46,513 nt of DNA. Origin: a virus. Each line of letters opens with the position of its first letter. Position 1 is the first letter of the stretch. The translations under genes and the position numbers were made by a program. This document shows, in pieces, positions 1-46,513 of the stretch. The notes beneath the pieces are model-generated. The model did not search any database, was not told the origin of the DNA, and saw only the letters and a program-made list of their open reading frames with translations. The stretch spans positions 1-46,513 of the IMG/VR virus record IMGVR_UViG_3300030389_003660; one strand, 5' to 3'.

Positions 1-1696
1 AGACGAAAGGTATACAGCTATCGTCGTCAGTATTAGCGGCCGAGTTGTAATTAAAAGCAAGTGGGTTCGTGCAGCCTAACACTACAGGTATACAACCCTC
101 GTTATCAACGTTTGCTTCTGGGTTATAGTTAAATGCTTCTTCGTCCATGCAACCGAATACTGCTAACGTCTGACAGTCTCCGTTATCGTAATCAGCTTCA
201 TAGCCTTGTGTGTAATATTCTAAGTAACCTGCTTGAGTACAACCAGCTTGGTAGTAGCAGCTACCATCTTCTGTGTTTACTTCAGCATTATAGTTTTGCG
301 CTAGCTCGTCTGTGCAACCATAACTAAACGGCTCACAACTATCGCCACAATAAGGTATAAAGCTATAAGTAGTCCAATTAGGTTCGTCAAACGGTTGTAA
401 TGCACCTTGTCCGTTACCAAAGAAAGGATTAGTACCTTCAGACAGTAATGTATCACCAGCTGCGTTAGTAATCAATACAGAATTATGTAGTGTCTGGAAA
501 GCTAACTCTTGAGCTGATTGTTGAGCGTTACCTTGTTGAAAATAATAAAGCTTTACTTCTGCGTCAGAGTCTAAGTTAATAGTCCACGACTGTTCAAATA
601 AACCAGGACCCATGGTAAATAGCCACTGCTGATCACCTTGTATCATACCTAGCTTTGAGTTACCCCAACCATCACCACCATCGTCTTCAATAGTAATGTT
701 AATAGCGCAAGGACTATTGTTGTCTGATATAGTAGCTAAGCTATCGTAGTTAAATGCTTCAGGATTTGTACAACCCCACACGTGTAGTGTTTCACAAGTA
801 TCTTGCACTGTAGCTAACGGATTATAATCTACGTAGTCATCGTCCATGCAACCAAATACGTCAGGTACTGGTGGACATGGCTCAGTAAATATAGCCCCAG
901 AGTACATAGTGCTACCTTCAAACTCTGCAAACGCTAAGTCTTGTAACTCCCATATAACGCTATCACAAGCTGTAATAACACAAGCTCCGTCTTCACCGCC
1001 TGACGCTGAGCCATTAAGTCCATCACCAAAGTTATCTACTAGTATTAATTCAAAGCCTAAGGACACGCAAAAGTCGTATGTATATGTAACTAACTGATCG
1101 CCAAAATCAAATTCACCAGGTAACACTTGATCGTAAAACTGGCCAACAGCTAAATCAACTAAGGTAAAACCAGTCTCACCAGGCCAAGTGTCTAATGTTA
1201 AAGCCATAGATACTAATGTTTCTGCTGAGTCACATTCAATTACATTACAGTCTCCATTGTCGACAGTAGCCCATGGATTATAATTATCTGCTAGATTATT
1301 AGTACAGCCTGGCACTAACGGCAAACAAGGGTTAAGTGTAAAGTCTATAGTATCTGTAGCTGTAGAAAACTCATAGTTAGCTGTATCTAAACCACAAGCA
1401 TTGTGTAGTCTGTAAAAGCCATCACCAAACTGGCAACATATACCATCACCAAACGCGTCCATCATTACAAACTGATAATCACCAGCAGGTAAAAGCTTTG
1501 TCACTGTTAATAAGCTGTTGTCTTGATAAGGCGGGCTAACTGCTACAACTTCTTCTTCTTCGTTTAGTATTTCCCATGATGTCTCACCTCCGTAGTTGTC
1601 TGTCTGTACGGTAATATCTAACCAACTACCTTGCCCTAATACTGTGGTAGCCAGTAGCCAAAACAGTATTACAAATATGTATCCTAACTTTTTCAT
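1..1696 (-). CDS. Secreted repeat protein, Bacteroidetes-type Cys repeats (partial, C-terminus off window)
   Basis: The frame opens with ATG at 1696 and stays open to the left edge, giving at least 565 residues. The start follows the stop of the thioredoxin-like gene directly (TAA then ATG). Residues 1-21 (MKKLGYIFVILFWLLATTVL, then GQ) form a clear signal peptide. The mature part has at least seven copies of a Cys-bounded repeat, consensus GC(T/M)xxxAxNYNxxAxxD followed shortly by C, the first near residues 120-140 and the last close to the left edge. Three acidic loop modules of the DxxGDG type lie near residues 80, 200 and 318 (DAFGDG, DNFGDG, DDGGDGW). Both kinds of module are known from secreted and surface proteins of marine Bacteroidetes. 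No enzyme domain was seen. It could be a host-derived adhesin, a decoy or part of the phage's adsorption apparatus; the signal peptide favours export from the infected cell. Reading frame and repeats are seen directly; the role is inference. Confidence 0.8.
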   Translation of the reverse strand, partial: MKKLGYIFVILFWLLATTVLGQGSWLDITVQTDNYGGETSWEILNEEEEVVAVSPPYQDNSLLTVTKLLPAGDYQFVMMDAFGDGICCQFGDGFYRLHNACGLDTANYEFSTATDTIDFTLNPCLPLVPGCTNNLADNYNPWATVDNGDCNVIECDSAETLVSMALTLDTWPGETGFTLVDLAVGQFYDQVLPGEFDFGDQLVTYTYDFCVSLGFELILVDNFGDGLNGSASGGEDGACVITACDSVIWELQDLAFAEFEGSTMYSGAIFTEPCPPVPDVFGCMDDDYVDYNPLATVQDTCETLHVWGCTNPEAFNYDSLATISDNNSPCAINITIEDDGGDGWGNSKLGMIQGDQQWLFTMGPGLFEQSWTINLDSDAEVKLYYFQQGNAQQSAQELAFQTLHNSVLITNAAGDTLLSEGTNPFFGNGQGALQPFDEPNWTTYSFIPYCGDSCEPFSYGCTDELAQNYNAEVNTEDGSCYYQAGCTQAGYLEYYTQGYEADYDNGDCQTLAVFGCMDEEAFNYNPEANVDNEGCIPVVLGCTNPLAFNYNSAANTDDDSCIPFV

Positions 1697-2053
1697 TTAA
1701 AAATCACTATATATAATTTCGTCAACTACGTTTTGCACTTCTTTGCGTGTAGCTTCTATTTGCATCATGATATTAGCTTGAAACCTCTCGACTTCTTTAC
1801 CGTTGAATACAATAATAGTAGGTACTACTACGATCTCATAATCAGACTGGTATGTGCCTTCATCAATATTAACGTTCATAACTTCGCAATCAGTAAGCTT
1901 GTCTAGATAATCTACACCATTACTTTCGTTCCAGCTAGCGTTAAACTGTACAACACAAATATCACTATTACACATGTTTTGGCCAAGAGCTGTACCGGCT
2001 ATAAACATAAATAGCATTAACAGCAAGTAAGTTAATACTGCCTTAAAGTTCAT
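1697..2053 (-). CDS. Secreted thioredoxin-fold protein lacking the CxxC active site
   Basis: From the chosen start the protein is 118 residues. An N-terminal hydrophobic segment of about 20 residues ending in GTALG looks like a signal peptide. The rest follows the thioredoxin order: strand CVVQFNASW, then helix, then a VNIDE strand, then the cis-proline strand VVVPTIIVFNGKEVERF and a C-terminal helix. Where thioredoxins have WCxxC this protein has WNES, so it should be redox-inactive. ATG at 2053 overlaps the upstream stop as ATGA and has a purine-rich GGAAGAG just before it; an ATG four codons earlier (2065) is the alternative. It sits between a 50-aa membrane protein and the secreted repeat protein, suggesting a periplasmic or outer-membrane role, perhaps as a binding scaffold. 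The fold call rests on motif order only. Confidence 0.72.
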   Translation of the reverse strand: MNFKAVLTYLLLMLFMFIAGTALGQNMCNSDICVVQFNASWNESNGVDYLDKLTDCEVMNVNIDEGTYQSDYEIVVVPTIIVFNGKEVERFQANIMMQIEATRKEVQNVVDEIIYSDF

Positions 2054-2202
2054 TGTCTCTTCCATGCTTTCTTATTAATTACAATACTACCAATAGAGCA
2101 TATAGCTATAAAAGCCATAGCGTATATAATACTTGGATGTCCGTGATAATCACATGTATGACTATCACACATACCAAAGAAGTGTTGTGTAAACTCTTTC
2201 AT
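2050..2202 (-). CDS. Small single-pass membrane protein, 50 aa
   Basis: ATG at 2202 overlaps the stop of the upstream 94-aa gene as TAATG, and its own TGA overlaps the next start as ATGA, so it is tightly coupled on both sides. The N-terminal third has several Cys and His residues (MCDSHTCDYHGH). A hydrophobic segment, about residues 26-43 (IIYAMAFIAICSIGSIVI), is followed by a positively charged end (NKKAWKRQ), which suggests the C-terminus stays in the cytoplasm. No family was recognised. Its place among envelope-directed genes suggests a lysis accessory or an inner-membrane partner for the exported proteins. Coding status rests on the coupling and on the membrane-protein composition. Confidence 0.6.
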   Translation of the reverse strand: MKEFTQHFFGMCDSHTCDYHGHPSIIYAMAFIAICSIGSIVINKKAWKRQ

Positions 2203-2486
2203 TAGTTCAGCTTATCTATTTTCTCTTCAATACGATCAAGATCTTCCTTGAGCTCAGATACATCTTCTTGTGTAGTCATAATAGTCTGACGCACTAGTTG
2301 ATCTTTCATATCAAACTCCATACGAGTAATGTCTGGTGGTAACGGTTCAGGTAGTTCTTTTGCTTCTGCTATATCTGCTTGTAGTGTAAACCACATTCCT
2401 ATAAGGGCAGCTAAACCTGCTACGCCCATACCTATTGTCTTGAGGTCAAATGTTACTTTAGTATCCTCACCTATTTGCTTTGCCAT
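2202..2486 (-). CDS. Membrane-anchored coiled-coil protein, holin-like candidate
   Basis: This 94-residue protein has a short polar N-terminus, one hydrophobic segment at about residues 17-36 (IGMGVAGLAALIGMWFTL), a proline-rich linker (PEPLPPD) and a charged C-terminal helix rich in E, D and K (residues 62-94) that should form a coiled coil. That architecture of one membrane span plus a cytoplasmic or periplasmic coiled coil fits class-III-like holins or spanin partners, but no diagnostic motif is present. It starts 3 nt after the stop of the barrel protein and its stop overlaps the next start. Similar short proteins are, from memory, frequent near the end of marine phage structural clusters. 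The function is inferred. Confidence 0.65.
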   Translation of the reverse strand: MAKQIGEDTKVTFDLKTIGMGVAGLAALIGMWFTLQADIAEAKELPEPLPPDITRMEFDMKDQLVRQTIMTTQEDVSELKEDLDRIEEKIDKLN

Positions 2487-2489
2487 ATT

Positions 2490-3533
2490 TTAAAAGATTA
2501 CATAGTTTGCTCCACACTTAAAGTTGTACCACTCTCTATTCCAGTACTTATAATATCTACCTTCAAGAAATACACCTATGTGTTTATTAAATCTGTGTCC
2601 ATATATTAAACCAGCTGAGTAGTCAAGCCATTGACCACCTACTGTATTGTGATACATATACTCACCTCCAGTGTCGTAATGATAGGGTAAAACGTTTCCC
2701 CATGTGTGGAACCAGAAGTCGTCTGTAAAGTGATAGAAGTCGAAGCCGGCAACCACTGAGTAATTCCATTGACGAGCGAGTTCACTTCTTTTTCTAGCAG
2801 TGTATTCAGATAAGATGTTAGGGATAGTGACTGCTTCCCAGACTTCAGTGTTTGTTGCAACGACTGTCCCGTCAGGAGCGAGGTACTCGCCTGTAGTAAG
2901 GTTGTGTGAATATCCTTCTTCAATTGCGAGGTAAGTATAGTGTATGTCTCCTGTTGCAAGCTTCCACTCTTCAAGTGGATCATACCCGTAAGGCTCTGAA
3001 ATACGCTGCGCGACACCTGCGTGCAAAGAAAACTTGTTACCGAGCTTAAGTCTAAATCGTTGCGATCCTTCAAAGTACTCAATGTCTGCAAATCCGTCTT
3101 CAAGGTATTCAACCTTTGCCATAACTTTGTCTCCGATGTAACGAAAAAAGTGGTGCTGATTAAAAAACTCTCTACCTTGCTGTCTTTCGTACGTAACTTC
3201 TCCAAGAAACTCTATACCGTTGCGCTTACCTATGTTAGCGTCAGCAGACCAAGATGTTTCGGATCCGTCGTAAAAAGCATTAGCTCTGTTTTCATAACCA
3301 AACCTAGCGATCTTACGAACACCCATAGATAGACTATAGTCAAATGGAGTTGCTACAGTTTCTTGAGTTAACCCGTCAGTAACAGAGTATATAGTCTGAT
3401 CTGATACAGAGTTACCTCCGTTAACAGCTGCGTAGAACGTAGAAAACTTAAACGCTTTCTTTAACTCTTGAGCTTGCAGCACTGTACAGCTAAATAGTAA
3501 AGTTAATAATAAACTTAATCGTGATAGTAACAT
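2490..3533 (-). CDS. Outer-membrane beta-barrel-like protein with signal peptide
   Basis: The 347-residue product starts with a signal peptide (MLLSRLSLLLTLLFSCTVLQAQ, cleavage near residue 22). The rest is rich in alternating aromatic and polar residues arranged as short strands (for example VMAKVEYLEDGFADIEYF, GVFLEGRYYKYW), with many Tyr/Trp girdle residues, and it ends in a Phe (NYVIF) as outer-membrane barrel proteins typically do. The start overlaps the 3' end of the 3025-aa gene by 19 nt and is preceded by CAGGAAA. Phage-encoded outer-membrane proteins are known to change receptors or block superinfection, but nothing in the sequence fixes the role here. A virion location is the alternative; the signal peptide argues for export. 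Confidence 0.72.
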   Translation of the reverse strand: MLLSRLSLLLTLLFSCTVLQAQELKKAFKFSTFYAAVNGGNSVSDQTIYSVTDGLTQETVATPFDYSLSMGVRKIARFGYENRANAFYDGSETSWSADANIGKRNGIEFLGEVTYERQQGREFFNQHHFFRYIGDKVMAKVEYLEDGFADIEYFEGSQRFRLKLGNKFSLHAGVAQRISEPYGYDPLEEWKLATGDIHYTYLAIEEGYSHNLTTGEYLAPDGTVVATNTEVWEAVTIPNILSEYTARKRSELARQWNYSVVAGFDFYHFTDDFWFHTWGNVLPYHYDTGGEYMYHNTVGGQWLDYSAGLIYGHRFNKHIGVFLEGRYYKYWNREWYNFKCGANYVIF

Positions 3534-6500
3534 TTTCCTGATTTGTTTTTAGTTTTCATTTTACAACGCTTACCGTCTTTCTTTATATGTGAGCACTGTA
3601 CTTCTTCTTCTTGTTGCGGTACTGGTATATGTATTGTACAGAAGTTTTCACCAGGCAAAGCCATGTTAGAGCAGCGCTTGCCAGATCTACTAACCGCAGC
3701 GCACTGAACTTCAGTAGCACCTTCTTCTCGCTTTTCGTCTTGATCAAGCTTGTTGTCTTCTATTTCTTGTGTCTCTTCTTCAGCTTTTTCAATCTCTCTT
3801 TCTCTTTTCTTCTGCTCTTTACGCTCTTCTTTTTCTTCAGCCTTAATTTCTTTAATCTCGTTTTTAGCTGTCATGACATCTTGGTTTTTAATTCCAAAAT
3901 TCCATTTGCTCCAGCCTAATAACATAGCTACACGCTTCCAAGTTTCATGATCTGAGTTAGCAGCTTCTTTTATATTCTGATACTTACTATACAGCCTTGA
4001 CAAAGGTATGTTTGTAATAGCTTCAGTTGCGCTAAATACAGCGTCGTATATAGGATTATCAATGTCTGTCTTGTCCATATAGTCGATAACTTCTCTATTA
4101 AACTCCCAAGACTGTAAAGCGCTATATAATTTTCTAGCTTTAATGCCTATTGGAGGAGATATGTTGAGAGCTTCTATTACAGTGTAAGCGTGATCTGGCT
4201 CTGTAAAGAATTTATCATCGTCTGCTTTTTCTTCTTCTTCCATAAAACGCAGTATAACGTTTTTTGTAGTAGCTACAACTGCACCGCCTATACCTGCGCC
4301 TCTAAGAACAGTGTCAAACATACCGTTAATTACTCTTTCTTTTTTATCGTCATCAAGCTTGTCTTCTTCGTCGTCACCAAACATAGCTGCAAATAAAGCT
4401 TGCTGCAACCCGTAGAATATCATATTCTGTATAGCGCCGTAGTAAACGATCTTAGACACGTTAGATGTAGCGCTACCCCTTCCGTTAACTAAATCTTGTG
4501 CAGCTTTCTTAATCAAACGATTATACTGCATAGGCGTGTTTTGGAAAGCAAGTATAAACTTACCAAGAGGCGAAGCTTGTTGCTGAGATATTCTATCTTC
4601 TCTTGTAGACTGCTGAGTTTCTTCAGCTATTTCCATCATGTCTTCAAACGCTTGAGTCTCAGCATCAGCTTTCGACATACCGTTTTTTACATGCGAGTTA
4701 ATTCTATTTCTATAGAACGTGGCTCCACCTGTTGCGATAGCAAAGCTATCTGCGATTTGCGTTGGTGTAAAACCTAACTGAAGTAAATAAGCAGTAGCTT
4801 TCTTCATTGGGTTCTTAGAGTCACGTATCTCAGATAATAGCTCAGCTGCGTTAACATCAGTTTGTATTCTACCTCTTCTTTGTTTTAAGAAGTCGGAGTT
4901 AAATATCATCGATACGTCTTGCCAGTATTGTGGTTGATTAGCAAAAGCTTTAGCAGCCGCTAACATGTTGTTATCGCTCCAGTTAATAAAGTTAACGTTA
5001 GATATCATCTGCAGCATAGCTGATCTAGCGTTGAAGAACATCGTAGTACCAATAGAACCGTGTATCCAATTAGTAAAGTTATTCATTAACCTACCTTGAC
5101 CCTGAGATCTATTACCACCGTTTTCCATACGGAATAACGAGTCTTCTAAAGCTTCTCTAAAATTAGAACCGTATACGGCTTCAATTTTATTCATATTAGC
5201 CTCCGTAAATATAGCGTTCTTATTGTCTATCCACTCCTGTAAATATGCTGACCTCGCGCCTTCCAGCGCTTCATTAATATCAGACGCTATAGTTCCAGCA
5301 AGCCAAGAGTCATCAGGAACTATTACTTCGCTTACATTAATGACATCAACTCCATCTGCAAATGCTTTTAATGAAGCATTATCCTCAATAGCTCTTACAA
5401 TAGCGTTTAAATCTGTTTGTGCTAAACCTGGGACATCAAATCCTTGTCTGTTCCAGTTGTACACTCTTATAGCATCTTCAGTAGTATATTCTAAACCTGG
5501 TAATTTGTTTTTAAGTTTATTACGTACTTCAGGAAAAGACTTGCGTAGGTTTTTTAAATCATTAGCAGCTATTTGGTTTGCTCTATTTAATAGTCTTATA
5601 CCTCTACTAAACGGATCAAACAAGTTTACTTTAAAAAACTTGTGGTGCTTATCACCTTGTTTTCCTTTGCCCATGAAGCTATATAGCAAACCAGCAAAGT
5701 CATCTGCTGATGGCGGTATGAAGAACTTAAATTTACCTTTATTTTTACCACGCTGTCTAGCTTTACCAGCAGAGAACTGTTTAAATCTAGCTACGCCTTT
5801 AGTTTCTTCTAATATAATATTAAAGTCTGAGTTAAGATCCGCAGCGCCTTCATCGATAATATCATCCATTTGCTTAGGCGCTCGTTTACTAAATTCAGCT
5901 TTTGCTTGTTGAACTTTACCTTTAATATCAAACTGATCAAACATAGCTTTAACAGCTTGTACATTTTGCAACGCATCATCAGCAAAATAAAGATCGTTAT
6001 AACCTTGCTTAATTAAATTGTTAGCTATCCACATAGCTTTGGCTTGACCAGTAGAGTTGCCTAAGCCTATTATATTGCCTGCTGGTATTTCTAAACCAAC
6101 GCCTTTTAAAAACTCAAATATAGCTTCTTGAGATTGAGGCGCTCTTGCTGTAAGTATAAATTGATCTTTAGTACCAAACTTCTTAGCTCGCTCTAAAGCT
6201 TTATTAAATAAAGGTCCTGGTTTACCGCCAACAACTTTATTAAACTCAGAAAAATCAAACTCATAACCTTGAGCTGCTAGCTCTACGTAGTCTCTAGCAT
6301 ACTCTTCTGCATTAAGCGAACCTTCAGTACCATCAGGAGTTTTATATAAAATCCTAGATTTAGTTGTAGCTAACGTGTCGTCAAAGTCCCATATACTAGC
6401 TCCTTTGTTTTGTGTCGGCCGTTTAGATGCCATTAGCTCTACTAAATCGTTTGTAACCTCTTTAATCTGGCTGTCTGATGCTGATGGATCAGCAAACATA

Positions 6501-9500
6501 GTAAGAGCTTTTCTAGCGTTTCTATTAGCTCTTCCGTAAGCTTGTATATTAACACTCATCTCTTGACCGATAATATCCCCAGTAGCTATGTCTTGAAGTT
6601 TTAAGTCAAAAAAGCCGTAAGTTTCAGGATTGTAATAGCGTAATAGCGATGATAAAGATGGGTTCCAATATCTAGGCATATTAGACTTATAGTACTTATT
6701 AACTAGGTTGTCATACTTCTTTGGCAAGTATGTAACCCTGTAGTTGTCCATAACATCTGTAAAGTCTTTAGCTGACTGAGCATTATTGCCAGATAATATA
6801 TAGTTTAAAGCGTAAAAGTTAACAGTTAAAGCAGGCGTCATGTGCTCTAAGGTAGCTGGCCCGTCAAAAGCGTCTACTGGTAAAAAGCCTAGTATAGCGG
6901 CTGATCGAGTTAAACCTTTAGGATTTGCGTTCATAAGCTCAAGCATAGTAACTACTTCGCTTTCACTTATATTACCATTTTCATAGTTTGTTTTTAACCA
7001 ATCAACAACATCTCTAAAAGCTTGATTATTTTCTTGTTGAAACTTTACAATACGTTCTAAGTTTGGTTTAACTTTAGAGTTAATGTCGTCAAAACTTAAA
7101 TTACCTTTTGTTGCTATACTTGGCTGTGGAGCTACATCAACATCCTCTCCTTCAAACACCATTGCAGTATCTGCTGCTCCTTCTGTTACTCCTTTTCTAT
7201 TAGTCGAAGTAGGATCGTAATTAGGGTTACGCTCATAGGTATTTAACCCAGTAAATATAAACTCTCCTTTACCTGTCTTAGATGGAGCGCTTGTACCAGG
7301 CGCTAAATACCTCATTACAAATTCAGGGCTTAAATCTTTTGATATGCGATTAAGCGTATTTGTTCTAAAAAAGCTAGCGTACTCTGGATCTGTTATTTGC
7401 TGTAAATCTGTTTTACCAGTCTTTTTAGCTACAATAGTTCTGTAATACTGTCTTTCGGTTTCAGCTTCGTATTCTAATTGGTCAACTATAATTTCACCAA
7501 GCGACTTATCTTTAAGTATTATGTCTTGATCAGTTCTATTACTAAATCTTTCGCCAACTCTATTTATATCTTTTGTTAGCTGATTTATTAACGACTGAGA
7601 TATAGTTTTGTTTTCAATCTCTTCTGCAAAAATGTTTTGCAATACACCTATAGTGTTCTGACCTGATTTGGTATATAGCTTGTTAGACGCGTTGCGTAGT
7701 TGATCAATAATAAACACGCCTAGCTCTGGGTTTTTAATAGACTCTTGCCTAAGCCTTTTGCTAAACATAGCTTCAGATCTACCGTTACCTAGCAATGCTA
7801 TAGTGCTCATTGGGTGAATACCTTTACGTACAGCGTTGTCTCTAATAGCTTGGTTAGCCGTTATCATAGCAGCTTGATTAACTAAACCGTTTATTGCTCC
7901 GTCATATTTTCTATTGTTATCAAATGTACCATCTGGTCTTATGCCAAAAGCTTCATTAAATTGAGCTGTAGTTATATCTGATCTTTTTAGTTGAGCAAAT
8001 TTACCAGCTGCAGTAGCGCCAGCAGCAAACTTTAATCTTTCGCCTTTTTCGTAAAAATTATTTAACAATACTCTAGCTACACCTGTTGACTCACCACTAT
8101 TGGTTTCGCCTTCAGGTAACATGTCAATTAATGCTTGAGCGTTATTTTTAATAAATTCTTGTGCCGCTGCCCTTTGTGTAGAGTTTAGATTAGAAGATTT
8201 AATAACATTAGATGAGCTAATGCCAAACTGTTTAGATACTATATCTAATACGCTTGATAAAGCAGCGTCTGTACCTGTTGTAAGTTTTTTAACTCCTTTA
8301 TATGTTAAGCCTTCGATGTCAAGATTAGCAGCTTCTACTGTAGTATTTATTTGATCTATAGAAGTTTGATCTAAGTTTATAGTTTTTACAAACAGCTGAG
8401 GACCGATTATATCAGACTCTCTAGCAGTTAAATCAGCTTCTTCAAGCTGCTGCATAAGCGCGTCGGTCTCAGCTTCTATAGTAGCTTCAAACGTTGTTGT
8501 TTCACCTACTGGAGCATCTATAGAAACAGTGTCAAGTTCACCGTCTTTTTTGTATTCATTCATTACATCGCCTTTGGCTCTGTATATAATAGACTTACCA
8601 GCTCCACCTGAAACACCTGTTAACCAACCGAACAAACTGTCGTTTTTAGTTACATCATAGTTAGTTAATAATCTTTCACCAAGTTTTTCTTTTACTTTTC
8701 TAGTAAAATCACGTAAAGCCGCTGGCGGTAAACCTCGCTCAGTCATACCTTGCTGTATTAAACCATCAAGCACAGGTGATTCTACGATTTTTAAATAAGC
8801 TTGTGCACTACCTTCACTTAAAAATTCAGAGTTTGTTTTAAACTTAGGCGTACCGTCTTCGTTTTTAACAAAAGTATCAAACTCTTGTCTTATGTCTGGA
8901 TTAGATCTTAGACTAGCAGACAACGTACTCATATAACTTTCCTGTAAAGCTTCTTCAAGCCTATCTTCAACAACTCTTCTAGCTTCTTCTCTACTAACTG
9001 GAGTTTCTACTAACTTACCTTTAGCGCTTTTAGTAAATAAACTAGTTATACGTTTATCAGCAAGACCTTTCTTTCGTGATCTTGAATAATCTTTCAAGAA
9101 GTTCCTAACATCAGTATCGTCATTAAATTCAATATCAGTATCTGTAGTCTGCATAGAAGTTCTACGCATCAAATCTTTAAATCTACCTACAGCACCACCA
9201 TCAATTGTTATGTCGCCAGATACCATGAGCTCAGACACTATTGCAAAAAGCTCTTCGCCTCTCTGCTCTTTACTGTACTGGTTAACTCGATCTAATTCTT
9301 TTTGAGCTTTTTTAGATATCTTTACGCCTGGACCATCTAATATTCTATTAATAGAATCGCCAAATCTATTTCTTAACGCAGGATTAGCTCGTATAGTATT
9401 AAACATAGCCCCGTGTAATAGCTCATGTGATCCAGTAGTGGTAACACCGTCTTCATAGATATTTTTATCGTTGAAGAACATCTCATAACTAATAACATCA

Positions 9501-12500
9501 CCGTTAGCATCTAATATAGGAACCATCGCACCGTATATCTGAGTTCCATCTTCTGATGCAGCTATTTTTACATTACCTCTTTTCTTCGCACTATTCTTCC
9601 ACTCTTCAAACTGATTAGCAATATCCGCATCGTTTCTACCGTTAGCTCTAGTTACGTTAATAGCAGGTCCACCTTCAGCAACTGATCTAGCACTCTCTTC
9701 TTCTATACGCTTCATTTCGTTCTCATGATTTTTGAGAACTTCATCTGTAGGTATACTTTTTAGTATTTCATTTTTACGAGCAAGGTTTTTATTATAGCCT
9801 ACGTTCATTTCAACGTAAATCTTTTCTTTCTGCTCTTTAGTTAAGTCTTCAGAGGCTTCAATTTCAGCAAACCTTATTTCCAAGTTTCTTTGAGACTCAT
9901 CTATTTTAAGTAGCTCTGCTTTTTGCTCTTTAGTTAACGAGTCAACACGCTTTAAATCAATTGCTATTAGTTCTGCATTTTCAGCAACTAAACTCTGTAT
10001 GTTTTCGTCAGCTTGCCTTACTTCTTCTTCTGTAGAGTTTGGATCGTTTATAATAGAGTTTAACTCTTGTATCTTAGTTCTATTAGAATTTAAAACGTCA
10101 GATGCCTCAACACTTTGGAAAGCTCTGTAAGTGTTTCTAAATAAAGTTGGTACAGATAACGTACCACCTATTAAAGCGCCTGTAACAAAAGACTCTTCAA
10201 CACCGTCGAGCATTCCAACTTCTTTATTACCAGCTAACCTATCAATATAGTTGCTACCTAATTGAGCTAGTGCTTCAGAACCACCTTCTTCAAATATATC
10301 TATACCTGCGGCGGCAGTACGCTTCAAACCTACTTTAAGTACGTCTTTTCTTAAAAATCTAGTAGCGTATCTTTTACCTACATCACCAAACAACAAGTTT
10401 GAACTAACACCACCGGTGCCTTTAAGTAATCCTAAAGTAACTCTTTCAGATAAAGCTTCTATACTACCTGTAGCAATAGATGCCGCGTACATTTCACCAA
10501 AACTATGGTCTTGCCCATACATACCGCCAGTTCTTCTGTATAGATCTCGAGACGCATCCATCTCGCTAAACTTATTACCTGCAGAAATACCACCCATCAT
10601 AATTAAACCAGACGTACCGCCAGTAGCTGCGAGTAAAGCTAATTGCGGAACTTGACCTGCGCCAGTTATAAAAGCCCACTCAACAGCACTGCCAAAGCTA
10701 TCTATGTCTTCATACTTAGGAGGCTCTACAACTAAAGAGTTGACATGGTTTTTATAACCATCAATAGATTCTCTTATTCTATCTCTGCGCTCGCCTGAAT
10801 ATAATGATACTGGAGCCGTAGCAAACCTCGCTGTTTCTATAATTGTGTCTAAAAAAGAATCTTCACCGTATAAATCAATAAGTTCGTCACTTAGCGCGCC
10901 TAAAGGATTAACCATGTAAGTAAGCTCTAAAGCTCCTTCGCCAAGGTAAACTAAGCCATTATGAAAAGATAAAGCTATTTGAGTAGCTACTCTATGGTTT
11001 TTACTTATCTGATCAACAAATGCCCCAAGATCTTGCTCTCTAATACTTAACTGTTCTAGTTCAGCGCCAACTTTTAGTACTGAATCATGCAAAGATTTAG
11101 AAGCATCTAGAGCTACGTTGTATTCGTCTATTAAATTAGTATATTTACCAATAAACTCTTGTATCTCTTTATTAGCATCGTTAATGCCTTGCTCTGTAGT
11201 TAAATCGTATTTGTCTTTAATAGACTTAACATATTCTTTAGGATCTCCAAATTCTTTTATTTCAGAAGCTAAACTACTTAATCTATCATTAACTACATTA
11301 AGCTGTTGATGGACTAAATCGCCTTCAATAGCTTTTTGTTTAGCGTCATCTTGTATTTGCGCAAACTCTTCTTCAGAGACATCTATTATAGCTAGCTGCT
11401 GTTCTGTTTTACCGAATATAGAGTTAATAGCTTCCGTACCCGCTAGCTCGCCTTTGTAAGTTCCGCCTTTTACAGTTGCTTCAGCTACTTCGCTAGCTCT
11501 ATTTTTAATAAGATTAGATCTTATATCTCTGTTTTCTTGAGCTAGTATTTCTGATCTTAGCTCGTCAGTACCTTCTAATTCTTCGTAAATAGATTTAAGT
11601 GTTCTATTTCCAGCACCCCTTGAACCAAACACATCGTCTTTAATATTTTGCAGTGTTATATTACCAGCATTTTCTAAAAACTTTTTAGCTTCAGGACTAT
11701 CAGCTGAACCATAAGATTCTTCTAAATATTTATTTAAGGCTAAGCGTAGTCTAGCATTAAAATACTTTAATTCGTTAGCGTCTGATTGTTCTCTTATTTG
11801 AGTATCTGTTTGGTAGCCTTCGTTTGCAAATTTAAGAACAAGATCCTTATACTTACCGAACTTATCTATGTTCTGCTCTAGCCACACAGGGTCTTTAGCA
11901 TTTTCTCTTAGCCAAGCTTCATATACCGCTCGAGAATCTACTGAAAATTTACCGTGTTCCTTGCCACCAGGTAGAAACTTCCTAGGCAAAACCCCAGTAA
12001 GGCTACCTCCTACGATGTCGTTCATCATGCTAGCAAACATGTCACCACTACCAATATTGTCTTCAGGCATGTTAGCCAACTCTTCATTGTTAGCTGTATA
12101 GTTATTATATATTTTTAAAGCTTCAGACTCAATATTTTTTTCGTCTTCTTCGGTAATGTCGTACCTCTTTTCAGTCTCTGTTAATCCGGTTACAGAAGAG
12201 TCTCGCACAATTGTTTCACGAGTTTTCTCTTCTTGTAGTACTTGATTGTAGTGAGGATCGAACAAAAGAGAATCATTAACTATAAAGTTGCCTTCAGAAT
12301 CATAATACTGAGATCTATCTACTTCATCATCTAAAGTATTCCAGTAAGTAGAATTTATATATGATTCAGGCTTTATATCCATATCAGCATCACGCTGACT
12401 AACAGGCATAACGTTAGCTGGCGGCTTCTCAATATCACCAGAACTAGGTACAAGCTCGTTAGTACCGATCATATCAAGATACTTCTTTATGACATCATCA

Positions 12501-12592
12501 ATAAAAGATTGAGGACGGCCTTGAGCTATTAAGTCTCCAATAATTTCTTTTAACTGCTCTTCTTGAGCGCTTGTTAATTGAGGTGTACTCAT
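3515..12592 (-). CDS. Giant internal-virion / polyvalent protein, 3025 aa, with zincin, HAD-like and zinc-knuckle regions
   Basis: This is the largest gene of the window and probably an ejected internal virion protein with the place and length of T7 gp16-like proteins. Regions seen in order: a charged helical N-terminus; a Gly/Ala-rich hydrophobic stretch at about 525-820, suited to membrane insertion; a zincin motif HELLHG at about 1054 with a later EELFAIVSE that could supply a third ligand; a HAD-phosphatase-like segment at about 2065-2205 with WDFDDT, ILTARAP and YFADDA; a second hydrophobic stretch near 2715-2740; a Lys/Glu coiled coil near 2910-2945; and two C-terminal C-x9-C-x10-C-x2-H zinc-binding motifs. 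Multi-enzyme architecture of this kind matches the polyvalent proteins described for phages and conjugative elements. The start overlaps the previous stop as TAATG. Motif positions are approximate. No RNA polymerase motifs were found. Confidence 0.85.
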   Translation of the reverse strand: MSTPQLTSAQEEQLKEIIGDLIAQGRPQSFIDDVIKKYLDMIGTNELVPSSGDIEKPPANVMPVSQRDADMDIKPESYINSTYWNTLDDEVDRSQYYDSEGNFIVNDSLLFDPHYNQVLQEEKTRETIVRDSSVTGLTETEKRYDITEEDEKNIESEALKIYNNYTANNEELANMPEDNIGSGDMFASMMNDIVGGSLTGVLPRKFLPGGKEHGKFSVDSRAVYEAWLRENAKDPVWLEQNIDKFGKYKDLVLKFANEGYQTDTQIREQSDANELKYFNARLRLALNKYLEESYGSADSPEAKKFLENAGNITLQNIKDDVFGSRGAGNRTLKSIYEELEGTDELRSEILAQENRDIRSNLIKNRASEVAEATVKGGTYKGELAGTEAINSIFGKTEQQLAIIDVSEEEFAQIQDDAKQKAIEGDLVHQQLNVVNDRLSSLASEIKEFGDPKEYVKSIKDKYDLTTEQGINDANKEIQEFIGKYTNLIDEYNVALDASKSLHDSVLKVGAELEQLSIREQDLGAFVDQISKNHRVATQIALSFHNGLVYLGEGALELTYMVNPLGALSDELIDLYGEDSFLDTIIETARFATAPVSLYSGERRDRIRESIDGYKNHVNSLVVEPPKYEDIDSFGSAVEWAFITGAGQVPQLALLAATGGTSGLIMMGGISAGNKFSEMDASRDLYRRTGGMYGQDHSFGEMYAASIATGSIEALSERVTLGLLKGTGGVSSNLLFGDVGKRYATRFLRKDVLKVGLKRTAAAGIDIFEEGGSEALAQLGSNYIDRLAGNKEVGMLDGVEESFVTGALIGGTLSVPTLFRNTYRAFQSVEASDVLNSNRTKIQELNSIINDPNSTEEEVRQADENIQSLVAENAELIAIDLKRVDSLTKEQKAELLKIDESQRNLEIRFAEIEASEDLTKEQKEKIYVEMNVGYNKNLARKNEILKSIPTDEVLKNHENEMKRIEEESARSVAEGGPAINVTRANGRNDADIANQFEEWKNSAKKRGNVKIAASEDGTQIYGAMVPILDANGDVISYEMFFNDKNIYEDGVTTTGSHELLHGAMFNTIRANPALRNRFGDSINRILDGPGVKISKKAQKELDRVNQYSKEQRGEELFAIVSELMVSGDITIDGGAVGRFKDLMRRTSMQTTDTDIEFNDDTDVRNFLKDYSRSRKKGLADKRITSLFTKSAKGKLVETPVSREEARRVVEDRLEEALQESYMSTLSASLRSNPDIRQEFDTFVKNEDGTPKFKTNSEFLSEGSAQAYLKIVESPVLDGLIQQGMTERGLPPAALRDFTRKVKEKLGERLLTNYDVTKNDSLFGWLTGVSGGAGKSIIYRAKGDVMNEYKKDGELDTVSIDAPVGETTTFEATIEAETDALMQQLEEADLTARESDIIGPQLFVKTINLDQTSIDQINTTVEAANLDIEGLTYKGVKKLTTGTDAALSSVLDIVSKQFGISSSNVIKSSNLNSTQRAAAQEFIKNNAQALIDMLPEGETNSGESTGVARVLLNNFYEKGERLKFAAGATAAGKFAQLKRSDITTAQFNEAFGIRPDGTFDNNRKYDGAINGLVNQAAMITANQAIRDNAVRKGIHPMSTIALLGNGRSEAMFSKRLRQESIKNPELGVFIIDQLRNASNKLYTKSGQNTIGVLQNIFAEEIENKTISQSLINQLTKDINRVGERFSNRTDQDIILKDKSLGEIIVDQLEYEAETERQYYRTIVAKKTGKTDLQQITDPEYASFFRTNTLNRISKDLSPEFVMRYLAPGTSAPSKTGKGEFIFTGLNTYERNPNYDPTSTNRKGVTEGAADTAMVFEGEDVDVAPQPSIATKGNLSFDDINSKVKPNLERIVKFQQENNQAFRDVVDWLKTNYENGNISESEVVTMLELMNANPKGLTRSAAILGFLPVDAFDGPATLEHMTPALTVNFYALNYILSGNNAQSAKDFTDVMDNYRVTYLPKKYDNLVNKYYKSNMPRYWNPSLSSLLRYYNPETYGFFDLKLQDIATGDIIGQEMSVNIQAYGRANRNARKALTMFADPSASDSQIKEVTNDLVELMASKRPTQNKGASIWDFDDTLATTKSRILYKTPDGTEGSLNAEEYARDYVELAAQGYEFDFSEFNKVVGGKPGPLFNKALERAKKFGTKDQFILTARAPQSQEAIFEFLKGVGLEIPAGNIIGLGNSTGQAKAMWIANNLIKQGYNDLYFADDALQNVQAVKAMFDQFDIKGKVQQAKAEFSKRAPKQMDDIIDEGAADLNSDFNIILEETKGVARFKQFSAGKARQRGKNKGKFKFFIPPSADDFAGLLYSFMGKGKQGDKHHKFFKVNLFDPFSRGIRLLNRANQIAANDLKNLRKSFPEVRNKLKNKLPGLEYTTEDAIRVYNWNRQGFDVPGLAQTDLNAIVRAIEDNASLKAFADGVDVINVSEVIVPDDSWLAGTIASDINEALEGARSAYLQEWIDNKNAIFTEANMNKIEAVYGSNFREALEDSLFRMENGGNRSQGQGRLMNNFTNWIHGSIGTTMFFNARSAMLQMISNVNFINWSDNNMLAAAKAFANQPQYWQDVSMIFNSDFLKQRRGRIQTDVNAAELLSEIRDSKNPMKKATAYLLQLGFTPTQIADSFAIATGGATFYRNRINSHVKNGMSKADAETQAFEDMMEIAEETQQSTREDRISQQQASPLGKFILAFQNTPMQYNRLIKKAAQDLVNGRGSATSNVSKIVYYGAIQNMIFYGLQQALFAAMFGDDEEDKLDDDKKERVINGMFDTVLRGAGIGGAVVATTKNVILRFMEEEEKADDDKFFTEPDHAYTVIEALNISPPIGIKARKLYSALQSWEFNREVIDYMDKTDIDNPIYDAVFSATEAITNIPLSRLYSKYQNIKEAANSDHETWKRVAMLLGWSKWNFGIKNQDVMTAKNEIKEIKAEEKEERKEQKKREREIEKAEEETQEIEDNKLDQDEKREEGATEVQCAAVSRSGKRCSNMALPGENFCTIHIPVPQQEEEVQCSHIKKDGKRCKMKTKNKSGKCYYHD

Positions 12593-13953
12593 TAAGCTTG
12601 ATCTTTATTATCTTCTGGTAATACTCTATTTAACGAGTCTTCTACTGCTTTTTCATATCTAGCCTTTAACTCTGGTCTAGTTTTAAAGAAAGCTTCTCTT
12701 TCTTTAGCTGTTTTAGGTACTAAGCTTATTATTTGTGCATCTCCGTATTTAGCAGCGCCTTCGTTGTGTATTTGTTGCTGCTTTCCTGTAGTCCAGCCAC
12801 CAGCAACTTCTGCTAAAAGCTTTGGGTCTTTCTCAAGCTCTTGAAGCATTTTCTTTATATCTTCATCATTTAAGTCTTTATCTGTAATTGTTAAGCCTGT
12901 AAAAGTCGCTAATTCTTGTATGCTTAAATCACCACTACCATCTGCATCTGCTGATTTATATACATCACCTTCAGGTAAGCTAATACTAAACTGCAAACCT
13001 GCATCAGGCGCGTTAATAGCTTCTGTTAAATCTGCAGCTAAAGAACTACCACCAGCCCAATTATCATATAGTATAGATCCAGCTGCTTCAGGGTTTTTTC
13101 TAAGCTCTGTAGCATAGGTTTTAGTGTTAGCCCTTAAATATCTTTCACTATCAAACTCTAAGCTTGGATTTTCTTTTACAGCTGCATCTACGGCTAAAGA
13201 TACTGTAGCAAAACCTTCTTCTCTAGCAACTGGAGATAAAGCTGTACTCATCATTTGATCTATGTCTTTTGCTTTTATCTCCTGCCCTTCAACCATAAAC
13301 ACCATCTCACCTTTATCGTTGATTTTATACTCAGCGCCGTCACCACCAGCGTTAGCTAAAGCTTGCAGTAGCTTTCTTTTTTCTACAGCTTCAGGAGAGT
13401 CACCCGCAATCAAATCGCTTAGTTCATGATCTTGAGTTATTTTGAACGCTTGCTCCATAGTTTGTTTCCAATTTGCAAGCTGAGAAGATCTAGACGCTTG
13501 CTCTCGCAATAGTTTTTGTGCACCTTTATTATCACCAGCTTCTACTAGTTTTAAGTATTTTGTTTTTTCGCCTTCTTCATAATCTTGGAAACTTGAAAAA
13601 AGATCAGGAGAAGCCCAAGATCCAGTTTCAGCCATTCTCTCAAAAACAGTATCAAAACCTATTTCAGCTGACTCTTTTTTCTGAGCAAGCTCTTCTTGCT
13701 TTTTTCTTTCTTCTTCTTTACGTTTATCTCGAGCTTCTTTAATATCTTTAGCAGTACCTTGTATACCTTTAGCTATGTCGCCTGCTGCTTTAGCTTTAGC
13801 TAAGCCTTCTCTAGCGCTACCTTCGCCTACACCTAATGCTTTGCCTAGCTTAGTCTTTGCGCCTTTCATTTTTACGTCTACTCCAGCTTCTCTAACTGCT
13901 GCTAAAGTGCTTGAGTCTAATCCGTAATTTGGTGTTGATACTCCTTCCGCCAT
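12592..13953 (-). CDS. Internal virion-type protein with a canonical EF-hand loop
   Basis: This 453-residue, mostly helical, charged protein lies between a gp14-like protein and the giant protein, where podoviruses carry their second internal core/ejection protein. Residues 60-95 are a Lys/Glu/Arg-rich coiled coil. Near residue 340 the segment DADGSGDLSIQE has acidic or hydroxyl residues at positions 1, 3, 5 and 7, Gly at 6 and Glu at 12, a perfect EF-hand calcium loop. The N-terminus holds VKMKGAKTKLG, which partly resembles the MAFKMKG-type starts elsewhere in this genome. No transglycosylase motif was identified. The role in genome ejection comes from position; the calcium loop is seen directly. 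Confidence 0.72.
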   Translation of the reverse strand: MAEGVSTPNYGLDSSTLAAVREAGVDVKMKGAKTKLGKALGVGEGSAREGLAKAKAAGDIAKGIQGTAKDIKEARDKRKEEERKKQEELAQKKESAEIGFDTVFERMAETGSWASPDLFSSFQDYEEGEKTKYLKLVEAGDNKGAQKLLREQASRSSQLANWKQTMEQAFKITQDHELSDLIAGDSPEAVEKRKLLQALANAGGDGAEYKINDKGEMVFMVEGQEIKAKDIDQMMSTALSPVAREEGFATVSLAVDAAVKENPSLEFDSERYLRANTKTYATELRKNPEAAGSILYDNWAGGSSLAADLTEAINAPDAGLQFSISLPEGDVYKSADADGSGDLSIQELATFTGLTITDKDLNDEDIKKMLQELEKDPKLLAEVAGGWTTGKQQQIHNEGAAKYGDAQIISLVPKTAKEREAFFKTRPELKARYEKAVEDSLNRVLPEDNKDQA

Positions 13954-13956
13954 AAT

Positions 13957-14601
13957 TTATTTTTCTTCTTTTTTATCTTCAATTCCTTCAGCGATACCTG
14001 AAACGCCTTCCATAAGCCCTGAACCAGCTTGCTGTATTCCTTCACTCACAGCTGTCATACCTTGTTGCTGTAGAGCTTGAGCTGAAGAAACATCACCAGC
14101 AGCTAGCGCCATTAATGACTGCGTCTTCTGAGCTTCCATCTCTCTACTCATAACTTCTCCTTGACGCTCAAGACCTTGTAGTCTAGACTGCTCTTCTAAT
14201 ATTGCTTTCTGATTAGCCGCTTCTTGTTCACCTATACTAGCTGAAGCTTGTTGTGCAGATAAGGCTCCTTGGTTAGCTAATGTTTGAGCTAGCGCTGCTA
14301 TACCAGAAGCACCAGCTGCACCACGCATTTGCCCCATAATATTAGCCTGGCTTTGCATAGCTTGCTGTTTTTCAAACTCAGCTTGTTGCTGATTAACAGT
14401 CATATCTTCTAAAGTATTCTCCATGTTAAGATATGGATTACTAGTATCGAGCTTTTCAAACTCAGCTCTCTGCTTGTCCATCTCTATACGCGCTTTATCA
14501 GCTTCTTCTTTTGCTGCATCGGCTGCTTTCTTGCCCTGCACAGCTTTATATACGCCAACTCCAGCAGATACTAGAGCAGCTCCTGCCGCTACAAAACTCA
14601 T
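13957..14601 (-). CDS. Internal virion protein, T7 gp14-like in layout
   Basis: This 214-residue protein opens with a Gly/Ala-rich hydrophobic segment (FVAAGAALVSAGVGVYKAV). It continues as a long Gln/Ala/Glu-rich helical region (residues 25-170) and ends with a second Gly-rich stretch (GSGLMEGVSGIAEGIE) before a charged tail. That pattern and size fit the smallest ejection protein of podoviruses, which forms a pore in the outer membrane. It starts 3 nt after the cupin gene stop and is followed 3 nt later by the 453-aa gene, so the 214-, 453- and 3025-aa proteins form a three-gene ejection cassette. The assignment is by composition and synteny, not by a specific motif. Confidence 0.65.
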   Translation of the reverse strand: MSFVAAGAALVSAGVGVYKAVQGKKAADAAKEEADKARIEMDKQRAEFEKLDTSNPYLNMENTLEDMTVNQQQAEFEKQQAMQSQANIMGQMRGAAGASGIAALAQTLANQGALSAQQASASIGEQEAANQKAILEEQSRLQGLERQGEVMSREMEAQKTQSLMALAAGDVSSAQALQQQGMTAVSEGIQQAGSGLMEGVSGIAEGIEDKKEEK

Positions 14602-14604
14602 GAC

Positions 14605-15078
14605 TTATTTATTTTTAATATATTCTTCATATTCTTCGTAAGTTATAGCAACAATATCTTTTTCTAGTTGCTTAATATCTTCTGTGTTAGTAGGATTTTT
14701 GTGTGTATTAAACCACATAGAATCTTCATGAGCGTATAAAACCCTTTTAATACCTGGTCTAGATATAATAAAACAAGGAGCTATATGATCTATAGTTTCT
14801 TCTTCATTAATCACCGTTATTCTACCAGTCAATAAAAAACACATATGAAGATGCTTATGTATCGCACCGACAACAACTATACCTTTCTTCATAGTCATTT
14901 CACGAACATAAACACCATCCATAAAATAATGTTTTATAGGTATAAGATCACTATCTGTTACTATAGGATTATCTTCTGTACCAACAACTATATCAACACC
15001 ATTAGCTTTTTCTTGCATTTGCGCTTGCAAGTGCTGAACTTCGCGTCTAAACTGTTTTTGTAACTTATTATCAGCCAT
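14605..15078 (-). CDS. Cupin-fold protein
   Basis: The 157-residue protein has a charged N-terminal helix (LQKQFRREVQHLQAQMQEK) followed by a cupin core. Cupin motif 1 is visible as GAIHKHLHMCFLLTGRI (metal-ligand-type His at about 74, 76 and 78, though the usual Glu is replaced). Motif 2 is visible as PGIKRVLYAHEDSMWFNTHKN, which ends in a His and Asn. Single-domain cupins occur among virion genes of marine phages; possible roles are sugar binding or a metal-dependent reaction on a surface polymer. The start lies in an AT-only leader (TTAATTAAATTAAATG on the coding strand). The fold is fairly secure; substrate and enzymatic activity are unknown. Confidence 0.72.
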   Translation of the reverse strand: MADNKLQKQFRREVQHLQAQMQEKANGVDIVVGTEDNPIVTDSDLIPIKHYFMDGVYVREMTMKKGIVVVGAIHKHLHMCFLLTGRITVINEEETIDHIAPCFIISRPGIKRVLYAHEDSMWFNTHKNPTNTEDIKQLEKDIVAITYEEYEEYIKNK

Positions 15079-15124
15079 TTAATTTAATTAAAGTGTACTG
15101 ATATATAGTTACACTTATTAGTGT

Positions 15125-15520
15125 TTATTTACTACTCTCAAAGTAATCTAAGTTAATAGCGTGCAGCTCTGCAGCTTCAGTAGAGTTATTAGATATTTTT
15201 ATACTTGCAAAATAACCTAACGGAGAGCTTAAGTTAGCTTTATTATCTTTTGAAAAGAATATAAACCTACTTTGCGTGCCAGACCAACCAGCTACCGTAG
15301 TCGTATAAACTATTATTCGATCTAAAAAAGTAGAGCTACCACTTTGTGTTGTTATAGCTCTAATGCTACCTAATTCTTGAACAGCGTCACTGTTTATCGT
15401 AAAGCCATTATTTTCATGGCCAGCTTTTTCTGATGAGCTAGTATTTACAAAATAAGCAGTGTCACCTACTTGACATGACGCATTAATTGGATTATCAAAG
15501 TCTAAAGTTACTGTTGGCAT
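15125..15520 (-). CDS. Small beta-rich virion protein
   Basis: The product is 131 residues, rich in Ser/Thr and beta strands, with no charged coiled coil and no signal peptide. It begins MPTVTLDFDNPINASCQVGD and carries a conserved-looking GYFASIKISNNSTEAAELHA segment near the C-terminus. It overlaps the stop of the 897-aa protein by one base (TAATG), so the two are translated together. I have a general memory of similar small proteins beside fibre-like genes in marine phages. It may be a fibre accessory, chaperone or decoration protein. The 46-nt gap to the cupin gene holds no clear hairpin. Confidence 0.6.
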   Translation of the reverse strand: MPTVTLDFDNPINASCQVGDTAYFVNTSSSEKAGHENNGFTINSDAVQELGSIRAITTQSGSSTFLDRIIVYTTTVAGWSGTQSRFIFFSKDNKANLSSPLGYFASIKISNNSTEAAELHAINLDYFESSK

Positions 15521-18213
15521 TATGATACTGATATAAGATTTTCTGGGAAAAAAGGTAATGTAACTGAGTTATCAGGATTTCTAGCAGTTATATATCCATA
15601 TACTTGCGCTACTTCTCTATTATCGGCAGGAGTGCCTGAGCTAGTAGTTATAGCCGCGTGTACATGCATAAGTTCTACGCTGTTCACCGAATCAGTATTA
15701 GCAGCATCCGGATCAAGTGAAGCTATAAATTCATCACCTCTATCAAAAGTTTGTGATGAAGCTACAGTTAAAGTATTAGTTGCTCTATTTATAGCTGTTA
15801 TTGGAACAGAGTTAGTTCCGTTGTGCGATATAGGACCACCACCTAATGCCATGTTGTCAGTAACATGATCAACTGGAGTTGAGCTTGACATTAGAATATC
15901 TGTAGTAGTAAGCCCGGAATTACCTGCATTCAATCTTATTGACGATTTAGTACCTCCTAAAGATGTTTGTGGTCTATAATCAGTGCTACTTGTACTAACT
16001 AAACTTAAATTTTTAAGCGTGTTGCGTTTTACAGATACATTGTCAATGTAAAAATCGTTACTCGTAGATCCATCAGTGTATATTAATAAAGCACCAGTGT
16101 TATTTGAAGCTGTTATTTCAAATGTATAAGTAACAAAAGAAGGTGTAATAGCAAAAGCACTACTTGTAGCACCACCAATACCTACTCGCATATCTGATAT
16201 GGCTTTAGTACCTTTTAAATCTACACTAATTCTATAAACTTGACCTGCTACTACGCTAGTTGTAGAGCCATCACCTACATGTGCTATGGCTAAACTGGCG
16301 CCTTCTATAGCTGAATCGCTTGTTGCGTTTACAAGTAAACTAGAAGTAGAAGCGTCTCGTGATATTGATGCCGCAGAACCACCAGAAGGATCGTGAACAG
16401 CCCAGTTACCTGTATCGTTATCAAAAGTTCTATTGTCAGCGGGATCAGAAGCTATAAGCTCACTGCCAAGTGTACCACCAGCAGGTAATACAAAGTTAAA
16501 CGGTATAGTTCTTTGGCTAGGTGTAATAAAAATTATCTCTGAGTTGTCTGATATAGTACAATTAGCGCTTAGCTTAACTATATTGTTTTTAACAGCAGTG
16601 ACTGTTGTTAAATGAGGCACGTCATCAGATCCACTAAAGAAAGGTGATATTACGAACATGCCATCTTCTATAGCAGGATATACATCATCAAGAACAAGAA
16701 CTTTTGAGCTAGATATAGCGCCTTGAGATCTAGCTACAACTTTGTAATGACTTGAGCTAGCGCGTGAAGATTTTCTTCTTGTAAAAGATTTTGAAGTTAC
16801 AGCGCTGCCAGAAAGATTATTTATATCAAAACTGTCATTTGATCTAGGAGTTACTGACACTGTAATACTAGATAAACCTTCTTTTATTATTGATTTATCT
16901 GCGATTTTAGTCGGTACGTTAGAAGAAGCTCGCGTGCTAAATGTAGGCGTCACAAACACATCGTATCTTAATTCGCTAACATTTTTAGGTGGGAAGAAAT
17001 AATGTTCATCTACACCTGATTCACCTATAGTATAAGCGTTTGTACAAGGTGTGTCCTGAAAACCTCTTAACCCTGTAGAAAAATTATAATAGCCTCCAGT
17101 AGCAGCTATCGTATCAGTTTCGGCGTCAACTGTTCTAACTAAGTTTAAATTGTATGTAGCTCCAGGCGTACCCATTACACTTATAGCTTCGTATCTAGGC
17201 GTACTACCTAAAGCCCTTGGCGCGTCTACATTTCTTATAATAAAATCACCAGCTAACTCTTCAGCAGGTTGAAATATATCAAACTCGCAAAATACTACAG
17301 CGCCTTGTATGGCACACCAATCACCTTGTTCAAAAGCAAATATATCACTAGTGAGAAGATTTTGTGGATCTACTGGATTATAGTATATTTCTTGAGCTAA
17401 TATATAAGGTTGATCGTTTGAGTTTAATATTTCAAAATTTTGTGACGAATAAGCCTGTGCAAAAAAAGGATTTGAAGCGGTTATATTAGTAGTGTTTTGC
17501 GTAAAGAAAAAGTTGTTTGGATCAAAGCTAGGTTCTGTAGCACCAACTCCAACGGCAGGTAACGTATCAATAGCGACTCCGCCAGAAGCTCTTAAAAAAC
17601 CAACTCTTATTAAATTATAGTTTTGGTTTAGTATATAGTTATTTATCGTACCTTCAAACTTCCATTTCACTACACCACTAGTAGTGCCATCATCTAGTTG
17701 AGTTCTAGTTATACCTTGAAAAGGATTAGGCGCTACAACCCAAGAGTTCATACTTGCTGGTTGATAAAAATTAGCTATAACTCTAGTGTCGTAATCATAT
17801 CGTAATTCAAAACAAACTTTACGTGGAGGTGTAGTTGCTATTGGATTATCAGTTCTTTCATCGATATCAATATTCAAAGCGCCTGAAGCACTAGGACTAA
17901 CTGAGCCAAATACAACAGCTGCGTTGACAGTATTATTTATATCACCAGTAGTACCGTTATTAGTAAATGTAACTTTAGATATACCAGTATCTACATTACC
18001 ACCTTCATATATGTTAGTACCTGCAGTAGCAGCACCACTACCGTTTGTTTCTGTAGCACCACCTACTTTAAAATTACTTGCATCTAAAAAAGCTCCGCTA
18101 TGTATATTTGTAGTAGGATTTACTGGCGTAATAGTTATATTAGCAGTAGTACCAGTTAAATTAGCACCACTAGTGCTGTTTATTGTATCTTGTATTGTAT
18201 AATATAGTGACAT
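15520..18213 (-). CDS. Tail fibre / adhesin-like structural protein with a CBM-like domain
   Basis: This 897-residue, Ser/Thr/Asn-rich, beta-dominated protein has few Lys and no coiled coil. The N-terminal half has repeated short strands typical of virion fibres. At about residues 577-725 there is a jelly-roll-type segment: it starts LGSELIASDP, continues through AGQVYRISVDLKGT and ends YIDNVSVKRNT, the layout of CBM4/9-like carbohydrate-binding domains. The C-terminal part (MLMHVHAAITTSSGTPADN-like stretch to FFPENLISVS) is beta-rich. It lies just downstream of the 2118-aa tail protein. A role in binding host surface glycans is likely. The domain call is by pattern only. Confidence 0.65.
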   Translation of the reverse strand: MSLYYTIQDTINSTSGANLTGTTANITITPVNPTTNIHSGAFLDASNFKVGGATETNGSGAATAGTNIYEGGNVDTGISKVTFTNNGTTGDINNTVNAAVVFGSVSPSASGALNIDIDERTDNPIATTPPRKVCFELRYDYDTRVIANFYQPASMNSWVVAPNPFQGITRTQLDDGTTSGVVKWKFEGTINNYILNQNYNLIRVGFLRASGGVAIDTLPAVGVGATEPSFDPNNFFFTQNTTNITASNPFFAQAYSSQNFEILNSNDQPYILAQEIYYNPVDPQNLLTSDIFAFEQGDWCAIQGAVVFCEFDIFQPAEELAGDFIIRNVDAPRALGSTPRYEAISVMGTPGATYNLNLVRTVDAETDTIAATGGYYNFSTGLRGFQDTPCTNAYTIGESGVDEHYFFPPKNVSELRYDVFVTPTFSTRASSNVPTKIADKSIIKEGLSSITVSVTPRSNDSFDINNLSGSAVTSKSFTRRKSSRASSSHYKVVARSQGAISSSKVLVLDDVYPAIEDGMFVISPFFSGSDDVPHLTTVTAVKNNIVKLSANCTISDNSEIIFITPSQRTIPFNFVLPAGGTLGSELIASDPADNRTFDNDTGNWAVHDPSGGSAASISRDASTSSLLVNATSDSAIEGASLAIAHVGDGSTTSVVAGQVYRISVDLKGTKAISDMRVGIGGATSSAFAITPSFVTYTFEITASNNTGALLIYTDGSTSNDFYIDNVSVKRNTLKNLSLVSTSSTDYRPQTSLGGTKSSIRLNAGNSGLTTTDILMSSSTPVDHVTDNMALGGGPISHNGTNSVPITAINRATNTLTVASSQTFDRGDEFIASLDPDAANTDSVNSVELMHVHAAITTSSGTPADNREVAQVYGYITARNPDNSVTLPFFPENLISVS

Positions 18214-18216
18214 GTA

Positions 18217-21200
18217 TTAATCCCAATTTGCACCACCTGCAGAAGTAGAGCTGTCATTTACAGTTATTGTTATAGGACCACCATAGCTGTCGTCGCTGTG
18301 ATCCATTGTAGCTATACCTAAACCTTGAACAGAAAACTCTTTTTCATCTAGGTTGCTTAATGTTGTAGTTTCACCAGTAGGATATGTGAACCATTTACCT
18401 TCTTTGTCTTTAAACTCAAGCTCGCCACATGTTTGTAGATTAGTTTCTAAATTACTTACAAACCACCCGTTAACAGTATCAGGTATATTATAGTATTCTC
18501 TATCACTTACGTTATCTACACTAACAATACCAGTTGTTGCTTCACTACCAGTAGCAGAGTTGTTATTATAAAAAGCAACACCATCAGCAAAAGTCGCTGC
18601 ATCGTCCCAATTAGTTACTCTAGCTTGAGAGCCTTCGTAACTTAAGTATCCAAAACTTTTTACAGATTCTACCGCATCATTAAATAAAACAGTAATATCA
18701 GAATTATACTGAGTACCATAAAAATTATTTCGAGTTTGATTAGTATGATGCTGCCATATATGACCATCAAAGAAAGTATAGTACTGGTTATTCAAACTTA
18801 TACCGTGCTGTAGTCCTTTGACTTGAGCAGGTGACAAATCTTGAGTTACATAAAAAGTTTTAAAACTTAACCACCCTTTTGACTTTTCGCTATACGAAAC
18901 GGTTACTTGCTCTGTAGGTAAATTTTGGCCGTTTCTTGTTTTAGTACTTATAGAAATATTGTACTCGTTTTTTCTTTGATCATAAGTGCCTATAACTTTA
19001 TCTACAGTTTCAGCAAACTTGTCTGCAAAATAATCTTTCATACCTGCGTCAGATATAGGTCTAGCCCCACTGTTATCATTAAGAGCTATTACTTTGCCCC
19101 TCGATACATCAGAAAAATACATTTCAGTAGGAGTAACTACTAGTGATTCTGGATTTTTAGATATACCGTAATCTCCTTGATATGCAACAGCGCTACCAAT
19201 AACTGAGTTACTAGCTACAACTTGAGAATCACCATCCGCGTTAAATAATAAATCTCTATTAGTGTCTGCTCTTAGTATTTTATCTTCACAGAATATAATA
19301 GCCCTAGTATCTCTAGCTTTTAAGGCCTGTATACTACCATGAGTTGGATTTATTTCTTTTGTTATATTTTCACCTGCTATAAATTGATTAGTATCGTTTA
19401 CTCTAGCGTTAGAGTTATACACTCCAGAATATATTAAACCATATTTTCTACGCTCTTCTTTAACTCTAGGACTAGCTAATGTAGAAGAAGCTTTAACGCC
19501 ATTGTCCATTTGAGGAGCGTTAAAATCGTCTCGTATTCTGTCTGACTCTACTCCATTAGCAAAACTCCAACAATTATTCCAGTCTAGCTGTACTGTTTTA
19601 TTAGCTATATTAGTAGTGCTAATAATACCAGACGTAGCGCCAGTATTTACGTTTGGAGCGATGCTAGTAACTATGGAATGACCTGTCACGTTAATAGTGA
19701 CATTTTGAAAACTAACTTCTTGACCAGCGGCTATTATAGAAGCTACTGGTTGACCGGTAATTGCAGGTGTAAAGGTTATTGTGCTATTTTCAAACGACGT
19801 TATAGTATGTGTAGACACAACTGTCTCGAATATGGTTTGACCACCTCCTGTAACACTTTCTTCACCAAAGTCAAATGGTTGTAGCACGTATGACGTAACA
19901 GTAAACGTAGATCCAACAGGTATATACTCTGGTCTAGTTTTTTCATTTAATTTTAAAGGTATTAAACCAGACGCTTGATAATATATATCTAATTCAACAG
20001 CTTCTCTAGGTTCAGTTTCCCATATAGCTGGTGAATCAGAATATGAAGACTCATCCGAAGCAAATGGAGATAAAATTTCTATTACATCGTGACCACTCTT
20101 GTTTGACTGCCCATCGTGTTGTAAAGCTCGTCTAAATTTAGGATTTAACGTACCATCGTCGTTAGCTATAGGTACTAAATCAGGATCTGTGCCGTGTATA
20201 GGATTATAACCACTTTCCGTCTCGTCGCCTCCAATAGGTGGCTCAACTTGTATCGTCCATCTCTGTCTATGATTTATAGCAGCAGCATATTGCCTAGCTG
20301 CTTCATCATGCTTCTCTTCTCCGCCGCTACCACTATCATGGAAAAAGCAAGATAATACATTTTGTATACCCCAAATTCCATTTATTTTTGGACCAGGACC
20401 AAGATTTTGGTTTGCATATCCAACTTCATTGCCTATGTTTTGGAAACCTTCGCCATCGTAATCAAAATCATACACACCGTTTTCATAACCTTTAACAGTA
20501 TATATCTGCGCATCAGGACATCTTTGAAATCTAAACACAGTTCCTGGTGTTACAAGTTCTTTTATAAACGCGTATGCAGCCGCAGACTGCGTATCAATAT
20601 CTGCAAACTCATCTAATTTTCTTTTTAAACCAGTTGTTCCTTCGCTCACTTCCCAAGTATTTCCTGACTGTGTAGGCCAGCTACACCACGATATATCCAT
20701 AAAGCACTTGCCTTGATAACTCCATATACCTCTACTAGGCTGGCCTTCGTATCGGCTCCAATTACCAATTTGATTATTTTGACCATTACCTTGAGGATTT
20801 TCACCTCCACTATCAGCGCTATAAGGAGAAAAATGTGATGTTCCACCAGCACCTAAACTAGGCCACACATTAGCAATATTTGCATGGCTAGCATTAAAAA
20901 ACCCTGCGTCTGTGTCACCGCTAAACCAGTTACCACTAACTATATATCTATAAAAATTTCCTTGAACAGTACCTGCGCTATTAACTGACGAGTACTGGTG
21001 ATGTTGTATAAACCCATCTTCACTAGCAGCACCACCTGCTGTGCCACTACCAGGAGAAAAAGAACCTAAACCATATTGAGAGCCAGCATTTGGTGTAAAA
21101 AAGTTTCCTGGGGCGCCACCATTTTGTCCGCCCCATGAAGCTGCTGTGGCTCCATCTATAAAGAAAGAATTTTTGCTTCGAACATACCACCAAAAGTGCT

Positions 21201-24200
21201 TTGCTGGATTTTGAAAATCTGAACCAGTTTGAGTACTACCAAACCAGTCACGAGATTCACTGCCATTAATTGCTCTTACAGTGTTTGTCGCCATGTTTAT
21301 TCTTACGTTATTTATTTCACCTTCTGTATGATTTTTTAAGAAAGTATATGGCGCACCTGTGTCGTAGCTGTCGGCGTTATATCCCTGCACTGTGCTCCAA
21401 TCGTGTTCTGTAGGGTGATTAGGGCCAGTGCTAAACTTGTTTGCTGCGTAATGCCTGTACCAATGAAATTTATCAACAATAGGATTACCAGTTAGCAAAT
21501 TAGGGTTAACTGTATCAATATGTGTCCAATTAACTCCAAGCCCATCTGTTGGAAGCCAGTTTGAGGGATAACCTCCGTTATGAAACCTAGCATAAGGATA
21601 AATAGCATTATGTGGTATTGTTCCTTGTATACCACCCGGAGTATCTGTACCGTTGTAGGCAGAAGACAAATGTCTTGTTCCAGCGTTAACATAACCGTTA
21701 TTATTAACATAACCTAGAGACCAAGAGTTAAGAACGTAATAATCAAGATCAGATACTTGAGCTACATATTGAGTTAATACGTCGTCTTTAAATATTTTTA
21801 CAAAGAACCTACCGTCAAACTCTGGCGAATTAACTACAGCGTAATTTATAAGCTCTATTTGTAAACCATCTATAGCTGTAGCAAAAGAGTTTTGCGTAGA
21901 AGTAAACGCCATATCTTGGCCAAAAGGTTGCTTAACATTTATCCTATAAAAACCACCTTCACTAGTTAAACCTATATTTGATACTTCGTAGTATGCTGAT
22001 TTTTGACTATTTCCTGCCCAAACTCTAATAAATAATCTCTCGTAATCTCTATCTCGTAAAAAATCTGTACCAAACTCTTCTTCAAAATTTGCTTGAGCAA
22101 TACTTACAGTTCTGTATTCAGGCAATGGAAACCCTTGACCAGCAGATCCAATAGCACCACCTTCATCAGTTACTTTACCTAAACTAATTTTTTGAGTTTT
22201 TATAAAATCAGGAGCATTGCTTTCAATAGCTAATATTCTGTACTTTGCTTTTTCTTCAACAATAGTAGAAGATCCATGAGCTTTTTTAAGTATTAAAAAA
22301 TCTTCTTCTTTCAACTTGTTTCTCTCTGAAGAAGGAAACGAAAGCCAAATATTTCCATCTGATGCATTGTACCATCGATCCATAGAAAGAGTATAATATT
22401 CTACAGATGTTTCTTTTATGTAATAAGAATAATACTCTGCCCATTCAGGTATTGTTGTACCAGTTTGTATTTTAGCTCGTAATTTATTTGAAAATCTAGA
22501 ATATTTTTTATCTAATCTTTTAACAGAAGTTTCACTAGTAAGCACAGGAGTTTCTCTACCAAACCTATCGCTAAACACTACACCAACGTGATAGTCGCGC
22601 ATTGTTTTAACAGATGGTAAAGGATGCGTATTTGAGCCGGCAAGCACTTCATCATGCTTAAAGCTTAATTGTAATTTAGGTGAAGAATCTACATTATAGT
22701 TTTGCAAATAGTTACCATACACAAGTCTATTAGCCGTAATCTCTTGAGCTAATGCTTTACGAGGAACGTTGTCGTAAGGTCGTATAAGTTGATTAGAAGG
22801 AACTACAGCGTGTATCATATCTGTAGTTAAATTAAACTCGCCTCTAGCGTTAGGTTCAATATTAACATCTGGCCACATAGGGTGACCGTCAGATTTGCGT
22901 ATAGTTTTTACTGTATATACCGTAGGATTATTAGTTTCTTTATATAATAAATCTATTTCTACAACATCTTGTGGACATGTAGTTTCTACGTCTTTGTAGT
23001 TTTTAAGCTTTAAACCTCGCAGCTGGTTTCTCATACCAAGGTTATGGCCTTTTTTAGCTTGATAGTCAAATGGACCAGGTAAAAAAGCTACTTGTGAAAA
23101 TGGCGCGAATGGAGAGTACTCTCCGTCTTGATATTTATATCTATATGAAAATCTTGGAAACTTAAAATTAAACAATGTATCTTTATCTTCTAATCTTACT
23201 TTCCAAGGATTTAAATCACTTCCCATGTCACTAGTGACAGATGTTTTTATAGATAAAACTTCTACAGTAAACGGACCTGTAAATATTGCATTTGGATTAT
23301 CGTCGTTTCCTGGACTGTTAACTACTAAAGCTCTTACATCTTGCAGCGCTTCATCATAATTAGAGTTGTAAGCAGAGCTACTTAAAGCGAATAACAACAC
23401 GTCTCCTTCTCTAAAATCTACAGGTTCTTCAAATGTAATAGTAGTTTCTTCACCTATAAGTGTAGGGTTACCATCTTCAGTAAAGTCTCCATCAGAACAG
23501 ATAGCTGTAACTGGATTTTCTATGCCAGTAATAGTATTAACTCTATCTGCAGTAGTTCTATACATATCAAGCAACAACGGGGTTTTAGGCGCTTGGCGTA
23601 TAACTGTAACGTTGCTTAAACCAACAAAGAAAGGTTGAATCCCAGCAGAGTTTAATGCAACTTCAAAATCTTGACCAGTTTCTGTAGAATCTATTACTAA
23701 TCTAGTATGAAAATCAGCGTTTTCTCCTTCAAAAATATCGCTAGTTGGGTTGTTTGATCCTGCACCTTGTAGCACTTCTGTACCACCTGTACCAAACATA
23801 GATCTTCGTATGTTTATTTTTTTTGGCTCGTGAACGTTATCTGTCCAGAATATAAAGTCATCTAATATATTAACTCCAGTGATTATATTGTCTTTATTAA
23901 ACTCAAGAACTTTTTCAGCTGTAAATCTAATATTAGCATCTTCGGCTAAAGTAACTGCGGTGTCTACTGTTATTTGCCACTTAGACTCTCCAACATCATA
24001 CGAAACAGCCGTTACTTTAACTTGAGATTCGTTTGCATTGTATGTTGTGCCAAAAAGCAAATTCATACCTACACGTATACCTGGTATATTAGTAGCGCCA
24101 CTACTATATTCTTCAATAAAGAAGCTAGTAGCGTTATTAACAGCTGCAGCTACAGTTGCGTTAACTCTAAATATATCTACAAAAACGTATTTTATAGTTT

Positions 24201-24573
24201 GAGTTACAGTATCGTATTGTAATATATAATCCTTACCTCTATCTAGCTCTACACCAGTAACAGTATTAAGATCACTATTTACGAAATAATATATTTTATC
24301 TTCATTACTCGCAGCAACTGAACACACACATGTAGCAGAATTTGTTTCGAGCCCGCCTGTTAAGTCATACACACCAGTGACTTGACTTTCAAAGTTAGCC
24401 ATTGTAGTTCTTCTAGTATTGCCTAATGTATTTTGAACAACACCAGAGTTAGACTCTTCAGATGTAGATATTTCTATATTTGTAGCATCTCTATATTCGC
24501 CTTGAGGAACAAGTCTTTCATCAAGATCTTTGTTCATTCTACCGGCAGAGAATACTCTTCTTGATTCAGCCAT
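18217..24573 (-). CDS. Very large tail structural protein (MNKDLDERLVP family)
   Basis: The product is 2118 residues. Its N-terminus has a signature that I recall as common in marine phage tail proteins: AGRMNKDLDERLVPQGEYRD followed by ATNIEIST. Beta-rich sequence follows to about residue 950. Then comes a long insertion of about 400 residues, very rich in Gly, Asn, Trp and His (around 990-1370; for example NGGYPSNWLPTDG). The end is a more regular C-terminal region that includes a KSKGWLSFKTF segment. The conserved N-terminus plus the upstream neighbours (309 and 242 aa) suggest a nozzle or tail-tube protein analogous to T7 gp12, with the insertion as an exposed receptor-interaction part. 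No protease or hydrolase motif was seen. Confidence 0.72.
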   Translation of the reverse strand: MAESRRVFSAGRMNKDLDERLVPQGEYRDATNIEISTSEESNSGVVQNTLGNTRRTTMANFESQVTGVYDLTGGLETNSATCVCSVAASNEDKIYYFVNSDLNTVTGVELDRGKDYILQYDTVTQTIKYVFVDIFRVNATVAAAVNNATSFFIEEYSSGATNIPGIRVGMNLLFGTTYNANESQVKVTAVSYDVGESKWQITVDTAVTLAEDANIRFTAEKVLEFNKDNIITGVNILDDFIFWTDNVHEPKKINIRRSMFGTGGTEVLQGAGSNNPTSDIFEGENADFHTRLVIDSTETGQDFEVALNSAGIQPFFVGLSNVTVIRQAPKTPLLLDMYRTTADRVNTITGIENPVTAICSDGDFTEDGNPTLIGEETTITFEEPVDFREGDVLLFALSSSAYNSNYDEALQDVRALVVNSPGNDDNPNAIFTGPFTVEVLSIKTSVTSDMGSDLNPWKVRLEDKDTLFNFKFPRFSYRYKYQDGEYSPFAPFSQVAFLPGPFDYQAKKGHNLGMRNQLRGLKLKNYKDVETTCPQDVVEIDLLYKETNNPTVYTVKTIRKSDGHPMWPDVNIEPNARGEFNLTTDMIHAVVPSNQLIRPYDNVPRKALAQEITANRLVYGNYLQNYNVDSSPKLQLSFKHDEVLAGSNTHPLPSVKTMRDYHVGVVFSDRFGRETPVLTSETSVKRLDKKYSRFSNKLRAKIQTGTTIPEWAEYYSYYIKETSVEYYTLSMDRWYNASDGNIWLSFPSSERNKLKEEDFLILKKAHGSSTIVEEKAKYRILAIESNAPDFIKTQKISLGKVTDEGGAIGSAGQGFPLPEYRTVSIAQANFEEEFGTDFLRDRDYERLFIRVWAGNSQKSAYYEVSNIGLTSEGGFYRINVKQPFGQDMAFTSTQNSFATAIDGLQIELINYAVVNSPEFDGRFFVKIFKDDVLTQYVAQVSDLDYYVLNSWSLGYVNNNGYVNAGTRHLSSAYNGTDTPGGIQGTIPHNAIYPYARFHNGGYPSNWLPTDGLGVNWTHIDTVNPNLLTGNPIVDKFHWYRHYAANKFSTGPNHPTEHDWSTVQGYNADSYDTGAPYTFLKNHTEGEINNVRINMATNTVRAINGSESRDWFGSTQTGSDFQNPAKHFWWYVRSKNSFFIDGATAASWGGQNGGAPGNFFTPNAGSQYGLGSFSPGSGTAGGAASEDGFIQHHQYSSVNSAGTVQGNFYRYIVSGNWFSGDTDAGFFNASHANIANVWPSLGAGGTSHFSPYSADSGGENPQGNGQNNQIGNWSRYEGQPSRGIWSYQGKCFMDISWCSWPTQSGNTWEVSEGTTGLKRKLDEFADIDTQSAAAYAFIKELVTPGTVFRFQRCPDAQIYTVKGYENGVYDFDYDGEGFQNIGNEVGYANQNLGPGPKINGIWGIQNVLSCFFHDSGSGGEEKHDEAARQYAAAINHRQRWTIQVEPPIGGDETESGYNPIHGTDPDLVPIANDDGTLNPKFRRALQHDGQSNKSGHDVIEILSPFASDESSYSDSPAIWETEPREAVELDIYYQASGLIPLKLNEKTRPEYIPVGSTFTVTSYVLQPFDFGEESVTGGGQTIFETVVSTHTITSFENSTITFTPAITGQPVASIIAAGQEVSFQNVTINVTGHSIVTSIAPNVNTGATSGIISTTNIANKTVQLDWNNCWSFANGVESDRIRDDFNAPQMDNGVKASSTLASPRVKEERRKYGLIYSGVYNSNARVNDTNQFIAGENITKEINPTHGSIQALKARDTRAIIFCEDKILRADTNRDLLFNADGDSQVVASNSVIGSAVAYQGDYGISKNPESLVVTPTEMYFSDVSRGKVIALNDNSGARPISDAGMKDYFADKFAETVDKVIGTYDQRKNEYNISISTKTRNGQNLPTEQVTVSYSEKSKGWLSFKTFYVTQDLSPAQVKGLQHGISLNNQYYTFFDGHIWQHHTNQTRNNFYGTQYNSDITVLFNDAVESVKSFGYLSYEGSQARVTNWDDAATFADGVAFYNNNSATGSEATTGIVSVDNVSDREYYNIPDTVNGWFVSNLETNLQTCGELEFKDKEGKWFTYPTGETTTLSNLDEKEFSVQGLGIATMDHSDDSYGGPITITVNDSSTSAGGANWD

Positions 24574-24575
24574 AT

Positions 24576-25505
24576 TTAATGTTTGATTATCTTAGACTGT
24601 CCTCTAAGTACTTGAGTTAATTCTTCTAGCTTGATATTTGAAAGCCTAAGCTTAGCTTTTCTAGTTTCTGCAAATCTCTCCTTCTTTATCATTTGCAAAG
24701 TTCCTGGAGCAGTATCTTTTCTAGCAGATAGCACTCCATATAATATGTGCTTATATATAGCTTCTTCAGCTAATTTAGGTACATATGATGTAGTTAAGTC
24801 AAGACCATTTTCATCTCCACCTAAACCGTCGCTAATATATTTAAGTACAACTGTTTTACCAGATACGTTCGAGCTAAAATGAAATTTACCTTGTGTTTCA
24901 TCAACAAAGAACGTTCCGTTTGCCTGTGCATACTGTGGATCAAGTCCATATCTACCACCAACTAAATCTCCATATTGATCGTTTATTTCATCAGCATCTA
25001 CACTACCTATATCACTTGCTGTTTGAGATTTAAAATTAGTAAATGAAGTAGAACCAATGTTACCGTCAGAGTCACTAGGAACTGCCAATAAATCTGTACC
25101 TGAACTCCCTGTATCAAAACCACCGTGACTTTCTACTGCGAATCTAGTAGCGAAAGGATTGCCAGATTTATCTGTAGGATATAATCTACGGAATACACCG
25201 TTGTTATCAACCCATTGTAAACTTACATAGTTAATGTAATCTAAAGGCATAACTAAAACTAAAGAAGAAGGTATCTCTACTTCTAAATCTCTAGTACACT
25301 TAAGAGTATCGTAACTTAATTCCTGCAAACTACGTATAGCATGAAACGTCACATCTTGCCTTACTACTCCTTCACATATTTTACCTGATCCAACGTATGT
25401 AGCAAAAAATGAATCAATAATTTCTTGTAATGGTATTTGCCTGTAATCCCCATGATTTCCATTAGCTCCATAATAAGCATTTGGTTCTAGTTTTAATATA
25501 GCCAT
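24576..25505 (-). CDS. Tail adaptor / tubular protein A-like structural protein
   Basis: This 309-residue protein sits between the 242-aa connector candidate and the giant tail protein. The stretch from TFHAIRSLQELSYDTLKCTR to PSSLVLVMPLDYINYVSLQW resembles a family seen repeatedly in marine phages and often labelled structural or tail-tube. The C-terminus is helical and charged (KAKLRLSNIKLEELTQVL). The gene starts 3 nt after the stop of the 242-aa gene. In podovirus gene order this is where the head-to-tail adaptor (T7 gp11-like) lies. The assignment is synteny plus recollection of the family. Confidence 0.62.
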   Translation of the reverse strand: MAILKLEPNAYYGANGNHGDYRQIPLQEIIDSFFATYVGSGKICEGVVRQDVTFHAIRSLQELSYDTLKCTRDLEVEIPSSLVLVMPLDYINYVSLQWVDNNGVFRRLYPTDKSGNPFATRFAVESHGGFDTGSSGTDLLAVPSDSDGNIGSTSFTNFKSQTASDIGSVDADEINDQYGDLVGGRYGLDPQYAQANGTFFVDETQGKFHFSSNVSGKTVVLKYISDGLGGDENGLDLTTSYVPKLAEEAIYKHILYGVLSARKDTAPGTLQMIKKERFAETRKAKLRLSNIKLEELTQVLRGQSKIIKH

Positions 25506-25508
25506 TGA

Positions 25509-26237
25509 TTATTGATTTTGTAATTGATTTTCAGCCTGACTTAATTGAGCAATAGTACTAGTTAGGCCTGGCTTATTTATAACTATACCAGCTAGTTCTA
25601 GTATTTTATTTACTAAAGTATCTTCTTCAGCTCTATGAAGCTCAAAGTCTACCGCAGCAAAACTATTATAAAGCGCTTTACCGTTAACCACAACGTAAGC
25701 CCAGTTAGCAGGCACTGGTATTCTAAAGCACTCAACGTCAACACCGCTTGTAACCGTAGCTCCTGCGTTAAGAACTATGATGTCATCACCGTCAATATTG
25801 CTATCAGCGTATATTGGAGACGTGATGGCTAAAGCGTGACGTGTTGATCTAACAATATCTTGAAACTCATTAAGCGAAACTTTCTGAGCTACTCTACCAC
25901 CGTGAAAAACTCTACCTGTTTTAAACACAGGGTATGCTACACCACTTACTGTTATCGTGGTTGGATATACGGTAGCACTATCATTTAAACTTAAAACTCT
26001 AGAAAAAGGTCTAAGCTTCATGTCTATTAATTCACTTATATTGCTTTCATCTAGCTCTGCAGACTTGTTTGCGTCTGCTGTTTCTCTAGCATTTTTATGA
26101 TAAAAATAAGACTCAAATATAGTCATTTGAGCCTGGTTGGCCAGCAAGTTAAACTCCTGCGGAGTAATATAACCTCGCTGCTCTTTATTTGCAAGAGCTA
26201 ATACTCTTTGATATACTGTGTCTACACTTACTGCCAT
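25509..26237 (-). CDS. Head-tail connector / neck structural protein
   Basis: The product is 242 residues. The helical N-terminus (VDTVYQRVLALANKEQRGYI, then TPQEFNLLANQAQMTIFE) looks like a family commonly seen next to tail-tube genes in uncultured marine phages. The middle is beta-rich and the C-terminal helix is Gln-rich (TSTIAQLSQAENQLQNQ). It is the first gene after a UUCG hairpin at 26256-26279 and begins the tail block. It may form the connector ring under the portal. No enzymatic motif is visible. Confidence 0.6.
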   Translation of the reverse strand: MAVSVDTVYQRVLALANKEQRGYITPQEFNLLANQAQMTIFESYFYHKNARETADANKSAELDESNISELIDMKLRPFSRVLSLNDSATVYPTTITVSGVAYPVFKTGRVFHGGRVAQKVSLNEFQDIVRSTRHALAITSPIYADSNIDGDDIIVLNAGATVTSGVDVECFRIPVPANWAYVVVNGKALYNSFAAVDFELHRAEEDTLVNKILELAGIVINKPGLTSTIAQLSQAENQLQNQ

Positions 26238-26255
26238 AATTCGTTTTTAAGTATA

Positions 26256-26279
26256 GTGACCGCCCCGAAGGGCAGTCAC
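26256..26279 (-). terminator. UUCG-capped 10-bp hairpin between the 275-aa and 242-aa genes
   Basis: On the minus strand the RNA is GUGACUGCCC, loop UUCG, GGGCGGUCAC: ten pairs with one U.G wobble, capped by the very stable C(UUCG)G tetraloop. It follows the 275-aa gene and lies 18 nt upstream of the 242-aa start. The downstream tract (UAUACUUAAAAACG) has few U residues, so it may be a leaky terminator or an RNA-processing/stability element instead of a strict stop. Confidence 0.6.
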
Positions 26280-26287
26280 ATAACTAG

Positions 26288-27115
26288 TTAATTTAATCTT
26301 TTCTCTATATTAGAGTATATTTCCATACCTTCATCAGTTTTAAACCAATGCGCTAAAGCTGTGTATGGGTGCTCGTCAAAAGGTACTGTCATAATCTTTC
26401 TGCCTGTCGACGCCCATTTGAAGTTGCGTTGATCGTTAGAAAGCTCGATAATACCGTCTTCTACAGCTTTTATACCGAAGTTTCTAAGCGTAACATTTTC
26501 ATCTGTTGCAAGTTCTAAAAATAAAGCTGGATTTTTTCTAGCAAATAATAGTAAATCCCTCTTAAGTTCTTTAGAACTCATCTTATTAACATCAGAGCCT
26601 ATTTCTACACGCATTATAGCTTCTGCTGTTTCTATATCCATAGATCTAGCTGCAACTAAAGCGTCTACTTGAAGGTTTAAAATGTCTATTTCGTTAGCTG
26701 CTTTTTTAGCTGGCTTAAATTCTTCGTACAACACATCTTTTGATGGGTGATACAAAGAAAGTAGCTTTTGTAAAGTTGTTTTTTCTCTAGGAACAATTAA
26801 GCTACCGCTTCTAAATATAATATGCTCTAACCTTTGATCACCTACCATCTCGTCAACAAAACAAGTTCTTTGATTTTGGCAGTATTTCAACTCTCTTTCG
26901 TAACCTTTTTCTTCATCAAAGTAATATATATTTGCTGATTTAATAGATCTTGAAATAGGTTTTTGAGCCCCTTTTAAAAAATAAACTCTATCTTTAATTT
27001 CCCAAGTATTCTTTGGTTTTTCTACTACTGGAGCTGGCTGAGGCTTTGGGGCTTCAGCAACTACAGTTTCTATTTGAGGTTCTTCTACAACCTCTTGTGT
27101 TTTCTTTTTTGCCAT
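26288..27115 (-). CDS. Unknown phage protein downstream of the major capsid gene
   Basis: The 275-residue product has a low-complexity N-terminus rich in Val, Glu, Pro and Lys (residues 2-36), then a folded region with WEIKDRVYFLKGAQKP and a Cys pair (YCQNQRTCFVD). A helical C-terminal half includes DILNLQVDALVAARSMDIET and KNPALFLELATDENVTLRNF. It is the only gene between the two UUCG hairpins, so its mRNA level may be set apart from those of capsid and tail. A head-completion, decoration or assembly role is plausible by position. I do not recognise the family with certainty. Confidence 0.6.
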   Translation of the reverse strand: MAKKKTQEVVEEPQIETVVAEAPKPQPAPVVEKPKNTWEIKDRVYFLKGAQKPISRSIKSANIYYFDEEKGYERELKYCQNQRTCFVDEMVGDQRLEHIIFRSGSLIVPREKTTLQKLLSLYHPSKDVLYEEFKPAKKAANEIDILNLQVDALVAARSMDIETAEAIMRVEIGSDVNKMSSKELKRDLLLFARKNPALFLELATDENVTLRNFGIKAVEDGIIELSNDQRNFKWASTGRKIMTVPFDEHPYTALAHWFKTDEGMEIYSNIEKRLN

Positions 27116-27139
27116 AATATAATATAATTAAATAATATA

Positions 27140-27169
27140 AAACTACCCCACCCGAAGGTGAGGTAGTTT
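27140..27169 (-). terminator. UUCG-capped 13-bp hairpin after the major capsid gene
   Basis: On the minus strand the RNA is AAACUACCUCACC, loop UUCG, GGUGGGGUAGUUU: thirteen pairs with one U.G wobble, ending in a U run within the stem and followed by UUAUAUUAUUUAAUU. It lies 14 nt after the capsid stop codon. The stem, stable tetraloop and AU-rich 3' side fit an intrinsic terminator or a 3' stabiliser for the capsid mRNA. Confidence 0.72.
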
Positions 27170-27182
27170 CGATAAACATAGT

Positions 27183-28727
27183 TTACTTCATCAACATGAA
27201 GTTGTTAGCTCCTTGAGTAATTAAGCAACGCTCAGTTAAGAAGTGAAGCTGCATTGCGTCAAGCGCAGATGTAGCAGCACCTACTGAACCAGTAACCCAA
27301 GTCTTCATACGACGGTCGTCAGTAGCAGAAGCTCTGAAACGAACGTGTAGGAAAGGACGCTTAAGGTTCTTACCTAACTGCTGATCGTATACAGTTGAAG
27401 TACCAGCTGGAATAATAACACCACGTATAGCGTTTGCACCTGCAGCTGTGTTAATACCTCCACGAGTAGCTTTATCGTTTAAGTAACGGAAGTCAGACTT
27501 GTAGAAGTCGTAAGATCCGCGACGGAAACCAGAGAAACCAAGATTTAAAGCCATATCCTCGTCGTTGTCAAATACTCCGTAAGAAGTACCACCAGCTCCG
27601 TAAGAATTCATTGAAGCAAGCATATCGTCAATAGCTAAAGATGTAGCACGGTTAACGAATAACATGTTTTCTTCAATAGCTCCTTGCTTGTCAAACTCAG
27701 CTAAGATAGCATCAAATTCAGCTAGATCAGTAGCAGCGTTAACACCAGTAACACCAGAAGTAACATTACCACGAGTTTCAATAGCATCGAATAAACCTTG
27801 TGTACCTGTTACATCACCTGTTGCAGCAGCGTAAATATGATCATCAGTTAAATCCGCGTTAGCGTTTAAACCACCATGTACACTAGCGCCAGCAGTAGCA
27901 AACGCAGGTCCACCAAGCTTAGCTTCAAGCATAGCCATTTCTAAGTAATCAGTGAAACGAGCACGAGTATCAGCTTCAGCTTTTAAGTACCAAAGATAAC
28001 CTGATTGTCCGTCTTCAGCAGCTACTTCAACCCAACCAATACGAGATGCATCAGAACCTGATACTTCGTAGTAGTCTTTCATGATAATAGGCTTATTAGA
28101 GAAAGACTTAAATTGTGGTTGATTAGCACCTCTTGAATCGTCGCCATCGTAGCTATCGCCTTTTCTAAACTCAGATCCGTAAACAAGAATAGTTAACGAG
28201 TCAGCTGTAGAACCTGCGGCATCATCAGTAATAGATGCAGCTAATAGATTACCGAATCCATAAGGAGCTACTTGAATAGTAGCTGCAGGAGTAGTTCTAT
28301 CAACAGATACTACAACAGCTTTACAGATAGCGCCGTTAGTTGAACACGCGATAAGAACCGTATCGTTCTTTCTAATAGCGTGATTAGTTCCAACGTCGTT
28401 TCCGTCAATATCGTTTTCAATTTCAATAATACCACCGCTAGCGTGATCATCGTCAGTACACTTACCAGTGTAAGATAAGTGAAGACGACCTTGCTCAGAC
28501 CAAACAACTTGATCAGCAGTCATTGCTTCTTCAGCTCCAACTTGTGAAAGGAAACCAGAGATTGTTCTTGGTCCGTAAATCTCAGCTTCTTTTTCCATTA
28601 GATCTGGAACATACTGTTGCGCCCAACCTTGTCCAGCTGTAGACGCTAAATCTAAATAATTAGTTGCTAATGCAGACTGCCCTGCAGCAGGCTGTACATT
28701 TAACAACGTACCATTAGTAATTGCCAT
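27183..28727 (-). CDS. Major capsid protein
   Basis: This 514-residue protein follows the acidic scaffold-like gene and precedes a strong terminator hairpin. The N-terminal arm (GTLLNVQPAAGQSALATNYL) is followed by a helix region (QGWAQQYVPDLMEKEAEIYG) and a Gly/Asp-rich beta region with a likely insertion domain (about residues 90-190). Later come the long helix FTDYLEMAMLEAKLG and a C-terminal part with LKRPFLHVRFRAS. The A-rich leader before the ATG (AAAAATTAAGAAAA) is what highly expressed Bacteroidetes genes use in place of a Shine-Dalgarno site. An HK97-type fold is expected for a tailed phage but cannot be shown here. Position and size make the call strong. Confidence 0.82.
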   Translation of the reverse strand: MAITNGTLLNVQPAAGQSALATNYLDLASTAGQGWAQQYVPDLMEKEAEIYGPRTISGFLSQVGAEEAMTADQVVWSEQGRLHLSYTGKCTDDDHASGGIIEIENDIDGNDVGTNHAIRKNDTVLIACSTNGAICKAVVVSVDRTTPAATIQVAPYGFGNLLAASITDDAAGSTADSLTILVYGSEFRKGDSYDGDDSRGANQPQFKSFSNKPIIMKDYYEVSGSDASRIGWVEVAAEDGQSGYLWYLKAEADTRARFTDYLEMAMLEAKLGGPAFATAGASVHGGLNANADLTDDHIYAAATGDVTGTQGLFDAIETRGNVTSGVTGVNAATDLAEFDAILAEFDKQGAIEENMLFVNRATSLAIDDMLASMNSYGAGGTSYGVFDNDEDMALNLGFSGFRRGSYDFYKSDFRYLNDKATRGGINTAAGANAIRGVIIPAGTSTVYDQQLGKNLKRPFLHVRFRASATDDRRMKTWVTGSVGAATSALDAMQLHFLTERCLITQGANNFMLMK

Positions 28728-28740
28728 TTTTTCTTAATTT

Positions 28741-29940
28741 TTATTTTTTACTTTTCATTTTGAATTTAAAAGAGTTTGAATCGTCACCTAACACACGAAC
28801 TTTAATACCACCTGCTTCAACTACGCCATGCGATTGTCTTGGGTCCATATTAATGTTTTTAGACTTAGCTACTGTTTCTTTTAAAGCGTCAGCCTTACCT
28901 TGTTCGTAAAAGTGCCTAGCAACAGCATCCGCGTTCATGGCTGTAAATAAACTTTTGTGATAACCTTTCGCATCACTCATCGTATTGTTTTCGTCAAGAA
29001 ACTTTCCGACAAAATTGTTAATATCGCTTTGAGTGTTTTTAATTTGCTCGGCGTCTTTAACAGAATACCTGTAAGTTTTATCTCCGACATTGTAGTCAAA
29101 ACCTTTGAACTTGTCATTGAAAACTTGTTGCGTCTTCTTATTAAAAACTAACTTTTGTTTTTCTACAGTCTTTTGCGTCTGCTCAGACTCTTTATTGTAT
29201 CTATTGAAAAAATCTACAGCTTTTTGCTGCTCAGGTGTGAGTTTGCTTCCGGCTTTGATCTCTTCATAGTATTTAGACTTTTGCCTGTCTAAGTAGGCTT
29301 TAGCCTCGGCAACTTGCTCTTTTCGGGCTAATTTTCTTCTCTTTATATCACGCTCATCATCTATTGATTCATCATAAGCAAATTGATCTTCCATCAAAAA
29401 GCTTATTTCTTCTGAAGATAAATGAGGCTTAGTATCTCTGTAGTACTCACGTAAAGCATCTTGATCGTCTATACTAGATACATCTCTGTTTAATCTAACA
29501 TAATCTTCAAGATCACCACCAGTATCTGCCATGAAGTCAATAAGCTTCTTTACATTTTCTGGAAGCTCACCTCCTGTAGCTTCAGCTTGTTCAATAGCAT
29601 CGGCAACTTCTTCTTTAAAGTCTTCGACTTGTTCTTCAGTTACTTCTTCTAGTGTTGGTACTTCTTCTTGTACTTCTCCTTGCGGTTGTACTTCGTCTTC
29701 ACTTTGTGCGGGCTCGGCATCTTCATCGACTCTAACCACTCCTGCGTCGTCAGTGTTACTTTCTTCAGTTTCATTGTTTGGTTTAGATAAATCTACTTTA
29801 ATAACGCTAGGATCTTCTGCACTATCAAATTTACTTAAATCAAGTTCAGGTTGTTCTTCTACAACCTCTTCAACTTGTGGTGTTTCGTTTTCAACCTCTT
29901 GGATTACGTCCTCAAGGTCTGTTTGGTTATTTTCTTCCAT
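28741..29940 (-). CDS. Capsid scaffolding protein (acidic, basic C-terminal tail)
   Basis: The 399-residue product lies between portal and major capsid genes, the usual place for a scaffold. Residues 1-120 are extremely acidic (runs of Glu, Asp and Val). The middle is helical and charged with probable coiled coils. The C-terminus ends in a short basic tail, SFKFKMKSKK. Acidic helical bodies with a basic coat-binding tail are the known layout of tailed-phage scaffolds. The FKMK inside that tail also occurs in the MAFKMK start shared by four other proteins of this genome (see findings). No protease motif was seen. Confidence 0.78.
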   Translation of the reverse strand: MEENNQTDLEDVIQEVENETPQVEEVVEEQPELDLSKFDSAEDPSVIKVDLSKPNNETEESNTDDAGVVRVDEDAEPAQSEDEVQPQGEVQEEVPTLEEVTEEQVEDFKEEVADAIEQAEATGGELPENVKKLIDFMADTGGDLEDYVRLNRDVSSIDDQDALREYYRDTKPHLSSEEISFLMEDQFAYDESIDDERDIKRRKLARKEQVAEAKAYLDRQKSKYYEEIKAGSKLTPEQQKAVDFFNRYNKESEQTQKTVEKQKLVFNKKTQQVFNDKFKGFDYNVGDKTYRYSVKDAEQIKNTQSDINNFVGKFLDENNTMSDAKGYHKSLFTAMNADAVARHFYEQGKADALKETVAKSKNINMDPRQSHGVVEAGGIKVRVLGDDSNSFKFKMKSKK

Positions 29941-29961
29941 GATAAAATATTATATAATTTA

Positions 29962-32325
29962 TTAAGTTCCAATTTGAGGGTTGAACTTATCTAAACCCAC
30001 TCCGCCTCCAAGTATATCATTACCTGAAGACTCAAACTTTTTAGCTTGTTCTTGCTTAACTTTTCCGTCTTGTTTAACTTGCTCAAGTTTCATTGCTTGA
30101 TTACGATCTTGATCACGTAATTGTTGGTTTAACTCAAACTCAAACTGCATTAATTCTTTTTTTAATTTGACTTCTTCTTGAAGATGTGTTAATCTAGTTT
30201 GAGCTCTAACTTGTTCTAGCTGCGTGTCCGCTTGAGCTTTTGCCTGATTTTTCTGCATCTCAGCTTGAGCAATGGCTTGTTGAGCTTGCGCATTTGCTTG
30301 TGCTTGCGCTTGTGCGTTCTCCTGTTGGATTTTTTGATCACGTTCTTGTTTTTGCTTTCTCTTTATCTTTAATAGTTGATTTGCTAATTTAATATTTCTA
30401 ACTTCTCTAATATCAATAGCGTCGTCTAAATCTATTAACTGCTGTGCTAGTGCTGTTTGTATATTATTTTCAAGAAGCTGCTTTTCTTCTGCATCTGGCA
30501 TAAGCTCAATAAATATACCAAAGTCGTATAGATAAAGCTCTGACATTTCTTTTAATGTAGCTGCGTTATGTGCACCTATAGATTGTATAAAAGCGTCTGC
30601 TGTAGGAGAATATTCTAATATATCAGATATTCTAAGCGATAAAGACTCAGCCACTTCTGAAGTTAGATACATTGATCCAAGCAGTATATGTCTAGTAGCT
30701 ACATTAGAATTAGCAGCTGCTAACTTCTGTACACCTACTAATGATTTAGGATCTGGTACACTAGCATCTCTAGCTTCGTTAAGACCCGTTACATCACGGA
30801 TCATTTGTAAGTAATAATTATAATTACCTATTAAAGCTTGTAGTTTGTTACCAGCACCTGCGCCATTAGATATTTCTCTAATAGGCATAGCACCAGGATT
30901 TTGATCACCATCGCCTGTGAAGCTTCTACCAATTACACTACCAGTTTGGAAGAACATGTTAAGCGCTTCTTGAGGGTTGTAATTAGTTCCGTTACCTAAA
31001 TCTATTTCAGCAAGTCCGTCAGCATCAAGGTACACACCGTCTGGCACCATACGCGACATAACTTGCTGTATTTTTAAGTGTGTAAGCTGTATCATATCAG
31101 CAAACCCAGTAATTCTACTAACTAATGATTCAATACGATTATCGTATAGATGTGGTGCTACAATATTGTAGTTCATCTTAACTTTGTTAAAGTCAGACTT
31201 ACTACGCATCATATTTTGGCAAATGTTCCACTTAAGTAGTTTATTAATACCTATTACAACAGCGCCTTCGTAAACTACTTCTACCGCACGTTGTAGTTTC
31301 ATATATCCACCTTCTTTGTTTTCTGGTGGATTAAACGTATCATCTTTAGGTATAGCTCTTTCGCCTCCTGTACCAGTTTCTTTTAGTTTGTATGTATCGT
31401 TCTTGTAAGTTTTATAGTTAAAATATAAAACTTGAACTTTGTTTTGATCTCTAACTTCTACTCTGTTGTATTTACGTCTAGGTCTATAAGAGCTTTTCTT
31501 TATCTCTTCTAAATCAGCTTGAGTTAAATTTGGAAACTCTCTAACAAGCTCATTTATAGACAAAGTTTTTACTTCACCTACGTAATATATATCATCAAAA
31601 TATGGAGAGTCTGTGTAAGAATAAACTATATTAGCTGGATCTACGTAATCAACAGTAACTCCTTGACTAGTGTTAAAACCTGTTTTTACACAAGCAATAC
31701 CTAATACAGTTAAATCATGAAGTAATCTTCTTCTAGTTAAATCATATTTATTACCATCAAGTAATACATTAATAGCTTGCTCTTCAGCTAATTCTACAGC
31801 TTGTTTATAATCAAGTTGCATGTGAAGTTCTAGCTCCTCTTTAGTATCAGGTAATTCTTCTTTTTTGTTTTCATATAAATCCATATTAAAGAGCTTACCA
31901 GCTTGATCATTAAAAGCCTTAGCATTCATGTCTCTTAATATAGACTCCATATATTCAGTACGTTTACTTACGCCATATTGATCTTGAGAATATGCTTTAA
32001 CAGTAAACATGCGCTCAGACATACCGTTTACTACGATATCTACAAATTTAGGTATAATAGGTACTGGCTTCCAGTCTAAGTTAAGATAAGATAAATCACC
32101 GTTAATAGATAATTCATCTTTATATTTTTGTATTGATTGTTCACCTCTAGCATACAGTCTTAATCTATGATACTTGTTTTGAGTATCTACATATCTATTA
32201 GACTGCGCACCATTGAACCACTCTTGTTCTATAGCTTTAGCTACTTTAAGCCCATACTCTGGGCTCATTTTTTCTAGGTCGCTAACAACTTGAGATGGAA
32301 AATTAACATATACTGACTCAGCCAT
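29962..32325 (-). CDS. Portal protein
   Basis: The 787-residue product lies immediately downstream of the large terminase (3-nt gap) and upstream of the scaffold, the standard portal position. The N-terminus contains a QNKYHRLRLYARGEQSIQKY segment and a PIIPKFVDIVVNGMSERMF motif typical of long portal proteins of marine podo-like phages. The core is helical and beta-mixed. Residues from about 670 form a very long Gln/Ala-rich helix (repeated AQAQANAQAQQ), then a charged coiled coil, then a Gly-rich tail. Such a C-terminal helix could form the long internal barrel seen in podovirus portals that contacts the ejection proteins. Gene context makes this assignment solid. Confidence 0.85.
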   Translation of the reverse strand: MAESVYVNFPSQVVSDLEKMSPEYGLKVAKAIEQEWFNGAQSNRYVDTQNKYHRLRLYARGEQSIQKYKDELSINGDLSYLNLDWKPVPIIPKFVDIVVNGMSERMFTVKAYSQDQYGVSKRTEYMESILRDMNAKAFNDQAGKLFNMDLYENKKEELPDTKEELELHMQLDYKQAVELAEEQAINVLLDGNKYDLTRRRLLHDLTVLGIACVKTGFNTSQGVTVDYVDPANIVYSYTDSPYFDDIYYVGEVKTLSINELVREFPNLTQADLEEIKKSSYRPRRKYNRVEVRDQNKVQVLYFNYKTYKNDTYKLKETGTGGERAIPKDDTFNPPENKEGGYMKLQRAVEVVYEGAVVIGINKLLKWNICQNMMRSKSDFNKVKMNYNIVAPHLYDNRIESLVSRITGFADMIQLTHLKIQQVMSRMVPDGVYLDADGLAEIDLGNGTNYNPQEALNMFFQTGSVIGRSFTGDGDQNPGAMPIREISNGAGAGNKLQALIGNYNYYLQMIRDVTGLNEARDASVPDPKSLVGVQKLAAANSNVATRHILLGSMYLTSEVAESLSLRISDILEYSPTADAFIQSIGAHNAATLKEMSELYLYDFGIFIELMPDAEEKQLLENNIQTALAQQLIDLDDAIDIREVRNIKLANQLLKIKRKQKQERDQKIQQENAQAQAQANAQAQQAIAQAEMQKNQAKAQADTQLEQVRAQTRLTHLQEEVKLKKELMQFEFELNQQLRDQDRNQAMKLEQVKQDGKVKQEQAKKFESSGNDILGGGVGLDKFNPQIGT

Positions 32326-32328
32326 GCT

Positions 32329-34542
32329 TTACTTTATTATTTGGGACGTAAATCCTTTGTTATCGTATTTTGATATATTCAAATTTAATGGTGTTATTTT
32401 GCGGTTTGGATTTGGTGCGTATAAGTTTTTATTGCAAGCCATGATAGCTAAACCTGAACTTATTGAAGCATCGTGCTTAGTTCTGCGGTTAATATCAAAC
32501 TTCGACCAGTCAAGTAACGTATCGTTAAAATACATTGTACCGTACTCACCATCACCTTTGTGACCTACATGGTTATTGATATACATTTCAATAGCTGCAG
32601 CGTGAGCTTGTTTAATATCTTCACTTGAGTTTGGTATACCACCAACTTCTTTTTCGGCTGTTGATAACTTCTTCCAAGATTTATCTGGTCTGTTCATGCT
32701 GTATCCTCTATACCCTCTACGGCGTAGATAATACAATAGACGAGGTTTATTGTTCTCTGCAAGTAAAGGCATACCGTAAAAAACTAATGCCATTAAAACG
32801 TCCTCAAAGAACATCTCTGCAGTTTGTGGTCTTGCTATGTACTCTAAGAAGAAAGTGCTCGATGGCGCTTCTTCCATAGAAAATTTCGTAAGTCCGTGTA
32901 AAGCACCTTTAGAACCGCGACCGTCAACCGTGCCACTGATATCGTAACTATCGCAACCAAAGGCGCCAACATGATCATTACCGGGATATTTAATTCCATT
33001 TTTAATTATATGCCTATTTTGCAAGTTAGCAGGCGGCACCCAACTAACGCTAAACCTACCGTTTGGATCTGGGTGAAATACTACTTGTGTATCTTTAACT
33101 CCATTAACCCAACCAAAACTTCCTCTAGTAACATGTGCGTTGTACCTGCTACCTTCGTTAAAATCTATTTGTTCGTATATTTTAATTAAGTTAAATATAC
33201 TGTTTTTAGTTTCGTCTCTGAACGCGTGTTCTTCAGTACGTGGAAACTGCCTGTAAAACTCGTTAAGTGCGTCTTGATCATCTCGTAAACCATCAGCTTC
33301 GTTTTCCCAGTGATCAATAACACCTACATCAATTAATTCACCGTCTGGTCCATATCGTACATCATCACTTCTACTATCAAAGACTGGAAGTCCGTATTCG
33401 TCAATAAATCCTTCATAGTTCCATTCCATTGGGATAAAGAGAGAATAAAGCCCAGACTTCGTTTGTCCATTACGATTTCGTCGCGTGACGTCAGAATCAT
33501 TGTATAGTTTTTTAAAGTTATCTCCACCTTTGTCAAGCGCGTTACTGGTTGAACCCATCATGCACTTACCAACGATTCTACTACCTAACCTTAAACAGGT
33601 TTTAGTAACTCGCCAGTTGTTTAATATGTTATCAGGCCTTTCCCACTTACCACTCTCATCATGTACTAGCAAGTTTAGCTTTTCACCATCGTAGCTATTA
33701 TCACCAGTGTTTTTCCAGTCGATAGTAGTGTCAAGACCTACAATTTCTTCAAGCTGCTCGTTAGCCTGTATTTTCTTACGAGTAAATTTACTAGCTGGAA
33801 CTCTATATGCTAGCTCAGACTTCGGACGATCCATACCGTCTTGTATTGGCTTGAAAAAGAAAGGGTAGTTTAAAGATATAGGTACAACCTTATCCGTAAA
33901 CATTTTCTTTGCATCGGCACCAGACTTAGAGAGTATCCCATATCTACTATCACTCGATATAGTTGCTAAGTTAACTGTTTCGGCTGATGACATAAACGAG
34001 AAACCTGAACGACGGTTTTTAAGGTAGCACATCCCATAGCATCTCTTATCAGCTTTACAGGCTTCCCAGAATATAAAGAATAGTCTGTTCGCCTCTCTAA
34101 AGTCTGGAGCTCCAACGTCAATCTTGCTCCATTGCAGGTACATATAATGTGCACCTGTAATCCAAGTTGGTACGCCTTTATTAGTAAACCAAAAGCCTTC
34201 GTCTCTACGTTTGAACTCTTCGTCAATATAGTCGTACCACTTTTCTTTTTGCTCGTCTGGATAATCTCGCCAGTCGAATATGTTTTTAATACGCTTAAGC
34301 TCTTTTGGATATTCTTGTTTATACCACTTGTTGCTCTTGTGCTTAAAAACATTAGTAGGTTTTGGCAATGCTATTTTTAAACCTTGTATTTCATAGATAT
34401 CACCTATAATACCGTTCTTTGATAACACTACTATATCATGATCTTTATCATAACCGTACTTCCACTTACGACCTCTATTAAGTCTAGTAAGCGTAGTCTT
34501 TTTTATAGGTTCAACTATCTTATATAACGTTTGTTCGTACAT
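32329..34542 (-). CDS. terL: Terminase large subunit
   Basis: The 737-residue packaging motor has an ATPase half and a nuclease half. A Walker-A-like loop of the variant form LKNRRSGFSFMS lies at about residues 174-185. The Walker B strand with catalytic acid is LLVHDESGKW at 291-300. Further on, GCDSYDISG at 529-537 gives acidic residues suited to the RNase-H-like nuclease, and a later acid is in FFEDVLMALVF. The length is larger than the 450-600 residues typical of the family, which fits long marine-phage terminases. The start codon overlaps the stop of the upstream small gene as TAATG. The downstream portal starts 3 nt later. Confidence 0.87.
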   Translation of the reverse strand: MYEQTLYKIVEPIKKTTLTRLNRGRKWKYGYDKDHDIVVLSKNGIIGDIYEIQGLKIALPKPTNVFKHKSNKWYKQEYPKELKRIKNIFDWRDYPDEQKEKWYDYIDEEFKRRDEGFWFTNKGVPTWITGAHYMYLQWSKIDVGAPDFREANRLFFIFWEACKADKRCYGMCYLKNRRSGFSFMSSAETVNLATISSDSRYGILSKSGADAKKMFTDKVVPISLNYPFFFKPIQDGMDRPKSELAYRVPASKFTRKKIQANEQLEEIVGLDTTIDWKNTGDNSYDGEKLNLLVHDESGKWERPDNILNNWRVTKTCLRLGSRIVGKCMMGSTSNALDKGGDNFKKLYNDSDVTRRNRNGQTKSGLYSLFIPMEWNYEGFIDEYGLPVFDSRSDDVRYGPDGELIDVGVIDHWENEADGLRDDQDALNEFYRQFPRTEEHAFRDETKNSIFNLIKIYEQIDFNEGSRYNAHVTRGSFGWVNGVKDTQVVFHPDPNGRFSVSWVPPANLQNRHIIKNGIKYPGNDHVGAFGCDSYDISGTVDGRGSKGALHGLTKFSMEEAPSSTFFLEYIARPQTAEMFFEDVLMALVFYGMPLLAENNKPRLLYYLRRRGYRGYSMNRPDKSWKKLSTAEKEVGGIPNSSEDIKQAHAAAIEMYINNHVGHKGDGEYGTMYFNDTLLDWSKFDINRRTKHDASISSGLAIMACNKNLYAPNPNRKITPLNLNISKYDNKGFTSQIIK

Positions 34543-34820
34543 TACTTAGATCTACCTTCAGCAAAACCTTTAAACACTCGCTCCTTCTTTTCTTCAGGAT
34601 CTTTACCATCTATTAAGTTTTGCTCTTCTTGTATTCTAGCTAATATCTCGAAAGCATCGAAGATAGCAAGCTTTTTTGTTGCAGCAGCGTTTTTAAGTCT
34701 ATCAGCAGAAACATCGTCTTCAGTATTAGTGATGATCTTTTCTTCTGCTACTTTGATAAGCTCATTAACAGCTATTTGCCCAGCTTGGATTATACTCTTC
34801 TTCGTCTCCTTGATATTCAT
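34542..34820 (-). CDS. Small helical protein, candidate terminase small subunit
   Basis: This 92-residue all-helical protein precedes terL with a stop-start overlap, where a terminase small subunit is expected. The first helix is KKSIIQAGQIAVNELIKVAE; the second region, SADRLKNAAATKKLAIFDAF, continues as EILARIQEE. The start used is the ATG at 34820 (MNIKETKK); a longer frame from 34871 adds 17 hydrophobic-looking residues that overlap the upstream gene even more and look unlikely. It overlaps the 3' end of the tandem GroES-like gene by 56 nt. There is no helix-turn-helix clear enough to prove DNA binding. Confidence 0.6.
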   Translation of the reverse strand: MNIKETKKSIIQAGQIAVNELIKVAEEKIITNTEDDVSADRLKNAAATKKLAIFDAFEILARIQEEQNLIDGKDPEEKKERVFKGFAEGRSK

Positions 34821-35355
34821 ATTTAATTGTAATAAATTGAGATGGTATACGATATAAACGTTTACCATCAATTACGAACTCACACTCTATATTAGGCCTA
34901 AAACCTACAAGAGAATTTAGCTCTGCTCTGCCATCAGTATGTTTAACAATGCCAACTAAAGGTTTTTCAGTATTAACACTTAGCTGGCTGTTGTCCTTAA
35001 TAGGTTGTACAAAGCAATAGCCTTGCGGACATATCCACTCTTTATTACGTTTGTACAAAAATATCTGATCATCATTTACAAAGTATTTATCTTCTTTGTA
35101 ATATGATCTGCTATTGCGCTCTCTACCTTTTACGTCGTGCCAACGTCTAAATACGTTGAAGTGAACTAATACAATGTCACCAACTTGTATCTCTGTATTA
35201 CTTAACTTCGGTATAGATATAACTTTAGCAAGTCTATTGACGTGATGATGATTAAATACATCTGTATTAAGTATTAATTCTTTATCACCTACTTTTGTAG
35301 TATTGTTGTATCTTTCACCTATAGGCTCTACAATAAAGTTGTAAAGCGCTTGCAT
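34765..35355 (-). CDS. Tandem GroES-fold-like protein, 196 aa
   Basis: The protein reads as two successive GroES-like units. Unit one, about residues 4-103, has NFIVEPIGERY, a KELILN loop, RLAKVISIPKL, then the GroES signature-like VGDIVLVHFNV and DQIFLYK. Unit two, about 111-180, has GYCFVQPIKD, KPLVGIVKHTDG, VGFRPNIECEF and YRIPSQFITIKY. In GroES the order is the same: an N-terminal V-x-P strand, a mobile loop, a V-x-x-G/P turn, then GD-x-V and a C-terminal I-strand. It sits beside the terminase genes, 4 kb from the groEL-groES pair. It could act as a cochaperonin-like cap, or have re-used the fold as a structural or assembly protein. The fold call is by eye. Confidence 0.55.
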   Translation of the reverse strand: MQALYNFIVEPIGERYNNTTKVGDKELILNTDVFNHHHVNRLAKVISIPKLSNTEIQVGDIVLVHFNVFRRWHDVKGRERNSRSYYKEDKYFVNDDQIFLYKRNKEWICPQGYCFVQPIKDNSQLSVNTEKPLVGIVKHTDGRAELNSLVGFRPNIECEFVIDGKRLYRIPSQFITIKYEYQGDEEEYNPSWANSC

Positions 35356-35576
35356 TAGTATTCTAAGTTATATTCTACAGATATAGCCATATTCTTATTG
35401 AAGTCTTTCCAAGGAATAACAGCTTTGTCTTTTCTAATATATATAGAGTACTTATCAGTTTCTTCTAATATATCACATATAGTATGACCGCCATACACTT
35501 CCTGTCCAACAGAATAGTGCATAGCGTCATTTTTATAATCTTTGCCTACAGTGATCTTACGAATCAGATGGCTCAT
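35355..35576 (-). CDS. Small protein of unknown function, 73 aa
   Basis: The start chosen is ATG at 35576 (MSHLIRKITVGKDYKN). A longer frame from 35627 would add 17 residues that overlap the upstream gene by more than 70 nt and look non-native. The product is beta-rich with GQEVYGGHTICDILEE, DKYSIYIRKDK and VIPWKDFNK, and its stop overlaps the next start as TAATG. The alternation of short strands could be a small barrel, but no family was recognised. It is part of the tightly packed block of small genes before the terminase. Confidence 0.55.
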   Translation of the reverse strand: MSHLIRKITVGKDYKNDAMHYSVGQEVYGGHTICDILEETDKYSIYIRKDKAVIPWKDFNKNMAISVEYNLEY

Positions 35577-35835
35577 CGTCTTTGTATTTAATAGTACCGT
35601 CCTGGATATTAATATCATTAGAACCATACTTTTCTTGAAAACTTGATTGCATTTTATTTAATCTATCGTTGCCTTCAAACAAAGCATGCAAAGCGTTATG
35701 CTTTTGCACTTCTATAGTACCAATATCAAACTGTAGTTTATTTATAGCTGAAACTACCTGTCTAAGCTCTGTAAGCTCTTCTTCAGAGATCTTTTCTGGT
35801 TTTAGGTCAATGACCTTTTCTTTCTTTTTTCCCAT
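35557..35835 (-). CDS. Small coiled-coil protein, 92 aa
   Basis: A basic N-terminus (MGKKKEKVIDLK) leads into a long helix (EEELTELRQVVSAINKLQFD, continuing IGTIEVQKHNALHALFEGND), then a shorter helix (RLNKMQSSFQEKYG) and an acidic tail. The helix-turn-helix hairpin shape resembles prefoldin-like small proteins. The leader before ATG is AT-only (TTTAATTTAATTTAATT), repeated before other genes of the genome. The function is unknown; chaperone-like or scaffold accessory roles would fit the neighbouring GroES-like gene. Confidence 0.6.
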   Translation of the reverse strand: MGKKKEKVIDLKPEKISEEELTELRQVVSAINKLQFDIGTIEVQKHNALHALFEGNDRLNKMQSSFQEKYGSNDINIQDGTIKYKDDEPSDS

Positions 35836-35857
35836 AATTAAATTAAATTAAAATTGT

Positions 35858-36100
35858 TTATTTTAGCTCTTCTGGATACCACTCACCTTCTTCATCTTGA
35901 AGTATAGCTACAAAATCATCATAAGAGTACTCTGTCTTTCCACTTAAGAAGCTAGGTTGTGTTCCGTCGTATTTTACAAATGTCTTTGTGTTATCATTGT
36001 TATATCTAAGCGTGTCTGCAGATGTTTCTAGCACCTGCGAGAAATCTACTGAACTTACGTCACTAGCGTTTATAACTGTTATTTTTCTATTATTGTACAT
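35858..36100 (-). CDS. Small acidic protein of unknown function, 80 aa
   Basis: The ATG at 36100 (MYNNRKITVINASDVS) overlaps the stop of the LamG-like gene as TAATG, which favours it over the ATG nine codons earlier at 36127. The product has an N-terminal beta hairpin (RKITVINASDVSSVDFSQVL), a middle KTFVKYDGTQPSF stretch and an acidic C-terminus (AILQDEEGEWYPEELK). The pattern could be a small fibre-assembly or attachment protein because it lies directly downstream of the lectin-like gene. No family was recognised. Confidence 0.55.
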   Translation of the reverse strand: MYNNRKITVINASDVSSVDFSQVLETSADTLRYNNDNTKTFVKYDGTQPSFLSGKTEYSYDDFVAILQDEEGEWYPEELK

Positions 36101-37080
36101 TATGTTGTAACATTTCTTTTTATCCACGTAGGTGAATTAACTAAATCAAAAGCTTGACCGCTGTTTCCAGAGCTGTCAGCAACAGATGTACCAGATCCTT
36201 CGTCAAACTTATACCATCTTTCTAAATCTCCACTACTCGTGTAATCACCAAAGTTAGATGTCAAAGTAGGATTTGTATAGAATATTTCTTTAACTTCTGC
36301 TTGAGTAAGTGCAGAGCTCCAAAATGCTTGAGGCCCAAGTTGTACAATGTATTGTGATTGTATTAAGTTGGCGGTTTTTTGCAAATTAAAAGTAGTGCTA
36401 CCACAGTGAGACTCAAAGTTCGTAGAAGACGCAAGAGTTATTTCAGTTGAACCGCGGCCTGCACTAACGTCTTCAGTAGTAGCTGCAGGTATTTCAATTC
36501 CATTTATATATAACTTAAAATCTCTATTCGTACCGCTAGCGTCGCACGTTAGTGCAAAACACACAAATCCTTTTGTAAGTCCACCTGGTGGAGTATACAT
36601 AGAACCTCCTGGAAGTGCCCCGTTCATGGCGTTCTGATCGCCACCTCTAATAGGGCTTTCAAGAGGGCTTATAACAAAGGATTTTTGTTGTATCATTGAT
36701 CCTCCTGATCTTGCTTGCACAAACCATATGGGTGTAACGCGAGTTTGATTAGGATCTGCGTCACCTTCGTGCGCAAATTGAGTAAGATTACTTAAACTGT
36801 ACTCACCAGAGCTTTGAAAACGTATAAAATTATTTCCAGCAAAAGTGTTTTCTCCTTTAGCCCAATGAGATTGAAGCTGGCTGTTCCAATTACTCGAAGT
36901 AGCGCTTGGTATAGATATCCACCACATATAAGTCCAGCTTCCAGCACCCATTAACGTGCCTATATCTGTTCCATCGTCTTGATGTATTTCATCATTGGAA
37001 GCATCTAGTTGGACTACGTTTGAGTATACTAAAGTATCTTTAAATAAGTTCTCGGAAGTCTGTGAGCCTGCGCCTATCAT
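36100..37080 (-). CDS. LamG / concanavalin-like lectin structural protein
   Basis: The 326-residue beta-sandwich protein has the usual LamG_3 order: WTYMWWISIPSA in the first sheet, then GFVCFALTCDASGTNRDFKL and YINGIEI. A late LGPQAFWSSALTQAEVKEIF motif (the L-x-x-x-x-x-W-x-x-x-L-t-x-x-E-v-x-x-l signature of this fold) is followed by RWYKFDEGSGTSVADSSGN. This fold binds sugars. In a phage it most often decorates heads, necks or fibres and mediates weak binding to host glycans. It is coupled on both sides (TAATG). Confidence 0.72.
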   Translation of the reverse strand: MIGAGSQTSENLFKDTLVYSNVVQLDASNDEIHQDDGTDIGTLMGAGSWTYMWWISIPSATSSNWNSQLQSHWAKGENTFAGNNFIRFQSSGEYSLSNLTQFAHEGDADPNQTRVTPIWFVQARSGGSMIQQKSFVISPLESPIRGGDQNAMNGALPGGSMYTPPGGLTKGFVCFALTCDASGTNRDFKLYINGIEIPAATTEDVSAGRGSTEITLASSTNFESHCGSTTFNLQKTANLIQSQYIVQLGPQAFWSSALTQAEVKEIFYTNPTLTSNFGDYTSSGDLERWYKFDEGSGTSVADSSGNSGQAFDLVNSPTWIKRNVTT

Positions 37081-37463
37081 TATTCGCCTATATAAGCAAT
37101 TACTTTACCTGAGTATACATCTATTTCTGTCCAGCGACCGTATATAGTAACTCCTTTAGGAAACGTTACAGAATCACCTTCAGCTGATCCACCGATAATT
37201 AAACCGCCAGAACCTTCATCTGTAGTTTCTGAACCGTCAGCAAGATCGTTAGCTGGTTGCTCTGTACCAATATACTGATCTGAACCTGAGACAGGTATAT
37301 CTGCTACTAAACCACCAGTATCATCAAATACTGTATTATCTAGCATTGTGATAGCTACAAACACTTTACCTGTTGGTGGTTTTATAGCATCGCTACTTGC
37401 TGTAGTATACGCTGAGCCTAACTGTCCAAACTGGTAGGCTACTTCTGTTGAATTAATTCCCAT
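37080..37463 (-). CDS. Small structural protein, possible head decoration protein
   Basis: The 127-residue product is beta-rich with a Gly/Asp/Ser-rich middle (residues 50-95) and an opening MGINSTEVAYQFGQLGSAYT. The C-terminal strand region is FPKGVTIYGRWTEIDVYSGK followed by VIAYIGE. I recall proteins of this type in marine phage structural clusters as small virion proteins that set up a short beta-sandwich. It lies between the holin-like gene and the lectin. Capsid decoration or fibre base is possible; no motif decides. Confidence 0.55.
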   Translation of the reverse strand: MGINSTEVAYQFGQLGSAYTTASSDAIKPPTGKVFVAITMLDNTVFDDTGGLVADIPVSGSDQYIGTEQPANDLADGSETTDEGSGGLIIGGSAEGDSVTFPKGVTIYGRWTEIDVYSGKVIAYIGE

Positions 37464-37464
37464 T

Positions 37465-37893
37465 TTATTTTTTTACTTTTTCTATAGATCTACCAGCAAA
37501 GTACGCACCAAAAGCGGTAAGCATAAGTATTTGTAGTAAGTCTACATATGAATCTTTAACATTGAAAGGTAAGTTGTCTAAACTATCAAAAACCATTGTT
37601 AGCATAAACATACCCATTAGACATATAAGTGTTAGTGGTCTTATAAGCTTAGCTAGCTTTACATCGCTACCCATATCAGCCTTCCATCTTTCGCTTACAT
37701 TATTTTGAAAAGCAACCTCAGCATCTACAGCAGCCATACCAGCTTCTGTATCTACGTCTGGATCTTTGTCAATAAGATTTTTAACTACACCTAACGCACC
37801 TTGATCTGGTAGAAAGTCTCCTACTACGTCAAGAACGTTTGGTGCTTTATTCTTTAGCCATTTGCCTAGGCCTGTATCTTTAATCTTCTTCAT
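37465..37893 (-). CDS. Holin of the 3TM / GTA-type family
   Basis: The 142-residue product has an N-terminal amphipathic region (GLGKWLKNKAPNVLDVVGDF), a central soluble helix (VDAEVAFQNNVSERWKADM) and then a hydrophobic C-terminal half. The segment KLIRPLTLICLMGMFMLTMV is one membrane span; VDLLQILMLTAFGAYFAGRS is the second. This is the pattern of the Holin_3TMs (gene-transfer-agent holin) family, with the R-P before the first span and the G-R-S-x-E-K end typical for it. It would form membrane lesions that time lysis. No endolysin was identified next to it; the HExxH protein upstream is a weak candidate partner. Confidence 0.75.
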   Translation of the reverse strand: MKKIKDTGLGKWLKNKAPNVLDVVGDFLPDQGALGVVKNLIDKDPDVDTEAGMAAVDAEVAFQNNVSERWKADMGSDVKLAKLIRPLTLICLMGMFMLTMVFDSLDNLPFNVKDSYVDLLQILMLTAFGAYFAGRSIEKVKK

Positions 37894-38243
37894 TACTCTG
37901 CTTTTTTAGCTCTCTTCTCCCAAGGAAATACATTACTTCCTTCTTCATGCCATTTGCCGTTGTATTTAATCTTACCGTCTTTTCTGTGGTAAGTCTTATT
38001 ACCATCTCTTACATAATCATCGCCATAAGCGATTCTGCCTTGCTTCATCTCTTTAGCATGTACGCTTTCATGGCGTATAACTCTTTTTTCTAGCGCGCTA
38101 CCTTTTGGCACGTCTTTATCTATAAAGATACTTCCGTCCATGTTAGCTTCGCCTAAGATACCTGGGTCAAGGTCTTTTCTAACTATCTTTGTGTTTTCAG
38201 GCGTGCGTATCTTTCTACGCTCTTTACCCATTTTGTAAGACAT
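37893..38243 (-). CDS. Small HExxH zinc-metallopeptidase-like protein
   Basis: The 116-residue protein carries RHESVHAKEMKQGRIAYGDD. HESVH at residues 58-62 is a zincin motif, and the following M-x-x-G and Y-x-D-D resemble small phage zincin-like proteins annotated as peptidases. The rest is basic, with a WHEEGSNVFPWEKRAKK end. Its N-terminus MSYKMGKERRK resembles the MAFKMK start of its neighbours in shape. It overlaps the holin start as TAATG. It could be a prohead protease, a cell-wall enzyme or a virion factor. Catalytic activity is not provable without the third metal ligand. Confidence 0.62.
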   Translation of the reverse strand: MSYKMGKERRKIRTPENTKIVRKDLDPGILGEANMDGSIFIDKDVPKGSALEKRVIRHESVHAKEMKQGRIAYGDDYVRDGNKTYHRKDGKIKYNGKWHEEGSNVFPWEKRAKKAE

Positions 38244-38497
38244 TATTTTTCTCTACGACGTTCAACTTGCTTTTCAAAAAACTTTTGGCTTGACTCACTT
38301 GCTTTTCTTCTTAGTCTTTTAGCTTTAGCTTTCTTGCCTTTGTGAGAAGCAACGTTTCCTCTTCTTTCTAATCTTGCAGACTTATAGTCACCTTCGTCTA
38401 ATCGCTCGGTGACGTTTTTAACGGTACCTCCTTTTCTACCTCTAATTCTATCTGCCTTAGTTTTTTTGAAACTAGACGGTTTCATTTTAAAAGCCAT
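38243..38497 (-). CDS. Small very basic protein with MAFKMK start
   Basis: The product is 84 residues, with about a third Lys or Arg and few hydrophobic residues. It starts MAFKMKPSSFKKTKADRIRG, sharing its first six residues with three other proteins of this cluster. The remainder (KAKAKRLRRKASESSQK) should be helical and nucleic-acid binding or capsid-packaged. It overlaps the downstream gene by one base. Its codons for the MAFKMK hexapeptide differ from the other copies (ATG GCT TTT AAA ATG AAA), which points to selection on the peptide. Confidence 0.62.
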   Translation of the reverse strand: MAFKMKPSSFKKTKADRIRGRKGGTVKNVTERLDEGDYKSARLERRGNVASHKGKKAKAKRLRRKASESSQKFFEKQVERRREK

Positions 38498-38498
38498 G

Positions 38499-38939
38499 TT
38501 ATCTGTCTTTATCTCGTATCATATCGTCTATTGCTTTATTATAGACTTTATCTGTATACGACTTGTTGTTGTAAAAGATACTGCGTTCAGAAGTCGGCAT
38601 GTCTTCTTCGCCTAGCAGTATGCGATATATTCGTGTTACTAGCTGTGAGCATTTAAACGACGTTTTAAATACAGAGTACTTAATACTTGTTCTGTTTCTA
38701 TGTCGCCAAACCTCTATCCAGCCAGCTGATCGGAGTTTCTCCCACCTTTTCTTATCCCAAGAATATGTGTAAGCACCCTCGATAAATTCGTTACGGGTAA
38801 ATCTACCCTTATGATCTAGATATATAAGTAGTTCTAGATCAGCATCAGTTAACCCATAAGTCTTACAGGCCCACTTACGCGTGAGCCTGTAGTACTTAAG
38901 GATATTCATATCACGCAGATCCTGCGCTGTTAGTCTCAT
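38499..38939 (-). CDS. MarR-like winged-helix DNA-binding protein
   Basis: The product is 146 residues. A helix (DADLELLIYLDHKGRFTRNE) precedes a recognition-helix-like stretch (YSWDKKRWEKLRSAGWIEVW) and a wing (RHRNRTSIKYSVF), the order of a MarR-type winged helix. A final helix region (KCSQLVTRIYRILLGEEDMP) could be the dimerisation part. Marine phages often carry this protein annotated as MarR-like. In this late operon it may regulate phage or host transcription, or act in packaging. The start follows normal spacing, and the stop lies one base before the MAFKMK gene start. Confidence 0.66.
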   Translation of the reverse strand: MRLTAQDLRDMNILKYYRLTRKWACKTYGLTDADLELLIYLDHKGRFTRNEFIEGAYTYSWDKKRWEKLRSAGWIEVWRHRNRTSIKYSVFKTSFKCSQLVTRIYRILLGEEDMPTSERSIFYNNKSYTDKVYNKAIDDMIRDKDR

Positions 38940-38942
38940 TTA

Positions 38943-39257
38943 TTATGAGTCAGCAGTAAGAGCTGTTCCAGTTATTGCTGGGTGAATAAATACACCAGCC
39001 AAAGCGTCAGCAACTACAACCATTCCACTTGAATGCGCGTTAGAAGCGTTTAAAGCACCAACTATAGCGTCACAAACCTCTTGCTCTTTGTTTGAGTCAA
39101 TGGTTAATGTAACTAAATCAGTATCAGCAGCGTCGTTAGTAGCTGGTACAAAAAATAGCTTTAACGCAGTGTCGCCATCGTGTAGCACGTTAATAAGATT
39201 AGCCGCTGGATACATATAAGCATCGTTGTCGGCGTCTTTAAAATACAAAAATTTCAT
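38943..39257 (-). CDS. Small beta/alpha structural-like protein, 104 aa
   Basis: The product begins MKFLYFKDADNDAYMYPAAN and has a hydrophobic LFFVPATND strand, an acidic turn and a helix (EQEVCDAIVGALNASNAHSS) before a Val/Ala-rich C-terminus. It is Ala/Asp-rich, unlike the basic neighbours. The pattern of small strands with one helix suggests a compact fold, possibly a virion decoration or assembly factor. No family was recognised. The 101-nt gap to groES upstream is AT-rich without a stem-loop. Confidence 0.55.
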   Translation of the reverse strand: MKFLYFKDADNDAYMYPAANLINVLHDGDTALKLFFVPATNDAADTDLVTLTIDSNKEQEVCDAIVGALNASNAHSSGMVVVADALAGVFIHPAITGTALTADS

Positions 39258-39358
39258 GTTTAAATTTTTTAAATTGTTAATTGTTTATTGATTTACCGTT
39301 TAAGGTGTATGATTTAAGGTTTAGGTCTAATATCTATATCACACGTTTAGCGAAGTAG

Positions 39359-39616
39359 TTACTCTACAAGTACTACATCTCTTGCTCGGATTACATGATA
39401 CATCGTATCTGCCCAGGTTATACCATGCCCAGCATGTTTGTCGAAATATATAATATCGTTATCTTTTAGGCCTTCAACTAAATTACCTGTAGAGATAATT
39501 GTAGCTTTTACATACCTGTTTGTTTCGTCTAGTTCTTCTGTGAGAAGTAGGCCACCAACTTTCTTAGGACCTACTTTCTCTACATCTACTACTATATAAT
39601 CATTGATTGCTTTCAT
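39359..39616 (-). CDS. groES: Co-chaperonin GroES
   Basis: The 85-residue product (from ATG at 39616; an ATG four codons upstream at 39628 is possible) follows the GroES order. It has the strand AINDYIVVDVEKV, a mobile loop GPKKVGGLLLTEE with the GG-hydrophobic triplet that binds GroEL, VKATIISTGN, then KDNDIIYFDKHAGHGI with the GD/ND-x-I-x-F turn, and a C-terminal MYHVIRARDVVLVE. It is slightly shorter than the 94-97 residues of bacterial GroES. It lies downstream of and overlapping groEL, reversing the bacterial groES-groEL order. It should cap the phage GroEL, or the host one, to fold phage proteins. Confidence 0.85.
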   Translation of the reverse strand: MKAINDYIVVDVEKVGPKKVGGLLLTEELDETNRYVKATIISTGNLVEGLKDNDIIYFDKHAGHGITWADTMYHVIRARDVVLVE

Positions 39617-41171
39617 CCGCTCTAGCATTTGATATTACACAATCAGCTGATATAATAGTCGATACTACTGACACAGCGTTCTTTAGCGCAGACTTAGTTA
39701 CAAGTACTGGATCTACAATACCTGCTTCAATCATATCTACGCACTCACCAGTTATCACATCGATACCACAATACTCTTGATCGTCGCATACTATACCTGT
39801 AATACCTGCATTATCTAGTATTGTATTGAAAGGAGCTTTAATAGCTTCTAACAATACTTCCTCACCCGCGTTAGCGGGAGAAATTTTTTGAGATGCCCAC
39901 CATAGCGCCGAACCGCCGCCAGGTACTATACCTTCTTTGAGTGCTGCTTTAGTTGCGTATATAGCGTCTTCAACTCTGTCTTTCTTTTCTTTGAGCTCAA
40001 CCTTTGATGCTGCACCTACTTTGATAATACCTACAGAACCTGATAGCATAGCTAGACGTTCTTCAAGCTTCTTTTTCATAAAGCCATTTTTCTCTTCTGC
40101 TATTTTACCTACAACTTGATCTACACGCTCTTCAATCTCTGGCGTCATATCTTCAAGCGTTATAGTAGTAGAGCTATCACTAGTCACTGCATACTCAGCT
40201 TCACCAAGGTGCTCTACACTTATAAGATCTAAGTCATCACCTAGTTCTTCATTAATAACTGTAGCGCCTGTCATTATAGCTAAATCTTCAGTAGCGTCTT
40301 GCTTAGTAGGGCCAAAGCCAGGTAAGTCAACTATATTGACTTTAATATTGCCTTTTACCTTGTTCATCATAAGCGCTGACTTAACACCAGATGCTACAGG
40401 TGCTATAATAAGTAAAGCACGCCCTTTTTTAATGACGTGCTCTAATACATTTTGTATCTTACGCACGTTAGGTATTTCGCTAGATACAATTAATACATAA
40501 GGATTATCTAACTCTGCTAAATGCTTATCAGTGTTAGTGACGAAGTGCGGCGACGTAAGCCCGCAGTCAAACTGCACCCCGTCAACTAACTCCACATGCG
40601 TTTCATCGGTGTCACCTTCCTCCATAAGTACGACACCATCCTTACCTACTTTTTGGTAAGCTTCCGCAATAATGCTTCCAAGGGCTTTATCATTATTGCA
40701 ACTAATCGCGCTAACAGCGCTAAGCATGCTCCCTTCAACTTCAATAGCCCGTCCTTCAAGATGTTGCACAACTTTGTCCAGGCCTGAGCTAATACCTGCT
40801 TTGATTTCTCGTATAGATTCTTCAGCATATTTATCTTTGTTTACTTCTTTTAAAAGTGCTTCGGCAAGTACGGTAGCTGTAGTAGTACCGTCACCTGCTT
40901 CTTTCACTGTATTGTTAGCTGCTTCTTTAATAAGAGTAGCACCTATGTTTTCAACCGGATCATATAAGACTACGCTTTGGGCAACGGTTACTCCGTCTTT
41001 TGTGATCACCGGTCGGCCGCGAGCATCTTCGTATATAACGCATTTACCCGATGCGCCTAATGTACTCTTTACGGCTTGTGCTAGCTTATCTACACCAGCT
41101 ATTACTTTTTGCTTAGCGGTTTGACCAAAGTCTAAACGTTTGATCAACTCACTAGGTAAGTTGTATTCCAT
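39600..41171 (-). CDS. groEL: Chaperonin GroEL
   Basis: The 523-residue product is clearly a group I chaperonin. It has ASGKCVIYED, the TKDGVTVA segment, the ATP-binding AGDGTTTATVLAEALL at about residues 92-107, ALLIIAPVASGVKSALMMNK in the apical domain, SKVELKEKKDRVEDAIYATK with the catalytic Asp of the VEDA motif near residue 400, and the GIVPGGGSAL loop. It is shorter than bacterial GroEL and ends ARADESNQ, lacking the GGM repeats. It is followed by an overlapping groES. Phage GroEL homologues are known from large phages, so this is probably a functional folding machine for virion proteins. Confidence 0.9.
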   Translation of the reverse strand: MEYNLPSELIKRLDFGQTAKQKVIAGVDKLAQAVKSTLGASGKCVIYEDARGRPVITKDGVTVAQSVVLYDPVENIGATLIKEAANNTVKEAGDGTTTATVLAEALLKEVNKDKYAEESIREIKAGISSGLDKVVQHLEGRAIEVEGSMLSAVSAISCNNDKALGSIIAEAYQKVGKDGVVLMEEGDTDETHVELVDGVQFDCGLTSPHFVTNTDKHLAELDNPYVLIVSSEIPNVRKIQNVLEHVIKKGRALLIIAPVASGVKSALMMNKVKGNIKVNIVDLPGFGPTKQDATEDLAIMTGATVINEELGDDLDLISVEHLGEAEYAVTSDSSTTITLEDMTPEIEERVDQVVGKIAEEKNGFMKKKLEERLAMLSGSVGIIKVGAASKVELKEKKDRVEDAIYATKAALKEGIVPGGGSALWWASQKISPANAGEEVLLEAIKAPFNTILDNAGITGIVCDDQEYCGIDVITGECVDMIEAGIVDPVLVTKSALKNAVSVVSTIISADCVISNARADESNQ

Positions 41172-41206
41172 ATTGTATTAAATTAAATTATATTGGTTTG
41201 TTTGGA

Positions 41207-41449
41207 TTATCTGAACTGATCGGTAATTTTGTTACCTCTTTTCATTTTTCTTTCAGCTCTTTTAGTTTTACCTCGGCGTTCTAGTTCTTCAGCGCGTAGT
41301 TCTTTCTTACGACCTCGCTGGTATTTACGGTCAGCCTTAATAGCATCTTTATCTCCACCAAGAGACTTACGATGCTCTTTAATGTCTTGCCGCATTTCCT
41401 TACGAGTTCTATCGCCGTAGAACTTCATGCCTTTCATTTTGAAAGCCAT
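41207..41449 (-). CDS. Small basic protein with MAFKMK start, 80 aa
   Basis: The product begins MAFKMKGMKFYGDRTRKEMR and is highly charged (Lys, Arg and Glu) throughout, ending GNKITDQFR. It appears fully helical and would be a good nucleic-acid or capsid-lumen binder. The first six residues equal those of three other proteins in this cluster, while the downstream sequence is unrelated. The codons are ATG GCT TTC AAA ATG AAA, differing from the other copies. It lies two bases after the 99-aa gene and immediately before groEL. Confidence 0.62.
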   Translation of the reverse strand: MAFKMKGMKFYGDRTRKEMRQDIKEHRKSLGGDKDAIKADRKYQRGRKKELRAEELERRGKTKRAERKMKRGNKITDQFR

Positions 41450-41451
41450 GA

Positions 41452-41751
41452 TTATTTAATGTAAAGTTTTGTACCAGCTTTAAACTTTTCTGTATCGTCT
41501 TGAACAGTGACGAACTTTCTTCCGTCGCTATCTGTTTTTACAGTAGATAAGTTTCCTTCGTCAATATTCGCAGAATCAACTGATTTTCCAGAAGATGTTG
41601 TATACTTACTAGGATTTCCGTGTGTAGTATGATCTCCTTCTTTTGGACCTTCGTGTCCTTTTTTCGCAGGAGACTTATGCCCCATCTTCATCGTTGACTT
41701 AGTAGCCATTGAACCCAACTTGTATGGGTTACCTTTCATTTTAAACGCCAT
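41452..41751 (-). CDS. Small Lys/His-rich protein with MAFKMKG start, 99 aa
   Basis: The product starts MAFKMKGNPYKLGSMATKST. Its middle is low in hydrophobics, with HKSPAKKGHEGPKEGDHTTH and SSGKSVDSAN. The C-terminus holds a short folded part (DGRKFVTVQDDTEKFKAGTK). The MAFKMKG start and the SPAK motif recur in the 299-aa neighbour (ESPAKMGHSPKKMKK), so these proteins may be related in use. It is probably an unfolded virion or head-interior component. No enzyme motif is visible. Confidence 0.6.
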   Translation of the reverse strand: MAFKMKGNPYKLGSMATKSTMKMGHKSPAKKGHEGPKEGDHTTHGNPSKYTTSSGKSVDSANIDEGNLSTVKTDSDGRKFVTVQDDTEKFKAGTKLYIK

Positions 41752-41756
41752 GTTTG

Positions 41757-42053
41757 TTAATTTTTAAAAGTTTTTACAACTTTAGGACCTTTTGTAGCCT
41801 CTAATTTTTTAGAAAAGTAGTCAATACTGCCGTCAATCGCAGATTCTGCGCCTTCCATGGTCTCTCTGCGTGTAACTGCGTGCCAACTTTCTTCGTCTTG
41901 CGGGTTTGATACCTCTGTTTGGTAAAATCCGTTAGGTAATTGGGTGATTCGCCAGTTAGATTTTGCAGACATGTGTGTCCATTCTGTAATTTCTTGTTTA
42001 CTTGGCTTAATTGTGTGCGTCGTAGACGCTGTTTTGTAGTATAAATAGGTCAT
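41757..42053 (-). CDS. Small protein of unknown function, 98 aa
   Basis: The product begins MTYLYYKTASTTHTIKPSKQ and has the segments EWTHMSAKSNWRITQLPNGF and SWHAVTRRETMEGAESAIDG, rich in Trp, Thr and Ser. The composition differs from its basic neighbours: it looks like a small alpha/beta domain with a helix near the end (AIDGSIDYFSKKLEATKG). It sits between two MAFKMK genes with 5-nt and 39-nt gaps. It could be a DNA-binding or assembly factor. No family was recognised. Confidence 0.55.
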   Translation of the reverse strand: MTYLYYKTASTTHTIKPSKQEITEWTHMSAKSNWRITQLPNGFYQTEVSNPQDEESWHAVTRRETMEGAESAIDGSIDYFSKKLEATKGPKVVKTFKN

Positions 42054-42092
42054 ATTTATTGGTTTTTAGGTTATATATTAGTAAGTCTACCT

Positions 42093-42992
42093 CTAGTAGT
42101 TACGCATTAGCTTTGGGTATCTAGCTTTAGCTATTTTTCTCATCTCTTGGACGTTTTTATTTCCCATATTTTTTGCTTTCCTCAACTCTGTTCTTACTTT
42201 ATCGAAGTCAGCATTAACTCCACCGAAGTATTTTTTCATACCTGCTACTGTTGATGAGCTTAATACTTCTTTTTTAGCTGCAGGCATAGCATTATCTATA
42301 GCTTTTTTCTTATCCGCTTCGCTAAGTTTCATAGCAGACTTCTTCATCTTCTTTGGAGAGTGCCCCATTTTAGCTGGTGACTCTTTCTTTAATTTAGCCG
42401 CAGATGCTTTCTTTAGCTTCATAGCCGCTTTAGGTAGCGGATCGCGCTTAGGGCGCTGCTTGATTTCCATTTTTGGTAGCTCCTCTATCTTCTCCATAGG
42501 CTGGAAATTAGATTTCGCTTGCTTGCCTGGACCTCCAAAGATTCGTTGTGGCCCTTTCTTTGTATTCTTATAAGTGATTTGAGCTCCTTTTGAAGCGTAC
42601 TCGCTCGGAGGATTATTCTTCAATCTTTTTCCTACTTGTTTTTTATCTGCGTCTCCAACTTTAGCGTTTTTACCGAGTTTCTTCGTAGCAGACTTTTTCA
42701 TCTTAGTAGCAGACTTTTTATCTGCAGCAGCTTGCTTCATAGACTCAGAAGTGTTACCATCTCCGTCGATATCTGGAAAATCTGGCTTAGCAGCCTTCAT
42801 AGCAGACTCTTTCTTTAACTTCATAGCTGCTTCATGAGCTTTTTTCATTGCAGCCTCTTCTTTAAGCTTCATTGCAGCCTTTTTCATTTTCATAGCTGCA
42901 GCTTCTTCAGCTTTCATTTTCATAGCAGTTCTGTTGTTACCTGCCATTTTTACCATCTTCGCGACAGATGGGTTTTTCATTTTAAATGCCAT
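42093..42992 (-). CDS. Lys/Ala/Met-rich histone-like repeat protein with MAFKMK start, 299 aa
   Basis: The product starts MAFKMKNPSVAKMVKM and contains many short repeats of the type AAMK(L/M)K, AAMKLKKESAMKAA, KKSATKMKKSATKK and AMKLKKASAAKLKKE. One acidic loop (DFPDIDGDGNTSESM) interrupts the basic first third. A second basic region holds KNTKKGPQRIF and LKKESPAKMGHSPKKM. The last 80 residues are more folded, with VAGMKKYFGGVNADFDKV. Overall it resembles bacterial H1-like Lys/Ala-rich DNA-condensing proteins, and a role in compacting or packing DNA in the capsid is plausible. The repeats are seen directly; the role is inferred. Confidence 0.65.
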   Translation of the reverse strand: MAFKMKNPSVAKMVKMAGNNRTAMKMKAEEAAAMKMKKAAMKLKEEAAMKKAHEAAMKLKKESAMKAAKPDFPDIDGDGNTSESMKQAAADKKSATKMKKSATKKLGKNAKVGDADKKQVGKRLKNNPPSEYASKGAQITYKNTKKGPQRIFGGPGKQAKSNFQPMEKIEELPKMEIKQRPKRDPLPKAAMKLKKASAAKLKKESPAKMGHSPKKMKKSAMKLSEADKKKAIDNAMPAAKKEVLSSSTVAGMKKYFGGVNADFDKVRTELRKAKNMGNKNVQEMRKIAKARYPKLMRNY

Positions 42993-43033
42993 AATTAATT
43001 ATGTTGTATGTTTTATATATATGTTATGCTAGT

Positions 43034-43261
43034 TTATTTCTTAATAAAGTTTCTAGCAGCAGCTAGTGGATTAAGTAATGCACCTGCCACTCCTTTACCT
43101 TGCATCGCTCCGCCTAACTTACCCATTAAACCACCTTTGTCAGCTAGTTTACCACCGACTTTATCAGCTACTACTGCTCCTAAAAATTTTGTTGGAGAAG
43201 AGTCTCCATGCTTTTCTTTATGTATCGATGTTCCGATAACTGTACCTTTTCTACTTTTCAT
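43034..43261 (-). CDS. Small basic Gly-rich protein, 75 aa
   Basis: The product begins MKSRKGTVIGTSIHKEKHGD. It has a central VVADKVGGKLADKGGLMGKL segment with Gly/Lys repeats and a C-terminal AGALLNPLAAARNFIKK helix. Weak hydrophobicity in the second half could allow membrane or capsid-wall contact. The start overlaps the stop of the upstream 128-aa gene (TAATG). The function is unknown; it may be a virion-interior peptide like its neighbours. Confidence 0.55.
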   Translation of the reverse strand: MKSRKGTVIGTSIHKEKHGDSSPTKFLGAVVADKVGGKLADKGGLMGKLGGAMQGKGVAGALLNPLAAARNFIKK

Positions 43262-43647
43262 TATTCGAAGAATATTGCGTGTTCTACAGAGATTTGATCA
43301 TGGCTAGGCGTAATTTTAAAATCAGCATTACCGTTCCAAGGTATTAACGCCACATCACCAGCGTATAATCTACCAAGCTCTTGTGAGGCTATAGCTATTA
43401 CTATATAATGTGCTGCATTTGTCGATGCGTTTCTAATATATACTTTATGAGCTTTATCATCTGTATAACTAGCCGCTAACTGTAAAGTGTATTGATTTGT
43501 ATCACCTACATTTTTAGTTACACCTAAACCAGAAGTCTCTGCTATAGCAGTTGATCCGCCAGCTTGTGTTAAAGTAGCTGTAGCGTCTATAGTAAGGCTA
43601 CTAGATAATAAATCTGACGTTATTACAATTCTCGAAGTTGTTGCCAT
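43261..43647 (-). CDS. First gene of the leftward cluster, beta-rich structural protein
   Basis: The 128-residue product is rich in Thr, Ser and Ala with beta strands: IVITSDLLSSSLTIDATATL, TQAGGSTAIAETSGLGVTKN and TLQLAASYTDDKAHKVYIRN. It ends with a DFKITPSHDQISVEHAIFFE segment. It looks like a short beta-sandwich virion protein (decoration or fibre accessory). It is the promoter-proximal gene of the long leftward cluster, immediately left of the control region, and its own leader is AT-rich (ATAAAGAAAAGAAACA before ATG). Confidence 0.62.
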   Translation of the reverse strand: MATTSRIVITSDLLSSSLTIDATATLTQAGGSTAIAETSGLGVTKNVGDTNQYTLQLAASYTDDKAHKVYIRNASTNAAHYIVIAIASQELGRLYAGDVALIPWNGNADFKITPSHDQISVEHAIFFE

Positions 43648-43788
43648 TGTTTCTTTTCTTTATAATTCTTATAATCACATAGTAAAGTGAAAGTTTACAA
43701 AGTGTGACACATGCCTGCTACTAGGATACTATTAACTACCTATTGTCATACTTTTTTCGGACATTATAAATTTTGGAGTAAAGTGTAG

Positions 43789-43812
43789 CCCCCCACCCCC
43801 GGCCCCTCCCCC
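43789..43812 (-). other. G-quadruplex motif
   Basis: The minus strand reads GGGGG, A, GGGG, CC, GGGGG, T, GGGGGG: four G-runs of at least four with loops of 1, 2 and 1 nt. This is a strict parallel G-quadruplex pattern, standing out in an otherwise AT-rich genome. The plus-strand partner is a matching C-rich i-motif candidate. Its place in the divergent region suggests a role in replication start, packaging or transcriptional control. Folding is predicted from sequence only. Confidence 0.7.
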
Positions 43813-43878
43813 TGCCAGGAAAAGTTGCATATATACAAGGGCCCCACCTGTTTTATTTTCGCAGCTTCAATATTTTTA

Positions 43879-43908
43879 CAAACTAACTACGACTACACTT
43901 CGATAATA
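43879..43908 (+). promoter_or_regulatory. Promoter-like cassette, copy 1
   Basis: CAAACT (43879-43884), AAC, TACGA, eight variable bases, CGATAATA ending at 43908. The spacing from CAAACT to GATAAT is 17 nt, as in sigma-70-like promoters. The next ATG is at 43939, so this copy would give a leader of about 25 nt for the 29-aa micro-ORF. Confidence 0.6.
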
Positions 43909-43938
43909 TATATATAACAAAACAAAAACTATTTTACA

Positions 43939-44028
43939 ATGCAAAAATTAATTCAATACTCTTTCGAAATTCTACTCGCAACTTATTCTACATTTGTAAT
44001 TACTGTATGCACAATTGCAATTATATAA
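43939..44028 (+). CDS. Micro-ORF, hydrophobic 29-aa peptide
   Basis: The frame ATG to TAA encodes MQKLIQYSFEILLATYSTF followed by a mostly hydrophobic VITVCTIAII end, which could span a membrane once. It lies downstream of cassette copy 1 and is immediately followed by cassette copy 2. The A-rich leader (AACAAAAACTATTTTACA) is like those of other genes here. It is too short for any family match. It may be a membrane toxin or holin-like peptide, or non-coding leader. Confidence 0.42.
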   Translation: MQKLIQYSFEILLATYSTFVITVCTIAII

Positions 44029-44035
44029 TCACTCA

Positions 44036-44065
44036 CTAACTAAATACGAAGTCGCATCGATAATA
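44036..44065 (+). promoter_or_regulatory. Promoter-like cassette, copy 2 (5 nt before ATG)
   Basis: CTAACT (44036-44041), AAA, TACGA, eight bases, CGATAATA ending at 44065, then five bases and ATG at 44071. GATAAT lies 17 nt from CTAACT. With a normal -10 to start distance the transcript would begin at the ATG itself, giving a leaderless mRNA for the 21-aa peptide. Confidence 0.62.
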
Positions 44066-44070
44066 ATAAT

Positions 44071-44136
44071 ATGAAACAATTACTCGAATCACTCGCAATA
44101 ATTATACTAATACTTTTATGTTGTTGTGTACACTAA
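44071..44136 (+). CDS. Micro-ORF, hydrophobic 21-aa peptide with Cys triplet
   Basis: The frame encodes MKQLLESLAIIILILLCCCVH, a typical single membrane-span peptide with a CCC end. It starts exactly 5 nt after promoter-like cassette copy 2, the strongest argument that it is made. It may act on the host membrane early in infection. The short length leaves open that the ATG marks only a transcript start. Confidence 0.45.
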   Translation: MKQLLESLAIIILILLCCCVH

Positions 44137-44210
44137 ATAATTTTACACTCACAGAAGTGGCGGAATACTACTCACGTGAAATTGAATACTAAACAAAGTA
44201 TACTCTTTTA

Positions 44211-44240
44211 CAAACTAAATACGACAAGTTGTCGATAATA
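44211..44240 (+). promoter_or_regulatory. Promoter-like cassette, copy 3
   Basis: CAAACT (44211-44216), AAA, TACGA, eight bases, CGATAATA ending at 44240. The eight-base spacer here makes a perfect hairpin-like palindrome with its flanks (CGACAA, G, TTGTCG). An ATG-TAA minimal frame follows at 44244; the real gene ATG is at 44274, so this copy would leave a leader of about 28 nt. Confidence 0.6.
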
Positions 44241-44273
44241 AATATGTAACTAAAATCTTAAAAATATATTCTC

Positions 44274-44519
44274 ATGTCAAATAATAATAACACACTAACT
44301 TCAAAGCGTTTCGTTTTACGTCAATCACTTGTAGGTAAAGACACTACAATCACTGTTAACTTCAAAAATGGCAAAACAGTAACTTACAATCACGACAAAG
44401 CATTTACTATAATGCAGTCAGCACTCGAAGCAATGCCATGTTGGGCAAAGTACAAGTCGTACACTGCTACTAACAATGTGCCAAAAGTACTTCGTGAAAC
44501 TGAAGCAATTGTTGCCTAA
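44274..44519 (+). CDS. Early small protein of unknown function, 81 aa
   Basis: The product begins MSNNNNTLTSKRFVLRQSLV and has a compact beta part (GKDTTITVNFKNGKTVTYNH) followed by a helix (DKAFTIMQSALEAMPCWAKY). It is the first normal-size rightward gene, behind cassette copy 3. Polar N-terminus plus small alpha/beta body would fit a host-takeover protein that binds a host factor. No family was recognised. Its AT-rich leader shows no Shine-Dalgarno site. Confidence 0.6.
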   Translation: MSNNNNTLTSKRFVLRQSLVGKDTTITVNFKNGKTVTYNHDKAFTIMQSALEAMPCWAKYKSYTATNNVPKVLRETEAIVA

Positions 44520-44588
44520 TGTGGTGGTGGTACAAATAGTCCAGTTAGTTGTATGTTTACTGGTAAATCAAATATGAACATACATATA

Positions 44589-44631
44589 TAGTAGTCATGG
44601 TGCCGAGTTGCGTTCGATTCGCAAGCTACTA
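44589..44631 (+). other. tRNA-like 3' end fold (T-arm plus acceptor-type stem)
   Basis: TTGCG, loop TTCGATT, CGCAA (44608-44624) is an exact 5-bp, 7-nt T-arm. It is followed by GCTACTA (44625-44631), which pairs over 7 positions (one G.U) with TAGTAGT at 44589-44595. Only 12 nt separate the two stems, so D-arm and anticodon arm are absent and it is not a complete tRNA. It may be a tRNA mimic in the 5' leader of the next gene, a decayed tRNA or an attachment-type remnant. Confidence 0.4.
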
Positions 44632-44632
44632 C

Positions 44633-44821
44633 ATGAAAAATATATACGGAATTGAGCGACACAAGTACGCTCCAGAATTAAACAAGTTGTGGTACACTGA
44701 CAATACTTATGATAGAGTGCCAGGTTGTACAACAATACAAGAAGCTAAGCAATATGTTGCTAAGTATAATGTAAATGATAGTAAGCGCTTAACTATGTGC
44801 AAACTTAATACGAACTATTAA
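44633..44821 (+). CDS. Early small protein of unknown function, 62 aa
   Basis: The start chosen is ATG at 44633 (MKNIYGIERHKYAPELNKLW). An ATG at 44597 in the same frame would add twelve residues that coincide with the tRNA-like fold and look non-protein. The product is polar with several Tyr and Lys and a helix (TTIQEAKQYVAKYNVN). Its last codons overlap cassette copy 5 (44800-44829), so the next gene's promoter is inside this one. No family was recognised. Confidence 0.52.
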   Translation: MKNIYGIERHKYAPELNKLWYTDNTYDRVPGCTTIQEAKQYVAKYNVNDSKRLTMCKLNTNY

Positions 44822-44829
44822 AGATAATA
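44800..44829 (+). promoter_or_regulatory. Promoter-like cassette, copy 5 (5 nt before ATG)
   Basis: CAAACT (44800-44805), TAA, TACGA, eight bases, AGATAATA ending at 44829, then five bases and ATG at 44835. The motif overlaps the 3' end of the 62-aa gene, yet the geometry is identical to the intergenic copies, arguing for selection on it. Confidence 0.58.
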
Positions 44830-44834
44830 ATAAT

Positions 44835-45140
44835 ATGATATTCGATACTAAACTACGAGCTGAAGTAAAAATACAGCGTGATGCAATACATCAATTACTC
44901 AAGCATCACTTGCCAAATCATAACTTAACTCTAATTGGTGACAGTGAAATACAGCTCACATGGCACTCAAATCCTCACTGTCTACGTGAAACATTACTTA
45001 CATGTAGTATGTATGGCGACTGGCAGTTTGAAGAGCATCAGTGGGAATGTTTCGATAACTATCACTACTCAACAGACTTAAAGGTTGACTACACGTCACC
45101 AGCTAACGAAGTTGTTAACGCACTAATGAAATTACTATGA
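44835..45140 (+). CDS. Early protein of unknown function, 101 aa
   Basis: The product starts MIFDTKLRAEVKIQRDAIHQ, with a first helix (IQRDAIHQLLKHHLP), then a beta stretch (LTLIGDSEIQLTWHSNPHCL) and acid-rich GDWQFEEHQWECFDNYHYST near the C-terminus. It is rich in His and Trp. It starts exactly 5 nt behind cassette copy 5 and ends overlapping the next start (ATGA). The mixed alpha/beta order with many aromatic residues fits a small binding protein. No family was recognised. Confidence 0.6.
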   Translation: MIFDTKLRAEVKIQRDAIHQLLKHHLPNHNLTLIGDSEIQLTWHSNPHCLRETLLTCSMYGDWQFEEHQWECFDNYHYSTDLKVDYTSPANEVVNALMKLL

Positions 45141-45280
45141 GATTACTATCGACTATCGCTCTTTGCTTAGTATTTAATGCAGAGATAAATCAAGGCTGGC
45201 AAGGCTGGGTAAACTCTACTTGGGATATTGTCGCTATATCTAACGAAGAAATAACTATACAATATGAAGAAATTAATTAA
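45137..45280 (+). CDS. Small protein with hydrophobic N-terminus, 47 aa
   Basis: ATG at 45137 overlaps the previous TGA as ATGA, and the frame runs to TAA at 45280, overlapping the next start by 17 nt. The product begins MRLLSTIALCLVFNAEINQG, a short signal-like stretch, then WQGWVNSTWDIV and an acidic end (NEEITIQYEEIN). The tight coupling on both sides supports translation. It may be exported. No family was recognised. Confidence 0.52.
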   Translation: MRLLSTIALCLVFNAEINQGWQGWVNSTWDIVAISNEEITIQYEEIN

Positions 45281-45533
45281 AACAGCGGCAGTACTACTAA
45301 TGCCAACAGCGATGTTCGCTCAGATTGACGGACCTCACTCACACGACAGAGATTCTATATGTATCAACAGAATAGAGTTAGCTAATATTATTGACGACTT
45401 AATGGAAGTTGATTCGTGGTTAAACGAAGACAAGTTTAATGGTAGATACGTGTGTGAGCACACTCAAGCTTTACTAGTTGAAGTAATTGGTAGACTACAC
45501 GGTGAGTTTCAAGAGCAGTCATTAACAAACTAA
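45264..45533 (+). CDS. Small exported protein, 89 aa
   Basis: The product begins with a clear signal peptide (MKKLIKTAAVLLMPTAMFAQ) and then has a polar, acidic mature part with His (IDGPHSHDRDS) and helices INRIELANIIDDLMEVDSWL and HTQALLVEVIGRLHGEFQEQ. Two Cys residues in the mature part could form a disulfide. Its periplasmic location early in infection would fit immunity to other phages or envelope modification. It is coupled to the preceding 47-aa gene. No family was recognised. Confidence 0.62.
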   Translation: MKKLIKTAAVLLMPTAMFAQIDGPHSHDRDSICINRIELANIIDDLMEVDSWLNEDKFNGRYVCEHTQALLVEVIGRLHGEFQEQSLTN

Positions 45534-45555
45534 ATACGAACTGCTATAGATAATA
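45526..45555 (+). promoter_or_regulatory. Promoter-like cassette, copy 4 (5 nt before ATG)
   Basis: CAAACT (45526-45531), AAA, TACGA, eight bases, AGATAATA ending at 45555, then five bases and ATG at 45561. It overlaps the stop codon region of the 89-aa gene. CAAACT to GATAAT spacing is again 17 nt, and the expected transcript start coincides with the ATG. Confidence 0.62.
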
Positions 45556-45560
45556 TTAAT

Positions 45561-45752
45561 ATGAAGACAATAAAATTCCTCAGAGATAAAAAAATACAAA
45601 TTGGCAAGCGTATATTCAAGCCATATTGTATCGGCGATTTACCGCCATCATTCGGTTGCATTGCTCACGAGCGTGACGCAGACGGCGACATTGTTAAATT
45701 CGGCATCAGCGAGTGGTTTGCATTCAAAGGCTTTTGCTACATACCAGAGTAA
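45561..45752 (+). CDS. Early small protein of unknown function, 63 aa
   Basis: The product begins MKTIKFLRDKKIQIGKRIFK and continues PYCIGDLPPSFGCIAHERDA, then KFGISEWFAFKGFCYIPE. It is a short, basic, beta-rich protein with three Cys residues, possibly a small fold bound to DNA or a host enzyme. It starts exactly 5 nt after cassette copy 4. It ends 2 nt before the next ATG. No family was recognised. Confidence 0.58.
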   Translation: MKTIKFLRDKKIQIGKRIFKPYCIGDLPPSFGCIAHERDADGDIVKFGISEWFAFKGFCYIPE

Positions 45753-45754
45753 TC

Positions 45755-45907
45755 ATGAAAATTACAGTACTAAATTTCGAAGTTGCTGAAGTAGATACAC
45801 TAGAGCTACCAGCAGAGTTAGCTGGCGCACAAATCGAAGCGTTAGAAGGTTTTTTAATCGGCAAAGGCTACAGTCTTGGCTCAATAGAGTGGATGCAGCA
45901 TGAATAA
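45755..45907 (+). CDS. Early small acidic protein, 50 aa
   Basis: ATG at 45755 (MKITVLNFEVAEVDTLELPA) lies 2 nt after the previous stop; a longer frame from 45713 would overlap that gene heavily. A beta strand (KITVLNFEVAEVDTL) leads into a helix (AELAGAQIEALEGFLIGKGY). The pattern is a small beta-alpha unit with acidic surface. It overlaps the next gene start by 8 nt. No family was recognised. Confidence 0.55.
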   Translation: MKITVLNFEVAEVDTLELPAELAGAQIEALEGFLIGKGYSLGSIEWMQHE

Positions 45908-46400
45908 TCAAGCTAAAAAATACAGAAAATACTACGAAGCACTCGACTTAATCGGTTGCAAGCACGTGTCAACGCCTCGTCAAATCAAGAACGGTACACG
46001 CGTATTTCGACTACCTTTCAAAGACGCTTGGGGTTACGACATAGAGTTTGCTACATACGAATCAGGTTATGTGCGTAGATTAGTAAAGCTCGGCTACTGT
46101 CCTTGCTATCAAATCAACAAGAAAAAGCCAGAATATCGTCTGATTGAAGTAAAAAGCGGTCCACACAAAGGTTATTTCTACAAGTTACGCTCAAACGAAC
46201 GTGTACTAATCGAAGGCAATGGCGATCGACTAGAGTATTTATTCAACTACATAGTGCGTAATTTCTTCGGTCCTAAGCCAAAATATGGTAATATTAACAT
46301 GGATATGCTCAATCGCTGCGCGAAGTGGTCACACGGTGAGTTTGGCTTTAATACTTGCGACTCAGATACTCAAAGCAAAATACTAAAATCTTTACAATAA
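45900..46400 (+). CDS. Early protein of unknown function, 166 aa
   Basis: The product begins MNNQAKKYRKYYEALDLIGC and has a basic N-terminal helix followed by beta stretches (TRVFRLPFKDAWGYDIEFAT and EYRLIEVKSGPHKGYFYKLR) and a helical C-terminal part (DRLEYLFNYIVRNFFGPKPK). It contains several Cys (GYCPCYQ) that could bind metal. Positive charge and mixed fold suggest nucleic-acid binding. It is coupled on both sides, its stop forming TAATG with the next start. Confidence 0.6.
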   Translation: MNNQAKKYRKYYEALDLIGCKHVSTPRQIKNGTRVFRLPFKDAWGYDIEFATYESGYVRRLVKLGYCPCYQINKKKPEYRLIEVKSGPHKGYFYKLRSNERVLIEGNGDRLEYLFNYIVRNFFGPKPKYGNINMDMLNRCAKWSHGEFGFNTCDSDTQSKILKSLQ

Positions 46401-46513
46401 TGACAAGTTACGAACAAAGAGCGTATGATGCGCTCGCAATGAAGCTAACCGAAGCAGGTTATGTGTATGAGAACACAAGTTGGGATAATGACGCAACTGC
46501 ATCTATATCAGTA
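46400..46513 (+). CDS. Early gene, partial (runs off right edge)
   Basis: ATG at 46400 overlaps the previous stop as TAATG and the frame is open for all 38 codons to the window end. The visible N-terminus is MTSYEQRAYDALAMKLTEAG then YVYENTSWDNDATASISV, a helix followed by a polar strand. It is truncated by the window edge, so no function can be assigned. Confidence 0.55.
   Translation, partial: MTSYEQRAYDALAMKLTEAGYVYENTSWDNDATASISV

Follow-up and report, generated by a model that had tools for sequence, protein, structure and literature searches.

The late promoters of phage T4 are many and are of the TATAAATA type. Among viral promoters containing G-quadruplex (G4) motifs, the G4s in the immediate-early promoters of alphaherpesviruses are fully conserved among three viruses and have been shown to fold and to act (PMC6651000). 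In phages of Bacteroidetes few G-quadruplex motifs occur (PMC8036883), and our literature search on G4 together with phage genome and late promoter found no paper. Here we consider a G4 tract in a virus record of 46,513 bases (hereafter the window, meaning the whole stretch of DNA analysed), which comparison with related phages shows to be a genuine, recurrently conserved feature, placed in a probable late promoter.

The phage and its divergent control region

In the window a leftward cluster carries genes for terminase, portal and GroEL. By terminase and portal, its isolate relatives are Elemovirus, the Cellulophaga and Tenacibaculum phages and MW202828, from which we infer a flavobacterial host. 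The clade itself consists of uncultured podovirus-like phages, kin to phages of Flavobacteriia. At the DNA level the window showed no similarity to isolate phages, and a search of Rfam gave no match. A weak match to the C-terminal domain of the crassvirus muzzle protein was seen in a protein of 2118 residues encoded at 18217-24573 on the minus strand.

The features of the region in which the leftward late and the rightward early genes diverge are as follows.

43261..43647, minus strand: first gene of the leftward late cluster, 128 aa, of no family
43670..43684, minus strand: second conserved block, TACTATGTGATTATA, directly upstream of the first late gene
43705..43748, minus strand: operator-like inverted repeat TGACA..(34 nt)..TGTCA, downstream of the core
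43764..43792, minus strand: promoter-like core GGGGSWRCRC-N5-YYCWAWATTTRYAA, once per record, including the last four Gs of the tract
43789..43812, minus strand: G-quadruplex tract G5AG4CCG5TG6, filler of the 35-nt spacer, with its Gs on the non-template strand for leftward transcription
43813..43823, minus strand: 5' part of the 35-nt spacer (TTTTCCTGGCA); its T-run lies 35 nt ahead of the core and serves as the fixed reference point
43820..43850, minus strand: upstream block A (GGTGGGGCCC...AACTTTT), a conserved G-rich patch and T-run; putative upstream-factor site
43874..43922, plus strand: first copy of the repeated early motif ACAAACTAAATACGA-N7/8-GATAATA, directed away from the tract; candidate early promoter

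The early motif recurs, as ACAAACTAAATACGA-N7/8-GATAATAATAATATG, at 43874, 44031, 44206, 44800 and 45521 on the plus strand and is confined to the early region, where the motif often ends at the start codon of small genes. It is a candidate for an early promoter of unfamiliar type.

The G-rich tract

On the plus strand positions 43789-43812 read CCCCCC A CCCCC GG CCCC T CCCCC, such that the minus strand, GGGGGAGGGGCCGGGGGTGGGGGG, presents G-runs of 5, 4, 5 and 6 separated by loops of 1, 2 and 1 nt. The canonical definition of a G4 (four runs of at least three Gs, with loops of 1-7 nt) is thereby satisfied, and the reading of the earlier note, a strict motif with four runs of four to six Gs and loops of 1, 2 and 1, is borne out. 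For the leftward late genes, the strand carrying the Gs is the sense strand. The predicted folding energy is -47 kcal/mol with G4 terms and -14 kcal/mol without them, values that rely on RNA parameters and serve as a forecast only.

The earlier note had noticed no second tract of this kind, and a scan confirms that the 46.5-kb window, with a GC content of 37%, contains a single motif with G-runs of at least three and loops of 1-7 nt, namely this tract. In 200 dinucleotide shuffles of the window the mean number of canonical motifs was 0.015 and the maximum 1, and motifs with runs of four were entirely absent. The same shuffles yielded 8.2 runs of five or more Gs or Cs against three observed, and all three sit in the tract, so that the rest of the window is devoid of such runs. 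Allowing up to three mismatches, the exact tract string occurs once in the window with none expected, and a search for the exact tract in viral contigs gave no match.

An assembly artefact, which had been envisaged as a way in which the tract might prove meaningless, is excluded, because many independent contigs of the same clade, derived from many other metagenomes, carry different G4 tracts at the homologous place and on the same strand. A separate case is one contig (L064:1-31), whose first 31 bases are all G, roughly where the tract would lie; this is probably an artefact of sequencing.

A promoter-like element with a spacer of constant length

A scan for the core among relatives recovered at least 120 stretches. 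The element, as compared over 119 distinct loci among the matches listed, consists of block A (in relatives a G-rich patch, an A-rich stretch and a T-run), a spacer of 35-36 nt and the core, usually followed by an inverted repeat. It lies at the divergence of late and early genes, one per record, about 120 nt ahead of the first late gene; the median distance from the core to the first late reading frame is 123 nt (109 loci). In all 80 of the 80 records tested the core was found exactly once, and the reversed control gave none. Within the window the core scores 38.9 and the next best place 12.4. The placement of the tract in a divergent control region between gene clusters, and its proposed link to the late promoter, are both supported in that this conserved promoter-like core adjoins it.

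The core is not a clean match to TATAAT or to the Bacteroidetes consensus (TTG / TAnnTTTG); a strict Bacteroidetes housekeeping promoter (TTG at -33, TAnnTTTG at -7) has no match in the region, apart from a partial -7-like box. Every locus has A-rich patches ahead of the G patch of block A, spaced about 10-13 nt apart, which may be intrinsically curved DNA.

The spacer is constant in length and variable in content. Counted from the T-run's first T, the core is 35-36 nt away in nearly all loci, the mean being 35.6, 35.5, 35.3 and 35.4 nt for G4, two-tier, hairpin and other fillers, respectively (sd 0.5-0.7). When the regions are placed side by side, constant flanks enclose a variable tract, and in close relatives the same spacer length is occupied by a hairpin. 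Seven more distant genomes, reached via a sigma operon and devoid of the strict core, keep the layout with 35-37 nt, and a canonical G4 was found in none of their spacers. In MW202828 block A is apparently kept, with about 35 nt, counted by eye, to a GGGGGG and a hairpin as filler. Slippage as a source of the G-runs is unlikely, since the spacer length does not vary. As read from these comparisons, a spacer of fixed length with a freely evolving filler is the most useful result of the analysis.

Quadruplex-forming capacity among relatives

Among 80 contigs reached through GroEL, about one third have, on the sense strand, a G4 motif roughly 0.8-3.2 kb ahead of GroEL, with sequences that are all different; GroEL-anchored loci without the G-run beside the core also exist (L078, L080). 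Among the matches listed, 41 of 110 spacers contain a canonical G4, rising to 48 with loops of up to 12 nt and to 82 when two-tier motifs are counted, fractions that are indicative only, because the search pattern demanded a G-run beside the core for most cores and so biased the sample. No canonical G4 was found on the opposite strand of the 110 spacers, nor downstream of the core. Shuffling each spacer separately with its last five bases kept gave an expectation of 18.5 +/- 3.1 canonical G4s, with a maximum of 31 in 2000 shuffles, against the 41 observed, the loci in these counts not being independent of one another.

On the GroEL tree (98 rows) the G4 state requires at least 25 changes, at least 14 of them forced by well supported branches, a count which recombination between phages could inflate. 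The clade of the window comprises nine rows in that tree, five with G4 and four with hairpin spacers. The expectation that the tract be conserved in related phages is therefore upheld in one respect, many relatives having a G4 in the same slot and on the same strand, and fails in another, since others have a hairpin or a non-G4 filler. By this comparison the G4 is recurrent in a fixed slot yet dispensable: being absent from close relatives, it cannot be essential.

A putative late control circuit

Shortly after the core most loci have the inverted repeat TGACA..TGTCA, and in relatives the same repeat is found upstream of an early operon (64 of 79 loci), which encodes a helix-turn-helix (HTH) protein of 207 residues and a sigma-70 family factor, the latter present in 78 loci. 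The family assignment is supported by Pfam, PHROGs, PDB and NCBIfam profiles. The window itself ends before the sigma gene, which is known from relatives, occurring in 18 of 20 large records of the clade versus none of six related isolate genomes; a search of isolate phages found neither the HTH protein nor the sigma factor. The model of the HTH protein is confident (pLDDT 86) and has no significant match in the PDB. Operons of this kind with the repeat upstream (L142:7889-9302 and L265-L344) were seen in uncultured phages only, and distant relatives (L370-L380) have, around the divergent region, at least two TGACA..TGTCA copies separated by about 170-760 nt.

Strict co-occurrence of sigma and core was rejected as proof of their relation, 26 of 34 more distant sigma-bearing records being without the strict core, although the seven inspected keep the layout. 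An RNA hairpin formed by the repeat in the leader was likewise discarded: positions 10-11 are paired in only 57-65% of late leaders, and because paired positions mismatch too often, a protein-binding palindrome is the more likely interpretation.

Taken together, these observations make it fairly probable that the element is a single, leftward late promoter, in which the G4 tract would be the filler of the fixed-length spacer, a modulator and non-essential. The core would be read by RNA polymerase, probably with the phage sigma factor known from the early cluster of relatives, an assignment suggested by its position and the shared inverted repeat. A factor bound at block A could touch the polymerase across the spacer, and the HTH protein may bind the repeat in both settings, ahead of its own operon and at the late promoter. 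The Gs would lie on the non-template strand, next to the core and reaching into its upstream part, and could fold into a G4 under negative supercoiling or when the promoter opens. Such a structure would mask the core's GGGG and disturb the spacing, and would thus most likely damp or time late transcription. Since in other relatives different DNA takes up the same length, the tract probably tunes the late switch rather than being the switch itself.

Alternative interpretations

The same late promoter could function without any G4 forming in the cell, a protein reading the duplex or stiff G-rich DNA suiting the spacer, with quadruplex capacity as a by-product; we consider this possible, if distinctly less probable than a modulating tract. 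A G-rich duplex serving stiffness or protein binding would produce the same pattern, the spacer stays at 35-36 nt under any filler, several peaks of G density occur along it, and block A has a G patch of its own. Against this, the Gs are clustered into four or more runs far above composition (41 versus 18.5), and the bases between the runs lack the conservation expected of a protein site.

The stronger version of the modulating tract is that the G4 folds on the non-template strand in infected cells as negative supercoiling builds up, reversibly masking the GGGG, the presumed sigma contact, and breaking the 35-bp phasing between polymerase and upstream factor, and so acts as a timer of the late region. 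We regard this specific proposal as unlikely; if true, a late-region timer would have been reinvented repeatedly in the same slot across a phage family.

Less probable still is a replication origin, in which a leftward G-rich RNA would form a persistent RNA-DNA hybrid and prime synthesis in the manner of mitochondrial CSB II. The single occurrence of the element in each record, where the gene clusters diverge, the AT-rich core with A-rich patches upstream, the sense orientation of the G-rich strand and a minimum of cumulative GC skew in the 44-45 kb bin are all compatible with an origin, but the skew also tracks gene orientation, the element is kept in relatives without any G-run, and the necessary leftward promoter upstream of block A was not recognised there, the conserved early motif at that place pointing right. 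For replication initiation, one of the roles suggested previously, nothing specific speaks in favour.

A packaging start or genome end (pac, cos or terminal repeat) at the tract is very improbable: contig ends do gather at the tract and to its right, and one contig of 67.5 kb opens directly at it, but same-species contigs cross it (L084 vs L089, L240 vs L159, L212 vs L166), the ends within it spread over 0-22 nt, the pattern that failed sequencing would give, with no reproducible single-base end, and other record ends lie about 10-12 kb away, so that a fixed packaging start, also suggested in the earlier note, is rejected.

The pile-up itself is substantial, with 8 of 80 contigs ending in the 25 nt that precede the core (P about 1e-5 versus neighbouring bins). 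Because same-species contigs cross the tract and the ends scatter, it most likely reflects failed sequencing or assembly and hints at a difficult structure; the tract would thus explain why assemblies of these phages break at this place. Ends also gather, less tightly, 200-800 nt to the right, perhaps because the early DNA there is variable and rich in repeats. Another cluster lies 10-12 kb to the right of the core (G001, G002, G016, G041, G078, G024, G095); in G001 it falls near the exonuclease and primase genes, and the two ends of that record share an overlap of about 436 nt with an identity of only 91%.

Comparison with known systems

The clade constitutes a natural experiment, in which one promoter with one spacer length is combined with G4, hairpin or plain DNA, switched many times, so that the effect of a promoter G4 beyond length and composition becomes open to direct test. 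For phages of which no cultured member was found, it further provides a late control circuit (a sigma factor, an HTH protein and a shared inverted repeat, with binding as a proposed step).

As in the alphaherpesvirus promoters (PMC6651000), the motifs lie in a viral promoter, here a putative one, and recur in related viruses; unlike those G4s, the motif described here is gained and lost in a slot of fixed length and is known from sequence alone. The combination of an AT-rich box with a G4 motif nearby resembles the bacterial promoters of G4PromFinder (PMC5801747), which however come from GC-rich genomes, whereas here the GC content is low and the motif a single one. With mitochondrial CSB II (PMC4357710) the tract shares a sense-oriented G-rich strand near a divergent control region, but CSB II is transcribed from an upstream promoter, and none was recognised here. 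Similarly, the pilE G4 of Neisseria gonorrhoeae (PMC4412290) lies upstream of a gene and near a promoter, but initiates recombination with silent gene copies, of which none was noticed in the present case.

A phage-encoded sigma factor probably directs the late genes, as gp55 does at the T4 late promoters (PMC2988020). A T4-type box at many late genes was not seen; the core occurs once per record and has a different sequence. Unlike T4, these phages would rely on one promoter with a long bipartite upstream part.
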